From: Gammaproteobacteria bacterium
Lineage (GTDB): Bacteria > Pseudomonadota > Gammaproteobacteria > Natronospirales > REEB76
NCBI GenBank assembly: GCA_035279405.1
Contig: DATEHU010000033.1
Span: forward strand, 202,231-266,230
Direction: 5' to 3'
Length of the DNA stretch: 64,000 nucleotides
The first letter of the stretch is position 1, and each line of letters starts with the position of its first letter. The position numbers and the translations under genes are program-made. This document shows, piece by piece, positions 1 to 64,000 of this stretch. Under the pieces are notes generated by a model, which saw nothing but the letters and a program-made list of their open reading frames with translations, was not told the DNA's origin and searched no databases.

Positions 1-2355
1 GCGCTGCTGCAACTGCGCGATCTGGATGTGCGCGATGGCGCGAATCTGGTCCTTGCCGAGCGAATGGAATACCACGCTCTCGTCAATGCGGTTCAGGAAC
101 TCGGGCCGGAAATGCTGCACCACGATTTCCATGACCGCATCTTTCATCTTCTGATAATTCTCCTCACCACTCATTTCCTGAATCACCTGCGACCCGAGAT
201 TTGAAGTCATCACGATCACGGTGTTCTTGAAATTCACGGTTCGGCCCTGGCCGTCGGTCAACCGCCCGTCGTCCAGCACCTGCAGGAGCACGTTGAACAC
301 GTCGGGGTGCGCCTTTTCCACCTCGTCCAGCAGGATCACCGAATAGGGCCGGCGGCGCACCGCTTCGGTGAGGTAGCCGCCCTCCTCGTAGCCCACGTAG
401 CCCGGCGGTGCGCCGATCAGCCGCGCCACCGAGTGCTTCTCCATGAACTCGCTCATGTCCACGCGCACCATGGCCTCTTCGCTGTCGAACAGGAACCAGG
501 CGAGCGCTTTGGTAAGTTCGGTCTTGCCGACGCCGGTCGGCCCGAGGAACAGGAACGAACCGGACGGCCGGTTGGGATCGGACAGCCCGGCGCGCGAACG
601 GCGGATGGCGTTCGACACCGCGCGCACCGCCTCATCCTGCCCGACCACGCGCGTCTTGAGCGCGTCTTCCATGCGCAGCAGCTTTTCCTTCTCGCCTTCC
701 AGCATCTTGGACACCGGAATGCCGGTCCAGCGCGACACCACCTCGGCGATTTCCTCGGCGGTGACCTTGTTGCGCAGCAGCCGCGTCGGCTGGTTTTCCT
801 TCGTGCCCGCCTGCGCGAGCTTCTTTTCGAGCTCCGGGATGCGACCGTACTGCAGCTCCGACATACGTCCGAGATCGCCGGCGCGGCGCGCGCTCTCGAG
901 ATCGGTGCGTGCTTTCTCCAGCGATTCCTTGATCTGCGCGGCGCCCTGCACCGCAGCTTTCTCAGCCTTCCAGATTTCTTCGAGGTCCGAATACTCACGC
1001 TCCAGCTTCTGGATTTCCTCTTCCAGCGTGGCGCGGCGTTTCTTCGAAGCCTCATCCTTTTCCTTCTTGAGCGCCTCGCGTTCGATCTTAAGCTGAATCA
1101 GCCGCCGGTCGAGTTTGTCCATCGCCTCCGGCTTGGAATCAATTTCCATGCGAATGCGCGAGGCCGCCTCGTCAATCAGGTCAATGGCCTTGTCCGGCAA
1201 TTGCCGGTCGGTAATGTAGCGGTAGGACAGCGTCGCGGCCGCGACAATCGCGGGATCGGTGATCTCGACGCCGTGGTGCACTTCGTAGCGCTCCTTCAGG
1301 CCGCGCAGAATCGCAATCGTGTCCTCGACGCTCGGTTGATCCACCAGCACCTTCTGGAAACGCCGTTCCAGAGCTGCGTCCTTCTCGATGTACTGGCGGT
1401 ATTCATCGAGCGTGGTGGCGCCCACGCAGTGCAAGTCGCCGCGCGCGAGAGCGGGCTTCAGCATGTTGCCCGCGTCCATGGAGCCCTCGGCCTTGCCGGC
1501 GCCCACGACAGTGTGAATCTCATCAATGAACAGGATGATCTGACCCTCGGCCTTGGCGATGTCCTTGAGTACCGCCTTGAGGCGCTCTTCGAACTCGCCG
1601 CGGAACTTGGCGCCCGCGATCAGCGCACCCATGTCGAGAGTCAACACGCGCTTGTTCTTGAGGCCTTCGGGTACTTCGCCGTTGACGATGCGCTGCGCCA
1701 GACCTTCCACGATCGCGGTCTTGCCGACGCCCGGCTCACCGATGAGCACGGGATTGTTCTTGGTGCGCCGCTGCAGCACCTGGATGGTGCGGCGGATTTC
1801 GTCGTCGCGGCCGATGACCGGGTCGAGCTTGCCCTGCTCGGCGCGCGCGGTGAGATCTATGGTGTATTTTTCGAGTGCCTGGCGCTGGTCTTCGGCGCCG
1901 GCGTCATTGACCTGCTGACCGCCGCGCAGTTCCTCGATGGCCTTCTCGACCGCCGCCCTGATGGCGCCCGCGTCACGCAATGCTTCGCCGAGCGCACCCT
2001 TGTCGTCCAGGGCTGCGAGCAGGAACAGCTCGCTCGAAATGAACTGGTCCTTGCGCTTCTGCGCCAGCTTGTCGGTGACGTTGAGCAGCCGGTTGAGATC
2101 GGCCGACACCTGCACCTGGCCCTCGGCACCGTGCACTTCGGGCAGGCGATCCAATGCGGTTTCGAGCTGCGAGCGCAGGCGATTGAGATTTGCGCCGGCC
2201 TTGGCCAAGATGGGCCGTGCGCTTCCACCTTCCTGATCGAGCAGCGCCAGCATCAGGTGCAGCGGTTCGATATAGGCATGGTCGCGGCCCACGGCCAGCG
2301 ACTGGGCATCGGCCAAGGCCATCTGGAATTTGCTGGTGAGCTTGTCGAGGCGCAC
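1..2355 (-). CDS. clpB: ClpB disaggregase (partial, C-terminus beyond left edge)
   Basis: Hsp100 AAA+ chaperone that rescues aggregated proteins with DnaK in the cytoplasm. About 785 codons are visible; the family is ~860 residues, so roughly the last 75 lie outside the window. Seen in order: Clp N-domain ([10 protein letters not shown] start), first Walker A GEPGVGKT near residue 206, a Walker B region reading ILFIDEIHT, the coiled-coil middle domain rich in K/E/R (about 400-530), and the second Walker [10 protein letters not shown]. The start is a GTG at 2355, preceded on the minus strand by AGGGGG five bases upstream; no ATG fits the conserved N-terminus. It follows pgeF on the same strand after ~134 bp. 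No heat-shock promoter was identified with confidence. Confidence 0.97.
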
Positions 2356-2464
2356 AAAAACCCCCTGTGAACAGAGGCTTGGATTAGGCTTGAGATGGGG
2401 GTGGGTGTGTAATTTTCAACACTTCGCACCGCCTCATCCCGCACTTCCTCGCACCTTACTCTAG

Positions 2465-2488
2465 CCTCTCTCCACAAGGGAAGAGAGG
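2465..2488. repeat. Palindrome at the pgeF 3' end
   Basis: CCTCTCT (2465-2471) pairs with AGAGAGG (2482-2488) around a 10-nt loop. It abuts the pgeF stop codon at 2490 and precedes clpB. It may act as a weak terminator or mRNA-stabilising hairpin. It is of the same CCCTCTCC/GGAGAGGG class as the palindrome embedded inside pgeF. Confidence 0.5.
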
Positions 2489-2489
2489 A

Positions 2490-3287
2490 CTATGCAGTCA
2501 GCCAAATTAGGCTTGCCATGCGACCGCATTCTCCGTCACGGCGGTAGGAAAAGAAGCGTTCACGTTCCGAATACGTACAGAACCCGCCGCCATAAATATG
2601 GGTCACGCTAGCGCGCCGCAGCCGCTGGCTCGCGATCAGGCAAAGATCGCATAGCCATTTGCCGCCGGCCCGAGGCTCGAATGCCTGATCGGCTTCGGGA
2701 TGGGCTTTGGTCAATGCCGCGCGCACTTCATCGCCGACTTCATACGCCTCGGGTCCGATGGCCGGACCGAGCCAGGCAAGGATCTCGGTAGGCGGTGTGC
2801 GCATTGCCGCAAGCGTGTTTTCAAGAATGCCCGCAGCCAGGCCGCGCCAGCCGCAATGTACGGCGGCCACAGTTTTACCGGTGCGGTCGCACAACAACAC
2901 CGGCAGACAGTCAGCCGTCATAATTGCGCACACCTCACGGGTGGATCTTGTGATCGCAGCATCGGCAGTGGTCTCCTCCGCCGCTTTGCCCACCCTCACT
3001 CCAACCCTGTCCCCCACATTCGTGGGCGAGAGGGGATTATCAAAATGTCCGATGGTCGTGACCTGTGCACCGTGCACCTGCGCAAGCCAGTACGGTTCAC
3101 GCGGCAAACGCAGCTCGGTTCGCAACTGCAACCGGTTTTCGGCCACGGCGCGCGGATCGTCCCCAACGTGCGTGCCAAGATTGAAGGAAGCATACGCACC
3201 GCGGCTCACGCCGCCGCTGCGTGTGGTGCTGACCGCGCGCACGTTCGCGGGCGCGGGCCAGTCGGGTGCAATCCAGTCAGTGGCCAT
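2490..3287 (-). CDS. pgeF: PgeF/YfiH family purine nucleoside phosphorylase (laccase-domain protein)
   Basis: Member of the Cu-oxidase_4/YfiH family, zinc-dependent cytoplasmic enzymes acting on purine nucleosides and implicated in peptidoglycan fidelity in E. coli. 265 aa from the ATG at 3287. Family motifs seen: STTRSGGVS, WLAQVHG, the MTADCLPVLLCD block with the conserved Cys, AVHCGWRGLAAG with the conserved His, and LGPAIGP. The start overlaps the end of rluD by 11 nt, as expected for a coupled rluD-pgeF pair. The protein is ~22 residues longer than E. coli YfiH (243 aa). The extra residues (DNPLSPTNVGDRVGVRVG) fall between the QVHG strand and the TADA segment and are encoded by a DNA palindrome. 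The reading frame stays open, so the gene is probably functional. Confidence 0.95.
   Translation of the reverse strand: MATDWIAPDWPAPANVRAVSTTRSGGVSRGAYASFNLGTHVGDDPRAVAENRLQLRTELRLPREPYWLAQVHGAQVTTIGHFDNPLSPTNVGDRVGVRVGKAAEETTADAAITRSTREVCAIMTADCLPVLLCDRTGKTVAAVHCGWRGLAAGILENTLAAMRTPPTEILAWLGPAIGPEAYEVGDEVRAALTKAHPEADQAFEPRAGGKWLCDLCLIASQRLRRASVTHIYGGGFCTYSERERFFSYRRDGECGRMASLIWLTA
2988..3036. repeat. REP-like palindrome inserted in frame within pgeF
   Basis: Arms at 3005-3017 and 3022-3034 are complementary at 11 of 13 positions around a 4-nt loop. They are preceded on the + strand by CACCCTCACTCCAA, a lead-in familiar from intergenic palindromes of Xanthomonad-type genomes. The element codes for the extra loop of PgeF in frame on the minus strand. 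Confidence 0.7.
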
Positions 3288-4260
3288 GTCCGGGCTCACG
3301 CCGCAAGTCGAGATCCAGCGCCTGCAGCAACTGCTGCATGTCATCCGGCAACGGTGCTTCCCAGCGCAGCAATTCGCCGCTCTGCGGATGCGCAAGGCCG
3401 AGGCGGCGTGCATGCAGCGCCTGGCGTTTGAAGCTGCGCAATGCTTCCTGCAGGGACAAGGTGGCATCGGCGGGAATCGCGAGCCGCCGGCCGTACACCG
3501 GATCGCCGACCAGCGGATGATGGATATGCGCCAGGTGCACGCGGATCTGATGTGTGCGCCCGGTTTCCAGTCGCACCGATACGTGCGTATGCGCGCGGAA
3601 GCGCTGGATCACGCGGTAATGGGTCACGGCCGCGCGCCCGCCTTCGCGCACGCTCATGCGCTTGCGATCCACATGGTGGCGCGCGATGGGCGCGTCCACG
3701 GTGCCGCCTCCGGTCATGACGCCCACGGCCACGGCCTCATATTCGCGCTCGAAATCCCGGGCCGCGAGCGCCGCCACCAGTTTGGTGTGCGCTTCCAGCG
3801 TACGTGCCACCGCCAGCAGGCCCGAAGTGTCCTTGTCGAGGCGATGCACCAATCCGCAGCGCGGCACGTTGATCAGCTCCGGCGCGTAATGCAGCAGTGC
3901 GTTCTGCAGCGTGCCGGCGGGATTGCCGGCGCCCGGATGCACCACCAGGCCCGCCGGCTTGTTGACCACGATCAGGCTGGCGTCCGCGTGCACGATCTCC
4001 AGGGGCAAAGCCTGTGGCTGGAGTTCCACGAGCGGCTCTTCCACGACCATCAGGCGCAGGCGCTGGCCGCCGACCACCGAATCGCGCGGTCGCGGCACGC
4101 GTTCGTCCAGCAGCACGCGGCCGTCCTTGATCCATTGTGTCAGGCGGCTGCGGGAATATTCGGGAAACATCTGGGCGAGTGCTTGATCCAGGCGCAGTCC
4201 CGCCAAGTTTGCGGGAACCAGGGCCTCCTTGATGGCGGACGGGCGCACGCCGGGATTCAT
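3277..4260 (-). CDS. rluD: 23S rRNA pseudouridine synthase RluD
   Basis: Makes pseudouridines in helix 69 of 23S rRNA (positions 1911, 1915 and 1917 in E. coli). 327 aa, normal family length. An S4 RNA-binding domain occupies about residues 15-80 (LDQALAQMFPEYSRSRLTQWI). The catalytic domain carries GLVHRLDKDTSGLL with the catalytic Asp, and ends with the RTHQIRVHLAH motif. It lies between pgeF (downstream, overlapping by 11 nt) and bamD (upstream, divergent), a common gammaproteobacterial order. RluA/RluC are paralogues, but the length, the S4 domain and this neighbourhood favour RluD. Confidence 0.95.
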   Translation of the reverse strand: MNPGVRPSAIKEALVPANLAGLRLDQALAQMFPEYSRSRLTQWIKDGRVLLDERVPRPRDSVVGGQRLRLMVVEEPLVELQPQALPLEIVHADASLIVVNKPAGLVVHPGAGNPAGTLQNALLHYAPELINVPRCGLVHRLDKDTSGLLAVARTLEAHTKLVAALAARDFEREYEAVAVGVMTGGGTVDAPIARHHVDRKRMSVREGGRAAVTHYRVIQRFRAHTHVSVRLETGRTHQIRVHLAHIHHPLVGDPVYGRRLAIPADATLSLQEALRSFKRQALHARRLGLAHPQSGELLRWEAPLPDDMQQLLQALDLDLRREPGHGH

Positions 4261-4335
4261 CGGTACGCAGTACTGCAGTGGTTACGATATACTGACCAGC
4301 ACACGCTTTCAGCCTGCCTCAGGATTGATTCCCAC

Positions 4336-5103
4336 ATGCGGTTTCGCCCGGGTTTATTCAGCTGTTTAGCCGCAGCGCTGCTGCTTGCGGCCTGCGCCAG
4401 CCAGCAATCCAAGGATCAGTACCTGGCACCCGAGGCCTTGTACAAGAGCATACAAGCCAACCTCGCGGCCGGCAATTACAAGACTGCCATCAGTCGCCTG
4501 CAGACCATGGAAGCGCGTTTCCCGTTCAATGATTACGGCACCCAGGCGCAGATGGATCTGATCTACGCCAACTACATGGACAAGAATTACGACGCAGCAG
4601 AAGATGCCGCGGACCGCTTCATCCGCGAGCACCCGCGCCATGCCGATGTGGATTACGCCTATTACATGAAAGGCGTGGCGTATTTCGACGAGGCCCCGGG
4701 TCCGTTCATGCGCCTGTTCCGCCACGATATCTATCAGCGTGACCCGTCCAATGCCCAGAAATCCTTCCAGGCCTTTCAGCTGCTGCTGCAGAAATTCCCC
4801 GACACCAAATACGCCGCGGATGCACGCCAGCGCCTGCTGTACCTGCGCGACCGGCTGGCGGATTACCAATGGGCGTTGGCCGATTACTACATGCGCCGCG
4901 GCGCCTGGATCTCCGCGGTGCAGCGCGCGGATACGATTGTCAGGAACTATCCCGAGAGTCCGCGGGTCGAGGACGCCTTGAAGATCCTGTACACCGCCTA
5001 TAACCGCCTCGGCCTCACGGATCTGGCGGATAGCGCGCGCAAAATCCTGCAATTGAGTTTCCCGGGCGCCGATCCAAACTACAAACCACACGCGCCGGCA
5101 TGA
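4336..5103 (+). CDS. bamD: Outer membrane assembly lipoprotein BamD
   Basis: Essential lipoprotein of the BAM complex that works with BamA to insert beta-barrel proteins in the outer membrane. 255 aa from the ATG at 4336. A lipoprotein signal ends in a lipobox, LLLAAC, giving lipidated Cys about 20 residues in. TPR-like helical repeats follow (ALYKSIQANLAAGNYKTAI, then DAAEDAADRFIREHP). The conserved YAYYMKGVAYF segment and the C-terminal NYPESPRVEDALKIL block identify the family. It is divergent from rluD with a ~75-bp shared upstream region and convergent with nadE. Confidence 0.96.
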   Translation: MRFRPGLFSCLAAALLLAACASQQSKDQYLAPEALYKSIQANLAAGNYKTAISRLQTMEARFPFNDYGTQAQMDLIYANYMDKNYDAAEDAADRFIREHPRHADVDYAYYMKGVAYFDEAPGPFMRLFRHDIYQRDPSNAQKSFQAFQLLLQKFPDTKYAADARQRLLYLRDRLADYQWALADYYMRRGAWISAVQRADTIVRNYPESPRVEDALKILYTAYNRLGLTDLADSARKILQLSFPGADPNYKPHAPA

Positions 5104-5107
5104 ATAT

Positions 5108-5174
5108 CGGATGCTGAGTATCGTGTGCCGAGTGATTCTAGAGGTTTGCACCCGGCATGCGTACACAGCATCCG
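5108..5174. terminator. Long inverted repeat between convergent bamD and nadE
   Basis: CGGATGCTG (5108-5116) is perfectly complementary to CAGCATCCG (5166-5174). The arms continue inward with partial pairing (GTATCGTGTGCCG against CGGCATGCGTAC). It sits between two convergent genes and could end transcription from both sides, although no strong T-run is seen. Confidence 0.5.
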
Positions 5175-5187
5175 GTTCTCTCTGTAT

Positions 5188-6813
5188 TCAGCGGTGATAG
5201 CCTGAAGTGATGGGATAGCGCCGGTCGCGGCCGAAGGCGCGGCGGCTCACACGCACCCCGGGCGGCGACTGGCGGCGCTTGTACTCGGCAGACTGCACCA
5301 TCTTCACCACGCGTTTGACCACAGTCTCGTCGTAGCCGAGCGCCACGATTTCCGCCACGGTTTTATCGTCTTCCACGTAAGCGCCGAGAATCGGATCGAG
5401 AATAGCGTACGGCGGCAGATTGTCGCTGTCCTTTTGGCCGGGCGCGAGTTCCGCCGTCGGCACACGCTCGATCACCGCATCGGGGATCGCCGCGGACAGG
5501 CTATTGCGGTAGCGCGCCAGGCGGTACACCCAGGTCTTGGTCACGTCCTTGATCGGCGCGAAACCGCCGGCCATGTCGCCGTAGAGCGTGGCGTAGCCCA
5601 CCGCGGTCTCGCTCTTGTTGCCGGTGGTGAGCAACAGCCGGCCCGTCTTGTTGGACAGCGCCATGAGCAACACACCACGGCAGCGCGCCTGCAGGTTCTG
5701 CGCGGCCACGTCGTCGGCCCTGCCGCCGATCACCGGTTTGAGTGCCTGCAGGAATGCCGCGAACGCGGACTCGATGGAAATGCTGTGATATTCCACGCCC
5801 AGCAGTTGGGCTTGGTGCACGGATTCATCCACGCTGAGTTTCGAGGTATGGCGTGACGGCATCATCACGGCGGTGATGTTTTCCTTGCCCAGGGCGTCCA
5901 CCGCCAGCGCCAGCGTCAATGCCGAATCAATGCCACCCGACAATCCGACTATGGCACCCGTGAATCTGTTTTTCGCGGCATAGTCGCACACGCCCATCAC
6001 GATGGCGCGGTACACGCTTTGTTCCTCGCTCTCATCAGAGTGCACGTTGCCCGCCAGGGCCTGCACCTGGCCGGCGTGGGTCTCGAAATCCACCGGATAC
6101 AGGCCTGCTTCGAAATTCGGTGCGCGCACGGCCACACAGCCGTCCGGATTCACCACCAGCGAGCCGCCGTCAAATACCAGCTCGTCCTGACCGCCAACCA
6201 GGTTCACGTACATCAGCGGCACGCCGGCTGCGCGTGCGCGCCGGCGCAGTTCCTCCTCGCGCTGACGCTGCTTGCCGAGTTCGAAGGGCGAAGCGTTGGG
6301 AATCAACAGCAGGCGCGCGCCGGCTTGCACTGCTTCTGCCGGCGGTCCCGCGTGCCAGATGTCCTCGCACACGTTGAGGCCCAGCGGGGTGCCCCCGAAA
6401 TCCACCAGCGCGGGCGCCTCCCCGGGAGTGAAATAGCGCTTTTCGTCGAACACACTGTAATTCGGCAATTCGCGCTTGCGGTAGGTGGCGCGCAGCACGC
6501 CGCCCGCGATGACGCTCGTCACGTTGTATATGCGGCCGCCCTCGTACAGCGGATAACCCACCAGCATGTCGATGCCGCGCACTTCACGCAGCAGACGCTC
6601 GACACCCTGCTCCACTTCGCGACGCAGGGCGGAATGGAACAGCAGGTCTTCCGGTGGATAGCCGGTAAGCGTGAGTTCGGGATACACCACAAGCTGTGCG
6701 TGCATTTCGTCGCGGCTGCGATTTGCGGCCTGCATGACTTTCTGCAGGTTGCCGGGCACGTCGCCCACCAGCAGGTTCAGCTGGGCCATGACGATGCGAA
6801 ATGCGTTGCTCAT
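5188..6813 (-). CDS. nadE: Glutamine-dependent NAD+ synthase
   Basis: Last step of NAD biosynthesis: amidates deamido-NAD+ using glutamine and ATP. 541 aa with an N-terminal nitrilase-type glutaminase domain and a C-terminal ATP-pyrophosphatase synthetase domain. The glutaminase triad is visible as Glu46 (YPELTLTGYPPEDLL), Lys113 (KRELPNYSVFDEKRYF) and Cys149 (LNVCEDIWH). The synthetase P-loop GLSGGIDSA lies near residue 295, followed by TTGNKSETAVGY and the YGDMAGGFAPIKD segment. The start ATG at 6813 gives the expected MAQLN beta-strand. It follows a terminator downstream of sucD, so it is probably its own transcription unit. Confidence 0.97.
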   Translation of the reverse strand: MSNAFRIVMAQLNLLVGDVPGNLQKVMQAANRSRDEMHAQLVVYPELTLTGYPPEDLLFHSALRREVEQGVERLLREVRGIDMLVGYPLYEGGRIYNVTSVIAGGVLRATYRKRELPNYSVFDEKRYFTPGEAPALVDFGGTPLGLNVCEDIWHAGPPAEAVQAGARLLLIPNASPFELGKQRQREEELRRRARAAGVPLMYVNLVGGQDELVFDGGSLVVNPDGCVAVRAPNFEAGLYPVDFETHAGQVQALAGNVHSDESEEQSVYRAIVMGVCDYAAKNRFTGAIVGLSGGIDSALTLALAVDALGKENITAVMMPSRHTSKLSVDESVHQAQLLGVEYHSISIESAFAAFLQALKPVIGGRADDVAAQNLQARCRGVLLMALSNKTGRLLLTTGNKSETAVGYATLYGDMAGGFAPIKDVTKTWVYRLARYRNSLSAAIPDAVIERVPTAELAPGQKDSDNLPPYAILDPILGAYVEDDKTVAEIVALGYDETVVKRVVKMVQSAEYKRRQSPPGVRVSRRAFGRDRRYPITSGYHR

Positions 6814-6834
6814 GTGATTATTTTCTCACAAGCA

Positions 6835-6859
6835 AAATCCCCGCCAGTGGCGGGGATTT
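6835..6859 (-). terminator. Rho-independent terminator after sucD
   Basis: Perfect 11-bp stem, AAATCCCCGCC (6835-6845) with GGCGGGGATTT (6849-6859) around a 3-nt loop. On the minus strand it is followed by TTTTGCTTG. It separates sucD from nadE. Confidence 0.85.
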
Positions 6860-6887
6860 CACCGTACACGGATCGCCGTACCGTTTC

Positions 6888-7880
6888 TCAACGGCGCACG
6901 CGCCGGCGCTTGGCCGCCGCTTTTCTGGTTACCGCCGTGCGCCCGGATTTCCCGGTGTGATTCGCAGATCTGGATTGTTTCGCGGATTTTCGCGACGCCT
7001 TCGCATGCTTACCCTTGAGCAGCGCCGCCATGGCGCTGCCCAGTTCCGCCGGCGAATGCACGGTCCGGACGCCTGCCGCTTCCAGCGTTTCAAACTTGGC
7101 CTGCGCGGTGCCTTTGCCGCCCGACACGATGGCGCCGGCATGGCCCATGCGCTTGCCGGGCGGAGCAGTCACCCCCGCGATGTACGCGACCACCGGCTTG
7201 CGCACATGCTTATGGATGTATTCCGCCGCCGCTTCCTCGTCGGAGCCGCCAATCTCGCCCACCATGAGAATGCCTTCGGTCTGCGGGTCGGCGTTAAAGC
7301 GCGCGATCACGTCAATGAAACTCATGCCGTGCACCGGATCGCCGCCGATGCCGACGCAGGTGGATTGTCCCAGACGCAGATTGGTGGTCTGGAACACGGC
7401 TTCATAGGTCAGGGTACCGGAGCGCGACACGATGCCGACACGGCCGCGCTGGTGAATGTGGCCCGGCATGATGCCGATCTTGCACTCGCCGGGGGTGATG
7501 ATGCCGGGACAATTCGGTCCGATGAGCACGCAATCCCTGCCGCGGATCGCGGCCTTGACCTTGATCATGTCGGTGACCGGGATGCCCTCGGTGATACACA
7601 CGATTACCTTGATACCGGCATCGGCGGCTTCCAGGATGGCGTCGGCGGCAAACGGCGCCGGCACGTAGATCATGCTGGCCTCGGCGCCGGTCTGCTGTAC
7701 CGCATGCTGCACGGTGTTGAATACCGGCAAGTTCAGGTGCTGCTCGCCGCCGCGACCGGGAGTCACGCCGCCGACCAGTTTCGTGCCGTAGGCGAGAGCC
7801 TGTTGGCTGTGAAAGGTGCCTTGCCTGCCTGTAAATCCCTGGCAGATGACTTTGGTCTTTTTGTTGACAAGAATGCTCAT
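6888..7880 (-). CDS. sucD: Succinyl-CoA ligase alpha subunit with basic C-terminal tail
   Basis: TCA-cycle enzyme subunit that binds CoA and carries the phosphohistidine. The first ~290 residues match the usual length (E. coli 289 aa) and contain the CoA-binding [10 protein letters not shown] motif, [19 protein letters not shown], and active-site His247 in [10 protein letters not shown]. Residues 291-330 are an extra tail with 16 Lys/Arg and 2 His out of 40 residues, ending [11 protein letters not shown], resembling histone-H1-like or RNA-binding tails. It follows sucC, with a REP-type element in the 130-bp gap. The tail is in frame with no sign of frameshift; its role is unknown. Confidence 0.95.
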
Positions 7881-7920
7881 CCGTCAATCCTCAGAATAAA
7901 GTTTCATCGTGGGAACGATC

Positions 7921-7987
7921 TTCGTAGGAGCGACGGTCCCCGTCGCGATGTCGCTCCGAAGATCGCGGCGAATATCGCCGCTCCCAC
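7921..7987. repeat. REP-type element between sucC and sucD
   Basis: Two hairpins in tandem: GGAGCGAC (7927-7934) with GTCGCTCC (7950-7957), and GCGGCGA (7965-7971) with TCGCCGC (7975-7981), followed by TCCCACA. It has the same architecture as the element at 40218-40276. Within the sucCD operon it could modulate relative expression of the two subunits or stabilise mRNA. Confidence 0.7.
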
Positions 7988-8010
7988 AATATTCTTGCTC
8001 CCACACGAAA

Positions 8011-9177
8011 TCAGGCCTGCACTGAAGCTACGACTTTCCGGGCGGCATCGGTCAGGTCATTCGCGGGCGTGATCGCCAGACCGCTCTTGGCGAGCAGCGC
8101 CTTGCCCTGCTCGACATTGGTGCCCTCAAGGCGCACCACCACCGGCACCCGCACGCCTACGTCCTTGACCGCGGCGATGATGCCCTCGGCGATCAGATCG
8201 CAGCGCACGATGCCGCCGAAGATATTGACCAGAATCGCCTTGACACTCCGGTTGGACAGAATCAGCTTGAAGGCCACAGTCACGCGCTCTGTGGTGGCGC
8301 CGCCGCCGACGTCCAGAAAATTCGCCGGTCGGCCGCCATGCAGCTTGATGATGTCCATGGTCGCCATGGCCAGACCGGCGCCATTCACCATGCAGGCGAT
8401 ATTGCCGTCCAAGGATACGTAGTTCAGTTCATGCTGGCGCGCTTCGCTCTCGCGTGCATCCTCCTGCGAAACGTCGCGCATGGCCGCCAATTCCGGCTGC
8501 CGGTAAAGCGCGTTGTCGTCGAGATTTACCTTCGCATCCAGCGCCAGCACCCTGCCGGCGGTGGTCACGATCAGCGGGTTGACCTCCACCAGGCTCGCGT
8601 CCTTCTCCATGAACAGCCGGTACAGACCATTCACGATCTTGCCGAACGCGGCCAGTTGTTCCTTTTGCCCGAGGCCAAGTCCGAACGCCAGGTCCCGCAC
8701 CTGATGCGGCTGCACGCCCGCGGCCGGATGCACCCACACGCGGAAAATCTTCTCCGGAGTCCTGGCCGCGACTTCCTCGATCTCCATGCCGCCCGCCGCG
8801 GACGCCATGAATACCACCTGTTCGCGCGCCCGGTCCACGAGCACCGAGAGATACAATTCGCGCTCGATGTCCGAGCCCGACTCGACCAGTACCGTATTGA
8901 TGGGCAACCCCGCCGGCCCGGTCTGGTGGGTCGTGAGGCGCTGTCCGAGCATGGCCGCGGCCGCGGCGCGCACCTCATCGTGGCTGCGGCAGAGCTTCAC
9001 ACCTCCGGCCTTGCCACGGCCGCCGGCATGCACCTGCGCCTTGACTACCCACAGCGAACCGCCCAGATCGCGCGCGGCGGCGGCGGCCGCATCGGGCGTT
9101 GTGGCCGGGCGGCCATTCGGGACCGGAATATCGTATGCTGCAAACAGCCGTTTGGCCTGATACTCGTGCAGGTTCAT
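8011..9177 (-). CDS. sucC: Succinyl-CoA ligase beta subunit (ADP/GDP-forming)
   Basis: Partner of SucD; carries the ATP-grasp nucleotide site. 388 aa from the ATG at 9177, identical in length to the E. coli protein. Recognisable features are the [14 protein letters not shown]-terminus, [45 protein letters not shown], and the C-terminal [10 protein letters not shown] and RLEGTN segments. It is divergent from pilS, with 80 bp between the start codons, and leads the sucCD operon. Adjacency of sucCD and pilSR is also familiar from Xanthomonas-type genomes. Confidence 0.97.
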
Positions 9178-9257
9178 GATGCAACACGTGGAATGCGACG
9201 GGTGAGGGCGGGTATTTTGAGGCAAACAGCCGCAGTTCGCAAAGGCGGACTTTCACA

Positions 9258-10892
9258 ATGAACCAGATATCGCTGACCGGTACCGACACCGTGACGACGA
9301 CTAATGCCACCCATGCCTTGCCGTGGCGCTTGTTGCGTTTGTTGAATGTCTACCACTTGCTGGTCGCGGTCCTGATCATCGCGGTATCGGCCACCGGACC
9401 GGCCGCGCTTCTCGGTACGCAGAATCCCGGGCTGTTCCTCTGGACCGGAATCGCTTATCTGGTTTACGCCTTGCTCACGGCGCTCAGCCTCCGCAAGCGC
9501 TGGCCGGGGTATGCGCTGCAGGCACAGATCCAGTTGATGGTGGACACCATCGCGGTGGTTATCTTGATGCACGCCAGTGGCGGACCGGTGAGCGGCCTGG
9601 GCGTGTTGTTGTTCGTGTCGATCGTTGCCAATACGGTGCTCATGCCCTGGCGGGTTGGCATGGGCTATGCGGCCGTGGCCACCGTGCTGATTCTCGCCGA
9701 CAACACCTATCTGGTCCTGCACGGCCCAGCTACGGAGGCGGGCTACGTTCAGGGAGCACTCACCGGCGTGGTGCTGTTCGTGGCTGCGATTTCCGGCGCG
9801 TACCTCGGACGGCGGCTGCGCGAGAGCGAGGCGCTCGCCGTGCAACGCGGCGTGGACCTGCAAAACCTGGCGCAGCTCAACGATTACATCATTCACCACA
9901 TGCGCACCGGCGTGCTGGTGGTGGACGAAACCGGTGAAGTGCGACTGACCAATGAAGCCGCGCTGGCGAATCTTTCCCGGCGCAGCGGGCAGGGCCATCG
10001 GCTGTCCGAGCTGTCGCCACAGCTGCAGCAGGAACTCGCCAGCTGGCGCGCGGGAGACCAGGAACGGCCGAAGACTTTCACCAACGAGAACGGCAAGCCT
10101 GTCATTCCCTATTTCACCCACCTCGCACCCGCACGCGATGCGGGCACGCTGATTTTCCTCGAGGATGCCAGCGAGATCACCGAACGCGTGCGACAGATGA
10201 AGCTCGCCGCACTCGGGCGCCTCACGGGCAGCATCGCGCACGAAATCCGCAACCCGTTGGCCGCCATCAGCCATGCCAACCAATTGCTCGCGGAATCCGC
10301 CAAACTGCAGAGTGATGATCGCCGGCTGACGGAAATCATCGCCGAGCACGCGAAACGCATGGAAAACATGGTGGAGACCATTCTGCAGCTTTCGCGCCGC
10401 GAAGCCACGCGCACCCAGGAGCTCGAATTGGAACACTGGTTGCGTGACTTCGTTGGGGAATTCCGCGAACGTCATGGACTGGAAGGCCAAGCACTGGCGG
10501 TGCGCATCGACGGCGGCAAGGAAGTCCGGGTACGCGTGGATCCCGGGCACCTGTACCAGATCGCCTGGAACCTGTCGGAAAATGCCCTGCGCTACGGGCG
10601 GCCGGTAAAATCCTTCGGCGGGCCACTCATCGAGTACCGCATCAGCCCGCTGAGCACGCCCGGCGGCACGGAATTTGCCATCATGGACCGCGGCACTGGC
10701 GTGCCCAACGACATTGCCGAGCATATCTTCGAACCGTTCTATACGTCCAGCCCGCGCGGCACCGGCCTGGGCCTGTTCATCGCCCGGGAACTTTGCGAAT
10801 GCAATCATGCGCGCCTGGTGTACGAGCAACGCCCCGAGGGCGGCAGTTGCTTCCGCATTCTGTTCGCCCCGCAGCAAGGCTGGCTCGCGTAA
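9258..10892 (+). CDS. pilS: Sensor histidine kinase PilS
   Basis: Inner membrane sensor that phosphorylates PilR to control type IV pilin transcription. 544 aa. About six hydrophobic segments occupy residues 20-190, followed by a PAS-like cytoplasmic region (DYIIHHMRTGVLVVDETGEV). The HisKA motif GSIAHEIRNPLAAISHA carries His328, and the ATPase domain has NLSENALRYG (N box), DRGTGVP (G1) and GTGLGLFIARELCE (G2). The pilR start codon follows its stop codon directly, so the pair is translationally linked. No pilin gene is present in the window. Confidence 0.93.
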   Translation: MNQISLTGTDTVTTTNATHALPWRLLRLLNVYHLLVAVLIIAVSATGPAALLGTQNPGLFLWTGIAYLVYALLTALSLRKRWPGYALQAQIQLMVDTIAVVILMHASGGPVSGLGVLLFVSIVANTVLMPWRVGMGYAAVATVLILADNTYLVLHGPATEAGYVQGALTGVVLFVAAISGAYLGRRLRESEALAVQRGVDLQNLAQLNDYIIHHMRTGVLVVDETGEVRLTNEAALANLSRRSGQGHRLSELSPQLQQELASWRAGDQERPKTFTNENGKPVIPYFTHLAPARDAGTLIFLEDASEITERVRQMKLAALGRLTGSIAHEIRNPLAAISHANQLLAESAKLQSDDRRLTEIIAEHAKRMENMVETILQLSRREATRTQELELEHWLRDFVGEFRERHGLEGQALAVRIDGGKEVRVRVDPGHLYQIAWNLSENALRYGRPVKSFGGPLIEYRISPLSTPGGTEFAIMDRGTGVPNDIAEHIFEPFYTSSPRGTGLGLFIARELCECNHARLVYEQRPEGGSCFRILFAPQQGWLA

Positions 10893-12284
10893 GTGTCACC
10901 CGACGGCAAACCTCTGGCGCTGGTGGTTGACGACGAGCCTGCCATCTGCGAACTCCTGCAGATGACGCTGGAGCGCATGGACGTGGACGTCGTCACCGCC
11001 GCCAACCTGGCCGCGGCACGCACGGCCATGCAGTCGCGGCCCATCGACCTTTGCCTGACCGACATGCGGTTGCCGGACGGCAGCGGACTGGAACTGGTCG
11101 CCTACATCCAGCAGCACATGGCACAGGTGCCGGTGGCAGTGATTACCGCGCACGGCAGCATGGATACCGCGGTTGAGGCGCTCAAAAACGGCGCTTTTGA
11201 TTTCGTGTCCAAGCCGCTGGATATCGCTTATCTGCGCAAGGTGGTCACCACCGCGCTCAAGCTCCGCCACAACCGCGAAGCTGCCGGTGCGCGCGGCGCG
11301 ACCCGGCTCTTCGGCCAATCGCAGGCCATCGAGCAGGTGCGCACCATGATCGCCAAACTCGCACGCAGCCAGGCGCCGGTACACATCAGCGGCGAATCCG
11401 GCACCGGCAAGGAACTGGTGGCACGGCTGATCCACGAGAACGGCCCGCGCGCCGATCACGCGTTCGTGGGGGTGAACTGCGGCGCAATCCCCACCGAACT
11501 CATGGAAAGCGAATTCTTCGGTCACAAGAAGGGCAGTTTCACCGGTGCGGTGGCCGACAAGGAAGGGCTGTTCCAGGCCGCCCAGGGCGGCACCCTGTTT
11601 CTGGACGAGGTGGCCGATCTGCCGCTGCACATGCAGGTGAAGCTGTTGCGCGTCATCCAGGAAAAGGCCGTGCGCCCGGTGGGCGCCGCCAAGGAAATTG
11701 GCGTGGATGTGCGCACCCTTTCGGCTACGCACCGCTCGCTGGCCGACCTTGTGCACAATGGGAAGTTCCGCGAGGATCTTTATTACCGAATCAACGTTAT
11801 AGAGCTGCATGTGCCGGCATTGCGCGAGCGCATCGACGACATCGGTCTGCTGGCAGAGCATATTCTCGAGCGCCTGGCACGCGTCCACGGCCGCCCGCCG
11901 GTGCAACTGGCGCCGGAGGCGCTGGCATTCCTGCAAAGCTACTCTTTCCCCGGCAACGTGCGCGAACTCGAGAACATCCTGGAGCGGGCGCTGACGCTGG
12001 CCGAAGATAATGTAATCCGCACATCCGACATCCACCTGCGGCGCAGCCCGGACCCCGCAACCGCACTGCGGCCGGAAATGTCAGCCGCTGCGGAGCCTGA
12101 CGATGTGTCCGAGGATGTGGACGAGCGCAATGCGCCGCTCGGCGAACAACTAGGGGAAATCGAGAAAGAGGCCATCCGCAAGGCCCTGGAACAAACCCGC
12201 TACAACAAAACCGCGGCCGCAAAGCTGCTGGGCATGAGCTTCCGCCAACTGCGCTACCGCATAAAGAAGCTGGGCCTGGACTGA
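10893..12284 (+). CDS. pilR: Sigma-54-dependent response regulator PilR
   Basis: Transcription activator for sigma-54 promoters such as pilA. 463 aa. The receiver domain (1-120) has phospho-acceptor Asp57 in LCLTDMRLPDGSG. The AAA+ domain shows Walker A GESGTGKE, the sigma-54 contact loop as GSFTGA (Ser in place of the more usual Ala of GAFTGA, a known variation), and GTLFLDEVADLP. A Fis-type helix-turn-helix ends the protein (NKTAAAKLLGMSFRQLRYRI). The start is a GTG immediately after the pilS stop codon; no better start exists nearby. Confidence 0.93.
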   Translation: MSPDGKPLALVVDDEPAICELLQMTLERMDVDVVTAANLAAARTAMQSRPIDLCLTDMRLPDGSGLELVAYIQQHMAQVPVAVITAHGSMDTAVEALKNGAFDFVSKPLDIAYLRKVVTTALKLRHNREAAGARGATRLFGQSQAIEQVRTMIAKLARSQAPVHISGESGTGKELVARLIHENGPRADHAFVGVNCGAIPTELMESEFFGHKKGSFTGAVADKEGLFQAAQGGTLFLDEVADLPLHMQVKLLRVIQEKAVRPVGAAKEIGVDVRTLSATHRSLADLVHNGKFREDLYYRINVIELHVPALRERIDDIGLLAEHILERLARVHGRPPVQLAPEALAFLQSYSFPGNVRELENILERALTLAEDNVIRTSDIHLRRSPDPATALRPEMSAAAEPDDVSEDVDERNAPLGEQLGEIEKEAIRKALEQTRYNKTAAAKLLGMSFRQLRYRIKKLGLD

Positions 12285-12427
12285 AGCCAAAAGTATCTTG
12301 GACCGCTCTGCGGCCACAGACTTTTGAAGCAGGTTCCTGCTGTTGAAGAACGGTTGAGGGTAGAGGCTGCGCCAGGCTCACTCCTGCGCAGCAGCGCGAG
12401 AATGTGAAGTTTCAGTACAATTTCAAA

Positions 12428-13801
12428 ATGAACAAGAAGATTGCCATCATCGGCGCCGGTTTCAGTGGCGCCGCCACTGCCATTCATTTGCTCACGCGCT
12501 ACGGTCAAAAACCATTCAAGGTGACGCTTATCAATCGCCATGCGAATCTCGCGCGTGGCGTGGCCTACGGCACGCACTCGCCTGCGCATTGGCTGAATGT
12601 GCCGGCGGGACGCATGAGTCTGTTCCCTGACCGTGAAGACGATTTTTTGGAGTTTGCACGCATTACGGACGCCTCGATCACGGCATCGGATTTCGTGCGC
12701 CGCAGTCTGTACGGCGAATACCTGCACACGCGCCTCGATCAGGCCGCGGCCGCGGCGGACAAGGCACAGCTTGCGGTGATGACCGGTGAAATAACTGCAT
12801 TGCGGTTGCAGCATGATGCTGCGGTTCTGGATTTTTCGGATGGCCGGAGCTTGCAGGCCGATCGCGTGGTGCTGGCGGTCGGCCACTATCCTCCGGCCAA
12901 TCCTCCGGTACCGGATCATGGCGTGTTTGCAAGCGCTGGTTATGTGCGTGACCCCTGGGCGCCGGACGCGCTCGGCCATATACCGCTGCAGCAGCCGGTG
13001 CTGCTGCTCGGCACCGGCCTGACCATGATGGACGTGGCCCTGGACCTGGAACAGCGCGGTTGTCGGGGAACACTGTTTGCGCTGTCGCGCCACGGTCTCT
13101 TGCCGCAAGCCCACCGCACTTTGCCGGAAATGCCGCAACTCAATCTTCCCGCTGCCTTGTTTTCTGATGTGGCGAGCGTGCGTGCTTACCTGCACACGGT
13201 GCGCACCATGATTGAAGAGCACGCGCACCACGGCCGCGATTGGCGTGATGTGATTGGCGCGCTCCGGCCGATAACGCCGGCTTTGTGGCAGGCACTGCCG
13301 GGGATTGAGCGCCAGCGTTTCCTGCGCCATTTGCAGGCTTATTGGGACGTCCATCGCCATCGCACGGCGCCGGTCGCTGCTCGGCAGCTCTCACAACTGC
13401 TGACCAAGGGCATGCTCACGGTACGCACGGGCCGGCTGCTGGAGCTGCGTCCGGCTGCAGACGGCATCCAGGTGAACTGGCGGCCGCGTGGCAAAAGCCA
13501 TACGGAATGCTGGCGCGGGGCGGCAATAATCAACTGTACTGGCCCCGAGACTCGGCTTGATCACCTCACCGACCCACTGATCCGAACCTTGTTGGCTGGC
13601 GGACTGCTGACAGCGGACCCGCTGGGACTGGGAGTGGCCACCGACGCCGAGGGTGCGCTGCTTGACAACGCGGGACAAGCCTCGCGCGTTATCCACTATA
13701 CCGGGCCCTTGCTGCGCGCCCGCGACTGGGAATGCACCGCCGTACCGGAACTGCGGGTGGCGGCGCTCAGGCTGGCCAACCGATTGGCTGGAGCTTGGTG
13801 A
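12428..13801 (+). CDS. FAD/NAD(P)-binding protein (COG4529-like)
   Basis: Probable flavoprotein of unknown substrate. 457 aa from the ATG at 12428; a GTG at 12404 would add eight residues (KFQYNFK). The N-terminus is a classic Rossmann dinucleotide motif, KIAIIGAGFSGAATAIHLL. NRHANLARGVAYGTHSPAHWLNVPAGRMS follows, diagnostic of the NAD_binding_9 family of COG4529 proteins. A second Rossmann-like strand occurs as QPVLLLGTGLTMMDVAL, and FINCTGP-type wording near the C-terminus (IINCTGPETRLDHL) fits FAD-dependent oxidoreductases. It stands alone between pilR and a periplasmic coiled-coil gene, so context gives no substrate. Confidence 0.8.
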   Translation: MNKKIAIIGAGFSGAATAIHLLTRYGQKPFKVTLINRHANLARGVAYGTHSPAHWLNVPAGRMSLFPDREDDFLEFARITDASITASDFVRRSLYGEYLHTRLDQAAAAADKAQLAVMTGEITALRLQHDAAVLDFSDGRSLQADRVVLAVGHYPPANPPVPDHGVFASAGYVRDPWAPDALGHIPLQQPVLLLGTGLTMMDVALDLEQRGCRGTLFALSRHGLLPQAHRTLPEMPQLNLPAALFSDVASVRAYLHTVRTMIEEHAHHGRDWRDVIGALRPITPALWQALPGIERQRFLRHLQAYWDVHRHRTAPVAARQLSQLLTKGMLTVRTGRLLELRPAADGIQVNWRPRGKSHTECWRGAAIINCTGPETRLDHLTDPLIRTLLAGGLLTADPLGLGVATDAEGALLDNAGQASRVIHYTGPLLRARDWECTAVPELRVAALRLANRLAGAW

Positions 13802-13856
13802 TGGCGGGCATTGCCCCTACAATGAGCCACTTAGATTCATTTACATGAGGTTGTCA

Positions 13857-14540
13857 ATGAAGACTACATTACGCATTGTCACATTGTCATTGGCGCTGGG
13901 CCTGGCCGGTGCACTGGCCACCGCGTGGGGCGCCGAGTCGGTGATGGATCTCATCAGCCAGGGCGAATCCGCCATGGCCAAGGTCAAGAACTCCAAGGCT
14001 ACGCTGGAAGGCATCACCCAGAAGAACACTGCGCTGCAGGCCGAGGGCACGCAGATTCAGACGGAAAACACCAAATTGCAGGCCGATATTGCCGCCTTCA
14101 AACAGCAAGTGACCGATTACAACCAGAAGGCTACCGCATACAAGCAGCAGTGCAGCACCGCAAAGACGGACGACCAGGTTAAAGCCTGCAATGCACAGCA
14201 TACTGCACTGCAACAGGAATCAGACGATCTAAAAAACAAACCGGCCACGCTCAATACACGTGAAAAAGATTTCATCGCCAAGGCGACCGCCTACAACCAG
14301 CAGGTCAAGGCGCTGCCCAACGATTTGAAAGCCGCCGAGAGCGACTACCGCACCGCCTTGTCGTATCAGTACGCCTGGCTGGACAAAGCCCGCGATCAGG
14401 TAGCCCAGCCGGCCTTCAAGCCGTACGCCAAGAAATACAATTGCCCCAACGTCATGAAGCCGGCCAAGACGCAGGACGACGCCGATACCATGAGCGAGCA
14501 GATTCTGGCCTGTCTGAAACGCGTGGTGAATTCCGGCTGA
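13857..14540 (+). CDS. Periplasmic coiled-coil protein of unknown function
   Basis: 227 aa with a clear signal peptide (MKTTLRIVTLSLALGLAGALATAWG, cleavage near residue 25). The mature part is rich in Gln, Lys, Thr and Ala with heptad-like spacing from about residue 40 to 165, indicating a long coiled coil. There are four cysteines (99, 111, 196, 219), a number that could form two disulfides. The start is chosen because TGAGG sits six bases upstream of the ATG at 13857. A strong terminator follows. I do not recognise the family; a periplasmic scaffold or adhesion role is possible but unsupported. Confidence 0.75.
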   Translation: MKTTLRIVTLSLALGLAGALATAWGAESVMDLISQGESAMAKVKNSKATLEGITQKNTALQAEGTQIQTENTKLQADIAAFKQQVTDYNQKATAYKQQCSTAKTDDQVKACNAQHTALQQESDDLKNKPATLNTREKDFIAKATAYNQQVKALPNDLKAAESDYRTALSYQYAWLDKARDQVAQPAFKPYAKKYNCPNVMKPAKTQDDADTMSEQILACLKRVVNSG

Positions 14541-14565
14541 TCCCGACCGGCCTGCGGTCAAATGC

Positions 14566-14591
14566 AAACGCCCGGCTCCAACCGGGCGTTT
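14566..14591. terminator. Bidirectional terminator
   Basis: Perfect 10-bp stem, AAACGCCCGG (14566-14575) with CCGGGCGTTT (14582-14591) and a 6-nt loop, between convergent genes. A-rich on the left and T-rich on the right, so it can serve both the coiled-coil gene and the large beta-propeller gene. Confidence 0.85.
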
Positions 14592-14616
14592 GCTTTGGTG
14601 CAATCAACACAGATCG

Positions 14617-17600
14617 CTATATCTTCAGCGGCGTCAGTCCCTGTTGCACAAGTTTGCGGTTGAGTGCCGGTACTTCGTTGGCCTGAATGCCAAGCCATTC
14701 CTTGAGTGCCGCATGGGCGTAACCGTCAAACTGGTTGAAAGCCTGCACGTAGGAGGCCGGTGGCGCACGGTCGCCGTCGTTGATCTGCGTGGCGAGGCCC
14801 GTCAGCCGGGCATTGATCGTCGCGAAATTGCGCTCGTGCGCCGTCTTGGATTGCAACGCCACAATCTTGAGATCGAGTGAATTGACTGACGACAGCAATA
14901 CCGCTTGCGTGGGCTTGTCGGCCAGTTGCTTCGACAGCGCCGTCAGTTGTGCGTGCAGTTGCCCAAGATCGTTGTAGGCCGCCGCGGTAACGTGCATGGC
15001 CTTGCCGAGTTGCAATGCCAGTGCCAGCTGCTTCCGCAGCGCATCACCGACGGGATGCACGCGCGGATCGAGCGTCACCACGAGCGGCTGAACGTAACTG
15101 CGACCGTTGACCGTAAGCTTCACGCTGTAACGGCCCGGCAATACCAGCGGACCGCGCGGGACCACGGAAGTCCCCACGCCATAGATAGCATTTATGCCAT
15201 AGCTGTACCCCAGCGAATCCGGCCGGGGGTAGCGCAGGTCCCAGACGAAACGGTGTGCGCCCGGTTGGGCCGCAAGCGATTCCGGCCGCGACAGCCAGCC
15301 GTCCGCGAAATACTGCGGCTCGGTCTTGAGCGTGGGCGATGGCGCATTGCTGACGTATTCGCGTACCGGCTTGCCTTGGCTGTCGTAGATTTCCAGCGTC
15401 ACCGGGCCATGCGTGTCCGGGCCCAGCCAGTAGTCAATCACCGCCCCCGCAGGCGGATTGCGTGCCGCGGGGATTTCCGGCGGCAACGGCGTGTCCTTGT
15501 TGTTGTCGTTGCGCACGCGGATCGCATCCGCCGGCTTGAAAAGGTACGCGCTTTGCGCCAGCAGCGCCGCACTCGCCTGGCGCAGCGGCGTGACGTCGTC
15601 CATTACCCAGAGCGCGCGGCCCTGGGTGGCGGCGATCAAATCATCACCATGCACCGTAAGATCGCGCACTCGCACGTTCGGCAGGTTCAACTGCAAGGGC
15701 TGCCAGTCGCCGCCGTCGTCGAAGGACACGTACACACCGACATTGGTGCCGGCGTACAGGAGTTGCGGATTCACCGCATCTTCACGCACCACGTACACGT
15801 ACTGGCCGGCGGGAATGCCGTTCACGATTTTCGTCCAGCTGCGGCCGTAGTCGTGGGTGCGGTAGATATAAACACCTGGGTTATCCCAGCGATGGGTGTC
15901 CACCGCCGCGTATGCGGTTGCGGGATCGCTGGGCGAGGCGTCAATCTGGTTGACCCGGCCCCAGAGCGGCAGATCGGGCGGCGTGACGTTCTGCCAGTGC
16001 TGGCCGCCGTCGCGCGTGAGCCGGATGAGGCCATCGTCCGTTCCCACCCAGATTTCGCCCGCTTTCGCCGGCGAGGGTGCGATGCTGAAGATCTCGCCGT
16101 AGCCGCAGGCGCGCGCTTCGGGAAGCGTGAGGTCATCGCTCTCGCAGTTGCTCGCGGCCTTGGGATCGGCGCCGCTCAGGTCGGGGCTGATGATGCGCCA
16201 ATACATACCGCCGTCATCGCTCTCGAACAGCACCTGTGCACCGAGATACAAAGTGTGCGGCTTGTGCCGATCGGTGACCACCGGATAAAACCAGTTGTAG
16301 CGGTACTTCGTGTGCGTGGGCCGCTCGCCGTAATGCGAAATCGGCCAGGCCGAGATATTCTGCACCAGTCCGGTGCGCGCATCGAAGCGCGACACGTGCC
16401 CGCCCAGGCCGCCGACGTACACGATATTCGGATCTTCGCGGTCGGGCACCACGTAGCTGCGCTCATCGCCGCCCACCGGTTGCCAGTCGCGGAACGTGAT
16501 TTCGCCGTAGTCGCTGCGGCTCTTGGTCTCGACCGTGCCGCTATCCTGCTGGCCGCTGTACACGCGGTACGGGAAGCGATTGTCGGTGGTGACGTGGTAG
16601 AACTGGCCGGTTGGCTGGTTGTACCAGCTTGACCAGTGCGCACCGCCATCCACGCTCACGCTCGTGCCCTGATCGCTCGCGACAATCATGTAGTGGTCGT
16701 TTTCAGGATTGATCCACATGAAGTGGTAATCGTCGCCGCCCGGCGCGCCTTTTAACCACGTGAAGGTCTTGCCGCCGTCGCGGCTCTGCGCCACTGAGCG
16801 GTTCATCACGTAGAGCACGTCGGGATTTTTCGGGTCCACGGTGATGCGATCGAAGTAGCTGTTCGCGAGATCGGCGTGGCCGAGATATTGCCAATTCGCG
16901 CCGCCGTCGTCGGAGCGGTACAGGCCGCGCGCTTTGGATGCATCTACGATGGCGTACACGCGCTGGTCGCGGGTGCCGGGCGCGACTGCGAGTCCGATGC
17001 GTCCCAGCGGGCCCGCCGGCAGGCCGTGACCGCCGAGCCGCGTCCAGGTGCGGCCCGCGTCGGTGGATTTCCAGATGCCGCTGCCGGGCCCGGACTGCGG
17101 CTTGTAATAGGCAAGCCACGGATACTGGCGCGCCTGCCAGGTGGCGGCGAAGATCACGTCGGGGTGGGCGTCGTCGGCCGCGAGGTCCACCGCGCCGGTG
17201 TCGTCGTCCACGAACAGCACCTTCTGCCAGTGCTGGCCGCCGTCCGTGGTGCGGAACACGCCGCGCTCGGCATTGGGCCCGAAATAATGGCCGAGCGCCG
17301 CAACCAGAAGCACATCCGGGTTGTCCGGATCGATCCAGATGCGACCAATGTGGCGCGTATCCTCGAGCCCGATGTGTGTCCAGCTTTTACCGCCGTCCGC
17401 GGAGCGATACATGCCGTCGCCATCCACCACGTCGTAGCGCGTCGCCACCTGGCCGGTGCCCACGTAAATCACCTCGGGATTGGAAGGCGCAATGGCGAGC
17501 GCGCCCACCGAGATTGAACCCGCGTGCTGCATCAGCGCATGCCAGGTCAGGCCGGCGTCGGTGGTTTTCCACACGCCGCCGTCGGCGCCGCCGAAGTAAA

Positions 17601-17796
17601 ACACGTTTGGCTCGGAGGGCACGCCCACTGCCATCGTGGACCAGCCGCCGCGGAACGGTCCCAGCTCGCGCCAGTGCAGTTGCGAGTACAGCGGTGCGAG
17701 CGCGGTGGCCGCAAACGCGGATGCGTTGAGGAACAGCATGCCCAGCAAACTCGCGATCAGCCAGCGCGGCCGCATTGAATGTGGATTACGCAGCAT
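14617..17796 (-). CDS. Large secreted BNR/Asp-box beta-propeller protein (VPS10/sortilin-like)
   Basis: 1059 aa, predicted to be exported (signal peptide MRPRWLIASLLGMLFLNASAFAA). The sequence is full of Asp-box signatures of the S-x-D-x-G-x-T-W type (TTDAGLTW, SADGGKSW, TTDGGQHW, STDAGRTW, SDDGGANW, SRDGGKTF, SVDGGAHW, THDYGRSW, SFDDGGDW), indicating one or two beta-propellers over residues ~40-720. The last ~330 residues form a beta-rich then helical C-terminal domain. Such proteins are often labelled glycosyl hydrolase, but no catalytic residues can be assigned here. Start at 17796 is supported by GAGGAGAG upstream. It is convergent with the coiled-coil gene. Substrate unknown. Confidence 0.85.
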   Translation of the reverse strand: MLRNPHSMRPRWLIASLLGMLFLNASAFAATALAPLYSQLHWRELGPFRGGWSTMAVGVPSEPNVFYFGGADGGVWKTTDAGLTWHALMQHAGSISVGALAIAPSNPEVIYVGTGQVATRYDVVDGDGMYRSADGGKSWTHIGLEDTRHIGRIWIDPDNPDVLLVAALGHYFGPNAERGVFRTTDGGQHWQKVLFVDDDTGAVDLAADDAHPDVIFAATWQARQYPWLAYYKPQSGPGSGIWKSTDAGRTWTRLGGHGLPAGPLGRIGLAVAPGTRDQRVYAIVDASKARGLYRSDDGGANWQYLGHADLANSYFDRITVDPKNPDVLYVMNRSVAQSRDGGKTFTWLKGAPGGDDYHFMWINPENDHYMIVASDQGTSVSVDGGAHWSSWYNQPTGQFYHVTTDNRFPYRVYSGQQDSGTVETKSRSDYGEITFRDWQPVGGDERSYVVPDREDPNIVYVGGLGGHVSRFDARTGLVQNISAWPISHYGERPTHTKYRYNWFYPVVTDRHKPHTLYLGAQVLFESDDGGMYWRIISPDLSGADPKAASNCESDDLTLPEARACGYGEIFSIAPSPAKAGEIWVGTDDGLIRLTRDGGQHWQNVTPPDLPLWGRVNQIDASPSDPATAYAAVDTHRWDNPGVYIYRTHDYGRSWTKIVNGIPAGQYVYVVREDAVNPQLLYAGTNVGVYVSFDDGGDWQPLQLNLPNVRVRDLTVHGDDLIAATQGRALWVMDDVTPLRQASAALLAQSAYLFKPADAIRVRNDNNKDTPLPPEIPAARNPPAGAVIDYWLGPDTHGPVTLEIYDSQGKPVREYVSNAPSPTLKTEPQYFADGWLSRPESLAAQPGAHRFVWDLRYPRPDSLGYSYGINAIYGVGTSVVPRGPLVLPGRYSVKLTVNGRSYVQPLVVTLDPRVHPVGDALRKQLALALQLGKAMHVTAAAYNDLGQLHAQLTALSKQLADKPTQAVLLSSVNSLDLKIVALQSKTAHERNFATINARLTGLATQINDGDRAPPASYVQAFNQFDGYAHAALKEWLGIQANEVPALNRKLVQQGLTPLKI

Positions 17797-17832
17797 GACG
17801 CTCTCCTCTCGAATGGAATTGCCCGCACACGC

Positions 17833-17840
17833 GGGGGGGG
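17833..17840. repeat. Homopolymeric G8 tract upstream of the beta-propeller gene
   Basis: Eight consecutive G on the + strand (C8 on the coding strand), 37 bp before the start codon at 17796, followed by an A/T-rich stretch (TGTTAAAAAATAAA). It could be a slippage site in the 5' leader, but this is inference only. Confidence 0.4.
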
Positions 17841-17902
17841 TGTTAAAAAATAAAGCCGGCCAACGGTCACTTTTGACCGCAATAACATCATCGGGTTGCA
17901 GC

Positions 17903-18472
17903 CTATTTCCGATTCGCGCCGGCGAGCTGTGCTTGCGTCCACTGCAGCAATTGCGCCAGCAACTCGTCCGCGGCACGTGACGCGCCCTGCACCGCACCTT
18001 GCACGTCCGGAGTGACGGGCACGCTCACCGCGAAAAGACGCCGCGCTACGGTCGCGCCGCTCGCCAGGCTCTGCAATTCCGCCACGGCGCGCACGCTGAT
18101 CTGCGCGGACTGGGCACTGGCAAAGTCCTGCTCGAAAGCCAGCAGGTTCACGTGCAATCTGTAGCCGCCGGGGCGGCCGCCGGCGATGGCCGCTTGCAGG
18201 CGCGCCTGCAGCAGCTCGGCGGGCGGTGCGAGCCAGCGATTGTCTGCATAGGCGCGCAGCTCGGTCGGTTCGCTGTAAAGCAGGCGGTAATAAATCGCGC
18301 TACCGTCGAGCCATGCCGGCGCGCTTACCATCGCTTCCGCCGGAACGACGGTTGCGGCCGGCACGCTCGTTGCCGGACCGAAGTCGTGCATTGCGGGCGG
18401 CGGCGCCGGCTTGGGCAGCAGACTGCAGCCCGCAAGCAGCGTGGCGGCGAGAGCATAAAACGGAGTTTTCAT
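17903..18472 (-). CDS. ABC-type transport auxiliary lipoprotein (PqiC/MlaB-operon type)
   Basis: 189 aa lipoprotein of the ABC_trans_aux family (PF03886), outer membrane partner of MCE-type lipid transporters such as PqiABC. A lipoprotein signal with LLAGC lipobox puts the lipidated Cys at residue 16. The mature domain contains IYYRLLYSEPTELRAYADNRWLAPPAELLQARL, a typical family segment. Its start codon overlaps the end of the MlaD-like gene by 4 nt (ATGA), so it is the last gene of a four-gene operon. In place of a soluble MlaC-type carrier this operon ends with this lipoprotein. Confidence 0.88.
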   Translation of the reverse strand: MKTPFYALAATLLAGCSLLPKPAPPPAMHDFGPATSVPAATVVPAEAMVSAPAWLDGSAIYYRLLYSEPTELRAYADNRWLAPPAELLQARLQAAIAGGRPGGYRLHVNLLAFEQDFASAQSAQISVRAVAELQSLASGATVARRLFAVSVPVTPDVQGAVQGASRAADELLAQLLQWTQAQLAGANRK

Positions 18473-19344
18473 GGCGGCGGTCCTTTGTAACCGGCCTCGC
18501 CGGGGCCGGGCGGCGTTGGCTGCGGCCCCGACAGCACCTGCTGCGGATTCTTGCGCAGGCTGGCGGCGAGCCGGCGGATCTCGTCCGAGGCGGCGGAAAT
18601 TCGGCTGAGCGTAGCGTTCAGCCGCGGCAGGGTTTCGGCATTGACTTGCTGGCCGGCCGCGCGCGCGGTGACCGTCAATTGATCAAGATTGGCCGTTAGC
18701 CGGTCGAGCTGCGCCAGCGTGGCCTGCATCTGGCCGGTAAGCGCGGGCAGGCGCCGGGTTTCGGCGTCGAGGTCGTTCGCCAGTCTGGTGAGCGCTATGC
18801 TGGCCGTGTCCGCCTGCGCCAGCAGGCGCGCCACGTGCGCGCGGTTATCGGTGTTCAGCAACTGATTGAGCGCGCCGAGCAGCGTCTGCAACTGGCCCAT
18901 GAGCTGCGGCGCGGTAGTGCCGAGTTCATCCAGCAGCGAGGCATGCAGGGGAATATGGGCCGGTGACTGCGCCGAGGTCGCGAGCAGCTCGCGGCTCGTG
19001 CCGCTGGTTTCCAGATCCAGCAGCGAGGCACCGGTCAGGCCCTGCAACCGGAACACCGCGTAGGTGTCGCGCGTCACCGGTATGCCGGCATCCACTTCGA
19101 TGTGGATCAGGATGCGGCGCGGATCGTCTGGATCAAAGCGCACGCTGTTCACGCGCCCCGCGGCCAGGCCGCGAAAAAACACCGTGGAGTGCGGAGCCAA
19201 GCCCGCCACACTGCCGGTGGTGGCGATGATGTAGGGTTTGGTCGCGACCCGCGTACCGGTGAGCCAGATGGCAGTGGCGACGATGGCCGCACCCAGTGCG
19301 AGGACGAAGATGCCGGTGATCAACGCATAAGCACGGTTATTCAT
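18469..19344 (-). CDS. MCE-domain protein (MlaD-like substrate-binding subunit)
   Basis: 291 aa from the ATG at 19344 (an upstream in-frame start is disfavoured because it lies within the preceding ATPase gene). One N-terminal membrane helix (YALITGIFVLALGAAIVATAIWL) precedes an MCE domain at about residues 40-120 (GSVAGLAPHSTVFFRGLAAGRVNSV...). A long helical C-terminal part rich in Leu and Thr (residues 130-270) follows, as in proteins that form hexameric rings in the periplasm. It overlaps both neighbours by 4-8 nt. Expected to shuttle phospholipids between inner and outer membranes with the ATPase and permease. Confidence 0.9.
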   Translation of the reverse strand: MNNRAYALITGIFVLALGAAIVATAIWLTGTRVATKPYIIATTGSVAGLAPHSTVFFRGLAAGRVNSVRFDPDDPRRILIHIEVDAGIPVTRDTYAVFRLQGLTGASLLDLETSGTSRELLATSAQSPAHIPLHASLLDELGTTAPQLMGQLQTLLGALNQLLNTDNRAHVARLLAQADTASIALTRLANDLDAETRRLPALTGQMQATLAQLDRLTANLDQLTVTARAAGQQVNAETLPRLNATLSRISAASDEIRRLAASLRKNPQQVLSGPQPTPPGPGEAGYKGPPP

Positions 19345-20119
19345 GCGCGGCCTCCGCAGCGGCGAACACCCGCCGGCCACGTGCGCCGTGGAAGAAACGG
19401 CGCACGTAAGGATGTTCGGACTGCAGCAGACTGTCGGGCGACCCCCAGGCGGCCAGTTGCGCGTCCACCAGCACCGCCACGTGATCGCACAGGTCGCGTA
19501 TCAGGTCGAGGTCGTGGGTGACCATGACCACGGTGAAGCCCAGCTCGTTGTGCAGCGCACCGAGCAGTTCGACGAAGTCCTGCGCGGTGATCGGATCCAG
19601 ACCGGAAGCCGGTTCATCCAGGAACAGCAGTTCGGGCTCCAGAGCCAGCGCGCGTGCCAACGCCACGCGCTTCACCATGCCGCCGGAAAGTTCCGACGGC
19701 AGACGCGCGGCCACGTCCGGCTCCAGGTCCACCATCGCCAATTTCAGGTACACCAGCTGGCGAATGAGCGTCTCGTCCGCCAGCCGCGATTCGCGCAGCG
19801 GGAACGCGATGTTGTCGAACACGTTGAGCGCGCTGAACAGCGCACCGTTCTGGAACAGGATGCCGCAGCGACGGTGCAATCGCGCGAGTTCCTCGGCACC
19901 CACGCGGTCAAGGCGTTCGTCAAACAACCACACCTGTCCCTCGCTGGGGCGCTGCAGGCCGATCATCTCGCGCAGCAGCGTGGTCTTGCCGCTACCAGAA
20001 CTGCCCGCGAGGCCCAGGATCTTGCCGCGGTACACGCACAAATTGATGTCGTGGTGCACCACCTGCGCGCCGAAGCGCGTGCCTACGTGTTCGAGACGCA
20101 CGACGCACTCGGCGTTCAC
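19337..20119 (-). CDS. ABC transporter ATPase, MlaF-like
   Basis: 260 aa cytoplasmic ATPase of the lipid transporter. Walker A reads GSSGSGKTT near residue 40, the signature motif ELSGGMVKRVALARA, and Walker B ELLFLDEPASGLDP; the H-loop His is in VMVTHDLD. The LSGGM-x-K-R-V signature is typical of MlaF/Ttg2A ATPases. It overlaps the permease gene by 4 nt at 20116-20119 and the MCE gene by 8 nt, consistent with a tightly coupled operon. Confidence 0.93.
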   Translation of the reverse strand: MNAECVVRLEHVGTRFGAQVVHHDINLCVYRGKILGLAGSSGSGKTTLLREMIGLQRPSEGQVWLFDERLDRVGAEELARLHRRCGILFQNGALFSALNVFDNIAFPLRESRLADETLIRQLVYLKLAMVDLEPDVAARLPSELSGGMVKRVALARALALEPELLFLDEPASGLDPITAQDFVELLGALHNELGFTVVMVTHDLDLIRDLCDHVAVLVDAQLAAWGSPDSLLQSEHPYVRRFFHGARGRRVFAAAEAAHE

Positions 20120-21249
20120 AGCAGCCCCGCGTGTTTGAAGATCACCGCGAAGATGCCATCGAGCACGATTACCACCGTGATCGCGGTCACCACCGAATTG
20201 GTGGTCTCGGCGCTCAGGCTCTCGGTGTTGGGCTTCACACGCAGCCCGTACTCGCAGGCGATGAGTGCGATCACCCAGCCGAACACCGCGCTCTTGCCGA
20301 TGCTCAGCCAGAAGCTCACCGGTGTCACCACGTGCGGCAGGCTGTAGAAAAAGTGCGCATAGCTGATGTCAAAAGCCGCATGCGCCGCCCACACTCCGCC
20401 AGCCAGCGCGACCACGTCGGTCCAGATCACCAGCAGCGGCATCACCAGCGTGAGCGCGATGATCTTGGGCAGCACCAGACGCAGGCTGTGCGAGATGCCC
20501 ATGGCGGAGAGCGCGTCCAGCTCCTCGGTGACACGCATCACGCCGAGTTCCGCGGTCATGGCCGAACCGGAGCGGCCCGCGACCAGCAGCGCGGTGAATA
20601 CTGGGCTCAGGTGGCGCACGATACTGAGGCCCAGGATATTGACGATGAAACCCTGCGCGCCGTAGGTCTGCAACGACAGGCCGCCCATGTAGCTCACCAC
20701 CACGCCGAGCAGCAGCCCGATGACGGTCATCACGCCAAGAGCGCGCGCGCCGGCGTTGTAAATAGTGCCGGAGATTTCCCGCCATGGGATACGCGAGGGA
20801 CGCGCGACCAGATAAGCCAAGTCCAGGATGAACTGGCCGATAAGGCTGATGAAGCTGGCGAGGTGGTCGGTCGCGGCGAAACCGACCGCAGCCAGCGTAT
20901 CCGCGAAGGCCGGACGCCGCACATGGTGCTCATCGGCCGTGGCCACGCGCCGTTCGGCCCAGCGCTGGAACAGCGCAGCATGCTGTGGCTGCACCTGCAG
21001 ATGCGCCGGCGGACGTCGCTCGTTGATCTGCCACAGTACGAACGCGCCCACGCTGTCCATGGCCTGGATGCGGGTCAAATCCCAGTGCACTTCGGGATCG
21101 CGCGCGTAAGGTCGCAGCTCGTCGCCGAGCAAATCGGCGCGGCGCGCCAGGCCGCGCAGAGTCCACTGGCCGGTGAGCGTCACTCGGGGCGCTTCACCGG
21201 CATCGCGCGCCACACGAAACGCGGGGATCGCGGATTCGCTGTTTGCCAA
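20116..21249 (-). CDS. MlaE-type permease with N-terminal STAS domain
   Basis: 377 aa, first gene of the operon. Residues 1-~100 look like a STAS domain (VTLTGQWTLRGL, then VHWDLTRIQAMDSVGAFVLW), the same fold as stand-alone MlaB. Residues ~130-377 are an MlaE permease with five hydrophobic helices and the conserved GLLLGVVVSYMGGLSLQTYGAQ and ELGVMRVTEELDALSAMGI segments. A fused STAS-permease architecture occurs in other proteobacteria. It may explain why no separate mlaB gene is present. Divergent from the DsrE-like gene. Confidence 0.92.
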   Translation of the reverse strand: MANSESAIPAFRVARDAGEAPRVTLTGQWTLRGLARRADLLGDELRPYARDPEVHWDLTRIQAMDSVGAFVLWQINERRPPAHLQVQPQHAALFQRWAERRVATADEHHVRRPAFADTLAAVGFAATDHLASFISLIGQFILDLAYLVARPSRIPWREISGTIYNAGARALGVMTVIGLLLGVVVSYMGGLSLQTYGAQGFIVNILGLSIVRHLSPVFTALLVAGRSGSAMTAELGVMRVTEELDALSAMGISHSLRLVLPKIIALTLVMPLLVIWTDVVALAGGVWAAHAAFDISYAHFFYSLPHVVTPVSFWLSIGKSAVFGWVIALIACEYGLRVKPNTESLSAETTNSVVTAITVVIVLDGIFAVIFKHAGLL

Positions 21250-21541
21250 GCGCCCCTCCAGTTGTGGACGGAATGCAGGCCGGCACCTCAGCCGACGGTG
21301 CGGCCCGCCGGTGGATGCGCCACGACAGCCGGCCGCGGGACCAAGAACACCAAGGCCCGCAAGACCTTGCCGCTCTCATGCCTTATGTCCACGCCACGTC
21401 GCGCCCGTGCCGAGAAATAAATTCGAGGCTGTGCACAGCATTCAATGCTCCGCATTATCATCTAAGCGCCCCTCAACGGGCCAACGGCCCGCACCGCCAC
21501 GCGGTGCGGCGCAAACAAAACAAACATCCAGGAGTCCAGCC
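21250..21541. other. Divergent intergenic region between mlaE-like and DsrE-like genes
   Basis: 292 bp without a convincing gene. It contains a 9-bp hairpin, CCGCACCGC (21489-21497) with GCGGTGCGG (21501-21509), followed by an A/C-rich leader and AGGAG 8 nt before the DsrE-like ATG. Promoters for both flanking operons must lie here, but no confident -10/-35 pair was found. Confidence 0.6.
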
Positions 21542-22096
21542 ATGCTCAAGCTTCGTTGGTTACTTGCTGTTTTACTTGGGGTTTTTCTGTCCTCCGCGGC
21601 ATTGGCATCCCCGCCTTCAGGCATGTGGCAAAACCCGGTCATCAAGGACGCCGGCGCCATGCACCCGCTCCCGAATGCTGCTTACCAGCCGGATAAGACC
21701 GCCATATACAAAGCCCTGTTCAGCATTACCCACGAGAGCAAAAACCCCAAGGAAATCAACGATGGCCTGGATCACGTGGCCCGGGCGGTAAACGTGTTCG
21801 CCTCGGCGGGTGTTCCGCTCGATCATCTAAAGTTCGTGGTCATCATCCACGGCGGCGCCACGCCCATTGTGCTGGACAACGCTCACTACAAAAAACAGTT
21901 TGGTGTAGACAACCCTAACCTCAAGGTCCTCAGCGAATTGAAAACTGCCGGGGTGGAGCTTGCAGTATGCGGCCAGGCTGTGGCCGGCGAAGATTACGAT
22001 TACAGTTGGGTGAATCCGGATGTGAAAATCGCGCTCTCGGCACTTTCCACCATCATCATCCTGCAACACGACGGCTACGCCCTGATGCCCATGTAG
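21542..22096 (+). CDS. Secreted DsrE/DsrF-like family protein
   Basis: 184 aa with a signal peptide (MLKLRWLLAVLLGVFLSSAALA). The mature part fits the DsrE fold: LKFVVIIHGGATPIVLDN, then LKVLSELKTAGVELAVCGQAV with the single Cys143, and a C-terminal LSTIIILQHDGYALMPM. Family members bind or relay sulfur through a cysteine; a periplasmic version next to a thiosulfate dehydrogenase-like cytochrome suggests a role in sulfur handling, which is inference. AGGAG precedes the ATG at 21542. The next gene starts 27 nt downstream on the same strand, so an operon is likely. Confidence 0.85.
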   Translation: MLKLRWLLAVLLGVFLSSAALASPPSGMWQNPVIKDAGAMHPLPNAAYQPDKTAIYKALFSITHESKNPKEINDGLDHVARAVNVFASAGVPLDHLKFVVIIHGGATPIVLDNAHYKKQFGVDNPNLKVLSELKTAGVELAVCGQAVAGEDYDYSWVNPDVKIALSALSTIIILQHDGYALMPM

Positions 22097-22123
22097 TACA
22101 GACGGCACGATGAGACGGACAAG

Positions 22124-23077
22124 ATGCTGCGGCGTTTCCGAACTTATCTGCTATTGAGCGCGGTGCTGCTGGCCACGCCCGCACTTCTGGCAGCGCCGCC
22201 GGATTATCTGCCGCCCTGGAATCCCCCGCCGTCAAACGGTGTGTCGTTCACGGTTCCGGAAATTGACAGCGTCGCGGATTTGCATGGCGATGTGGCGAAT
22301 CCCCAGCTCACGGTATTTTTCGCCGGTAATCAGTTCATGGTGGTGCATGATCTGGTGCGCGCGTTTCAGAAGCAATATCCTAAATACCGGCGTATCTTCG
22401 TGGAAACCCTGCCACCCGGTATTCTCGTCGAACAGATCCGCAAGGGCGCGCTCATCATGGGCAATCTGCGCATCGCCCTCAAACCGGATATTTACACCGC
22501 CGGCCGCGACCGTATTGTGGAATTGCAGCAGCACAGGCACTGGTTCAGCACCACTAAAGATTATGCCCGTAATCGTCTGACACTCATGGTCTATCGCGGC
22601 AATCCCAAGCACATCACCGGTCTCAAGGATTTGGGGCGTGCCGGCGTACGCGTGAGCATGCCGAATCCCCAATGGGAAGGCATCGCGCGCAGCATCGAAG
22701 CGCTGTATCGCAAAGCCGGCGGTGAGCCGCTGGTGCATGAAATCATGGCTGTAAAAGTGAAAAACGGCGAAACCTGGTTGACGCAGATCCACCATCGCCA
22801 GACGCCGCTGCGTATCCTGCGGCGTGAATCGGACGTCGGCCCGGTGTGGTACACAGAAGCCTATTTCCAGGAGCACATCCTGCACAACCCTGTCGAAAGC
22901 GTAAGCATCCCCATACAGGACAACATGCAGGTTACTTACACCGCCGGACTCATGCAGAATGCGCCGCATCCGCAGGCAGCGCGCGCGTTCCTGCAATTCC
23001 TGACCGAACCGGCAGCCCAGGCCATCTACCGGCATTACGGCTTCATGGCGCCGGATTCGCGCCTTCTGGCCCACTGA
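22124..23077 (+). CDS. Periplasmic substrate-binding protein (ModA/PBP-II-like)
   Basis: 317 aa with signal peptide MLRRFRTYLLLSAVLLATPALLA. The body resembles extracellular solute-binding proteins of the molybdate/sulfate type: LTVFFAGNQFMVVHDLVRAFQKQYP, a middle segment NRLTLMVYRGNPKHITGLKDLGRAGVRVSMPNPQWEGIA, and C-terminal NAPHPQAARAFLQFLTEPAAQAIYRHYGF, a hallmark of ModA-like proteins. There are no transporter permease or ATPase genes next to it. It may therefore serve as a stand-alone binding protein for the adjacent sulfur cluster. Ligand unknown; the oxyanion guess is inference. Confidence 0.8.
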   Translation: MLRRFRTYLLLSAVLLATPALLAAPPDYLPPWNPPPSNGVSFTVPEIDSVADLHGDVANPQLTVFFAGNQFMVVHDLVRAFQKQYPKYRRIFVETLPPGILVEQIRKGALIMGNLRIALKPDIYTAGRDRIVELQQHRHWFSTTKDYARNRLTLMVYRGNPKHITGLKDLGRAGVRVSMPNPQWEGIARSIEALYRKAGGEPLVHEIMAVKVKNGETWLTQIHHRQTPLRILRRESDVGPVWYTEAYFQEHILHNPVESVSIPIQDNMQVTYTAGLMQNAPHPQAARAFLQFLTEPAAQAIYRHYGFMAPDSRLLAH

Positions 23078-23085
23078 GTAAAGCC

Positions 23086-24552
23086 ATGCAACGCGCAGCG
23101 TGGTTATTGTTGATGGTGATGCCAGTCGTCGCCTGGTGCAGTCCGACACCGCCGCTGGCGCAAACTTGCGCCACCTGTCACGGCGTCCAGGGTCAGGGTG
23201 GCGAGATGTTTCCACGCATCGCCGGCCAGCCGGCCACTTATTTGCGGAATGAATTGCAGTTCTTCCGCAGTGGTGCGCGCCCCAATCCTATGATGCAGGT
23301 GGCAACCAAGGGGCTGAGCGATGCCGATATTGCTGCACTGGCGGCGTATTTCAGCCAACTCCATCCACCTTATACCCCAACCGCCGGCACACTGTCCGCG
23401 GCGGAGAGATTGCGTGGACAGCAACTTGTCACCACCGGCGATTGGCAACACGGCGTACCCGCGTGTGCGCGCTGTCACGGCCCGGATCTAGGCGGCGTCG
23501 CACCGCAGATTCCCGCCCTGGCAGGTCAGTCACCTCAATATATGGCTTCCACGCTGCGGCTTTATCAAGGCATGGATGTGAATGCGCCTCATTACTTCCC
23601 GGTTTTGATCATGAGCCGCGTAAGCAAGGGATTAAGCGATACTGACATTCAGGCGGTAACGGGGTATATCGCGCAACTCAAACCGAGTGAGAAACCACAG
23701 CCATCGCGGCCGGCACACGATCCAGCTTACAAGTTCACCGCGCAATCACCGGATGATTTCCAGCCACCGTCGGAATCCGCAGTTCCAGAAGGGCCGGACG
23801 GTGACATGATCTGGGAAGGTTTGCAGGTTTTTGAAAATACCCAGACCCATGCGCGCCAATATGTAGGCAATGCGCTGAACTGCTCCAATTGCCATCTGGA
23901 CAATGGCCGGCACGCAAACTCCGCGCCGATGTGGGCGGCGTATGTCGCCTATCCGAAATACCGTCGGAAAGAACAGCAGGTGAACACACTGGAAGAGCGC
24001 ATTCAGGGATGTTTTCGCTTCAGCATGAACGGCAGGCCGCCACCCGCAGACAGTCAGGATATGGTCGCGCTGGTGAGTTATTTCCACTGGCTCGCTACCG
24101 GTCTGCCGGTGGGTATCACCCCCAAGGGTGCGGGTTACCCGGAGTTACCCGCGCCACACGAGGCTCCGAGCATCGAACGCGGCGCGAGCGTGTACGCGAC
24201 AAACTGCGCGATGTGCCACGGCGCTGACGGCGAAGGGCTCAGCGCACGCGGTGCGCCAGTATTTCCGCCTTTATGGGGACCCTACTCATTCAACTGGGGC
24301 GCCGGCATGGAACGCATCAGTACGGCCGCGGCCTTCATCAAAGCCAACATGCCCTACGGTGCAGGTGAGACGCTGACCGGTCAACAAGCCTGGGATGTGG
24401 CCGCATTTGTGGTCAGCCATCCGCGTCCGCAGGATCCACGCTTTACCGGGAGCGTGGAGGCTACGCGCAAGCTTTATCACAGCCGCGACAGCTATTACGG
24501 CCGCGTGGTCCATGGGAAGCTATTAGGTGCGCCCGCAAATTCAGGAGAATGA
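23086..24552 (+). CDS. tsdBA: Four-haem c-type cytochrome: TsdB-TsdA-like thiosulfate dehydrogenase fusion
   Basis: 488 aa, exported (MQRAAWLLLMVMPVVAWC). Four haem motifs: CATCH 28-32, CARCH 127-131, CSNCH 266-270, CAMCH 374-378. Residues 20-200 look like a dihaem cytochrome c4 (TsdB-like), with possible Met ligands near 70 and 176. Residues 225-488 carry the TsdA fingerprint: CSNCHLDNGRHANSAPMWAA, YRRKEQQVNT, ERIQGCFRFSMNG with Cys309 as the expected haem ligand, and FIKANMP with Met422. TsdA couples two thiosulfates to tetrathionate in the periplasm; natural TsdBA fusions are known (Marichromatium purpuratum). The start ATG 23086 lies 8 nt after the preceding gene. Confidence 0.88.
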   Translation: MQRAAWLLLMVMPVVAWCSPTPPLAQTCATCHGVQGQGGEMFPRIAGQPATYLRNELQFFRSGARPNPMMQVATKGLSDADIAALAAYFSQLHPPYTPTAGTLSAAERLRGQQLVTTGDWQHGVPACARCHGPDLGGVAPQIPALAGQSPQYMASTLRLYQGMDVNAPHYFPVLIMSRVSKGLSDTDIQAVTGYIAQLKPSEKPQPSRPAHDPAYKFTAQSPDDFQPPSESAVPEGPDGDMIWEGLQVFENTQTHARQYVGNALNCSNCHLDNGRHANSAPMWAAYVAYPKYRRKEQQVNTLEERIQGCFRFSMNGRPPPADSQDMVALVSYFHWLATGLPVGITPKGAGYPELPAPHEAPSIERGASVYATNCAMCHGADGEGLSARGAPVFPPLWGPYSFNWGAGMERISTAAAFIKANMPYGAGETLTGQQAWDVAAFVVSHPRPQDPRFTGSVEATRKLYHSRDSYYGRVVHGKLLGAPANSGE

Positions 24553-24598
24553 TCACCGGAGACCGGCGGAATTTCGGTCACTCACGCAGCACGCAAAG

Positions 24599-24620
24599 AA
24601 ATGCCCCTGACGGGGCATTT
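24599..24620. terminator. Terminator between tsdBA and tRNA-Arg
   Basis: AAATGCCCC (24599-24607) pairs with GGGGCATTT (24612-24620), followed on the + strand by further T. On the minus strand it lies just past the tRNA 3' end with its own T-run, so it can stop both the tsdBA transcript and the tRNA transcript. Confidence 0.9.
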
Positions 24621-24626
24621 TTTGTC

Positions 24627-24703
24627 TGGCGCGCCTGGAGAGATTCGAACTCCCGACCCCCTGGTTCGTAGCCAGGTACTCTATCCAACTGAGCTACAGG
24701 CGC
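24627..24703 (-). tRNA. tRNA-Arg (anticodon ACG)
   Basis: 77 nt. Acceptor arms GCGCCTG (5') and CAGGCGC (3'), discriminator G, encoded CCA. D arm AGCTCAGTTGGATAGAGT, anticodon stem CCTGG/CCAGG with loop CTACGAA giving ACG (expected A34-to-inosine editing), T arm containing GTTCGAATC. It is transcribed leftward; partial copies of its 5' end lie upstream in tandem repeats. Confidence 0.97.
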
Positions 24704-24975
24704 AAACTCATTTAAAAACATCAGCGGTGGTACCCATCCATGGTGTTCCCGCCAGCCGCGACGTCCTGTCGCGTCGTTCGCCGGAACAAAGCATTGCTTT
24801 GCCTGAAAGCGCCGGCTCACCCAACTGAGCTACAGGCGCAAACTCATTTAAAAACATCAGCGGTCGTACCCATCCCTGGTATTCCCGCCAGCCGCGACGT
24901 CCTGTCGCGTCGTTCGCCGGGACGAAGCTTCGCTTCGTCTGAAACCCCCGGCTCACCCAACTGAGCTACAGGCGC
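24686..24975 (-). repeat. 136-bp tandem repeats, each containing the 5' end of tRNA-Arg
   Basis: The segment revcomp(CCAACTGAGCTACAGGCGC) recurs with right ends at 24703, 24839 and 24975, an exact 136-bp period. Two full units (24704-24839 and 24840-24975) share most of their sequence, including AAACTCATTTAAAAACATCAG and GCCAGCCGCGACGTCCTGTC. Each unit has two hairpins: CGCGAC/GTCGCG, and a second one that reads CAAAGC/GCTTTG in one unit and CGAAGC/GCTTCG in the other, so both sides of the base pairs changed together. On the tRNA strand the copied part retains a D-stem (GCTC...GAGC) but no anticodon arm. Confidence 0.9.
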
Positions 24976-25212
24976 GTGGGGGCGCAATTATCCGGGAGCC
25001 GTGACCGACGGTCAAGAAATCCTGAAAATTTGGGCAAAAATCGCGATGCTATCGGCCTGACGGCAAAAACTCCCGGTTCTTTCAAGCAAGGCAGGGTGAC
25101 CCGCTCGCAACGCTTGGGCTGTTGGCGACACATCGGAACCGGCGTCACCGCGCTGCGCCATGTGCTTGCCGGACGGCGTATTATTGATGCATGAATTAAC
25201 GGAGCCTGCAAC
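24976..25212. other. Intergenic region upstream of rhodanese gene
   Basis: 237 bp between the last tRNA-derived repeat and the rhodanese gene. No convincing gene or RNA was seen. CGGAG eight bases before the ATG at 25213 serves as ribosome binding site. The promoter of the tRNA/repeat transcript (leftward) should also be here, but no clear consensus was found. Confidence 0.5.
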
Positions 25213-25569
25213 ATGACCACTGCCGCTGAAATGGTCGCCAAAGCCAAAAGCAAGATTCACGAAGTTACGCCGCAGGATGTGGCATCAAAATTGGGCAAGG
25301 TCCTGATCGTGGACGTGCGTGAACCCGAGGAATACGCCGCCGGTCATATCCCGGGCGCCATTAACATTCCACGCGGTGTGCTGGAGTTCAGAATCAATCA
25401 GTACCCGGACCTGCAGGACCGCGACCGCGAGATCGTAATGCAGTGCCAGGGCGGCGGACGCTCGGCGCTCGCAACCGTGGCAATGCAGGACCTCGGCTTC
25501 AAGCACGTCGTAAACCTCGCCGGCGGGTTCGGCGCCTGGAACGCCGCCGGATTGCCCACCGAGCGCTGA
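25213..25569 (+). CDS. Rhodanese-like domain protein (cytoplasmic)
   Basis: 118 aa single-domain rhodanese, probably a sulfurtransferase or sulfur carrier. Family features: LIVDVREPEEYAAGHIPGAINIP, and the active-site loop MQCQGGGRSALA with catalytic Cys78. There is no signal peptide. The N-terminal 18 residues are a short helical extension. The CDF transporter gene starts 8 nt after its stop codon, so they are likely cotranscribed. Physiological donor and acceptor unknown. Confidence 0.92.
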   Translation: MTTAAEMVAKAKSKIHEVTPQDVASKLGKVLIVDVREPEEYAAGHIPGAINIPRGVLEFRINQYPDLQDRDREIVMQCQGGGRSALATVAMQDLGFKHVVNLAGGFGAWNAAGLPTER

Positions 25570-25577
25570 ACGCATTC

Positions 25578-26486
25578 ATGCACGTTCACACACCTGCGGC
25601 CCGTGCGCAGTCCGCCGTAGGTCAGCGTGCATTTGTGTATGCGTTGTTGCTGACCTTTGGCTTCGCCGCGGCCGAAGTCATCGCCGGCGTCTGGGCCAAT
25701 TCTCTCGCGTTGCTGGGTGACGCCGGGCACATGGCGACCGACGGCCTGGCGTTCGGCGTCGCGGCCTTGGCCGCCAGAATCGCGCTCAAGCCGGCCTCGG
25801 CACATCACAGTTACGGCCTGGGTCGTGCTGAAGTCATGGCCGCATTGTTCAACACCCTGTTCATGCTGGCAATCGTGGCCGCGATTGTGGTGGAAGCGCT
25901 GCTGCGCCTGCGCCAACCGCCGTCGGTACACGCGCCCGTAGTCATGCTGGTGGGGGCCATCGGACTGCTGATCAATTTCGGCATTTACCGCGTGCTGCAG
26001 CGCGGCGAGAGCAGTCTGAACATGCGCGCCAGTCTGCTGCACGTAATGGGGGACCTGCTCGGGTCGCTGGCCGCGCTGGTCAGCGGCGTAGTGATCTTTT
26101 TCAGTGGCTGGCTTTACATTGATCCGCTGCTGTCGCTGTTTATCGCCGCGCTGATCCTGATATCCAGCCTGCGGCTGCTGGGTGAAACCAGCCGTGTACT
26201 CCTCGAAGGCGTGCCGCGCGGATTGGACCTGACGGAGATCGGCCGCAGCATGGCGGGAGTGACCGGCGTGCGCTCGGTGCACGACCTGCACGTGTGGTCA
26301 CTGTCGTCGCGCGAGGTCTCGTTGTCGGCACATGTGGTGATTGACGACATGCGTGACTGGCAGGAGGTACTGGTGCGCATCCGCGAGCATTTGCAGCAGC
26401 GCTATGCAATCACCCACGCCACACTGCAACCGGAGCCGGAAGTATTGGCACGCGTCCCATTGCAAAACCTGGGGAAGCGCCCGTGA
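25578..26486 (+). CDS. Cation diffusion facilitator (Zn/Co/Cd exporter)
   Basis: 302 aa inner membrane proton-coupled divalent metal exporter. Six hydrophobic helices in residues 15-200. The two metal-site HxxxD motifs are present: His51/Asp55 in LGDAGHMATDGLAFG and His155/Asp159 in LLHVMGDLLGS, the His-containing form typical of zinc-preferring members (ZitB/CzcD group). A short cytoplasmic C-terminal domain carries DLHVWSLSSREVSLSAHVVI. The short N-terminal His cluster (MHVHT) is minimal. The start ATG at 25578 is chosen because it gives the normal N-terminus right after the rhodanese gene. Confidence 0.94.
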   Translation: MHVHTPAARAQSAVGQRAFVYALLLTFGFAAAEVIAGVWANSLALLGDAGHMATDGLAFGVAALAARIALKPASAHHSYGLGRAEVMAALFNTLFMLAIVAAIVVEALLRLRQPPSVHAPVVMLVGAIGLLINFGIYRVLQRGESSLNMRASLLHVMGDLLGSLAALVSGVVIFFSGWLYIDPLLSLFIAALILISSLRLLGETSRVLLEGVPRGLDLTEIGRSMAGVTGVRSVHDLHVWSLSSREVSLSAHVVIDDMRDWQEVLVRIREHLQQRYAITHATLQPEPEVLARVPLQNLGKRP

Positions 26487-26615
26487 ACCGCAGCCCGCAG
26501 GGCAGTTTTACTTAATCACCGCCTGCCGGTAACCTCCGCTGATATAGTATGCACACGTCTCTGCTTGCGCAGGGACGCAGTTGGCAAACATCACCATCTA
26601 TGGAAGGAGTATCCA

Positions 26616-26987
26616 ATGAAGAAGTTAATGGTTCCCCTGTGTATCGTCCTGACAGTGGCCGCATTTGCGGTCACCTCCAACGTGTCTGCATCGGAAGGCA
26701 AGACCACGACACCCCAGCAGGAAAAAATGGCGAACTGTGCCCACGCGAACAAGGGCAAGAAAGGCGACGAGTACAAGCGCGGCATGCGCGAATGCCTGCA
26801 CGGCAAGAGCGCGGCAACCGCCGCAAAGACCGCAGATCCCAAGGCCAATTCCGAAGAAAAGAAAGCCGAGGGCATGATGACTCCCGCGCAGAAAAAAATG
26901 AAGGCCTGCAGTGCCCAGGCGAAGGAAAAGCAGATGAAAGGCAAAGCGCGCGCGGACTTCATGAGCGAGTGCCTGAAAGACGGCTGA
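26616..26987 (+). CDS. PsiF-repeat family periplasmic protein
   Basis: 123 aa with signal peptide (MKKLMVPLCIVLTVAAFAVTSNVSA). Two PsiF-type repeats follow: residues ~33-61 (EKMANCAHANKGKKGDEYKRGMRECL) and ~91-120 (QKKMKACSAQAKEKQMKGKARADFMSECL). Each has a pair of cysteines (41/60 and 98/119), likely disulfides. Very lysine-rich. GGAAGGAG sits just upstream of the ATG at 26616, an excellent ribosome site. In E. coli PsiF is a phosphate-starvation-inducible protein of unknown function; no Pho box was identified here. Confidence 0.85.
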   Translation: MKKLMVPLCIVLTVAAFAVTSNVSASEGKTTTPQQEKMANCAHANKGKKGDEYKRGMRECLHGKSAATAAKTADPKANSEEKKAEGMMTPAQKKMKACSAQAKEKQMKGKARADFMSECLKDG

Positions 26988-27009
26988 TCCCGCAATAGGC
27001 TGGCGAAAA

Positions 27010-27037
27010 CAAGGGCGCGGTGGAAATCGCGCCCTTG
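27010..27037. terminator. Bidirectional terminator
   Basis: CAAGGGCGCG (27010-27019) pairs with CGCGCCCTTG (27028-27037), followed by TTTCTT on the + strand. It lies between the convergent PsiF-like and methyltransferase genes. Confidence 0.85.
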
Positions 27038-27056
27038 TTTCTTGAGTTGCGCCTCT

Positions 27057-27815
27057 TCAGGCCTTGATCCTGCCCGCGCGGATGTGCAAAGGCCAGCTTA
27101 CCGTTCGCTGGCTGTCGGGCGCTCCCCAGACGCGGCGCAATGTATCGCCGAGTTTCCCTACCGGATTACGCCCATTCTCCTGGATGTAGCGCTGCACCGC
27201 GGACCAGGTATCGAGATAGGCAAGGAACTGCGCAAGATCCCACTGATGCCGCATGCTGAACGCGGGCGGTGTGATTTCCCGGAATGGAAACTCAAGCGTG
27301 CGGTAAGCGTCATCAATCAGCCGGCGTTCCGGCGGCCAATACGGGCCCACCGTACTGTTGTAAAAGTCCCGGAGCACAGCATCAATGTCCGGCGTAATGC
27401 TGCATAGGCCATAGCACCAGGCGGCAATGGCTCCGTCGGATTTGAGCACGCGCTTCAACTGCGCGTAAAACTTCGGCAGGTCAAACCAATGCAGCGCCTG
27501 TGCGACCGTCACCAGATCAACAGAATGGTGATCCAAACCCGGTGATGCCGCTGCGGCCACGCGGTATTCCACATGCGCATGAGGAAAGGCGTTCGCAATC
27601 TGCTCCTTGCTGGGATCGGTAGCGATTACTTTTTTGAAGTGCTCCGCCAGCCCTAAAGCGGCCTGGCCGTTGCCGGTACCACAGTCCCAGGCGAGAGCGT
27701 GTTGCGCCGTGAGGGTCGCCAGCCACTGGAACAACTCGACCGGATAGCGCGGCCGCGCATCCGCATAAGCCGCCGCATGCCCGGAAAAATGATCCTTGAA
27801 CGAGTCCGGTTGCAT
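27057..27815 (-). CDS. Class I SAM-dependent methyltransferase
   Basis: 252 aa from the ATG at 27815. SAM-binding motif I reads AWDCGTGNGQAALGLAEHF, motif II VIATDPSKEQI, and VDLVTVAQALHWFDLPKFY is characteristic of Methyltransf_11 proteins of the Trm9/yeast YHR209W-like (TMT1) group. The start sits 2 nt beyond the stop codon of the MAPEG gene, so translation is coupled. Substrate cannot be deduced; members of this group act on small carboxylic acids such as trans-aconitate, which is only a suggestion. Confidence 0.85.
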   Translation of the reverse strand: MQPDSFKDHFSGHAAAYADARPRYPVELFQWLATLTAQHALAWDCGTGNGQAALGLAEHFKKVIATDPSKEQIANAFPHAHVEYRVAAAASPGLDHHSVDLVTVAQALHWFDLPKFYAQLKRVLKSDGAIAAWCYGLCSITPDIDAVLRDFYNSTVGPYWPPERRLIDDAYRTLEFPFREITPPAFSMRHQWDLAQFLAYLDTWSAVQRYIQENGRNPVGKLGDTLRRVWGAPDSQRTVSWPLHIRAGRIKA

Positions 27816-27817
27816 GT

Positions 27818-28270
27818 TCAATGCAACGGCCAGGATACGGTCAGGCTCGCCCTGCTGGACAGGTTCACCGCGAAGATGATCCACATCGCCAGCAGCAAGA
27901 GGCAACTGCCGAAGTAAACCATAAAGCGATGATTAACGTAGTTATACGTGACATGGATCAGGGAATGGACAACGCGCAGGATCACATAGCACCAAGCCAG
28001 AACTACCAGCGCGTGACTCGTCTGATGCGTCACAAATACCGAAATACACACGGCATAGAACAGTACCGGCATCTCGAACAGATTGGCGAAATTTCGGCCT
28101 ACGACGCGTACATCGTCGGGGACTTTTTCGGATTCGCCGACTTTGAAATAACCGGCTTTCACGCGCCCGGCAAACCCCGCACTGAAGCGCTTGTATGCCA
28201 GCCAGGTCACAATCACGAAAGTCCAGAACACCAGCACCAGCATCGGCGTAAATATCAGCTCCGGTTTCAT
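27818..28270 (-). CDS. MAPEG family membrane protein
   Basis: 150 aa with four hydrophobic helices (LIFTPMLVLVFWTFVIVTWLAY; NLFEMPVLFYAVCISVFV; ALVVLAWCYVILRVVHSLIH; FMVYFGSCLLLLAMWIIFAV). The segment ANLFEMPVLFY...VLAWCYVILRVVHSLIHVTYN, with its invariant Glu and Arg, is the MAPEG signature (membrane-associated eicosanoid and glutathione metabolism proteins). Bacterial function is generally undefined, with glutathione-dependent detoxification as a possibility. It precedes the methyltransferase by 2 nt. Confidence 0.9.
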   Translation of the reverse strand: MKPELIFTPMLVLVFWTFVIVTWLAYKRFSAGFAGRVKAGYFKVGESEKVPDDVRVVGRNFANLFEMPVLFYAVCISVFVTHQTSHALVVLAWCYVILRVVHSLIHVTYNYVNHRFMVYFGSCLLLLAMWIIFAVNLSSRASLTVSWPLH

Positions 28271-28322
28271 GCGAACTCCTTGGATGTCAGAGGCGGGGGC
28301 GGACGACGACTGAAATCATGTT

Positions 28323-28976
28323 TCAGACGATGGCATAGGCGCGCACCGGAAAGGTCCCGAAACGCTTGACCTTGACCGGCACGGCGTGAAACCTGAAGCC
28401 CCGGTCGGGCAGCATCTCCAGATTGCACAGATGCTCGCACACGGGAATCTCCGCGCCCAGCAGGATGGAATGCACCGGGCGCCGGCCGTCCGCAATGTCG
28501 TCAATATTCAGGGAATCAATGCCGACCAGCGCGGCGCTTTTCTCATGGAGCCACTGCGCGGCCGCTTTGGTGAGAAACGGGTGGCCTTCGAAGTACCGGT
28601 CAGTGCCCCAGTGCCTGGCCCAGCCGGTGTGCACCAGAACGGCCTTGCCCTGTACATCCGCTCCCTTGAACAGGCTCGGCCCGATGGCGCGCATATCCTC
28701 CGCGGCATGGAATACCAGGCCTTCAAGATTCGCGAGTGACGCCAGCGGCAATTCGGACAAATCCTTGCCGTGCGCGTAGCGATGAAACGGCGCGTCCACG
28801 TAGGTACCGGTATTGGCCACCATCTCGATCTTGCCGATGTGAAAGCTGGTACCGTCACTGTAATGGCTCTGCGATGCTTCCCGCGACAGGTAATCGCAAA
28901 TCACCGGCGCCGGCAGACCCTTGTAGGTGATCAGGCCGTGTTCGACACTGTGACTGAGATCGATTATGCGGGACAT
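28323..28976 (-). CDS. Cyclase family protein (kynurenine formamidase-like metal hydrolase)
   Basis: 217 aa from the ATG at 28976; a GTG at 28988 would add four residues, but GGTGGA is better spaced for the ATG. The cyclase-family metal site appears as NTGTYVDAPFHRY (usual HxGTHxDxPxH; here the first His is Asn and the second Tyr, as in a known subgroup). IIDLSHSVEHGLITYKGLPAP matches the N-terminal strand. The LVGIDSLNIDD and HSILLGAEIPVCEHLCNLE segments complete the fold. Probably hydrolyses an amide or lactone; substrate unknown. No tryptophan-catabolism neighbours are present. Confidence 0.85.
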   Translation of the reverse strand: MSRIIDLSHSVEHGLITYKGLPAPVICDYLSREASQSHYSDGTSFHIGKIEMVANTGTYVDAPFHRYAHGKDLSELPLASLANLEGLVFHAAEDMRAIGPSLFKGADVQGKAVLVHTGWARHWGTDRYFEGHPFLTKAAAQWLHEKSAALVGIDSLNIDDIADGRRPVHSILLGAEIPVCEHLCNLEMLPDRGFRFHAVPVKVKRFGTFPVRAYAIV

Positions 28977-29030
28977 CGCATCGTCCACCGATCAGGATTT
29001 AATCAACATGGATTACGCCGGCCCGGACCA

Positions 29031-29462
29031 TCACGGTTCCCGCTGCGGCGGCCCCGCGAAACTCCGGGCCTCCGCTATGGCGTCCACCCACGGCGGCCTG
29101 TACTCGGAATAAATGTTGACCGGCGCCGCCGGTCCTGGATGATTCCGCACGGCGCCGAGATACAGCATGGCCAGCCCGGGATACCTGACTGGGTTGGTAT
29201 TGAACAGGGGCGTGCCGCAGGCGGAACAGTAATGTTTTACTGCCCCTTCCGTTACTTGGTAACGGGAGATTTTTTCCTGGCCCGTGTACACGGCAAGACC
29301 TTCCGGGGCAACCACCACATAGGTGGAAAATGCGCTGCCGTTAATTCCGCGACACAGATTGCAATGACAATTGACCACGCTTTTGATGCCCCCGGTTGCA
29401 CGGTATCCCACCGCTGCGCAGCGGCATTGCCCGCTGATGCGGTTCAGATTAGTTACTTCCAG
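29031..29462 (-). CDS. GFA/CENP-V zinc-binding family protein with unclear start
   Basis: Glutathione-dependent formaldehyde-activating (GFA) family, Mss4-like fold. Zinc ligands seen: CHCNLC, and CSACG with HY preceding it. The conserved N-terminal GxCxCG element is encoded as GQCRCAAVGYRATGG, but it lies upstream of the first GTG (29411, giving only 126 aa). No ATG, GTG or TTG exists in frame before a stop at 29481-29483. A CTG at 29462 would give 143 aa with the motif included. Either a rare CTG start is used or the 5' end has been lost. Also note Ala in place of the motif's usual Gly. Confidence 0.7.
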   Translation of the reverse strand: MEVTNLNRISGQCRCAAVGYRATGGIKSVVNCHCNLCRGINGSAFSTYVVVAPEGLAVYTGQEKISRYQVTEGAVKHYCSACGTPLFNTNPVRYPGLAMLYLGAVRNHPGPAAPVNIYSEYRPPWVDAIAEARSFAGPPQREP

Positions 29463-29489
29463 GCGATGGCCATGCGGTATTCAATAATC

Positions 29490-29720
29490 TCATTGCAACG
29501 TTTCACCATCGCCGGTTGATCTGGCGGCGGCGCGTTTATGCAGTTTCAGCAATATCCAGGCCCAGAGGCTGAGCACGCCGCTCAGCACGATCACCGCGGA
29601 TGTGCTGATCGTGAACCACTTGTCCGACTCCAGTGTTCGCCAGTGGGTAATCAGTTCGAAAACATTCCAAAGGGCGAACAGGCCGAAAATCGCACCGCTG
29701 ATCATCAAGTAGGCTTTCAT
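29490..29720 (-). CDS. Small two-helix membrane protein of unknown function
   Basis: 76 aa. Helix 1 is MKAYLMISGAIFGLFALWNVFELI and helix 2 is WFTISTSAVIVLSGVLSLWAWILL, separated by a charged loop (THWRTLESDK). The C-terminus is short and basic. The start has GGAGTA upstream (minus strand). It lies in a run of same-strand genes between the PLP decarboxylase and the GFA gene. I do not recognise the family. Confidence 0.65.
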   Translation of the reverse strand: MKAYLMISGAIFGLFALWNVFELITHWRTLESDKWFTISTSAVIVLSGVLSLWAWILLKLHKRAAARSTGDGETLQ

Positions 29721-29742
29721 AACAGTACTCCAAAATTGGATT

Positions 29743-31098
29743 TCATTGCTTGCGCTTCTTCGCGATGCGTAGCATCGCCTTCAATGACAATTCCACGTCA
29801 TCGTCAGTAGTGGCGAAAGAGCATACGCTGATACGCATGGCTGTCCTGCCCTGCCAGACGGTGCCGCCGCACCAGCAAGTGCCGTCCGCCTGGATAGCGG
29901 CAATTACCTCGTTCGTCATTTGTGCATCTCCGAAGCTCACCAGCACCTGGTTAAGCACCACGTCGTTGAGGATCTCGTAGCCGGCAGCACGCAGGCCTTC
30001 GGCGAAGCGCCGCGCCTGGCGGCAGTTGCGCTCGACCAATTCAATCACACCCGCACGCCCCAGCGCGCGTAACGCAGCCCAGACCTCGACGCCGCGCGCC
30101 CGGCGCGAGAGTTCCGGCACGTAATCGGCGGGGTTGCGGAACATACTGCCGGTCGGCAGATATTCGGCGGTGATGGCCATGGCGGCACGCAAGGCCTCGG
30201 CGTCCCGGACCAGCGCCAGACCGCTGTCGAACGGCACGTTCAGCCACTTGTGGAAATCCGTCGCCCAGGAATCGGCCTGCGCGATACCCGTAACGAGCCG
30301 GCTCATCGCCGGAACCGCTGCGGCCCAGAGGCCGAAGGCTCCATCCACGTGCAACCAGGCGCCCGCGCGATGTGCCGCCTCGCCGATATCGCTCACCGGA
30401 TCGAAAGCGCCGGTATTCACGTTGCCAACCTGCGTACACACGATGGTCGGGCCTGATATCCGCGGCAGCGCCGTGGCGCGCATGCGCCCCTGTGAATCAG
30501 TCGGCACACGGACGGCGCGGTTGCGGCCGAAGCCCAGCAAGCCCAGCGATTTCGTGACGGACGGGTGAGCTTCGTCGCTGATCACCAACGTCACCGGCGG
30601 CGCGCCGATGAGGCCGCTGGCTTCCACGTCCCAGCCGGCGCGCTTGAGCACCACATGACGTGCCGCCGCGAGCGCGCAGAAATTTGCCATCGTGCCGCCG
30701 GTGACAAACGCACCGCCGCAGGCCGCCGGCAAATCAAACAGCTCAAGTACCCAACGCAATGCGACCTGCTCGACATAGGACGTGGCCGGCATCGCCTGGT
30801 AATAGGCGCTGTTCTGATCCCAGGCGCTCGCAAGCCAGTTGGCGGCGAGTGCCACCGGCAGCGAACCGCCAATGACAAAACCGAAAAACCTCGGACCGGC
30901 CATCGCCATGGTGGCATCGGAGCAAGTCTCATCCAGCACCCGCAAAACCTCTTCGGGCCGGCTTGGCTGTTCCGGCAGGGGTTGATCCAGCCGCCCAAGT
31001 CCGGCCACCGCCTGCGGCAACGGCGCCACGCTTCTCGTCTGCACTCCGTCGAGATAATTCAAAGCACGGGCCGCCGCGTCATTCAAAAGATCCCGCAT
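29743..31098 (-). CDS. PLP-dependent group II amino acid decarboxylase family protein
   Basis: 451 aa from the ATG at 31098, chosen because GAGGAG lies 6 nt before it; an ATG at 31116 lacks such a site. Fold type I, glutamate/aromatic-amino-acid decarboxylase family. PLP Schiff-base Lys284 in SWATDFHKWLNVP; cofactor-stacking His178 in SDEAHPS; Asp252 in LHVDGAFGLWA; glycine loop GGAFVTGGTMANF. The usual family is ~470-490 aa, so this is a slightly short bacterial form. Substrate could be an aromatic amino acid or aspartate/cysteine sulfinate; the sequence alone does not decide. Confidence 0.88.
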   Translation of the reverse strand: MRDLLNDAAARALNYLDGVQTRSVAPLPQAVAGLGRLDQPLPEQPSRPEEVLRVLDETCSDATMAMAGPRFFGFVIGGSLPVALAANWLASAWDQNSAYYQAMPATSYVEQVALRWVLELFDLPAACGGAFVTGGTMANFCALAAARHVVLKRAGWDVEASGLIGAPPVTLVISDEAHPSVTKSLGLLGFGRNRAVRVPTDSQGRMRATALPRISGPTIVCTQVGNVNTGAFDPVSDIGEAAHRAGAWLHVDGAFGLWAAAVPAMSRLVTGIAQADSWATDFHKWLNVPFDSGLALVRDAEALRAAMAITAEYLPTGSMFRNPADYVPELSRRARGVEVWAALRALGRAGVIELVERNCRQARRFAEGLRAAGYEILNDVVLNQVLVSFGDAQMTNEVIAAIQADGTCWCGGTVWQGRTAMRISVCSFATTDDDVELSLKAMLRIAKKRKQ

Positions 31099-31159
31099 TC
31101 GCTGCTCCTCGTACAAAGCGCGGCACCGCGTCCAAACGTAATTGTGCCCGGCGCGCGGT

Positions 31160-32023
31160 TCATCCGCGTACCAGCTGTCTTGATTTGAAACGCCATTCGC
31201 CGAGTATCACGGCGGCCACTACCAGCGCGCCGCCAAAGAGTCCGCGCACACCCAGGGTTTCGTGCAGCCACAGCCAGGCGAACAGCGCGGCAAAAACCGG
31301 CTCCATGGTAAAAATCACTGCGGCCTTGTCCGGTGCGACGTGGCGCTGCCCGACCGCCTGCAAAAACAGCATGCCCGCGCTGGCGACCACGCCCAAATAC
31401 ACGAGCGAGGTCCAGATCGGCCGCGCATGCTCGCCCAACGTGATGAGCGCGGACCCCGACGGGTGGGTAATCAGGAGCCAGGCGGTACCAATGGCCGCCA
31501 TGAGCACAATCTGGGTGGCCACGAGCGTGCGTGATTCATGGTGCTTGATGAACCGCGACAACACAATCACGTAAACCGCATAGGCAAATGCGCCGGCCAC
31601 CGTCAGGCCGTCGCCCAAAAGATTGCTGCCGCCTTCCCAGGACATGAGACCAATGCCGATGCAGGCAAGCACCGCCGCACTCACGACCTGAGCGCTCAGG
31701 CGGCCGCCCCACAGCAGAGCCAGAAAAGGCACCATCAGCACGTTGAGGCTGGTGAGAAACGCGCTGCGATTGGCCGAAATATATTCCAGGCCGATTGCCT
31801 GCGTGGCGTAGGATGCCAGCGCCACTACGCCCAGCAGTGCGCCGTCGCGCCACGCCCTGCGCGAGGCCTTGACCGCGAACGGCAGCATGCACACGCCCGC
31901 GATCAGGAAACGCAGCGCCGTGATTTCCGCCCCGTTCAGATGCGCAGTGGCAGCCTGAATGACGGGAAAGGTCGTGCCCCAGACCAGGGTCACGAACAGC
32001 AGCACCAGTACGCTGGGATTCAT
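31160..32023 (-). CDS. EamA-family (DMT) transporter
   Basis: 287 aa with about ten hydrophobic helices forming two EamA repeats (1-140 and 145-280). Recognisable parts: VTLVWGTTFPVIQAA, ALRFLIAGVCMLPF, the ISANRSAFLTSLNVLMVPFLALLWGG segment, and the second-repeat QRHVAPDKAAVIFTMEPVFAALFAWLWLHE. Probably exports amino acids or other metabolites; substrate unknown. Its first ~55 codons are duplicated at 33521-33684, flanking the nucleotidyltransferase cassette. The 5' flanking region is therefore unusual: just upstream lies an HsdR remnant rather than an obvious native promoter. Confidence 0.9.
   Translation of the reverse strand: MNPSVLVLLFVTLVWGTTFPVIQAATAHLNGAEITALRFLIAGVCMLPFAVKASRRAWRDGALLGVVALASYATQAIGLEYISANRSAFLTSLNVLMVPFLALLWGGRLSAQVVSAAVLACIGIGLMSWEGGSNLLGDGLTVAGAFAYAVYVIVLSRFIKHHESRTLVATQIVLMAAIGTAWLLITHPSGSALITLGEHARPIWTSLVYLGVVASAGMLFLQAVGQRHVAPDKAAVIFTMEPVFAALFAWLWLHETLGVRGLFGGALVVAAVILGEWRFKSRQLVRG
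31860..32020 (-). repeat. Direct repeat copy A (5' end of intact eamA)
   Basis: About 161 bp shared with 33521-33681 in the same orientation. A few substitutions are visible (for example CCCGCGATC versus CCCGCAATC, GGGAAAGG versus GGGAAACG), with more differences near the start codon (ATG here, GTG in the other copy). Confidence 0.9.
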
Positions 32024-32053
32024 CAGTTCTTCCTCAATTAGCAGCAGCGGCCT

Positions 32054-32290
32054 CTAATACGTCCATTTTCCCTGCGAGAGCGGTGCGCGATTTAATTCAT
32101 CTTTCAACGTCCGCCAATACGAGAATGCGTTATCCATGAATTTCCGGAAGCATTCGTTGTGCCGTTGCTCCCGCAAATGCAGCAACTCACGCACGAACAA
32201 GTCACCGAGGTAACGGTAGCCCAGCACTTCGCGGAACAACGTTATCGCGCGGTACTGAGTCGAGCGCTCCGGTTTGTCCACTTCATTCAT
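32054..32290 (-). pseudogene. Remnant of type I restriction enzyme HsdR N-terminus
   Basis: 78 codons from ATG 32290, with AGGA upstream. The first ~30 residues (MNEVDKPERSTQYRAITLF, then REVLGYRYLGDL) closely match the start of HsdR subunits, where the sequence normally continues into a DR..NSNIE nuclease-domain segment. Here it switches instead to an unrelated FVRELLHLREQRHNECFRKF tail and stops. Intact HsdR is ~1000 aa, and no HsdM or HsdS is nearby, so this looks like a decayed or rearranged fragment. Divergent from the nucleotidyltransferase gene. Confidence 0.6.
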
Positions 32291-32381
32291 ATCCTGGCTC
32301 GTGCTTTTTCGCGGGCACCTTAATTCCATGCGTACAGCCGGAGAGGCTACGGCACGCAGTCCGGGCTGCGGCCGCTACTTG

Positions 32382-32414
32382 GTTATACAACATTTGGTCA
32401 AAATGTTGTATAAC
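32382..32414. promoter_or_regulatory. Perfect 14-bp inverted repeat (probable operator)
   Basis: GTTATACAACATTT (32382-32395) and AAATGTTGTATAAC (32401-32414) are exact reverse complements with a 5-bp spacer, A/T-rich in a GC-rich setting. The right arm ends 7 bp before the ATG at 32422. TATAAC at 32409-32414 could be a -10 box, which would give a nearly leaderless mRNA. The symmetry suggests binding of a dimeric repressor, possibly autoregulation. Confidence 0.75.
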
Positions 32415-32421
32415 TGGCCGT

Positions 32422-33480
32422 ATGCTTTATACCGAGCTGCCCCTCACCGCCCAGACCACCTTTGCCCAGCTTCAGGACGTGGTCCTGGCCGAACATGTGT
32501 CGCGCAGCGTAGCGCAGTTGCGCGGGAATTTCGCCAGGAAATCCGTCAAGGGCCGCGACTACTGGTATTTCGTGTTCCGGGAAAGCGGCTACCATCGCCA
32601 GATCTACGTCGGCCCGGACGAGCCGCGTGTACGCGCGCTGGTAGAGAAAAAGCGCGACGCCAATTCCAGCCAAATTGCCGCGCTGGCGCGCGCCTATGTT
32701 GCTCAAGGCGCAACTACATTGCTCGCCAAGCACTTGCGCGTGATCGCGCGCTTGACCGATTTCGGATTTTTCCGCGCCGGCGGCGTACTGGCCGGCACGC
32801 ACGCCTTTGCCGCGTTCGCCAATCTGCTGGGCGTCAGATGGACCGGCGGCGACCGTACCATGGACGTGGATGTGGCCATACCAGGCAAAAACGTCTCCAT
32901 CGCCCTGCCGGATGCGCCGCAAGCCAATCTGCACGATGCGCTGAGCACGTTCGAGGCCGGGTTCATTCCTACGCAAACCTTCACCGGCGGCACCGGCCCG
33001 ACCTATTCACTGCGCGGCGAACCGGACCTGCAGATCGACTTCCTGACCACGCTGCACCGCGGCGGTGAGGCGCCGCGCCGCATCGAAGCGCTCTCGGTCA
33101 CCGCGCAGCCACTCAAGTTTCTGGACTACCTGCTGGAGGCGCCCACGCAAGGCGTGCTGCTGGACCGGACCGGGCATTGCACGGTCGCCAACCTACCGGA
33201 ACCGGCGCGCTATTCCGTGCACAAACTTATCGTGCACGGTGAGCGTACGACCCGCCAGCGCACCAAAGCGCGCAAGGACCTGGAACAGTCCGCAGCACTG
33301 TTGCAGTGGCACGCCGCGCACGACGCAGAGCGGTTGATGCAGTCATGGAACGATGCGCTCGAGCGTGGGCCTGGTTGGCGCAGCCGCCTGCGTGCCGGCA
33401 TCGCGGCGCTGTCAAAATACCGGCCGCTGGATGAAATCGGCTGGGTGCTGGGCAAAAGCTCAGCGCTGCGCCCCACATAA
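32422..33480 (+). CDS. GSU2403-family nucleotidyltransferase-fold protein
   Basis: 352 aa. The nucleotidyltransferase core is visible as RAGGVLAGTHAFAAFANLLG (Gly120-Thr126), then TMDVDVAIPG with Asp148 and Asp150, and a third acidic residue Asp206 in LQIDFLTTL. This matches the NTP_transf_8 (PF12281) group, relatives of the AbiEii/MNT nucleotidyltransferases found in toxin-antitoxin and abortive-infection modules. The N-terminal ~100 residues (RDYWYFVFRESGYHRQIYVG) are family-specific. No partner gene is evident. There is no Shine-Dalgarno; an inverted repeat abuts the start. Flanked by duplicated eamA sequence, suggesting acquisition. Confidence 0.8.
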   Translation: MLYTELPLTAQTTFAQLQDVVLAEHVSRSVAQLRGNFARKSVKGRDYWYFVFRESGYHRQIYVGPDEPRVRALVEKKRDANSSQIAALARAYVAQGATTLLAKHLRVIARLTDFGFFRAGGVLAGTHAFAAFANLLGVRWTGGDRTMDVDVAIPGKNVSIALPDAPQANLHDALSTFEAGFIPTQTFTGGTGPTYSLRGEPDLQIDFLTTLHRGGEAPRRIEALSVTAQPLKFLDYLLEAPTQGVLLDRTGHCTVANLPEPARYSVHKLIVHGERTTRQRTKARKDLEQSAALLQWHAAHDAERLMQSWNDALERGPGWRSRLRAGIAALSKYRPLDEIGWVLGKSSALRPT

Positions 33481-33520
33481 ACAATTTGTACCCCGCTCGC
33501 ACTGAACGAAGCGCCGACTA

Positions 33521-33684
33521 CGCGAGGCCTTGACCGCGAACGGCAGCATGCACACGCCCGCAATCAGGAAACGCAGCGCCGTGATTTCCGCCCCGTTCAG
33601 ATGCGCAGTGGCAGCCTGAATGACGGGAAACGTCGTGCCCCAGACCAGGGTCACGAACAGCAGCAGCAAGACACTCAGATTCAC
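33521..33684 (-). pseudogene. Truncated copy of eamA 5' end (direct repeat copy B)
   Basis: Encodes 55 residues nearly identical to the start of the intact EamA protein (MNLSVLLLLFVTLVWGTTF versus MNPSVLVLLFVTLVWGTTF) and then breaks at codon 55 (after KASR) into unrelated sequence, with a stop at 33460. The start codon is GTG. It is the second arm of a direct repeat enclosing 32021-33520. Confidence 0.9.
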
Positions 33685-33798
33685 CGCCTTCTCCCAGGGA
33701 GCAGGCGGCGATTCTACAGCACCGAACAGATATTGCTGATCAAACTATAACCCGTGATCTCCGCCCTAAATATCCACGCGAGCGAATAGGCGGTACAA

Positions 33799-34260
33799 CT
33801 ACTTGCAGGCAACTACGTTGTCTTGGGCTGCAATAATCTGCCATTCCCCATCCCGCTGCAGCCAGGTGTCAGTCCATACCAAGCAGCGTTTCCATGTCTT
33901 GCCGTCCTTGTTTGTGACAAGGCTGCTCTCATTGCCATATGCCATCGCCAATGAGTCCCCAAAGAGATGAATCTTGATCTGTCCCGTCTGACAATCGCGT
34001 TGGCCATCAGATTCCAAGGCATGCAACCTGTCATAGCGTTGCCCATTCGGGGATGTGCCTTGGAAATCCTCTGCTATGGCAGCCCGGAGCGCTGGCTGTG
34101 TCGGACCGCAGTTTGCATCTGTCCACAGCGTCTCAATGGAGGTTATGTACTTGGCAGTGGCATCATCGGGCGAAGCCCATCGGGCCAACTGCTCCTTGGC
34201 GTGGGCAGTGCCAAGACCAACCAACATGGTCACCGCCATCACACAAGCCATTGCTCTCAT
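33799..34260 (-). CDS. Secreted NTF2/SnoaL-like (DUF4440-type) protein
   Basis: 153 aa from the ATG at 34260, preceded by GAGGAG. Signal peptide MRAMACVMAVTMLVGLGTAHA. The mature domain resembles ketosteroid-isomerase-like proteins: ITSIETLWTDANCGPTQPALRAAIAEDFQGTSPNGQRYDR, then IHLFGDSLAMAYGNESSL and CLVWTDTWLQRDGEWQIIAAQDNVV. Such proteins are small-ligand-binding folds of varied function. Three cysteines are present in addition to that near the signal peptide. It ends after the eamA fragment and precedes thiC on the same strand. Function unknown. Confidence 0.8.
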   Translation of the reverse strand: MRAMACVMAVTMLVGLGTAHAKEQLARWASPDDATAKYITSIETLWTDANCGPTQPALRAAIAEDFQGTSPNGQRYDRLHALESDGQRDCQTGQIKIHLFGDSLAMAYGNESSLVTNKDGKTWKRCLVWTDTWLQRDGEWQIIAAQDNVVACK

Positions 34261-34354
34261 TGGCGATCTCCTCAGTTCGTGAATCTGACAACGGATTCTC
34301 GCAATAAACCGGCTAAAACCACACCCGCGAATCACGGTCAGCCAGTCATTCCGG

Positions 34355-36220
<1,866 letters not shown>

Positions 36221-36267
36221 TCACGGGACCGAGCGCAGGCATGAATGAGCGACGCGGCTGGACCGTC

Positions 36268-36372
36268 GGAGCATTCCCTGCGCCGGTACTAACCGGGTTC
36301 AGGTTCCAAGGGTTCAAATCATCGCGGCATCGCCGGATGCTTCAATCTCAGCCCCAGTAGGGGCACCCCCAG
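36268..36372 (-). promoter_or_regulatory. TPP riboswitch (THI element)
   Basis: On the minus strand: GGGGTGCCCC, then CTGGGGCTGAGATTGAAG with the thi-box CUGAGA, a variable hairpin, and GAACCTGAACCCGGTTAGTACCGGCGCAGGGAAT, the conserved second pyrophosphate-sensing half. It lies directly ahead of thiC. A -10-like TATAGT occurs at 36386-36391 (minus). Confidence 0.96.
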
Positions 36373-36395
36373 CTCGACGCGTGCAACTATAGCAG

Positions 36396-36420
36396 AAAGC
36401 GCCGCTGGCAGCGGCGCTTT
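36396..36420 (-). terminator. Terminator after TPR gene
   Basis: Perfect 11-bp stem, AAAGCGCCGCT (36396-36406) with AGCGGCGCTTT (36410-36420), 3-nt loop. It separates the TPR gene from the thiC riboswitch; the T-run is short. Confidence 0.75.
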
Positions 36421-36450
36421 TGGGTGAACTCAAACTTGGATTCGAAAGGT

Positions 36451-37428
36451 TTAAAGCGAGGCCGAGGCCAGAGCGTCGCGTGCCTGTTTGAATTCCGGAT
36501 CGAGATTGAGCGCCGCCACGTATTGGGCCTTTTCATTGGCCTTGTCGCCGGCGACGGCGTAGAGCATGCCGAGTTCGTAATGCGCCTGCTTGTAGGTAGG
36601 CGTGCCGGGCAACCAGTCGTGCGGCATGGTCAGGAATTTCTGCAAATCCTGGATGCCTTTCTGCACGTCGATCTTGCCGAGCGCGGCGGCCTGGCCCATA
36701 CCGTAATAATTGTTGCTGTTGGCGGGGTTCCTGTTGATGCCGTCTTCGAACGCGGCGATCGCATCCGCGTAACGATTCTGCTCAACCAGATACTGCCCCA
36801 GCCAGTAATCCCCGTCGCCGGTATTGTCGAGCTTGGCGGCGGTACGCAGGTAGGCTTCCGCCTGCGCCTGCTTCTTCTCATGTTCAGCCCAGGTGGCACG
36901 CACCGCCGCCGCCTGGACGGGATCTATCCTGTCGAGTGCGGCCAGCTGCGCGTCTGCTTTCTGAAAACTGCCGCCGGCGATGCCCGGCGCCAGGATGTAA
37001 TACTTGGCGAGGCCGGCGCGCGCACGTGCATCCTGCGGATCCAGCTGCACTGCCTGCTGGAACGCGTCACGGACTTTGTATGCGACGCCCAGCTGGCTGA
37101 AGATGCTGACATCGTGCACGTACTGGCCGTACGCGACGCCCAGCAGCATGTGGTAAAGCGCGTCCGCAGGCGCCATGGCAATGGCCTTCTGCGCCCAATC
37201 CACACCCGCTTTGTTCTGATCCTGCGCGAGGCTGAGCAAGGCCATGCCGGCGGCGGCATCGGCGTCACCTGGATTCTGCTGCAACGTGGTTTCAAAGTAC
37301 GCGCGTGCGCCCGTGTAGTTTTCCATTCCCAGCATCTGCATGCCCGGACCGTTCAGCCCCGCCGCATGCGCACCCAGACTGAAAAACAGAACCACGCTCG
37401 CCACCACCGCAATCAGCTTCGCTCTCAT
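36451..37428 (-). CDS. Exported tetratricopeptide-repeat protein
   Basis: 325 aa from the ATG at 37428, with GGAG upstream. Signal peptide MRAKLIAVVASVVLFFSLGAHA. At least six TPR-like helix pairs follow (ARAYFETTLQQNPGDADAAAGMALLSLAQ; ADALYHMLLGVAYGQY; VRDAFQQAVQLDPQDARARAGLAKYYI; EAYLRTAAKLDNTGDGDYWLGQYLVEQNRYADAIAAFEDGI; YKQAHYELGMLYAVAGDKANEKAQYVAALNLDPEF). Likely a periplasmic scaffold. No partner is obvious. It stands alone between a long leader and the thiC riboswitch. Confidence 0.85.
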   Translation of the reverse strand: MRAKLIAVVASVVLFFSLGAHAAGLNGPGMQMLGMENYTGARAYFETTLQQNPGDADAAAGMALLSLAQDQNKAGVDWAQKAIAMAPADALYHMLLGVAYGQYVHDVSIFSQLGVAYKVRDAFQQAVQLDPQDARARAGLAKYYILAPGIAGGSFQKADAQLAALDRIDPVQAAAVRATWAEHEKKQAQAEAYLRTAAKLDNTGDGDYWLGQYLVEQNRYADAIAAFEDGINRNPANSNNYYGMGQAAALGKIDVQKGIQDLQKFLTMPHDWLPGTPTYKQAHYELGMLYAVAGDKANEKAQYVAALNLDPEFKQARDALASASL

Positions 37429-37855
37429 CAACTCGTTCTCCGTTGCCAAAATCCGACATCCAGCACACCGCACACATTCAGCGGCACGCACTTCACCGCC
37501 AGCCAACGCGCATGCACGCTGGCCATACACCTCTCCGGCCCTGCTCTCAGGGTTTCAGAGGCGCCTCCGCTAAATCCAGGGATTCTTGTTCTTGAAGGGG
37601 ATAAAACCTGGGCGCAGGCATTATACCTAGGATGCCACTGAAACTCACGCGGCTCGGTCTCATCAGACCGACGGTGGAATCACGGCGACTGTCGGGGCTG
37701 ATACCCCAGCCTGCGAAACATTTCGCATGCTCGCGCCCGGACCGAGCGCTTGTTTATGTGCGAACTAAAGACCGCAAGCCAGGCCCTGCGGTGCCGCCGA
37801 CCCGATCCCGTTCCGAGGACACGCAGGTACTTGGGAAATGCCCGCGATCGGTGCT
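37429..37855. other. 427-bp leader/intergenic region ahead of the TPR gene
   Basis: No protein gene is credible. On the minus strand a -10 TATAAT lies at 37620-37625, which would give a leader of about 185 nt to the TPR gene. Several hairpins are seen: CGGTCT/AGACCG (37655-37670), GGGG/CCCC (37694-37707) and GCGAAA/TTTCGC (37713-37726), the last possibly ending the permease transcript that stops at 37856. Confidence 0.5.
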
Positions 37856-39022
37856 TCAGGTTTCCCGCAAGGCCTGCGCCACCGGCAGGCGTGCCGCGCG
37901 GATCGCCGGGAACAGGCCGCCAATGAAACCCATGAGGATCGCCAGAATCAACGCGCTCACGATCAACGCAGGCGTGACGGAGAAGCTGAATGCCATCATC
38001 GCGCCGTTGGTGTTGGTGCTGGCCTGATAGCCGTTGAACACCAAGTACGCGATGATCGCCGCGGCGATCCCGCCCGCCAGTCCCAACACGATGCCTTCAA
38101 CAATTACCGCGAACAGGATCGGCAAGCGCGCAAAGCCCAGTGCGCGCAACGTGGCGATGTCCTGCATGCGGCTCGCGACGTTCGCATACATGATGTTGAG
38201 CGCGCCGAAAATCGCGCCGATGGCCATGAGCAACGTGACCAGCCCGCCAATCAAGGCAATCGGCGTGTCCAGCCCGTTGGCGTTCTGCTCCCAGCTCACA
38301 TCCTCGCGCGTGGTGGTCACGTTCAACTGCGGATTGCTCTCCACCCATTTCTTGAACGCCGGGAAGGCATCGGGCGAAGTCAGGCGCACGTAGGCAATAG
38401 AATAACTGTTGGTGGCGTTATACGCGGCCTGCAACTGGTTGACGTCGGTCCAGATTTCCGATTCGCGGATGCCACCGCTCTTCGAGAAGATGCCCACGAC
38501 TTTCCAGTGGTGATGGTTCCAGTCGAAGGTATCGCCGATACCCAGACCGGGAAACAGCCGCTCCGCCTGGCGGCCAACGACAATCTCGTCCACGCCGGTC
38601 TTGAACATGCGCCCCTGGATGATGTGGAAGTCCGGCCACACGCCGGTAATGTTCGTCGGTACGCCGCGCATGTTGACGCTGCCGAGCGTACCGCTGCTGC
38701 GCAGCGTGATCTGCGCGGTAGCCGCAAACACGCCCGCCACCAGCGGCCCGCCAGGGCCATGCGCCACGCCCGGCGCCTGGCCAATGACATTCAGTGCATT
38801 GTTATCGAGATTGGTATTGTTGCCGTTCACGTAAGCCACGTCCGGCGAGCCACTGTTGGTCATGACCGAGGCAAATCCCTGGCGGATGGACAGCACCGCC
38901 ACGAATACGAGCACCACGCCGAAAAATCCGGCCACCGCCACGGCGGACGGCTTGAGCCGCCTGCCGAGGCTATGGAAATTCCAGATGCTGGTCGCCGCCG
39001 TTTGCCGCAATAGGTTTGACAT
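37856..39022 (-). CDS. MacB/FtsX-type ABC permease (copy B2)
   Basis: 388 aa. N-terminal helix (PSAVAVAGFFGVVLVFVAVLSI), a ~220-residue periplasmic domain, and three C-terminal helices of the FtsX fold (ALIGGLVTLLMAIGAIFGALNIM onward), ending RAARLPVAQALRET. It is a close paralogue of the protein at 40317-41483: they share FFGVVLVFV, the GQAPGVA and QGRMFK segments, and GGIRESEIW. The gene starts 1 nt after the upstream permease gene ends. Last gene of the operon. Probably assembles with the other permeases and the single ATPase; substrate unknown. Confidence 0.88.
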   Translation of the reverse strand: MSNLLRQTAATSIWNFHSLGRRLKPSAVAVAGFFGVVLVFVAVLSIRQGFASVMTNSGSPDVAYVNGNNTNLDNNALNVIGQAPGVAHGPGGPLVAGVFAATAQITLRSSGTLGSVNMRGVPTNITGVWPDFHIIQGRMFKTGVDEIVVGRQAERLFPGLGIGDTFDWNHHHWKVVGIFSKSGGIRESEIWTDVNQLQAAYNATNSYSIAYVRLTSPDAFPAFKKWVESNPQLNVTTTREDVSWEQNANGLDTPIALIGGLVTLLMAIGAIFGALNIMYANVASRMQDIATLRALGFARLPILFAVIVEGIVLGLAGGIAAAIIAYLVFNGYQASTNTNGAMMAFSFSVTPALIVSALILAILMGFIGGLFPAIRAARLPVAQALRET

Positions 39023-39023
39023 G

Positions 39024-40175
39024 TCAGCTCCCCCGCAAGGCTTCGGCCACCTGCAGGCGCGCGATGCGCTGCATGGGTACCAAGGCCGCTAAAATTCCGA
39101 AGACGATGGCCAGCCCAATTCCCACAGCCGCGGAATTCCAGGTCATCTGGAAAGTCTGCAGGAGACTCCCGACGCTGGGATACAACGCGCGCGTCGCCAG
39201 CCACGCGAGGATCAATCCCGCGATGCCACCAGAGAAAATCAACAACAAGGCCTCTTGAAACACCAGCACAACGATCCAGCCGCGTGTGAAACCCAGCGCC
39301 CGGAACATGGCAAATTCCGCCGTGCGCTCGCGTACCGATTGGGCCAGCGTATTGCCCACGATCAACAGCAGGCTGAAGAACACCGCGATGCCGACGTAAA
39401 TCACCATGGACGTGATATCGCCGAATTGGCGTATGAAACTCACCGCCTCCTCCACTTCCGACTGCGTCAGCGTCTGCGGCGATGAATTGGCAAACAGCGC
39501 GTCAATGGCATTGGCAATACGCGTGACATTGCGCGGATCGTCAATACGTTCGACGTACTGGAACACGACGTTCTGCGCCTGCTGATTCGCCACGCCCTCG
39601 TTGAAATACTGGTAATGCCCGATGAAGAAACTCTGATAGGCCGTGGGCAGGTCGGCGTGGTAAATCCCGCGCAGATGGAAATACCAGGTGGTACTGCCGT
39701 CTTTCTGCGGAACTTTGGACTGGATGGGAATGGTGTCGCCCACCTTCCAGCCCATGCGTTTCGCCAGATCCGGTCCGGCGATCACACCCTGCCGATCGGC
39801 CTGCCAGGCCTGCACCTGCTCCGGCGTTAATTTAGCTTCCGGATACACCTTCAAGAACATGGGTGAAAATGCCAGCACCTGGAAGGAGTTTTTGGGATCC
39901 TTGTAATAACCGTTGAAACCGGTCAGGTAAGCTACTGCCGTCACGCCCGGCACCGTGACGATCCTGTCGTAATAGCTCAGCGGCAGGGGACCTTGACCCT
40001 TGTTGTTCGTATCCAGGCGCTCCGCCACCGACACCGTCAACTGGCCCATCATGCCGTAGCGCACTGCCGCGAGAATCCCGAACAACACGAAGGCCACCAC
40101 CACCGACAACCAGGTGAATATCGTGCGCGCCTTGCGGCGCTTGAGCGCGCTCCACACCAAAGTCATGTTGTTCAT
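39024..40175 (-). CDS. MacB/FtsX-type ABC permease (copy A2)
   Basis: 383 aa, paralogue of 41485-42639: both begin with (N)xxTLxWSALKRxKAxTxFTxLSVVVAFVLF and contain KRMGWKVGDTxPIQSKxPxKDGSTTWYFH. Four-helix FtsX architecture with a large periplasmic loop and a C-terminal QRIARLQVAEALRGS. It starts the second permease pair, separated from the first by a REP-type element. Residue differences spread throughout suggest an old duplication rather than an assembly repeat. Confidence 0.88.
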   Translation of the reverse strand: MNNMTLVWSALKRRKARTIFTWLSVVVAFVLFGILAAVRYGMMGQLTVSVAERLDTNNKGQGPLPLSYYDRIVTVPGVTAVAYLTGFNGYYKDPKNSFQVLAFSPMFLKVYPEAKLTPEQVQAWQADRQGVIAGPDLAKRMGWKVGDTIPIQSKVPQKDGSTTWYFHLRGIYHADLPTAYQSFFIGHYQYFNEGVANQQAQNVVFQYVERIDDPRNVTRIANAIDALFANSSPQTLTQSEVEEAVSFIRQFGDITSMVIYVGIAVFFSLLLIVGNTLAQSVRERTAEFAMFRALGFTRGWIVVLVFQEALLLIFSGGIAGLILAWLATRALYPSVGSLLQTFQMTWNSAAVGIGLAIVFGILAALVPMQRIARLQVAEALRGS

Positions 40176-40217
40176 GCCAGAACTCCCTCGTTCAACTTGG
40201 GAGCAGTTGTATACACC

Positions 40218-40276
40218 GTGGGAGCGGCTCTAGCCGCGATTCCAAATCCTGTCGTGGCCGGGACGGCCACTCCCAC
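40218..40276. repeat. REP-type element between the two permease pairs
   Basis: Outer arms GTGGGAG (40218-40224) and CTCCCAC (40270-40276) enclose GCGGCT/AGCCGC (40224-40237) and GTGGCC/GGCCAC (40254-40270). Same family as 7921-7987. It occupies the only sizeable gap (141 bp) in the ABC operon. Confidence 0.8.
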
Positions 40277-40316
40277 AATACAATCGCTCATATAAAATCA
40301 CACCGCTCTTTCGAAA

Positions 40317-41483
40317 TCACGCTTCCCGCAGCGCGCGCGCCACCGGCAGACGTGCGGCGCGGATGGCGGGAAACAGGCCGCCGATCAGCCCCATGACCAG
40401 CGTGAGCGCCAATGCGGATACGATCAACCACGGCGAGACCGTGAATTGGAACGCCATCAGTTCATGGTTGCCCACGGTGCTGGCCTGATAGCCGTTGAAG
40501 CTGAAATAGGCAATCAGGATGGCGAACACGCCTCCGATCAGGCTCAGCAGGATAGCTTCCAGCAGCACGGCAAACAGCACAGGCAGACGCTGGAAGCCCA
40601 GCGTGCGCAGGGTGGCGACATCCCCCATGCGGTTGGCGATGTTGGAATACATGATTTTGACGGCGCCGAACACCGCGCCGATCGCCATGAGCAAGGTCAC
40701 GATGCCGCCGACCTCGGTAATCAAGGTACTCAGGCCGTGAAAACTTTGCTGGAAATAGCTGCTTTCCTGTACCACCGACACCCCCAACTGGGGGTTGCTT
40801 TCCAACGCGTTCTTGAAGGCCGGGAAAGCGGCGGCGGATGTGAGCCGCACGTCGGCGCCCGAGTATTGATTGGCGGAGTTGTAGGCCGACTGCAATTGAT
40901 TGACATCGGCCCAGATTTCCGATTCGCGGATGCCACCGTCCTTGGCAAACACGCCCACGACTTTCCATTGCCGGTGGTTCCAGTTGAAGCTGTCGCCCAA
41001 CGCCAGGCCACGATAAAGCTGTTGCGCCTGCCGACCGACAATGATTTCATCCAGACCGGGCTTGAACATGCGACCCTGCACGATGCGAAACCCGGTCCAG
41101 ACAGCGGGCATTCCCGCGCCCACACCGAGGAATTCCACGGTGCCGAGCAGGCCGTCCTTTTGCAGAGGAATGCGCGCGGAAGCTCCGAACGTGCCCATCA
41201 CCAGCGGTCCATGAGCGCCTTGGGCCACGCCTGGCGCCTGGCCGATAGTGTGCAGGGCATTGCCATCCAGAGAACTGTTGTTGCTTTTCACCAGCGCGAT
41301 TTCATTCGAACCGGTGTTGGCGAACACCCTGCTGATTCCCTGGCGGATGGACAGTACCACGACGAACACCAGCACCACGCCGAAAAAGCCCGTCACTGCC
41401 ACCACAGAACGCCGCAGCCGCGCACGCATGTTGCGGAGATTCCAGGCGGTAAGAATCCAGCTTTGACGAATTGCATTTTTCAT
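40317..41483 (-). CDS. MacB/FtsX-type ABC permease (copy B1)
   Basis: 388 aa, exactly the length of its paralogue at 37856-39022. N-terminal helix (RRSVVAVTGFFGVVLVFVVVLSI), periplasmic domain with GQAPGVAQGAHGPLVMGTFGA and FVGRQAQQLYRGLALGDSFNWN-type sequence, and C-terminal helices (ITEVGGIVTLLMAIGAVFGAVKIM). It ends RAARLPVARALREA. One nucleotide separates it from the preceding permease gene, so the two are cotranslated. Confidence 0.88.
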   Translation of the reverse strand: MKNAIRQSWILTAWNLRNMRARLRRSVVAVTGFFGVVLVFVVVLSIRQGISRVFANTGSNEIALVKSNNSSLDGNALHTIGQAPGVAQGAHGPLVMGTFGASARIPLQKDGLLGTVEFLGVGAGMPAVWTGFRIVQGRMFKPGLDEIIVGRQAQQLYRGLALGDSFNWNHRQWKVVGVFAKDGGIRESEIWADVNQLQSAYNSANQYSGADVRLTSAAAFPAFKNALESNPQLGVSVVQESSYFQQSFHGLSTLITEVGGIVTLLMAIGAVFGAVKIMYSNIANRMGDVATLRTLGFQRLPVLFAVLLEAILLSLIGGVFAILIAYFSFNGYQASTVGNHELMAFQFTVSPWLIVSALALTLVMGLIGGLFPAIRAARLPVARALREA

Positions 41484-41484
41484 A

Positions 41485-42639
41485 TCAAGCTTTCCGCAGC
41501 GCGTCGGCTACGCGCAGCCGCGTGACCCATTGCACCGGTATCAGCGACACCAGCAATCCGAACAACACGCTGAGGATCAGGCCGCCTGCAACCGCGTTCC
41601 AGCCCATGCCGAAAGTCTGCAAAAAATTGCTCGCGCCGGGCGTGAGCAGGCGCACGGCTTCAAGTCCCAGAATCAGGCCGGCGATGCCGCCCGCCACTAC
41701 CGGCAGCAGAGTTTCCTGCATGACCAGCAGGCTCAAGCGCAGGCGCTTGAAACCCAGCGCTCGGAACATGGCGAATTCCGCGGTGCGCTCTTGCACCGAT
41801 TCGATCAGGGAATTGCCGATGATGAGCAGCAGACTGAAAAATACAGCGATGCCCACATAAATCACCATGGCGGTGACATTACCGAATTGACGCGCATAAT
41901 CCACCGCCTCGGCGGTTTCCGGTTCCGTCAGCGTCTGAATGGAGGCATTCGCGAACAATTTATCTATCGCATCTGAAACCTGCGTAACATCACGTGGATC
42001 GCCGACTCGTACGCTGTAGGTGTTCACTTGGTCCGGCAGCGTGCCGCCGATGCCTTCCTGGACATACTGATAATGTCCCAAGAACAGACTCTGGAAAGTC
42101 GCGGGCAAGTCGGCTTGGTAAATGCCATCCACGTGAAAATACCAAGTGGTGCTGCCATCCTTGTGAGGCAGCTTCGACTGGATGGGAACGGTGTCGCCCA
42201 CTTTCCAGCCCATGCGCTTCGCCAATGTCGGGCCGACAATCACGCCCTGACGGTCAGCGAACCAGGCTTCTCTTTGCGCCGCTGGCAGTTGGTATTCCGG
42301 ATACACCTTGAGATAGTCGCGCGCTTGGGTGACGATGACATGCACGGCGTTTTTCGGATCCCTGAAATGGCCGGGGAAACCGTTAAAGTAGTCGACCGCA
42401 ACCACGCCCGGCACGCTCACAATCTTGTCGTAATAACTAAGAGGCATGGGCGCACCCGGGGACACTGCGCTCAGCGTGTTCAGTCTTCCCGCGCTGGCGA
42501 TACTCATCTCCGAGGTACCTTGGCGCACCGCCGCCAGCACGCTGAACAATACAAACGCCACCACCACGGACAGGAAGGTGAACAGTGTTTGCGCCTTATG
42601 ACGTTTAAGCGCGCTCCAGATCAGCGTGGCGATATTCAC
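41485..42639 (-). CDS. MacB/FtsX-type ABC permease (copy A1)
   Basis: 384 aa, first permease after the ATPase, which it overlaps by 4 nt (ATGA). FtsX fold: N-terminal helix in TLFTFLSVVVAFVLFSVLAAV, a large periplasmic domain, then helices including AMVIYVGIAVFFSLLLIIGNSLI and ERTAEFAMFRALGFKRLRLSLLV, a classic FtsX-family segment. C-terminal VTRLRVADALRKA. Together with the B1 permease it would form a heterodimeric exporter core. Confidence 0.9.
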   Translation of the reverse strand: MNIATLIWSALKRHKAQTLFTFLSVVVAFVLFSVLAAVRQGTSEMSIASAGRLNTLSAVSPGAPMPLSYYDKIVSVPGVVAVDYFNGFPGHFRDPKNAVHVIVTQARDYLKVYPEYQLPAAQREAWFADRQGVIVGPTLAKRMGWKVGDTVPIQSKLPHKDGSTTWYFHVDGIYQADLPATFQSLFLGHYQYVQEGIGGTLPDQVNTYSVRVGDPRDVTQVSDAIDKLFANASIQTLTEPETAEAVDYARQFGNVTAMVIYVGIAVFFSLLLIIGNSLIESVQERTAEFAMFRALGFKRLRLSLLVMQETLLPVVAGGIAGLILGLEAVRLLTPGASNFLQTFGMGWNAVAGGLILSVLFGLLVSLIPVQWVTRLRVADALRKA

Positions 42640-43355
42640 GCTTCCGGCTCCTGGCCGAGCACACCCTTGTTCATGAACAGCGTGCGCTGTGCCTTGGCGG
42701 CGGCATGCGGGTCGTGCGTCACCATGATGATGGTCTTGCCGTGTTCGGTGTTCAGCAGTTGCAGCAACTCCAGGATTTCATCGCCGGCCTTGCGGTCCAG
42801 ATCACCGGTCGGCTCGTCGCAGAGCAGCAGCGTGGGATCGGTGACGATGGCGCGCGCGATACCGACGCGTTGTTCCTGTCCGCCGGAGAGTTCCGAAGGC
42901 TTGTGCTTGGCGCGCTCCTCGAGACCCACGAGCGTCAAGGCCGCGCGCGCGCGTTTCTTGCGCTCGCCGGCACCGAGATGCGTGAGCATCAGCGGCAGCG
43001 CCACGTTCTGCTCGGCGGTCAGTACCGGCAGCAGGTGATACAGCTGGAACACGAAGCCCACGTGACGCGCGCGCCAGGCGGAGAGCGCGCTGTCGCTCAG
43101 TTTGCCGATGTCCTGGCCGTCCACGATCACTTCGCCGGCGGTCGGACGGTCGAGACCGCCGAGCAGGTTCATGAGCGTGGTCTTGCCGGAGCCGGACGGC
43201 CCCATGAGCGCAAGGAAATCGCCGCGCGGCACTTCGAGATCGAGGCGCTTCAGCACCTCGACGGTTTCGGAACCGCGCTTATAGAGCTTGGTGACGCCGC
43301 GCAGGCTCACCACTGTATCGGATTCTGTCTTCTTGCCAGCCACCACTGCGTTCAT
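42636..43355 (-). CDS. ABC transporter ATPase, LolD/MacB group
   Basis: 239 aa. Walker A GPSGSGKTTLMNLLGG, signature ELSGGQEQRVGIARAI (Glu in place of the usual second Gln, mild), Walker B TLLLCDEPTGDLD, and H-loop IIMVTHDPHAA. The CDEPTGDLD wording and LDLEVPRGDFLALMG start match ATPases partnering with FtsX-type permeases. It is the only ATPase for four permease genes in the operon. Cytoplasmic; powers export through mechanotransmission in MacB-like systems. Confidence 0.94.
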   Translation of the reverse strand: MNAVVAGKKTESDTVVSLRGVTKLYKRGSETVEVLKRLDLEVPRGDFLALMGPSGSGKTTLMNLLGGLDRPTAGEVIVDGQDIGKLSDSALSAWRARHVGFVFQLYHLLPVLTAEQNVALPLMLTHLGAGERKKRARAALTLVGLEERAKHKPSELSGGQEQRVGIARAIVTDPTLLLCDEPTGDLDRKAGDEILELLQLLNTEHGKTIIMVTHDPHAAAKAQRTLFMNKGVLGQEPEA

Positions 43356-43564
43356 AGCGTTCTCCTGAAAACATCGCCCAAAGGTTCAAACTTCAAAAGC
43401 AGGTACACCAAGGTTTGCTCGGGATGGAGTTCTGCCTGCTGCAAAAACTGCCGGGTGTGATGCAGCGCCTGCGATATCCGCGGGGAGCACAGTACCGGCA
43501 GACAATACCATGCGATCGCGACGCCCAGCGTCAGCACCATGCCATGGCGCGCTTCCGTGCTCAT
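43352..43564 (-). CDS. Small hypothetical protein coupled to the ABC ATPase gene
   Basis: 70 aa. It starts 6 nt after the adaptor gene's stop and ends with a 4-nt overlap of the ATPase start (43352-43355), which supports it being translated. One hydrophobic stretch (GMVLTLGVAIAWYCLPVLCS) is followed by a polar, Gln/His-containing part. No ribosome site is clear. Family not recognised; it could be a chance open frame. Confidence 0.45.
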   Translation of the reverse strand: MSTEARHGMVLTLGVAIAWYCLPVLCSPRISQALHHTRQFLQQAELHPEQTLVYLLLKFEPLGDVFRRTL

Positions 43565-43570
43565 GGCAAT

Positions 43571-44797
43571 TCACTGCGACGCCACGCGCACGGCTTCACC
43601 GTCGTGCAATGTGGAGGGCGCAGTGGTTACCAGAGTTTCCCCGCCATTCAGGCCGGACACCACCGTCACCTGGCCATTGGCGCCGGGCAGGGTTTTCACG
43701 CTCTGTTGCTTCACCTTGCCGTCCACCACCAGATACACGTACTGACCGGAGCCGCTGCCGTGCAGCGCGCTTTGCGGGATGGAAATCGTGGCGGTCTGCG
43801 CCTGCGCCTTGGTGTTGGGCTCGGCGTAGAACCACACCTGCACGCCCATCTGCGGCAGGATGCGCGGGTCGAGCTTGTCGAAGGCGATGCGCACCTTGAC
43901 CGTGGCTTTCTCCTTGTTGGCGGTCGGCACCACGCTGATGACGTGCGCGGGAATGTGCCAGTTGGGGTAGGCATCGAGCACCGCGTCCACGCGCATGTTG
44001 TTGTGCACGCGCTGGATGTAGGCCTCGTTCACGTCCACGTCGATCTCGAGCGACGTCATGTCCACCAGCGTGCAGATGCCGGTCTGGGTAAAGCCGCCGA
44101 CCGCGGCGGGCGAAATCATCTCGCCGGGGTGCGCGTATTTCTCGGTGACCACGCCGTTGAACGGTGCGCGAATCACGGTGTAACTCAGAGCAATCTGCGC
44201 CGCCTGCAGGTTGTCCCGATCCACCTTGACCTGACCTTCGGCGTGTGCCAGCGCGGCCTTGTCCATGTCCACCGCCGCCTGGGCATTGTCCAAGTCCGCC
44301 TGGCTCATGAGGTGTTGCCTGGCCAGCGCCTTGGTGCGCGCGAGATTCTGCCGGTCCTTGAGCAGCTGCGCCCGGTTCTGGGCCACGAGAGCCTGATCGG
44401 CCAGCAACACGCTTTGCGCGGCGGCCAATGCGGCGCGCATTCCACGGTCATCGAGTCGCGCCAGTACCTCGCCCTGCTTCACGCGCATGCCTTCCTGCGC
44501 ATACACCTCGGTAATCATGCCGGTGATCTGTGAGGACACCGTAGCCTGCTGTTCCGCCACCACGTAGCCGGAGGCGTTCAGGATGCTGCCGGAATTGGAA
44601 TCGCCGCCCTGCACCGCCACCGTCTGGGCCTGAACGGCCACGGTACGCGGATAGAAGATCCACCCGCCGGCCACGATCAGCAACACGACCAATACGGCAA
44701 TGATGCCGCCCAGCCACCATCCACGGCCGCCGCGGCCGGGCGCCGGGGCCGCGTCGCGGTCAATTTTCAGGGCGTTCAAAGCATCTTTCTTGTCCAA
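43571..44797 (-). CDS. HlyD/MacA-type periplasmic adaptor (membrane fusion protein)
   Basis: 408 aa, first gene of the ABC export operon. One N-terminal membrane helix (LGGIIAVLVVLLIVAGGWIFY), a lipoyl-like domain (SGYVVAEQQATVSSQITGMI...GMRVKQGEVLARLDD), a long coiled-coil hairpin of Ala/Gln/Leu (residues ~120-200), the second lipoyl half (YTVIRAPFNGVVTEKYAHPGEMIS), and a beta-barrel C-terminus. It would link the inner membrane permeases to an outer membrane channel such as the TolC encoded at 49 kb. That link is inference. Confidence 0.92.
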   Translation of the reverse strand: MDKKDALNALKIDRDAAPAPGRGGRGWWLGGIIAVLVVLLIVAGGWIFYPRTVAVQAQTVAVQGGDSNSGSILNASGYVVAEQQATVSSQITGMITEVYAQEGMRVKQGEVLARLDDRGMRAALAAAQSVLLADQALVAQNRAQLLKDRQNLARTKALARQHLMSQADLDNAQAAVDMDKAALAHAEGQVKVDRDNLQAAQIALSYTVIRAPFNGVVTEKYAHPGEMISPAAVGGFTQTGICTLVDMTSLEIDVDVNEAYIQRVHNNMRVDAVLDAYPNWHIPAHVISVVPTANKEKATVKVRIAFDKLDPRILPQMGVQVWFYAEPNTKAQAQTATISIPQSALHGSGSGQYVYLVVDGKVKQQSVKTLPGANGQVTVVSGLNGGETLVTTAPSTLHDGEAVRVASQ

Positions 44798-44951
44798 GGG
44801 CAGCGGCCTCGTATAAACATGGCGCTAAATCTAGATAGATACGGCAAGTCTCACAATCGAATTGTGACGAACCGTGGCCGGCATGGGACGAAGTGCGGGT
44901 TCACCCAAACAGATGCAACAACGGATCCCCCTTCGGCAACGATGTGTTGCA

Positions 44952-45749
44952 TTACGCCGTCCAGACCGGCCGCTTGGTGGCCAACCACGGCACATCGCGA
45001 TAGGTGTCGGCCACGAGCCAAACGCCAGCAGCGATCAGGAACGAAATGATGAATGCAGTGGTTGCCGTCCGGCCGGTATAAAGATCAGGCGCCCAGTAGG
45101 CGACGGCGATGATGCCCAGCATGACAGCTTCCGTGGTCGCGGCAAGCCGTGGCCAGACCCCGAACAGCAATGCCAGACACGTCGCGATGCTTCCAACCCC
45201 GGTCAGGCAAGCCCAGGCCATCGGGTCGGGCAACCACTGTAACCACGGTTGCATGACCTTGTCGCCGGCCTTCACCGCATCCACGATGACCTCGACGCCG
45301 ATCATGGGCAGCGCGACGACGAGCAACCAGCGCGCGTCGCGAGTGCCACCCGATCCGGCCGCGAAATCAAAGCTTCGCGTCCCCGCATGCTTGGCGAACA
45401 GACACCACGCTCCGGCCGTGATGATCGCGATCTCCCCGAAACTGCCCCAACTGCCTGCATCCCGCGGGAAATGCACCACGACCGGGACGACCAGCAGCAC
45501 GAGCCAGAGCACCATATATGGGAACAACACGCGGCACGTCGGTGTCAGCGTGCGTTTGAAGAGCAAGCCGAGGCCCAATGCCAGCTCAATGATGGCGCAG
45601 GCATACGCAATGATGGCGCGTGCCGGCAGGTGATGAATCGGAACTCGCTGCCACGCGAGCGCGAAATCGCCGTTGACGAGGCCCGTGATGCCCAAGGCAA
45701 TCATGGCTGCGGCAAACAACACACGGCTGGGCTGTAGCATCGTATTCAC
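44952..45749 (-). CDS. DoxX-like integral membrane protein
   Basis: 265 aa. The start is GTG at 45749 because AGGAGGTGA lies 4-7 nt before it, much better placed than for the ATG at 45740. About eight hydrophobic helices. VLFAAAMIALGITGLVNGDFALAW and AIIELALGLGLLFKRT resemble the DoxX/DUF417-type quinone-related membrane family. The segment ITAGAWCLFAKHAG is typical of the longer two-repeat form. It is downstream of a LytTR two-component pair (70 bp gap), whose regulator might control it. Function unknown. Confidence 0.75.
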   Translation of the reverse strand: MNTMLQPSRVLFAAAMIALGITGLVNGDFALAWQRVPIHHLPARAIIAYACAIIELALGLGLLFKRTLTPTCRVLFPYMVLWLVLLVVPVVVHFPRDAGSWGSFGEIAIITAGAWCLFAKHAGTRSFDFAAGSGGTRDARWLLVVALPMIGVEVIVDAVKAGDKVMQPWLQWLPDPMAWACLTGVGSIATCLALLFGVWPRLAATTEAVMLGIIAVAYWAPDLYTGRTATTAFIISFLIAAGVWLVADTYRDVPWLATKRPVWTA

Positions 45750-45819
45750 GTTGTCACCTCCTGGTTCGTGGCTGGGGTGGGACGGAATGCCGGGCCGGAA
45801 CAGGCCGGCTACGGAGTTA

Positions 45820-46578
45820 TCACACCGCACCCAGGGCGGCGCGGGCTTTTTCGCGGTAGGAACGGCTCATGGTCAATTTGGCGCCGTCGTGCAGGATCAC
45901 CACGCGGTCGCCGTTGAACAGCGGCTGGATTTCGCGGATGGCCTCGATGCGCACCATGGTGGAGCGGTGGATGCGCACGAACTTCGCGGGGTCGAGTTGG
46001 GTTTCGAGCTGATTCATGGTTTCACGCACCACGTGGGTGTCCTTGCCGGCGTGCAGGCACACATAGTTGCCGGCGGTCTCCAGCCAGTCCACGCTCTCGG
46101 AATTCACGAACACCGTGCGGCCCACGGATTTGACCGCGATGCGGCTCAAAAAGGTCGGTGCCGGAGCGCTTTCAGGCGCCGGCACGGGCGCGGCCGGCGG
46201 TTGCAGGTGTCGCTCGGCAAGATACTCACGCACGCGCTTCAATACCTGCGTCAGGCGCTCGCGATCGAAGGGCTTGAGCAGGAAGTCCACCGCATGGGCC
46301 GCGAACGCCGGCACCGCAAATTCGTCGAACGCCGTCACGAACACTACCGCCGGACGGCGCGGCGCGGGAATCTTCTCCAGCAGGGCCAGGCCGGTCATGC
46401 CCGGCATCTGCACGTCCAGCAGCAGCAGATCCGGCGCGAGCCTGTCAATGGCCGCGAGCGTCTGCTCGCCGTCGGCGCACTCGCCCACGATCTCCACGTC
46501 CTCGACCTCGGCGAGGTAGCGGCGGGTACGCTCGCGCGACAGCGGCATGTCGTCAACGATCAGCGTGCGGATTTTCAT
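45820..46578 (-). CDS. LytTR-type response regulator (AlgR-like)
   Basis: 252 aa. The receiver domain (1-118) has phospho-acceptor Asp55 in LLLLDVQMPGMTG and a conserved Lys in LLKPFDRE. A Pro/Ala-rich linker (QPPAAPVPAPESAPAP) leads to a LytTR DNA-binding domain (residues ~145-250; VDWLETAGNYVCLHAG, FVRIHRSTMVRIEAIREIQPLFNGD). The start ATG 46578 is chosen over 46587. It overlaps the kinase gene by ~26 nt, so the two are cotranslated. LytTR regulators often bind paired TGACA-like repeats; one palindrome of this kind lies upstream of the kinase gene. Confidence 0.93.
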   Translation of the reverse strand: MKIRTLIVDDMPLSRERTRRYLAEVEDVEIVGECADGEQTLAAIDRLAPDLLLLDVQMPGMTGLALLEKIPAPRRPAVVFVTAFDEFAVPAFAAHAVDFLLKPFDRERLTQVLKRVREYLAERHLQPPAAPVPAPESAPAPTFLSRIAVKSVGRTVFVNSESVDWLETAGNYVCLHAGKDTHVVRETMNQLETQLDPAKFVRIHRSTMVRIEAIREIQPLFNGDRVVILHDGAKLTMSRSYREKARAALGAV

Positions 46579-47653
46579 CGAACGCATAAGCCTCGTGGAA
46601 GGGAATGTAGATACGCGCGGTCAAGCCCTCGCCCGGTTGGCTGTTCAATTCGAGCCCGGCCAATTCTCCATAAAGATAGCTCAGCCGCGCGCGCGTGTTG
46701 CCAATGCCGATGCCCTCGCGCCCACCGCGCGGCGCCGCGATCACCAGGCCCCAGCCATTGTCCTCGATTTCGATCACCAGGCGCTCGTCTTCGCGCTGCG
46801 CGCGCAACCGGATACTGCCGCCGCTGCTGCTGCGGCCGATGCCGTGGGTCACGGCATTTTCCACCAGCGGCTGCAGGATCATGCCCGGCACGCGCGCGTT
46901 CAATACGTTGTCGGCAACATCGAACTGGATCTGCATGCGCCCGCGTTGCAGGGTTTGCTGGATGTCGAGATAGCGGCGCAGGAAATCCAGCTCGTCGCGC
47001 AAGGCGATTTCCTGCTGATGGCTGTCATCCAGCGACTTGCGCAACAGCCCGCTCAACTGGGTGATGGTGCGGTCCGCGGCTTCGGGATCCGTATAGCCAA
47101 GTTCGGATATCGCATTCAGCGTATTGAACAGGAAATGCGGATTGAGCTGGGTGCGCAGGCGGCGCAGCTCGGCGCTCACCAGTTGCGCCTTGAGACGCGT
47201 GTAGCGGCGCCACGACCACCCAATCTGACATGCGCACCAGAGCGCGACATACAGCGCGAGGCCGCGTGGCCAGCCTGAGGCCAACGCCGCGGATAAATCC
47301 GGCATCTGCAACACGTCCGCGAGTCCCAGCACCGGCCAGCTCCACCAGCGGACCAAAAGCAGCAGTACCAGTATCAGCACCACGCCAAAGGCCAGATGGG
47401 TTGCCAGCCAGGCGACACCCTGCAACCGGCGGCGGTTCAGCCAGGCACTGAATACCAGCAACACAAGTGCGCACGCAGCCCAACCCAGACTGGCCACAAA
47501 GGCTGCGCCGAGCGCCGTGTCCACGTACGGCGTCTCTCCGGCCGCCGCGCTGCGCAGGTAAAACCCGGGTGCGCACAACAGCGACAGGATGATCCAGCCG
47601 AGGACGACATACGCCACGTAGCGCATCCTGAAGCCCTTGCCGTCAGTGGACAC
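46553..47653 (-). CDS. LytS/AlgZ-type sensor histidine kinase
   Basis: 366 aa. Four hydrophobic helices in residues 10-145, then a His_kinase domain with LRTQLNPHFLFNTLNAISELG (His173) and an ATPase part with EIEDNGWGLV and GIGIGNTRARLSYLYG. The PHFLFN signature defines the LytS/YehU group that pairs with LytTR regulators, matching the gene downstream. An alternative start at 47626 (MRYVAYVV) is possible. Signal sensed unknown. Confidence 0.92.
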   Translation of the reverse strand: MSTDGKGFRMRYVAYVVLGWIILSLLCAPGFYLRSAAAGETPYVDTALGAAFVASLGWAACALVLLVFSAWLNRRRLQGVAWLATHLAFGVVLILVLLLLVRWWSWPVLGLADVLQMPDLSAALASGWPRGLALYVALWCACQIGWSWRRYTRLKAQLVSAELRRLRTQLNPHFLFNTLNAISELGYTDPEAADRTITQLSGLLRKSLDDSHQQEIALRDELDFLRRYLDIQQTLQRGRMQIQFDVADNVLNARVPGMILQPLVENAVTHGIGRSSSGGSIRLRAQREDERLVIEIEDNGWGLVIAAPRGGREGIGIGNTRARLSYLYGELAGLELNSQPGEGLTARIYIPFHEAYAFDENPHADR

Positions 47654-47928
47654 TCGCGCCTCGCTTTATCCAGCTGCCGCGGAACCTGACAATTGTCACA
47701 CCATTGGATCGTTAAAGACGCCTGCCGCTGCGCCCGAAACCGGCGACTCGCCCCATGCCGGCCACACTTCATCACATTCCGGTAGCGGTCGCCGCACCCG
47801 TACACTAGAGTCGCCGCAGGCCCGGCAGACGGCGGCACATATTCCGACATACGGCCGCGCCTTGCCAAGCTGAACCGAAGTCCTTACGCTTGGCGGCTCT
47901 TTTCAGCCTGTTTTTCGCGGGAAACCTC
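47654..47928. other. Divergent intergenic region between LytS-like kinase and pcm-like genes
   Basis: 275 bp without a convincing gene. A perfect 12-bp palindrome TGACAATTGTCA occurs at 47687-47698, 34 bp from the kinase start. This could be a site for a dimeric regulator or autoregulation by the LytTR protein; both are inference. Confidence 0.5.
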
Positions 47929-48582
47929 ATGGATACTGAACTCGCGCGCGCGCAAATGGTCAAGCAACAGGTGCGCGCCTGGGACGTGCTGGACCTGCGG
48001 GTGCTCGACCTGCTGGACGTGTTACCGCGCGATCAATTTGTGCCACCCGCCTACCGCAAGCTGGCCTATGCGGACATGCAGATACCCCTGGCGCACGGCG
48101 AGGTGATGATGGCGCCCAAGGTGGAAGGCCGGCTGCTGCAGGCGCTGGACCCGCAGGCCGACGAGAGCGTGCTCGAGATCGGCACCGGCAGCGGTTTCGT
48201 GACGGCGTGTCTGGCCAGACTGGCGGGCGAGGTATTGAGCCTGGACATTCATGCGGACTTCAACGCCGGGGCGGGCCGGCTGCTCGCGGATCTCGGTATC
48301 CGCAACGCGACCCTGGAAACCCGCGACGGCACGCGACTCGACGGCATGACCCGCCGTTTCGACCTGGTTGCAGTCACCGGCTCACTGCCGGCCTATGACG
48401 CACGCTACGCCGAGCGCCTGAATGTGGGCGGCCGGCTGTTTGTCATCGCCGGCCAGCCGCCGATCATGGAAGCCCTGCTGATCACGCGGGTGACGGAAAC
48501 CGCGTGGGCACGTGAAAGCCTGTTCGAGACTTCACTGCCGCCGCTGGTGAACGCACCCGTGCCCGCGGCGTTCCATTTCTGA
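47929..48582 (+). CDS. Protein-L-isoaspartate O-methyltransferase family protein
   Basis: 217 aa from ATG 47929. Pcm-like methyltransferase: N-terminal helix ARAQMVKQQVRAWDVLD, then FVPPAYRKLAYADMQIPLAHGEVMMAPKVEGRLLQAL, a SAM-binding motif SVLEIGTGSGFVTACLARLAG, and a C-terminal ERLNVGGRLFVIAG. Canonical Pcm has an HxY/xI sequence for substrate contact that is not obvious here, and some residues differ, so substrate specificity may vary. It precedes rhodanese by 4 nt and tolC, a conserved order in Xanthomonad-type genomes. Confidence 0.9.
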   Translation: MDTELARAQMVKQQVRAWDVLDLRVLDLLDVLPRDQFVPPAYRKLAYADMQIPLAHGEVMMAPKVEGRLLQALDPQADESVLEIGTGSGFVTACLARLAGEVLSLDIHADFNAGAGRLLADLGIRNATLETRDGTRLDGMTRRFDLVAVTGSLPAYDARYAERLNVGGRLFVIAGQPPIMEALLITRVTETAWARESLFETSLPPLVNAPVPAAFHF

Positions 48583-48586
48583 GGGC

Positions 48587-48919
48587 ATGCACGTGCCGGT
48601 GCGCTCGTTGACGCCGCACGAGGTCGCGGAACTGCAAGCGAAATCCGGCGACAGGCTGACGCTGCTCGACGTGCGCGAACCCTGGGAATATGAACGCGTG
48701 CATCTGCCCGATTGCCTGCACATTCCCATGGATGAAGTGCGCGTACGGCTCGCCGAACTGGATCCGCAGCGAACCTATGTGGTGCTCTGCCATCATGGCA
48801 ACCGCAGCCAGCAGGTGGCTGCGTTTCTGCAGGCGCACGGTTTCAGCCAGGTGATCAATCTGGCGGGCGGCATCGAAGCCTGGGCCACGGAGCTGGCACC
48901 GCAAATGCCGCGCTATTGA
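48587..48919 (+). CDS. Rhodanese-like protein
   Basis: 110 aa single-domain rhodanese. LTLLDVREPWEYERVHLPDCLHIPMDEV and the active loop VLCHHGNRSQQ with catalytic Cys68. GlpE/YgaP-like in size. It starts 4 nt after the pcm-like gene and precedes tolC by ~130 bp. No signal peptide, so cytoplasmic. Its link to the neighbouring envelope genes is not clear. Confidence 0.92.
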   Translation: MHVPVRSLTPHEVAELQAKSGDRLTLLDVREPWEYERVHLPDCLHIPMDEVRVRLAELDPQRTYVVLCHHGNRSQQVAAFLQAHGFSQVINLAGGIEAWATELAPQMPRY

Positions 48920-49047
48920 TTGGCGGCACCGCCGGTGTGCGCACGCAGCGAGTGGAAACAGTTTTTGCGGTCTGGCCGGCGACCGTTGCGCGGCACACAA
49001 TTTAAGTGTTATATATGACTAATACACCCAGGTGTACAGGAGTTCAG

Positions 49048-50493
49048 GTGAACGCATTACGCAGTCTAGTGGTCATCCTCGTGGTGGCCGGATTCGCCGC
49101 TGCCACGCAGGCGCGCGGCGCAGATTTGTGGGACGTCTATCAGCTTGCGCTCAAGAACGATCCCACCTTCCAGCAGGCCGAGGCCAATTACCAGGCCACG
49201 CTCGAGAACAAACCGATCGCGCGCGCCGGTTATCTGCCGAACCTGAGCCTGAACGCTTCGAAGTCCTGGTCCACGACGTACGGCACCTCGCTCAACCAGA
49301 CGGGCACCACGCCGACCGGCCAGCCGATCTTGGGCAACGTCTATAACAGCACGCCGGGGCGCGACACGCAGTACGGCCTGCAATTGACCCAGCCGATTTT
49401 CAACTGGGCCGCGTGGGAAAACATCAAGCAGGCAGACGCCTCCGTGGCGCAGGCCGAAGCCCAGTACTTTGCGGCGCAACAGGATCTGATCGTGCGCACC
49501 GCGACCGCCTACTTCAGCGTGATCACCGCGCGCGACACCCTGTCCGCCGACCATGCCGCCACCGAGGCCAACGGCAAACAACTGGAACAGGCCAAGGCCC
49601 AATACAAAGTCGGCACTGTGGCCATCACCAACGTGGAACAGGCGCAGGCCGCCTATGATCAATCGGTGGCCAACGAAATCGGCGCGCGCCAGCAGGCCAT
49701 CAACGCCGAGGAATCGCTGCGCGCCATCACCGGCGAACCGGTCGGCGAACTGCAGGAGCCCGCGCCTGACATGCCGTTGCACAGTCCGGATCCCACCAGT
49801 GCGCAGCAATGGGTGGACACGGCACTCAAACAGAATCCCAACCTCATGGCGGCACAGGCCGCGGCCGAAGTGGCCGCCCGCACGGTCTCCATCAAGCGTG
49901 CGGGCCACCTCCCGACTCTGGGCCTGACCGCGAGTTACGGGCGTGACAATGCGACCGGCACCATCTTCAACACCTTCCAGACCAACCAGAAGCAGCTCAT
50001 GCTGAATTTCAGCATGCCGTTGTTCTCGGGCGGCGGTGTAAGCGCGCAGGTGAGCCAGGCGCAGCATCAATACGACGCCGCGCAGGATCAGGCACAACTG
50101 GTCACGCGCCAGACGGTCCAGCAGGCACGCACCGCCTACCTGAGCGTGCTCACCGGCATCTCCCAGGTGCAGGCCTTGCGCCAGTCGGTGAAATCCAACC
50201 AGACCTCGTTGCAGGCCACGGAAACCGGCCTGCGCGTCGGTACCCAGACCATCGTGAACGTGCTGTTGGCCGTGCAGAATCTGGCCACCGCGCAGACCAG
50301 CTTTGCCCAGAGCCGCGACAACTATCTGATGAGCGTGCTGACACTCAAGCAGGCGGCCGGCATCCTCACGCCCAAGGACCTGCAACAGCTCAATGCGCTG
50401 CTCGTAGTACCCGCGCCCACCCCGGACCTGAATAGCATGGATGTGCCCCCCGAGGCAGCGACTTCGGTGCCGCCGCTGGGTGGCGGCGGCTGA
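49048..50493 (+). CDS. tolC: TolC-family outer membrane channel
   Basis: 481 aa from GTG 49048, supported by AGGAG five bases before it. Signal peptide (NALRSLVVILVVAGFAAATQARG) precedes the two OEP repeats (residues ~30-240 and ~250-450). The start of the mature part, ADLWDVYQLALKNDPTFQQAEANYQATLENKPIARAGYLPNLSLNAS, is characteristic of TolC proteins. The C-terminus is Pro/Gly-rich. It is the likely common exit duct for the ABC and RND systems in the window, though the RND operon has its own outer membrane factor. Confidence 0.94.
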   Translation: MNALRSLVVILVVAGFAAATQARGADLWDVYQLALKNDPTFQQAEANYQATLENKPIARAGYLPNLSLNASKSWSTTYGTSLNQTGTTPTGQPILGNVYNSTPGRDTQYGLQLTQPIFNWAAWENIKQADASVAQAEAQYFAAQQDLIVRTATAYFSVITARDTLSADHAATEANGKQLEQAKAQYKVGTVAITNVEQAQAAYDQSVANEIGARQQAINAEESLRAITGEPVGELQEPAPDMPLHSPDPTSAQQWVDTALKQNPNLMAAQAAAEVAARTVSIKRAGHLPTLGLTASYGRDNATGTIFNTFQTNQKQLMLNFSMPLFSGGGVSAQVSQAQHQYDAAQDQAQLVTRQTVQQARTAYLSVLTGISQVQALRQSVKSNQTSLQATETGLRVGTQTIVNVLLAVQNLATAQTSFAQSRDNYLMSVLTLKQAAGILTPKDLQQLNALLVVPAPTPDLNSMDVPPEAATSVPPLGGGG

Positions 50494-50535
50494 CCGGAGC
50501 CCGGGTCCGGCAAGCCTGACACACGCTGCGCCCGG

Positions 50536-51804
50536 TCACGACCGGGCGAGTTGTTCTTCCACCAATTTCATGGTGCGGGCGAGCGTGCCGCGGTTGGCAT
50601 TCACGCTTTGTTGCGCCGCCTGCCCGATATGCTTGCGCGTGACCGGGTTGGCCGCCAGCCACAGGAACGCCTGAGCGAGCGCGGGCGCATCGGGCACGAC
50701 GATCAACCCTCCGGCAGCGCGCAAGAGTTCCGCGATGTCCGTCACATTGTCGAGATGCGGACCGGCCAGGACGGGCAGACCGAGAGCCGCCGGCTCCAAT
50801 AGATTGTGGCCGCCCACCGGCACCAAGCTGCCGCCTACATAGGCGACATCCGCCGCCGCGTAAAACCGCAGCAGCTCCCCGAGCGTATCCAGCACCAGCA
50901 CCTGACCAGCCTTGAGCGGCGCCGCGCCCGCGCTGCGCCGGTGGACAACCAGACCTGTCGCCTTGACCAACTCGGCCACCAAGGCCCCGCGCTCGGGATG
51001 GCGCGGCGCCAACACCAGCGTGCAATCCGGTTGTTTGGCGAGCAGCGTCTGAAAGGCCTGCAGCAACAGCGGCTCCTCCTGTTCGCGCGTGCTGCCCGCT
51101 ACAATCACGGTGGCGGCCGGGAACAGCCCGGCGCGCAGTGCCTGACCTTCGCCCATCAGCGTGTCGGGAAATTGCAGATCAAACTTCAGATTGCCGCCCA
51201 CGCACAGACGTTCGGGAACCGCACCGAGCTGGCGAAAACCCTCGGCGTCGCCCTCGGTCTGCGTCGCGATCATCGCCACCTGGCGTGTGGCGCGGCGCAT
51301 GAGCCGGCGAAAACGCCGGTAGCGATCCAGCGCCCGCGGCGACAGGCGTGCGCTCACCATGAGCAGCGGCACGCCGCGGCGCGTGCAGGCCGCGAACAGG
51401 TTCGGCCAGATTTCGGTTTCCATGATGATGCCGAGTGTCGGGCGGATGCACTTGAGCCAGCGGTTCACGCAAAACGGCAGGTCGTAAGGCAGCAGCGCGA
51501 TCAGCGCGCGCCCGCCGAACAACGCCTGCGCCTGGTCACGGCCGGCGGCGCTGAAACTCGTGATCAGCAACGCGTGCTGCGGATAACGCTGGTGCAGAGA
51601 TTTCACCAGCGGTGCGGCTGCACGGATCTCACCCACCGACGCACCGTGTACCCAGATGAGCGGGTTGCCGGACAACTGCGGCGAGCTGCCGAGGCGTTCA
51701 CCGAGTTTGTCGGCATGTCCGGTCTGGCGTAGGCTGCGCCACATGAGCCAGCCCAATGCGAACGGCAGGAGCAACAGCAGGGTCAGCGAGTACAGCAGGC
51801 GCAC
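50536..51804 (-). CDS. waaA: 3-deoxy-D-manno-octulosonic acid transferase WaaA (KdtA)
   Basis: Attaches Kdo to lipid IVA in LPS assembly. 422 aa from GTG 51804 (E. coli 425 aa), with the start 2 nt after the hldE stop. One N-terminal membrane helix (RLLYSLTLLLLLPFALGWLMW). Family motifs: WVHGASVGEIRAA, ETEIWPN with the catalytic Glu, LKFD, AGSTREQEE, and the C-terminal GGSLVPVGGHNLLEPAALGLPV. Inner membrane-associated glycosyltransferase of the GT-B type. Confidence 0.97.
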   Translation of the reverse strand: MRLLYSLTLLLLLPFALGWLMWRSLRQTGHADKLGERLGSSPQLSGNPLIWVHGASVGEIRAAAPLVKSLHQRYPQHALLITSFSAAGRDQAQALFGGRALIALLPYDLPFCVNRWLKCIRPTLGIIMETEIWPNLFAACTRRGVPLLMVSARLSPRALDRYRRFRRLMRRATRQVAMIATQTEGDAEGFRQLGAVPERLCVGGNLKFDLQFPDTLMGEGQALRAGLFPAATVIVAGSTREQEEPLLLQAFQTLLAKQPDCTLVLAPRHPERGALVAELVKATGLVVHRRSAGAAPLKAGQVLVLDTLGELLRFYAAADVAYVGGSLVPVGGHNLLEPAALGLPVLAGPHLDNVTDIAELLRAAGGLIVVPDAPALAQAFLWLAANPVTRKHIGQAAQQSVNANRGTLARTMKLVEEQLARS

Positions 51805-51806
51805 GG

Positions 51807-53222
51807 TTATTGCTTGAGCACTTCGATGATGCGCGAGGTGGAGCGGCCTTCGAGGAACGGCAGCACGCGCACCTCCCCGCCGTTCTTGGTGACGCACGCG
51901 TAGCCCGCGACCTGTTGTGGCCGGTAATCGCCGCCCTTGACCAGGACATCCGGCAACACCCGGCAGATCAGGCGTTCCGGCGTGTCTTCCGAAAACGGCA
52001 CCACCCAGTCCACGCATCCGAGCGCCGACAGCACGCGCATGCGATCGGCGAGCGCATTCACCGGCCGTTGCGCGCCTTTCAGGCGCTTGACCGAGGCGTC
52101 GTCGTTCACCGCCACGATCAAACGGTTGCCGAGCGCGCGCGCCTGCTCGAGATAACTCACATGTCCGGCGTGCAGGATGTCGAACACTCCGTTGGTCATG
52201 ACCACGCGTTCGCCCAGGCTGCGCGCGTGACTGACGGCGTCCATGATCGCCGCTTCATCCAACACCCCGCCGCCGTTGCGCGTGTGGGCCGCGAGACGCA
52301 GCTCCGCCGGCGTAACGGAAGCGGCGCCGAGCTTGGCCACCACCAGGCCGGCGGCAAAGTTGGCCAGTGCCGCGGCTTCGGCAAACCCAAGGCCCGCGCC
52401 CAACCCGGCCGCCAGCAGCGCAATTACGGTGTCGCCGGCGCCGGTAACGTCGGAGACCTCGAGTGCATCGGCCGGCAGATGCAGGGGCGCGCGGCTGGCT
52501 TCGAGCAGCGTCATGCCACGTTCGCCGCGCGTCACCAAAAGCGCCTGCAAACCGAGCTCGGCGCGCAGCTTGTCGCCTTTGCCGACAATGGCGGCGTCGT
52601 CCGGGCAGTCACCCACCACCGCCTCGAGTTCGGCCAGATTCGGCGTGATGGCACTGGCGCCGGCATACTTGCCGAACTCGTGTCCCTTGGGATCGACCAG
52701 CACCGGCTTGCCGGCTTTGCGCGCCGCGGAAATCAGCTCCTGCACGCCGCTCAGGCTGCCCTTGCCGTAATCGGACAGAATCACGACCGCGGCATCGGCG
52801 AGCGCGCGCTTGAATTCCGGCAATAGCGGTGCGCCCGCAAGCCCGCCGAAGCTCTCTTCGAAATCCAGACGGATCAACTGCTGATGACGCGATAACACAC
52901 GCAGCTTGGTGATGGTCGCGGAATTCTTCAAGCGTGTAAGCCGGCAGCGCACGCCGCGCTGCTGCATGCTCTCGGTCAGGGCCGCGGCCGCGGCGTCGTC
53001 GCCGGTGATGCCGAGCAGCGTGCAGTGCGCACCCAGGCTCGCCAGGTTCACCGCTACGTTGCCGGCGCCGCCGGGGCGTTCTTCGATGTCGCGCACGTGC
53101 ACCACCGGCACCGGCGCCTCGGGCGAGATGCGTGCGGTCGCGCCGAACCAATAACGGTCCAGCATCACGTCGCCCGCCACCAGCACGCGCACCTGGTCGA
53201 ATTGCGGGATGCGGATGTTCAT
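51807..53222 (-). CDS. hldE: Bifunctional heptose kinase/adenylyltransferase HldE
   Basis: Makes ADP-D-glycero-D-manno-heptose for LPS core. 471 aa (E. coli 477). The ribokinase-type N-terminal domain (~1-320) has [15 protein letters not shown], the anion-hole motif [11 protein letters not shown] with the catalytic Asp, and [10 protein letters not shown]. The nucleotidyltransferase domain (~340-471) has [19 protein letters not shown] with the HxGH motif. Start ATG at 53222 gives the standard N-terminus. Cotranscribed with waaA. Confidence 0.97.
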
Positions 53223-53346
53223 GCCTGCCCCAAGCGCCGTGGGAAAACGCGCCGCATCATAGCATGCGGCCGGTGGCAGTCCGGCCCCTGTACCCGGTGT
53301 GGCGCGTGCCGCTACACTGCACGCATCCCGGCAGTATTTCATCCGC

Positions 53347-54234
53347 ATGTCCGAACACCGACTGCATCCGCGTTACTGGTCCACCTGGCTACTGTATGGC
53401 CTGCTGCGCACAGTGGTACATCTGCCCTACGCCGGACAGCGCTGGCTGGGTGCTGGCTTGGGCACCATCCTCAGGACCGTGTCGCCGCGGCGCCGGCGCA
53501 TCGCACAACTCAACATCGCACGCTGTCTGCCGGAACTCGATGCACGCGCGCAACGCGCTCTCGTAAAAAAACATTTCCACGCGCTCGGGTTGTCGTTCCT
53601 GGAAACCGCGGACGCGTACTGGATGCCGCGCAGGCGACTGCGCGCACTCGTGGAGTTTTCCGGCCTGGAAAACCTGCACGCGGCGCTCGCGCTGCAACGT
53701 GGTCTGTTGATGCTGACCGCCCATTTCACCACGCTTGAGATCGGCGGCGCGCTCATCCATTTCGAAGTGCCGCGTCTGCATGCCGTGTACCGGCCCAACC
53801 GCAACGCGCTGCTGGATGCACTCATCAAGCGCGGGCGCGAGCGCGTCGCTGAGCGCGCCATCCCGCGCCACGATGTGCGCGGCATTCTCAAAAGCCTGAA
53901 AGATCACATCCCGCTGTGGTACGCGCCCGACCAGGGCTACCGCGGAGCGCAAAGCGCCATGATCTCGTTCTTCGGCCATCCCGCACCCACCACCACAGCA
54001 ACCTCACGGCTGGCGCGCACCAGCGGTGCGCCGGTGCTGCCGTTCTTCGCCGAGCGCCTGCCCGGCAACCGCGGCTATCGCCTGTGGATCGAACCCATGC
54101 TTGCGGATTTCCCCAGCGACGACCCGGTGGCCGACACCGAACGCCTGCATCGCGTACTGGAGCGGCAGATCCGGCGCGCGCCCGAGCAATATCTGTGGAG
54201 CCACGACCGCTTCAAAATCCTGCCCAGAGCTTAA
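53347..54234 (+). CDS. lpxL: Lipid A biosynthesis acyltransferase (LpxL/HtrB family)
   Basis: Adds a secondary acyl chain to Kdo2-lipid IVA at the inner membrane. 295 aa from ATG 53347. One N-terminal hydrophobic segment ([19 protein letters not shown]). The catalytic HX4E motif is His126/Glu131 in [12 protein letters not shown], followed by [10 protein letters not shown] and [24 protein letters not shown]. LpxL versus LpxM or LpxP cannot be separated by eye. Divergent from hldE, convergent with kdkA (4-nt overlap). Confidence 0.92.
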
Positions 54235-54941
54235 CCGCCGCGGTAACCTTCCAGCAGTTTGTTCCAGACGTTGGTCTGGATCACGCTGGACGGCGCAAGC
54301 TTGCGCAGCGAACGCCGCAGCCTGCGCAGGTTGGCGTGCTGCCACGCGGCGGCCGGCGTGCGGCGCAGGCTCTTGTCGAAATCAATCAGAAAAACACGCT
54401 CATGGTCATCGAGCAGGATGTTGTGCGCATTCAGGTCAGCGTGCTGCACGCCGGCCGCATGGAAGCGCTGCAGGCATGCACCGATGGCGCTCCACGGGAG
54501 GCCTTCGATGCCGGAAGTTTGCAGGCGGTTCGCCAGCGAGCGGGTGTCCGGAATCCGGCGCGTGATCAAATCGCCGCGGTACAGGAATCCGTGACGCCGC
54601 ACCTGGGCCGCGAGCGGCTGCGGCACCGGCAATCCCTCTCTATATAAGGAATACAGCAACCGCCATTCGCGCCACGGCCGGCTGCGCTCCAGCCCGGTCC
54701 ACGCGTAGTAATCGGTACTGAGCTTGGCCGCCCAGCCGCCACGGCGGTAGTGGCGCAGCACCCAATCGCCGTCCGTGCCCGTGACCATCCAGGTGTCGCC
54801 GCGCCCGCCGCCGGCGCCGCCACGTAAACGGCGTTGCCGTGCCCAATGCTGCGCGGAAAACCAGTCTGCGCCCGCATGGCCCGCGAGCTCATCCTCGTAT
54901 AGGATGAATCCCCGTTCCGTAACCAGCGTGCGTTCAGCCAT
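54231..54941 (-). CDS. kdkA: 3-deoxy-D-manno-octulosonic acid kinase KdkA
   Basis: Phosphorylates Kdo in LPS inner core, as in Haemophilus and Xanthomonads. 236 aa. Kinase-like fold with the catalytic loop HADLNAHNILLD (Asp169, Asn174) and the DFG-equivalent FLIDFDKS. The N-terminal part has WVLRHYRRGGWAAKLSTDYYAW, also a family segment. Its presence suggests an LPS with a single phosphorylated Kdo rather than the E. coli Kdo disaccharide. Start codons of this gene and the heptosyltransferase are only 5 bp apart. Confidence 0.92.
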   Translation of the reverse strand: MAERTLVTERGFILYEDELAGHAGADWFSAQHWARQRRLRGGAGGGRGDTWMVTGTDGDWVLRHYRRGGWAAKLSTDYYAWTGLERSRPWREWRLLYSLYREGLPVPQPLAAQVRRHGFLYRGDLITRRIPDTRSLANRLQTSGIEGLPWSAIGACLQRFHAAGVQHADLNAHNILLDDHERVFLIDFDKSLRRTPAAAWQHANLRRLRRSLRKLAPSSVIQTNVWNKLLEGYRGG

Positions 54942-54946
54942 CCCGC

Positions 54947-56038
54947 ATGTCCCTTGACCTGTCCCTGCCCGCTTCGGTGTGCATCCTGCGGCTCTCAGCC
55001 GTGGGCGACGTGTGCCACACGCTGCCGGTGGTGCGCAGCCTGCAGCATGCCTGGCCGGATACGCGTTTCACCTGGATCATCGGCAAGCTCGAAGCCACGC
55101 TGCTCGGGGATATACCCGGCATCGAGTTTATCATCTTCGACAAAAGCCTAGGCTGGAAAGCGACGCGGCAACTGCGACGCACACTGCAGACGCGCCGGTT
55201 CGATCTGCTGCTGCACATGCAATTGTCGCTGCGCGCGAGTGTCGCGAGCCGCGGGGCGCACGCGCCGATCCGGCTCGGCTTCGACCGCCAGCGCGCGCAC
55301 GACTGGCAGTGGCTGTTCACCAACCGGCGTATTCCTTATATACCGCGCCAGCACGTCATGGACAGCCTGTTTGGTTTTGCCGAGACCTGCGGCGTCAAAC
55401 AAAGGGTGTTGCGCTGGGACATTCCGCTGCCGCCCGAAGCCCAGGCCTTTGCGCAGCTGCAGATTCCAGATGGAACCCCGGCACTGATCATCAGCCCCTG
55501 CGCCAATGCACGCTTCCGCAATTTTCGCAACTGGCGTGCAGAGCGCTACGCTGAGGTCGCGGATTACGCTGCAAAGAAACTGGGTCTGCGGGTAATCCTC
55601 ACCGGCGGACCGAGTGCGGCGGAACGCGAGTACGGCGCGCACATCGAAGCGCGCATGCGCAGCGCGCCGCTCAACCTTATCGGTCAGACCAATCTCAAAC
55701 AGTTGCTGGCCCTGCTGCAACGCGCCGCAGTCCTGGTGGCGCCGGACTCAGGGCCGGCGCATATGGCCACGGCCGTCGGCACGCCGGTCATCGGCCTGTA
55801 CGCCAGCACCAACCCGGATCGCGCGGCACCCTACTTCAGCCGGCGCTGGTGTGTGAACCGTTATCCGGATGCCATGCGGGAATTCAATCGTCAGGACGTC
55901 GCAACCGCGCGCTGGGGCACGCGTGTGCGCGATCCACGCGCCATGGATTTGATTACGGTTTCAGATGTAACGGAACAGCTTAACGGGCTTTTGAAAGCAC
56001 GTGCGCGCGGTGAAATGCTTGCCGGGACGGCATACTAA
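54947..56038 (+). CDS. waaC: ADP-heptose:LPS heptosyltransferase (WaaC/RfaF family)
   Basis: Glycosyltransferase family 9, adds heptose to Kdo-lipid A. 363 aa. N-terminal SVCILRLSAVGDVCHTLPVVRSLQ with the family Asp, then a central IISPCANARFRNFRNWRAERYAEVADY and the nucleotide-sugar motif LVAPDSGPAHMATAVGTPVIGLY. The position next to kdkA and waaA supports heptosyltransferase I. The promoter must overlap kdkA since only 5 bp separate the divergent starts; no Shine-Dalgarno is visible. Confidence 0.9.
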   Translation: MSLDLSLPASVCILRLSAVGDVCHTLPVVRSLQHAWPDTRFTWIIGKLEATLLGDIPGIEFIIFDKSLGWKATRQLRRTLQTRRFDLLLHMQLSLRASVASRGAHAPIRLGFDRQRAHDWQWLFTNRRIPYIPRQHVMDSLFGFAETCGVKQRVLRWDIPLPPEAQAFAQLQIPDGTPALIISPCANARFRNFRNWRAERYAEVADYAAKKLGLRVILTGGPSAAEREYGAHIEARMRSAPLNLIGQTNLKQLLALLQRAAVLVAPDSGPAHMATAVGTPVIGLYASTNPDRAAPYFSRRWCVNRYPDAMREFNRQDVATARWGTRVRDPRAMDLITVSDVTEQLNGLLKARARGEMLAGTAY

Positions 56039-56151
56039 TTCTTTCTCGTACAGTACGTAACAAAAAAACCTGGTTCCGGCAGTCCGACAGCGGTACATAG
56101 GCGTGACTTACGTGGCTGAACTTCACAGACCCATCCCTGGTGTGTTGACCA

Positions 56152-56223
56152 GCCCGGATATCCTATCCGGGCGTGAAGCCGGAGCAAACAGCCACCGGCT
56201 GTTTGCAAAAAGCACCGGCTTCA
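56152..56223. terminator. Compound hairpin region between convergent heptosyltransferase and kinase genes
   Basis: GCCCGGATA/TATCCGGGC (56152-56172, perfect 9 bp) is followed by nested stems TGAAGCCGG/CCGGCTTCA (outer, 56174-56182 with 56215-56223) and CAAACAGCC/GGCTGTTTG (inner, 56185-56205). Likely serves to end both convergent transcripts. Confidence 0.6.
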
Positions 56224-56226
56224 CCC

Positions 56227-57597
56227 TCACCCCTCACCCCTTACTTCTTTTACCCGCGGCAATTCCAGCACGGCTTCCAGGCCGCCTTGTGGATGATTGC
56301 GCAGCGTGAGGCTGCCGCCGTGCAGTGCGGCAATGTTGCGCGCGATGCCGAGTCCAAGGCCGTTGCCGCCGAGCTCGCGGCTGCGCGAGTCGTCCAGGCG
56401 GTAATACGGCTCGAATGCCTTTTCCAGCTGCACCTCCGGAATTCCCGGACCTGCATCGCGCACGCGGATGATCACGTCCGCCGCGCCTTCCTCCACGCGG
56501 ATGTCCGCACGCTTGCCGTAGCGCACCGCGTTGCCCACCAGATTTTCGAGGCAGCGGCGCAGCGCCTGCGGCCGAGCGTCGAAGTCGCCGTGCACGCGGC
56601 CGCTGACCGTCACCGTCTGGCCGATTTCTTCCGCGTCGGCCTGCACGCTCTCCAGCAGCGCCATTAAATCCATGGGTTGCGGCGCTTCGCTCACGTCCAG
56701 CCCGCGCAGGAAATCCAGCGTGGCGTTGGTCAAGTGCTCCATGTCGTGCAGGTCATGGATGAATTTGCCCTTGAGCTTCTCGTCTTCGAGCAATTCCGCG
56801 CGCAGACGCATGCGCGTGATCGGGGTTTTCAGATCATGTGAAATGGCGGTGAGCAGGCGCGTGCGGTCCTCGATGTAACCTACGAGCCGGGTCTGCATAT
56901 CGTTGAAGGCGCGGGCCGCATGCCGCACTTCCGTGGGGCCAGTTTCCGGCAGCGGCGGCCGGCGGATGTCGCGGCCGAGTTCACTGGCCGCGTGCGACAA
57001 GGACGACAGCGGGCGCGTCACCCAGCGCACGGCGATCAGCGACAACAGTATGATCGCGATCAGCAGCACCGCGATATCCGCAAGCAGCGGATACGGCCAG
57101 CCGGCGAGCTGCAGCGGCCGCAGATAATCCATGCGCAGCCAGGCGCCATCCGCCAGCTGTACCAAAGTAATGCTGCGGGTGCGGTAACCCACCTCGAAGG
57201 GAGCGGTACGGCTGGCGCGCGGCACCGGTACGTGCAGCATGTAACCGCGAACCGTGTGACCCGGCAATTGATGGCGGAGTCTTGCCTGAAAGTCGGCGGC
57301 ATCTGCGTCCGGTGACAGAGCGCCCGGCGGATCGTCACCCTGCGGCGTGAGTGTGACCGTAAGTCGCGGACCGGTGAGAATGCGTACCACCTGCTCACGG
57401 TCTGCGACCGGAAGATTTTCCATCAATCGCACGGTATCCACATCGCGCTGCACGAATTGCTCGTCGCTGAACGTCACCAACGCCTGATCACGCTCGTGCA
57501 GACTGAGGTAGGCAGCGGCGATCTGTGCCACGATCAAGCCGATGACCAGCACCAGCACCAGCCGCCCGAACAGCGAACGCGGCCACAGGCGTTTCAT
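56227..57597 (-). CDS. EnvZ/QseC-type sensor histidine kinase
   Basis: 456 aa. Two membrane helices (11-32 and ~170-190) bracket a periplasmic sensor domain. HAMP linker follows (VTRPLSSLSHAASELGRDI), then HisKA with His254 in LLTAISHDLKTPITRMRLR, and an ATPase domain with NLVGNAVRYG, RDAGPGIP and GNGLGLGIARNIAALHGG. It overlaps the cognate regulator by 4 nt and is divergent from the RND efflux operon, which the pair may control. C-terminal end abuts the compound hairpin. Confidence 0.93.
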   Translation of the reverse strand: MKRLWPRSLFGRLVLVLVIGLIVAQIAAAYLSLHERDQALVTFSDEQFVQRDVDTVRLMENLPVADREQVVRILTGPRLTVTLTPQGDDPPGALSPDADAADFQARLRHQLPGHTVRGYMLHVPVPRASRTAPFEVGYRTRSITLVQLADGAWLRMDYLRPLQLAGWPYPLLADIAVLLIAIILLSLIAVRWVTRPLSSLSHAASELGRDIRRPPLPETGPTEVRHAARAFNDMQTRLVGYIEDRTRLLTAISHDLKTPITRMRLRAELLEDEKLKGKFIHDLHDMEHLTNATLDFLRGLDVSEAPQPMDLMALLESVQADAEEIGQTVTVSGRVHGDFDARPQALRRCLENLVGNAVRYGKRADIRVEEGAADVIIRVRDAGPGIPEVQLEKAFEPYYRLDDSRSRELGGNGLGLGIARNIAALHGGSLTLRNHPQGGLEAVLELPRVKEVRGEG

Positions 57598-58319
57598 CTT
57601 TCCACTTCCACGGGCAGCGCGAACACATAACCCTGGCCGCGCACCGCGCGCACGATGCCGGGTTCGCGGCCGTCGTCGCGCAACCGCTGACGCAGGCGGC
57701 TCACCTGCACGTCGAGACTGCGGTCGAACGGCAAATTGTGCTCGCGGCCGTGCAGCAATTCGGTAAGCCGGTCGCGCGACAGTACGGTGCCTGGATAGCG
57801 CAGGAAGACGCTCAGCAGCCGGTATTCGGCGCCCGACAAGGGCACAGCCACGCCGTCGGCGGTCTGCAATTGACGCGTAGCGGTGATCAGGCGCCAGCCG
57901 CCGAAGCGGAACGTGCGTACGTCCTCGACCGCCAGATCCTGCGGCAGGCTGCGGGCGCGCCGCAGCACGCTTTTGATGCGCGCCAGCAGTTCGCGCGGAT
58001 TGAAGGGTTTGGCGAGATAATCGTCTGCGCCGGTTTCCAGACCCGCGATGCGATCACCCTGTTCGCCACGCGCGGTGAGCATGATGACCGGAAGATTGGA
58101 ATGCAGCCGCAGTTTGCGGCACACGCTGATGCCGTCTTCACCGGGCAACATCACATCCAGCACCACGAGATCGAAATGTGCGTCCTCCATGGCCTGTTCC
58201 ATGGCCGGCCCGTCGGCCACCGCGGTCACGCGCAAACCCTGGCGCGACAGAAACTCTTCCAGCAATGCGCGGATTTCGCTGTCGTCATCCACCACCAGGA
58301 TATGGTCAGGCGTACTCAT
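57594..58319 (-). CDS. OmpR/PhoB-family response regulator
   Basis: 241 aa from ATG 58319. Receiver domain with Asp55 in LVVLDVMLPGEDG and Lys in DDYLAKPFNPREL. A winged-helix DNA-binding domain (~140-238) contains LSGAEYRLLSVFLRYPGTVLSRDRLTELLHG and DVQVSRLRQRLRDDG. It precedes the kinase gene on the same strand and is divergent from the outer-membrane-factor gene with 200 bp between. This fits local regulation of efflux, though no operator was identified. Confidence 0.94.
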   Translation of the reverse strand: MSTPDHILVVDDDSEIRALLEEFLSRQGLRVTAVADGPAMEQAMEDAHFDLVVLDVMLPGEDGISVCRKLRLHSNLPVIMLTARGEQGDRIAGLETGADDYLAKPFNPRELLARIKSVLRRARSLPQDLAVEDVRTFRFGGWRLITATRQLQTADGVAVPLSGAEYRLLSVFLRYPGTVLSRDRLTELLHGREHNLPFDRSLDVQVSRLRQRLRDDGREPGIVRAVRGQGYVFALPVEVER

Positions 58320-58519
58320 GTGTGCCGTAATCGCAGGATCAGGCGCTGCGATTGTAGCCCGCCACGGCACGCCCTCTTTGTATCAAAGTGTAACAAGCCG
58401 CATGCCGCCGCCTGTGCATGGGAAAATAGCCTGCCGGTGAGCTGAACTAATGCGCGTACCGGGCGTCACAGCTTCACCACCCTTGCCGGGTTTGCACATT
58501 CCGCGGATACCACTACGTC

Positions 58520-59887
58520 ATGTCCTGGCTTCGAACCCTTGGTTATCTGTCCATGACCACGCTGCTGAGCACCTGCCTCGCGGGCGCGGCGCTGGCCGCA
58601 GCGGATACCGGCACCGGACCCGCGCCGCAGTTCTCGCATCCTTTCACACTGGTGGAACTCACCGACATGGCGCTCAGCAACAATCCGCAGACCAAACTCG
58701 CCTGGGCCGAGATCCGCGCAAGCCAGGCGGGCGTGGAGCTGGCGCGCGCCGGCTACTGGCCGCAGATCAGCGCCGATTACAGCATCACGCGCAGCCGCAC
58801 GGTGAATTTCTCCGGTGCGTCCAACAGCGCCCAAACCCGCTATTCGCCGAGCATCAGCCTGAGTTATCTGCTGTGGGACTTCGGCAACCGTTCCGGCTCG
58901 CTGGATGCCGCCCAATATGCTTTGACGGCCGCCGAATTGAGCAACAACCAGACCATGCAGGACGTGATCCTCGCGGTCGAACAGGATTACTACCAGGTGC
59001 TCGGCCTGCAGGCGCTCGAACAGGCCGATGAATCAAGCGTTAAGGACGCGGAAACCAGCCTGGATGCCGCACAGCAAAACCAGAAATCCGGCCTGGCCAC
59101 GGTCGGCGACCTGTACCAGACAGAAGCCGCACTCGCCGGCGCGCAGCTCGCCTTGCAAACCGCGCAGGGACAACTCGCCGTGGCAATGGGCACGCTGGCC
59201 GTGGAAGTTGGTCTGCCGGCCAACACCGGCATCACGCTCGCGCCCTGGGACAAAACCGTGACGCCAGTGATGCCTACGCAAACCATCGAAGAACTGCTGG
59301 CGCAGGCGCGCCAGGCACGTCCCGAATTGCTGGCCTCCAAGGCGAGCGAACAGGCGGCCATCGGCAATCTGGAAGCCACCAAAGCCCGCGGACTGCCGAC
59401 GCTGGCCTTGAGTGCGTCTGCCGGGCAGACGCGCACTGCGAGCGCCGGTTTCAGCCAGACTGCGAACAATTACAGCGCCGGCCTGACGCTCAGCATCCCG
59501 CTGTTCGCCGGCTTTGGCGACGAGGCCGCCAACAAGCAGGCGCAAGCTGCGGTGGACATCAGCCAGGCCACCACGGCGCAGTTGCAACAGACGGTGGAAC
59601 TGGAAGTGTGGCAGGCATATCAAAACCTGCATACCGCCGCGGTGACACTGCGCACCACCGAGGTGCAGCTCAAGAGCGCGCAGCAAGCAGAAGCCGTGGA
59701 AACCGCGCGATACCACATCGGCCTGGATCCCATACTGAATCTGCTGACCGCACAGACCACGCTCGCGAGCGCGCGCGTCCAACAAGTGCAGGCGCGCCTC
59801 AACTGGTTCACGGCGCTGGCCGCACTCGGCCACGCCATCGGCGGATTGAATGCGCCCAGCGAAACCGCGACTCCGGAGTCACCTTGA
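58520..59887 (+). CDS. Outer membrane factor (TolC/OEP family) of RND efflux operon
   Basis: 455 aa. Signal peptide MSWLRTLGYLSMTTLLSTCLAGAALA. Two OEP repeats (LVELTDMALSNNPQTKLAWAEIRASQAGVELARAGYWP; then LAQARQARPELLASKASEQAAIGNLEATKARGLPTLALSAS). No lipobox. It is first in a three-gene operon; its stop overlaps the adaptor's TTG start. Distinct from the TolC at 49 kb; probably dedicated to this pump. Confidence 0.9.
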   Translation: MSWLRTLGYLSMTTLLSTCLAGAALAAADTGTGPAPQFSHPFTLVELTDMALSNNPQTKLAWAEIRASQAGVELARAGYWPQISADYSITRSRTVNFSGASNSAQTRYSPSISLSYLLWDFGNRSGSLDAAQYALTAAELSNNQTMQDVILAVEQDYYQVLGLQALEQADESSVKDAETSLDAAQQNQKSGLATVGDLYQTEAALAGAQLALQTAQGQLAVAMGTLAVEVGLPANTGITLAPWDKTVTPVMPTQTIEELLAQARQARPELLASKASEQAAIGNLEATKARGLPTLALSASAGQTRTASAGFSQTANNYSAGLTLSIPLFAGFGDEAANKQAQAAVDISQATTAQLQQTVELEVWQAYQNLHTAAVTLRTTEVQLKSAQQAEAVETARYHIGLDPILNLLTAQTTLASARVQQVQARLNWFTALAALGHAIGGLNAPSETATPESP

Positions 59888-61002
59888 ACAAGAAAGCCAG
59901 AATCCTGACTGTCGGCGGACTGATCGTCGCCATCCTCATCGTGCTCGTGGCCTGGCGCGTGGTCAGCTACTCGCACGCGGGACGCAACAAACTCGATGAT
60001 GCCCCACTCACGGTCGACACCGCCATCGTCACCCGCAAGCCCATGCCGGTTCAGTTGCAGGCCGTGGGCCAGGTGCAGTCGGAACACACGGTGAACATCC
60101 AGCCGCAGGTAAGCGGCGTGCTCAAGCAGGTGTTCTTCACCGAGGGCCAGTACGTGCACAAGGGCCAGCGGTTGTTCCAGATTGATCCCGCGCCGTTTGC
60201 AGCCGCGCTGGCATCCGCCAAATCCGCATATATGACCGCCAAAGCCCAGGCCGACCGCGAAGCGCCGCTCGCGGCCAAGGATTACATCTCGCCCCAGGAC
60301 TACCAGAGCGCCGTGGCCACCGCCACCCAGGCGCAGGCCGCGCTGCAGCAGGCCGAGATCAACCTTTCCTACACCAGCATCGTGTCGCCGATTGACGGCC
60401 TGACCGGCAACCTCGCGGTCAAAGCCGGCAATGTGGTGTCGCCTACCGGCACCACGCCGCTCGTGACCATCAACCAGATGAAACCTATCCTGGTGCAGTT
60501 CAACATTCCGCAGAACTTCCTGCCGCAGGTGCGCCAGTACGACAGCGGACGCGGCATCCAGGTGTTCATCACGCGCGAGGACGGCACCAGCGACCTCGGC
60601 CAGGGCAAGCTGGTATTCATCGACAACACCGTCAACACCAGCACCGGCACGGTGATGCTCAAGGCCGAGGTGCCCAACAAAAACGTGCAGCTCTGGCCCG
60701 GCCAGTATGTGGGCGTGACCATGCAACTCACGGTGCAACCGAATGCGGTGGTGATACCGAGCACCGCGATCCAGTCCAGCGAGCAAGGTAATTTCGTTTA
60801 TAAAGTGGTCGATGACACCGCGGTGGTGCAGCTGGTCACCGTCAATCGCCAGATCGGCGACCTCGTGGTCATCAACTCGGGCCTGAACGGCGGCGAACGC
60901 GTGATCACGCGCGTATCCCGCAATCTGCGGCCCAACATGAAAGTGAAGCCCAACACCACAGCCGCACCTGCCGCCGGGGCGCCGGGCATAGCACTGCCAT
61001 GA
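59884..61002 (+). CDS. RND efflux periplasmic adaptor (MdtA/AcrA-like)
   Basis: 372 aa. The start is a TTG at 59884 that overlaps the preceding TGA; CGGAG lies five bases upstream and no ATG or GTG gives the membrane-anchor N-terminus (NKKARILTVGGLIVAILIVLVAW). Lipoyl half-motifs (QPQVSGVLKQVFFTEGQYVHKGQRLFQIDPAPF; YTSIVSPIDGLTGNLAVKAGNVVSP), an alpha-hairpin between, and a beta-barrel C-terminal domain (VQLWPGQYVGVTMQL). It overlaps the RND gene by 4 nt. Confidence 0.92.
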   Translation: MNKKARILTVGGLIVAILIVLVAWRVVSYSHAGRNKLDDAPLTVDTAIVTRKPMPVQLQAVGQVQSEHTVNIQPQVSGVLKQVFFTEGQYVHKGQRLFQIDPAPFAAALASAKSAYMTAKAQADREAPLAAKDYISPQDYQSAVATATQAQAALQQAEINLSYTSIVSPIDGLTGNLAVKAGNVVSPTGTTPLVTINQMKPILVQFNIPQNFLPQVRQYDSGRGIQVFITREDGTSDLGQGKLVFIDNTVNTSTGTVMLKAEVPNKNVQLWPGQYVGVTMQLTVQPNAVVIPSTAIQSSEQGNFVYKVVDDTAVVQLVTVNRQIGDLVVINSGLNGGERVITRVSRNLRPNMKVKPNTTAAPAAGAPGIALP

Positions 61003-64000
61003 AAGCCAATCTCTCGGCGCCGTTCATCCACCGGCCGGTGATGACCACGGTCATCATGTCGGCGCTGCTGATTTTCGGATTGGTGGCCTACTTCACTCTG
61101 CCGATCAGCGAACTGCCAAATGTGGATTTCCCCACCATCCAGGTGCGCGCCAGCCTGCCCGGTGCCGATCCCAAAACCATGGCCTCGTCCGTGGCTACGC
61201 CGTTGGAGAAGCAGTTCACCACCATCGCCGGCCTGCAGTCCATGAATTCGACCAGCAGCACCGGCTCCACCGAAATCACCCTGCAATTCGATCTGTCGCG
61301 CAACATAGATGCCGCCGCCCAGGACGTGCAGACCGCGATTTCTCAAGCGACCCGCCAGTTGCCGAACAACATGCCGACGCCACCGACGCTGCGCAAGGTG
61401 AATCCAGCGGATTACTCAGTGGTGTACTTGGGCCTGACTGCAGAGCATGTGCCACTCACGCAACTGGACGAATACGCCGAAACCATCGTGGCTGAGCGCC
61501 TCTCCATGGTCCCGGGCGTGGCCCAGGTGAACGTGTTCGGCTCACACAAGTACGCCGTGCGCCTGTACATGAACCCCTACGCACTCGCCGCACGCAACCT
61601 GTCACTCAACCAGGTGGTCACGGCGGTGCAGAACGGTAATACCAATCTGCCCTCGGGCACCATGTATGGCGCTACCAGCACTTACACGGTGCAGGCCTCG
61701 GGACAACTGACCAACGCCAACGCCTACAACAAGTTGATCGTGGCCTATCAAAACGGCGCGCCGGTGCACCTCGACGACGTTGGCCAGGCGGTCAACAGCA
61801 TCCAGCAGGACAAACAGGTCACGTATTTCTTTGACAACACCCAGGGCAACCATCAATTGCAGCCGGCTATCGTCCTTGGCGTGCAGCGGCAGCCTGGTTC
61901 CAATACCGTGCAGATCGCCCAGGATATCAGCAAGCTGCTGCCAGACCTGACGGCGAATGCACCGGGCGACGCCAGCCTGCATCTGATATATAGCCGCGGC
62001 ACCTATATCAGCGCCTCGATTCACGAGGTCAAGTTCACGCTGATCCTGGCCATTTTCCTCGTGGTCATCGTGATCTTCGTGTTCCTGCGCAACATTCGCG
62101 CCACGGTGATCTCGGCACTGGCGCTGCCGACCTCCATCATCGGCACCTTCGCGGTCATGAAGGCGCTCGGCTTCAGCCTCGACAACCTCTCGCTCATGGC
62201 GCTGGTGCTGGCGGTGGGCTTCGTCGTGGACGACGCCATCGTCATGCTCGAGAACATCGTACGCTACCGTGAGAAGGGCGAACCCACGCTGCGCGCCGCG
62301 CTCATCGGCAGCAAGGAGATCGGCTTCACGGTGCTGTCCATGACGCTGTCGCTGGTGGCGGTGTTCCTGCCAATCCTGCTCATGGGCGGCCTGCTGGGGC
62401 GTCTGTTCCGCGAGTTCGCCATCACGGTATCGGTCGCCATCCTGATTTCGGGGCTGGTATCGCTCACGCTCACACCCATGTTGTGCAGCCGCTTCCTCAA
62501 GGAGAGCGGAACGCACGGCAAGCTCTACGCCACGCTGGAAAAGGCCTTTGACAAATCCCGCGACTGGTACGTGAAGACGCTCAGCTGGTCGGTGGACCAC
62601 TGGCGCAGCATGCTGGTGGTGGCGGCGGCCATGCTGGTGCTCACCTTCTATTTCTTCGCGGTAGTGCCCAAGGGCTTCATTCCTTCGGAAGACACCGGCC
62701 AGGTGTTCATGAGCACCGAGGCGCCGAGCGGCATCACCTTTGACGAGCTCAAGGCTTTGCAGACGCGCGTTACCAAAATCGTGCAGCAGAATCCCGGCGT
62801 AGCGAGCGCCATGTCGAGTGCCGGCCAGGGCCACGGCGCTTCGGCGAGCAGCTACGGCGGCTGGGGTATGATCGGTTTGAAACCCGAGAGCGAGCGGCGC
62901 TACAGCGCCGACCAAATCATCCAGCAGTTGCGCAAGGCGGTGGCGCCGGTGCACGACATGCAGGTGTACTTCCAGAATCCGCCCGCCATTCGCATTGGAG
63001 GTTTCTCCGGCAACGGCGATTTCACCTATATATTGCAAGGCTTGGACGTGGATTCCCTGGACCAGGCGGCCACAAAATTCCTGCCCAAACTGCAGGCGGT
63101 GCCGGGTCTGCAGGACGTGGATAGCGATCTGGTGCTCAATAATCCGCAGATCAATATCAACATCCTGCGCAATACCGCCTCCACCCTCGGTGTGAATGCC
63201 ACCGCCATCCAGTCCACGCTCTACAACGCTTACGGTGGCAACGAGATCAGCACCATCTTCGGTTCCAGCGACGAGTTTTACGTGATGATGCAGTTGGCGC
63301 CGCAATACCAATCAGACATACAGGCGCTGAATGCCTTGTACGTGCCCTCGGACACCGGCAATCTGGTGCCGCTGCGCACGGTCGCCGATCTCACGCCCGG
63401 CGTGGGTCCGACGCAGGTGGACCATTACCAGCAGCTGCCGTCGGTGGCCTTCTCCTTCAACCTCGCGCCGGGAGTGTCGCTGGGTGAGGCCGCAAGCCGC
63501 GTGCAACAACTTGCCGCGAGCGCTCTACCCTCCGACATCACCGGCGTGTTCGCCGGCAACGCCGCCACCTTCCAGGATTCCCTGGTGCAACTTCCGATCC
63601 TGCTGATCATCACCGTGCTGGTGATCTACATGGTGCTGGCGATCCTCTACGAGCACTTCATCCACCCGATCACCATTCTCACCGCCCTGCCGCTCGCCAT
63701 GGTGGGCGCGCTGCTCACGCTCATCCTGTTCGGCCAGCAGCTCGACATCTTCAGCTTCGTGGGCCTCATCATGCTGGTGGGGCTGGTGAAAAAGAACGGC
63801 ATCATCATGGTGGACTTCGCCATCCAGATGAAACGCGACCACAATCTGAACGCCCGGGATGCAGTCATCGAGGCCTGCAAGGTGCGCTTCCGGCCCATCA
63901 TGATGACCACCTTTGCCGCAATTCTCGGTGTGCTGCCGATCGCGGTGAGCACCGGCATGGGCACCGAAGCGCGCCGGCCGCTTGGCATCGCCGTGGTCGG
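60999..64000 (+). CDS. RND multidrug efflux pump, MdtB/MdtC-like (partial, runs off right edge)
   Basis: About 1000 codons visible of an expected ~1030-1050. N-terminal FIHRPVMTTVIMSALLIFGLVAYFTLPISELPNVDFPTIQV matches the HAE1 RND family, and the ATPLEKQF, TTIAGLQSMNSTSSTGSTEI start of the porter domain is also typical. The proton-relay Asp pair is Asp411/Asp412 in VGFVVDDAIVMLENIVRY on TM4. The later half has GNAATFQDSLVQLPILLIITVLVIYMVLAILYEHF. Probably exports drugs or toxic compounds. Start ATG overlaps the adaptor stop. Confidence 0.94.
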   Translation, partial: MKANLSAPFIHRPVMTTVIMSALLIFGLVAYFTLPISELPNVDFPTIQVRASLPGADPKTMASSVATPLEKQFTTIAGLQSMNSTSSTGSTEITLQFDLSRNIDAAAQDVQTAISQATRQLPNNMPTPPTLRKVNPADYSVVYLGLTAEHVPLTQLDEYAETIVAERLSMVPGVAQVNVFGSHKYAVRLYMNPYALAARNLSLNQVVTAVQNGNTNLPSGTMYGATSTYTVQASGQLTNANAYNKLIVAYQNGAPVHLDDVGQAVNSIQQDKQVTYFFDNTQGNHQLQPAIVLGVQRQPGSNTVQIAQDISKLLPDLTANAPGDASLHLIYSRGTYISASIHEVKFTLILAIFLVVIVIFVFLRNIRATVISALALPTSIIGTFAVMKALGFSLDNLSLMALVLAVGFVVDDAIVMLENIVRYREKGEPTLRAALIGSKEIGFTVLSMTLSLVAVFLPILLMGGLLGRLFREFAITVSVAILISGLVSLTLTPMLCSRFLKESGTHGKLYATLEKAFDKSRDWYVKTLSWSVDHWRSMLVVAAAMLVLTFYFFAVVPKGFIPSEDTGQVFMSTEAPSGITFDELKALQTRVTKIVQQNPGVASAMSSAGQGHGASASSYGGWGMIGLKPESERRYSADQIIQQLRKAVAPVHDMQVYFQNPPAIRIGGFSGNGDFTYILQGLDVDSLDQAATKFLPKLQAVPGLQDVDSDLVLNNPQININILRNTASTLGVNATAIQSTLYNAYGGNEISTIFGSSDEFYVMMQLAPQYQSDIQALNALYVPSDTGNLVPLRTVADLTPGVGPTQVDHYQQLPSVAFSFNLAPGVSLGEAASRVQQLAASALPSDITGVFAGNAATFQDSLVQLPILLIITVLVIYMVLAILYEHFIHPITILTALPLAMVGALLTLILFGQQLDIFSFVGLIMLVGLVKKNGIIMVDFAIQMKRDHNLNARDAVIEACKVRFRPIMMTTFAAILGVLPIAVSTGMGTEARRPLGIAVV

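Follow-up and report, generated by a model that had tools for sequence, protein, structure and literature searches.

Tandem tRNA-Arg(ACG) fragments as a probable insertion scar of a dispersed hairpin DNA element

We analysed a window of 64,000 nucleotides from a gammaproteobacterial genome, in which an array of tandem repeats precedes a tRNA-Arg(ACG) gene, and found in this array two copies of a hairpin DNA element of about 100 bases, here called E, which is widespread and seems not to have been described before. The probable origin of the array (we put the probability at roughly 0.7) is an insertion of this dispersed ~100-bp element into the D-loop part of tRNA-Arg(ACG), behind a GG, in which the tRNA 5′ end was duplicated; a tandem duplication followed. 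The tRNA fragment at the head of each unit has the appearance of a scar left by insertion, not of a tRNA-like regulator.

Results

The tRNA-Arg(ACG) gene is the sole tRNA gene that ARAGORN predicts in the window. It matches the Rfam tRNA family with 66.3 bits, and the genome's tRNA loci include this intact copy and no other Arg-ACG gene. The sequence CCAACTGAGCTACAGGCGC (reverse complement GCGCCTGTAGCTCAGTTGG) occurs at 24685-24703, 24821-24839 and 24957-24975, at a spacing of exactly 136, so that a tRNA-Arg 5′ fragment is indeed repeated every 136 bp, as an earlier note on this DNA had read from the letters. There are two full 136-bp units, 92% identical to each other, each opening with the first 19 nt of tRNA-Arg(ACG), and both lie upstream of the gene on the minus strand. 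Tandem Repeats Finder reports this array (24685-24975, period 136, score 505) as the only one in the window. The features of the locus, together with a third copy of E in the window, are as follows.

24987-25015, minus strand: promoter-like TTGACC-17-GATAAT upstream of the entire array, kept in relatives, one of them with an empty site
24957-24975, minus strand: head 1, the first 19 nt of tRNA-Arg, sitting where the tRNA starts in the empty-site relative
24863-24958, minus strand: element E, copy 1 (model R1, 95.5 bits)
24921-24939, minus strand: P2 hairpin of copy 1 (GACGAAGC/GCTTCGTC)
24893-24909, minus strand: P3 hairpin of copy 1 (CGCGAC AGGAC GTCGCG)
24840-24862, minus strand: tail 1, an A/T-rich element end or a decayed duplication
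24821-24839, minus strand: head 2, the first 19 nt of tRNA-Arg
24727-24822, minus strand: element E, copy 2 (model R1, 91.4 bits)
24785-24803, minus strand: P2 hairpin of copy 2 (GGCAAAGC/GCTTTGTT)
24757-24773, minus strand: P3 hairpin of copy 2
24704-24726, minus strand: tail 2, same sequence as tail 1, abutting the tRNA
24627-24703, minus strand: tRNA-Arg(ACG), intact (ARAGORN, Rfam, genome tRNA list)
24596-24623, minus strand: terminator-like inverted repeat downstream of the tRNA (inverted-repeat search; absent from a stricter scan)
56124-56226, minus strand: third copy of element E, with no tRNA nearby, immediately following the stop codon of a sensor-kinase-like ORF (56227-57597, minus strand)

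Since the promoter-like sequence precedes the first fragment, transcription of the tRNA would pass across the two units. Elsewhere in the window lies a TPP riboswitch (36257-36380, minus strand; Rfam RF00059, 57.5 bits).

A BLAST search with one unit against its own genome returned relatives beside tRNA-Arg(CCG), tRNA-Phe, tRNA-Ala/Glu and tRNA-Arg(TCT). We built a covariance model, R1, from an alignment of twelve unit bodies. With it, the 2.46-Mb own genome gave 47 hits at E<1e-4, most congeners proved to have copies, and so did 29 of the 276 genomes that were sampled across the class. The search of relatives by covariance model that the earlier note had proposed thus yields copies across genus and class, with covarying hairpins. 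The repeat is not specific to tRNA-Arg, as the approximately 47 genomic copies carry fragments of other tRNAs or genes. A DNA pattern scan followed by R1 placed E in Ca. Muproteobacteria, Thiotrichales, Solimonas, Pseudoxanthomonas spadix, Dokdonella and Thermomonas, and gave weaker matches in Betaproteobacteria and Nitrospira. A blastn search with one copy as the query found no relatives on plasmids or phages, and we found no published description of the element in the accessible literature, which did not extend to bioRxiv and most subscription journals. Chance origin of the repeats is ruled out by their length and genus-wide recurrence, and an assembly artefact by comparable arrangements in several independent genomes.

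The copies share one anatomy. The head, a copy of the target's near end that ends in GG, is followed by GGTGA-P1-(P2 hairpin)-P1′-GAACG, then by the P3 hairpin, whose loop usually contains GGA, by CTGG and further on the P4 hairpin, and finally by the tail and the intact target. Each unit has about four helices, instead of the two hairpins described earlier.

More than half of the own-genome copies adjoin tRNA genes, and 25 of the 27 that lie at most 500 nt from one point toward it (p=6e-6). Of the two exceptions, one belongs to an array and faces its own tRNA target 208 nt further on; the other lies 316 nt from a tRNA, at the end of a thiS-like ORF. The head reproduces either the tRNA 5′ end in sense or the tRNA 3′ end in antisense. 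A search around each tRNA for copies of its own ends showed that units upstream start with the 5′ end of their own tRNA (Arg-ACG, Arg-CCG, Phe, Lys-TTT, Lys-CTT, Thr-TGT) and that units downstream finish with their own tRNA's 3′ end, CCA included; 11 of the 25 tRNA-linked copies are antisense and downstream. Protein-gene starts are entered as well, with the start duplicated; identified from N-terminal sequences, these targets are sucD, hslU, sdhE, a tandem response regulator, xthA and a cold-shock gene, and probably also purA. Heads made of antisense tRNA 3′ ends and protein-gene starts argue against the earlier suggestion of a decoy for RNase P or tRNA enzymes. Two further observations concern the edges of the units. 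Upstream of a tRNA-Pro(TGG), the first 35 nt of one unit come from tRNA-Pro and its last part is the anticodon arm of that tRNA in inverted form, so that the unit could close as one long hairpin (locus L029). At the edge of E, GGGTGA supplies or abuts an ORF stop in several genomes.

Of 161 unique copies, 82 had a direct repeat that stops at E and is 15 nt or longer, compared with 21 of 825 mismatched head/downstream pairs. In the intact copy, GG ends 33 of 40 distinct junctions, where 1/16 would be expected. The repeats range from ~16 to >100 nt, and with such variable lengths they are not the usual kind of target duplication, in which the length is fixed. No repeat was detected at about half of the copies, and some copies lie at ORF 3′ ends.

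Relatives with empty sites were found for several targets. In one congener (G006), tRNA-Arg(ACG) directly follows the TTGACC-17-GATAAT promoter, whereas in four genomes (G000, G003, G007, G010) this promoter-proximal position is occupied by the 19-nt head, then E, the tail and the intact tRNA; two others (G008, G001) have decayed E copies at the same tRNA. At hslU, the close relatives G093 (empty) and G204 (with E) show that the DNA upstream runs without a break into the head and that the second copy leads unbroken into the gene; congeners with and without E show the same arrangement at sucD and xthA. The head thus marks the original gene position in empty-site relatives, with E and a fresh gene start lying inside, after GG. 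Upstream of a tRNA-Met in G037 stand seven units whose heads end at two different points of the tRNA, pointing to separate insertions followed by amplification. That array (C1:1015893-1016866, locus L079), with 7 E units upstream of the tRNA-Met and 2-3 antisense units downstream, adjoins rpoD and is the largest that we saw. Between species, E bodies at the same tRNA keep an identity of 0.89-0.91 even though the DNA upstream of them can no longer be seen to align. Such conservation is a point against the insertion reading and suggests that E has a function, was inserted repeatedly or undergoes gene conversion.

Comparison of the head with the gene at protein-gene starts gave 39 synonymous and 8 nonsynonymous codon differences, where 21% would be synonymous at random; mostly synonymous differences were seen at sucD (L258, L262), hslU (L275, and L203 in P. 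spadix), xthA (L280) and the cold-shock gene (L103). It looks like the joining of two functional alleles that had diverged; alternatively, the head may be translated and under selection. The pattern counts against the insertion reading, in that a dead fragment should not show it. Splicing or ribosome bypass of E has no general support, as the head frames of sucD and the response regulator hit stops inside E. At hslU and sdhE (L105, L203, L066) the head frame stays open through E, with a stop at or just after the intact start codon, like translational coupling.

The helices of E covary strongly. In 111 distinct sequences, 92% of cells pair, double changes occur at all 16 modelled pairs, and 480 double-changed cells were observed, compared with 136±9 in shuffled data. 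The pair CAAAGC/GCTTTG versus CGAAGC/GCTTCG, from which the earlier note had argued for selection on the fold, is real. The alignment had been fitted to the modelled structure, and P1, lying outside the model, served as a separate test: it was fully paired in 109 of 144 copies, compared with 45 after shuffling.

RNA helices tolerate G·U pairs but not A·C. In the helices of E we counted 36 G·U (G·T) and 40 A·C pairs (9:8 in P2, 14:6 in P3 and 13:26 in P4, where the alignment is less secure than in P2 and P3), whereas the acceptor and T stems of the tRNAs at the same loci had 61 G·U and 0 A·C. The contrast is highly significant (Fisher p=2e-13, or 2e-7 with P2 and P3 alone). Because there is no excess of G·U over A·C, we infer that the palindromes are important, or undergo correction, at the DNA level. 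Selection on the fold, or its maintenance, is supported by the covariation, with the hairpins looking as if they were selected or maintained as DNA palindromes, which fits better than an RNA fold. Covariation by itself is no proof of structured RNA, and here the count of G·U against A·C separates the two.

Discussion

Under the insertion reading, E would have entered tRNA-Arg(ACG) after the GG of its D-loop part, duplicating the tRNA 5′ end. The first 19-nt fragment would keep the original tRNA start behind the original promoter, followed by E with its short tail, and then by a second tRNA start that runs on into the intact gene. The second unit would have come later, from a tandem duplication by way of the 19-nt repeats. 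The element may propagate as DNA via single-stranded hairpins, through a host or phage activity or through recombination anchored on the duplicated gene ends, while tRNA-Arg would be released by RNase P from a transcript that spans the array. As for candidate mobilizers, neither a reverse transcriptase (RVT_1) nor a Y1 transposase (Y1_Tnp) appears to track E. RVT_1 was not found within the E-carrying genomes G000, G003, G007, G008, G011 and G037, although a phage or plasmid reverse transcriptase may act in trans; Y1_Tnp is present in G000 and absent from the E carriers G003, G011, G135, G235 and G204.

Could the units instead descend from the tRNA's own upstream DNA, by local tandem duplication or unequal crossover with no dispersed origin? 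The perfect tandem spacing and the identical tails of both units are what such an event would leave, and expansion of this kind happens, as in the seven-unit array of G037. Nevertheless, homologous bodies stand at many other tRNAs and genes of the genome behind other heads, and the empty-site relative has no 117-bp precursor. Unequal crossover, which the earlier note had listed, accounts for the second unit and for tandem copy number; as a full account it is contradicted by the dispersed family, and we consider it very improbable. A better contender, though still a rather unlikely one as the main route, is that E spreads mainly by homologous recombination, with a head-E-head cassette moving into a homologous tRNA or conserved gene start and only rare illegitimate entry into new sites. 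The targets are among the most conserved DNA (tRNAs, sucD, hslU, xthA, the cold-shock gene), the differences between head and gene are mostly synonymous, the hslU head differs from a gene copy that matches the close relative without E, and E bodies cluster by target gene across species and also between Arg isoacceptors. This leaves unexplained the precise GG-E junction and the first appearance of E at each target, and no donor was identified. Spread by recombination may also act alongside insertion.

The remaining explanation, which we judge unlikely, makes E a functional RNA in tRNA or mRNA leaders, for instance a CsrA/RsmA-type binding element, with RNase P releasing E from the pre-tRNA. It draws on the strong covariation, the promoter-like motif upstream of the array and the conservation of E between species at the same tRNA beside diverged flanks. 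It also draws on the GGA hairpin loops (108 of 130 in P3 and 44 of 84 in P4, in contexts such as ACAUGGAUGU), which are strand-specific and suggestively resemble CsrA sites; an RNA- or protein-binding role could also explain the strand-specific GGA of P3, which to that extent counts against the insertion reading. However, the 11 antisense copies lie downstream of their tRNAs, G·U is not in excess over A·C, some P3 loops lack GGA, and RNA folding of the whole array is unremarkable (z -0.95). Rfam matches at the array are to tRNA only, and no family scored above threshold for the E copies of nine further loci. Insertion of a DNA element, with duplication of the entered gene end, is our preferred reading.

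Small palindromes that sit in conserved genes without abolishing them are familiar from Rickettsia palindromic elements and MITE-like elements. Unlike such elements, E leaves a full gene start regenerated beside the insert and does not insert in frame into the product. The Rickettsia elements are mentioned in the same work that describes insertion of REP palindromes in genes (PMC3733652). Like REP, BIME and REPIN sequences, which are mobilized by RAYT, E is short, palindromic and dispersed, and probably acts as a DNA hairpin. It differs in its edge, GGTGAG in place of a GTAG or CGTC tag, in its size of ~100 bp with several hairpins, in its position inside direct repeats of gene ends, and in its presence in several genomes without Y1_Tnp. 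Phage and ICE integration at tRNA genes leaves a partial tRNA duplicate beside the intact tRNA (PMC9897764), whereas E is ~100 bp long, gene-free, and enters either end of many tRNAs and protein genes with one body. Integrase att sites are rejected, as the 136-bp units are too small for an integrase gene and the heads vary by target, with no constant att core. Small palindromic repeats are already known; the gene-end duplication is the new part.

The E. coli tyrT/tyrV rtT repeats (rttR, tpr) form a tandem array next to a tRNA, with units of ~178 bp that all close with an identical 19-nt stretch of the tRNA 3′ end. They differ from the units of the window, which carry the tRNA 5′ end and lie upstream, although other E copies carry 3′ ends; by sequence they are also unlike E, the best R1 score on the E. 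coli tyrT locus being 7.1 bits (E=0.25). A second family of downstream units is found in our genome, with an inverted T-arm first, CCCGAAGGGC...GAGTAATC inside and the tRNA 3′ end last. Its members downstream of tRNA-Ser(TGA) (L035) and tRNA-Arg(CCG) (L024) resemble rtT in the inverted T-arm and this core, and align with rtT (L291) at scores of 36 and 33, respectively, with the Ser(TGA) alignment taking in the tRNA end; maxima in 500 mononucleotide shuffles were 25 and 27. The comparison with tyrT made in the earlier note was thus apt, both for the 3′-end versions of E found here and for the likeness of rtT to these two units. More tentatively, E may represent a new class of hairpin DNA element that duplicates the near end of a conserved gene, with tRNAs and essential genes serving as safe sites, and rtT may be a relic of a sister family.

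If this is true, the tRNA-end fragments that stand in tandem next to tRNA genes, among them the so far unexplained tyrT repeats of E. coli, would be the product of one kind of dispersed hairpin DNA element. It would also predict an activity in replication, recombination or transposition, as yet unrecognized, which works with single-stranded DNA hairpins and regenerates the gene that it enters.
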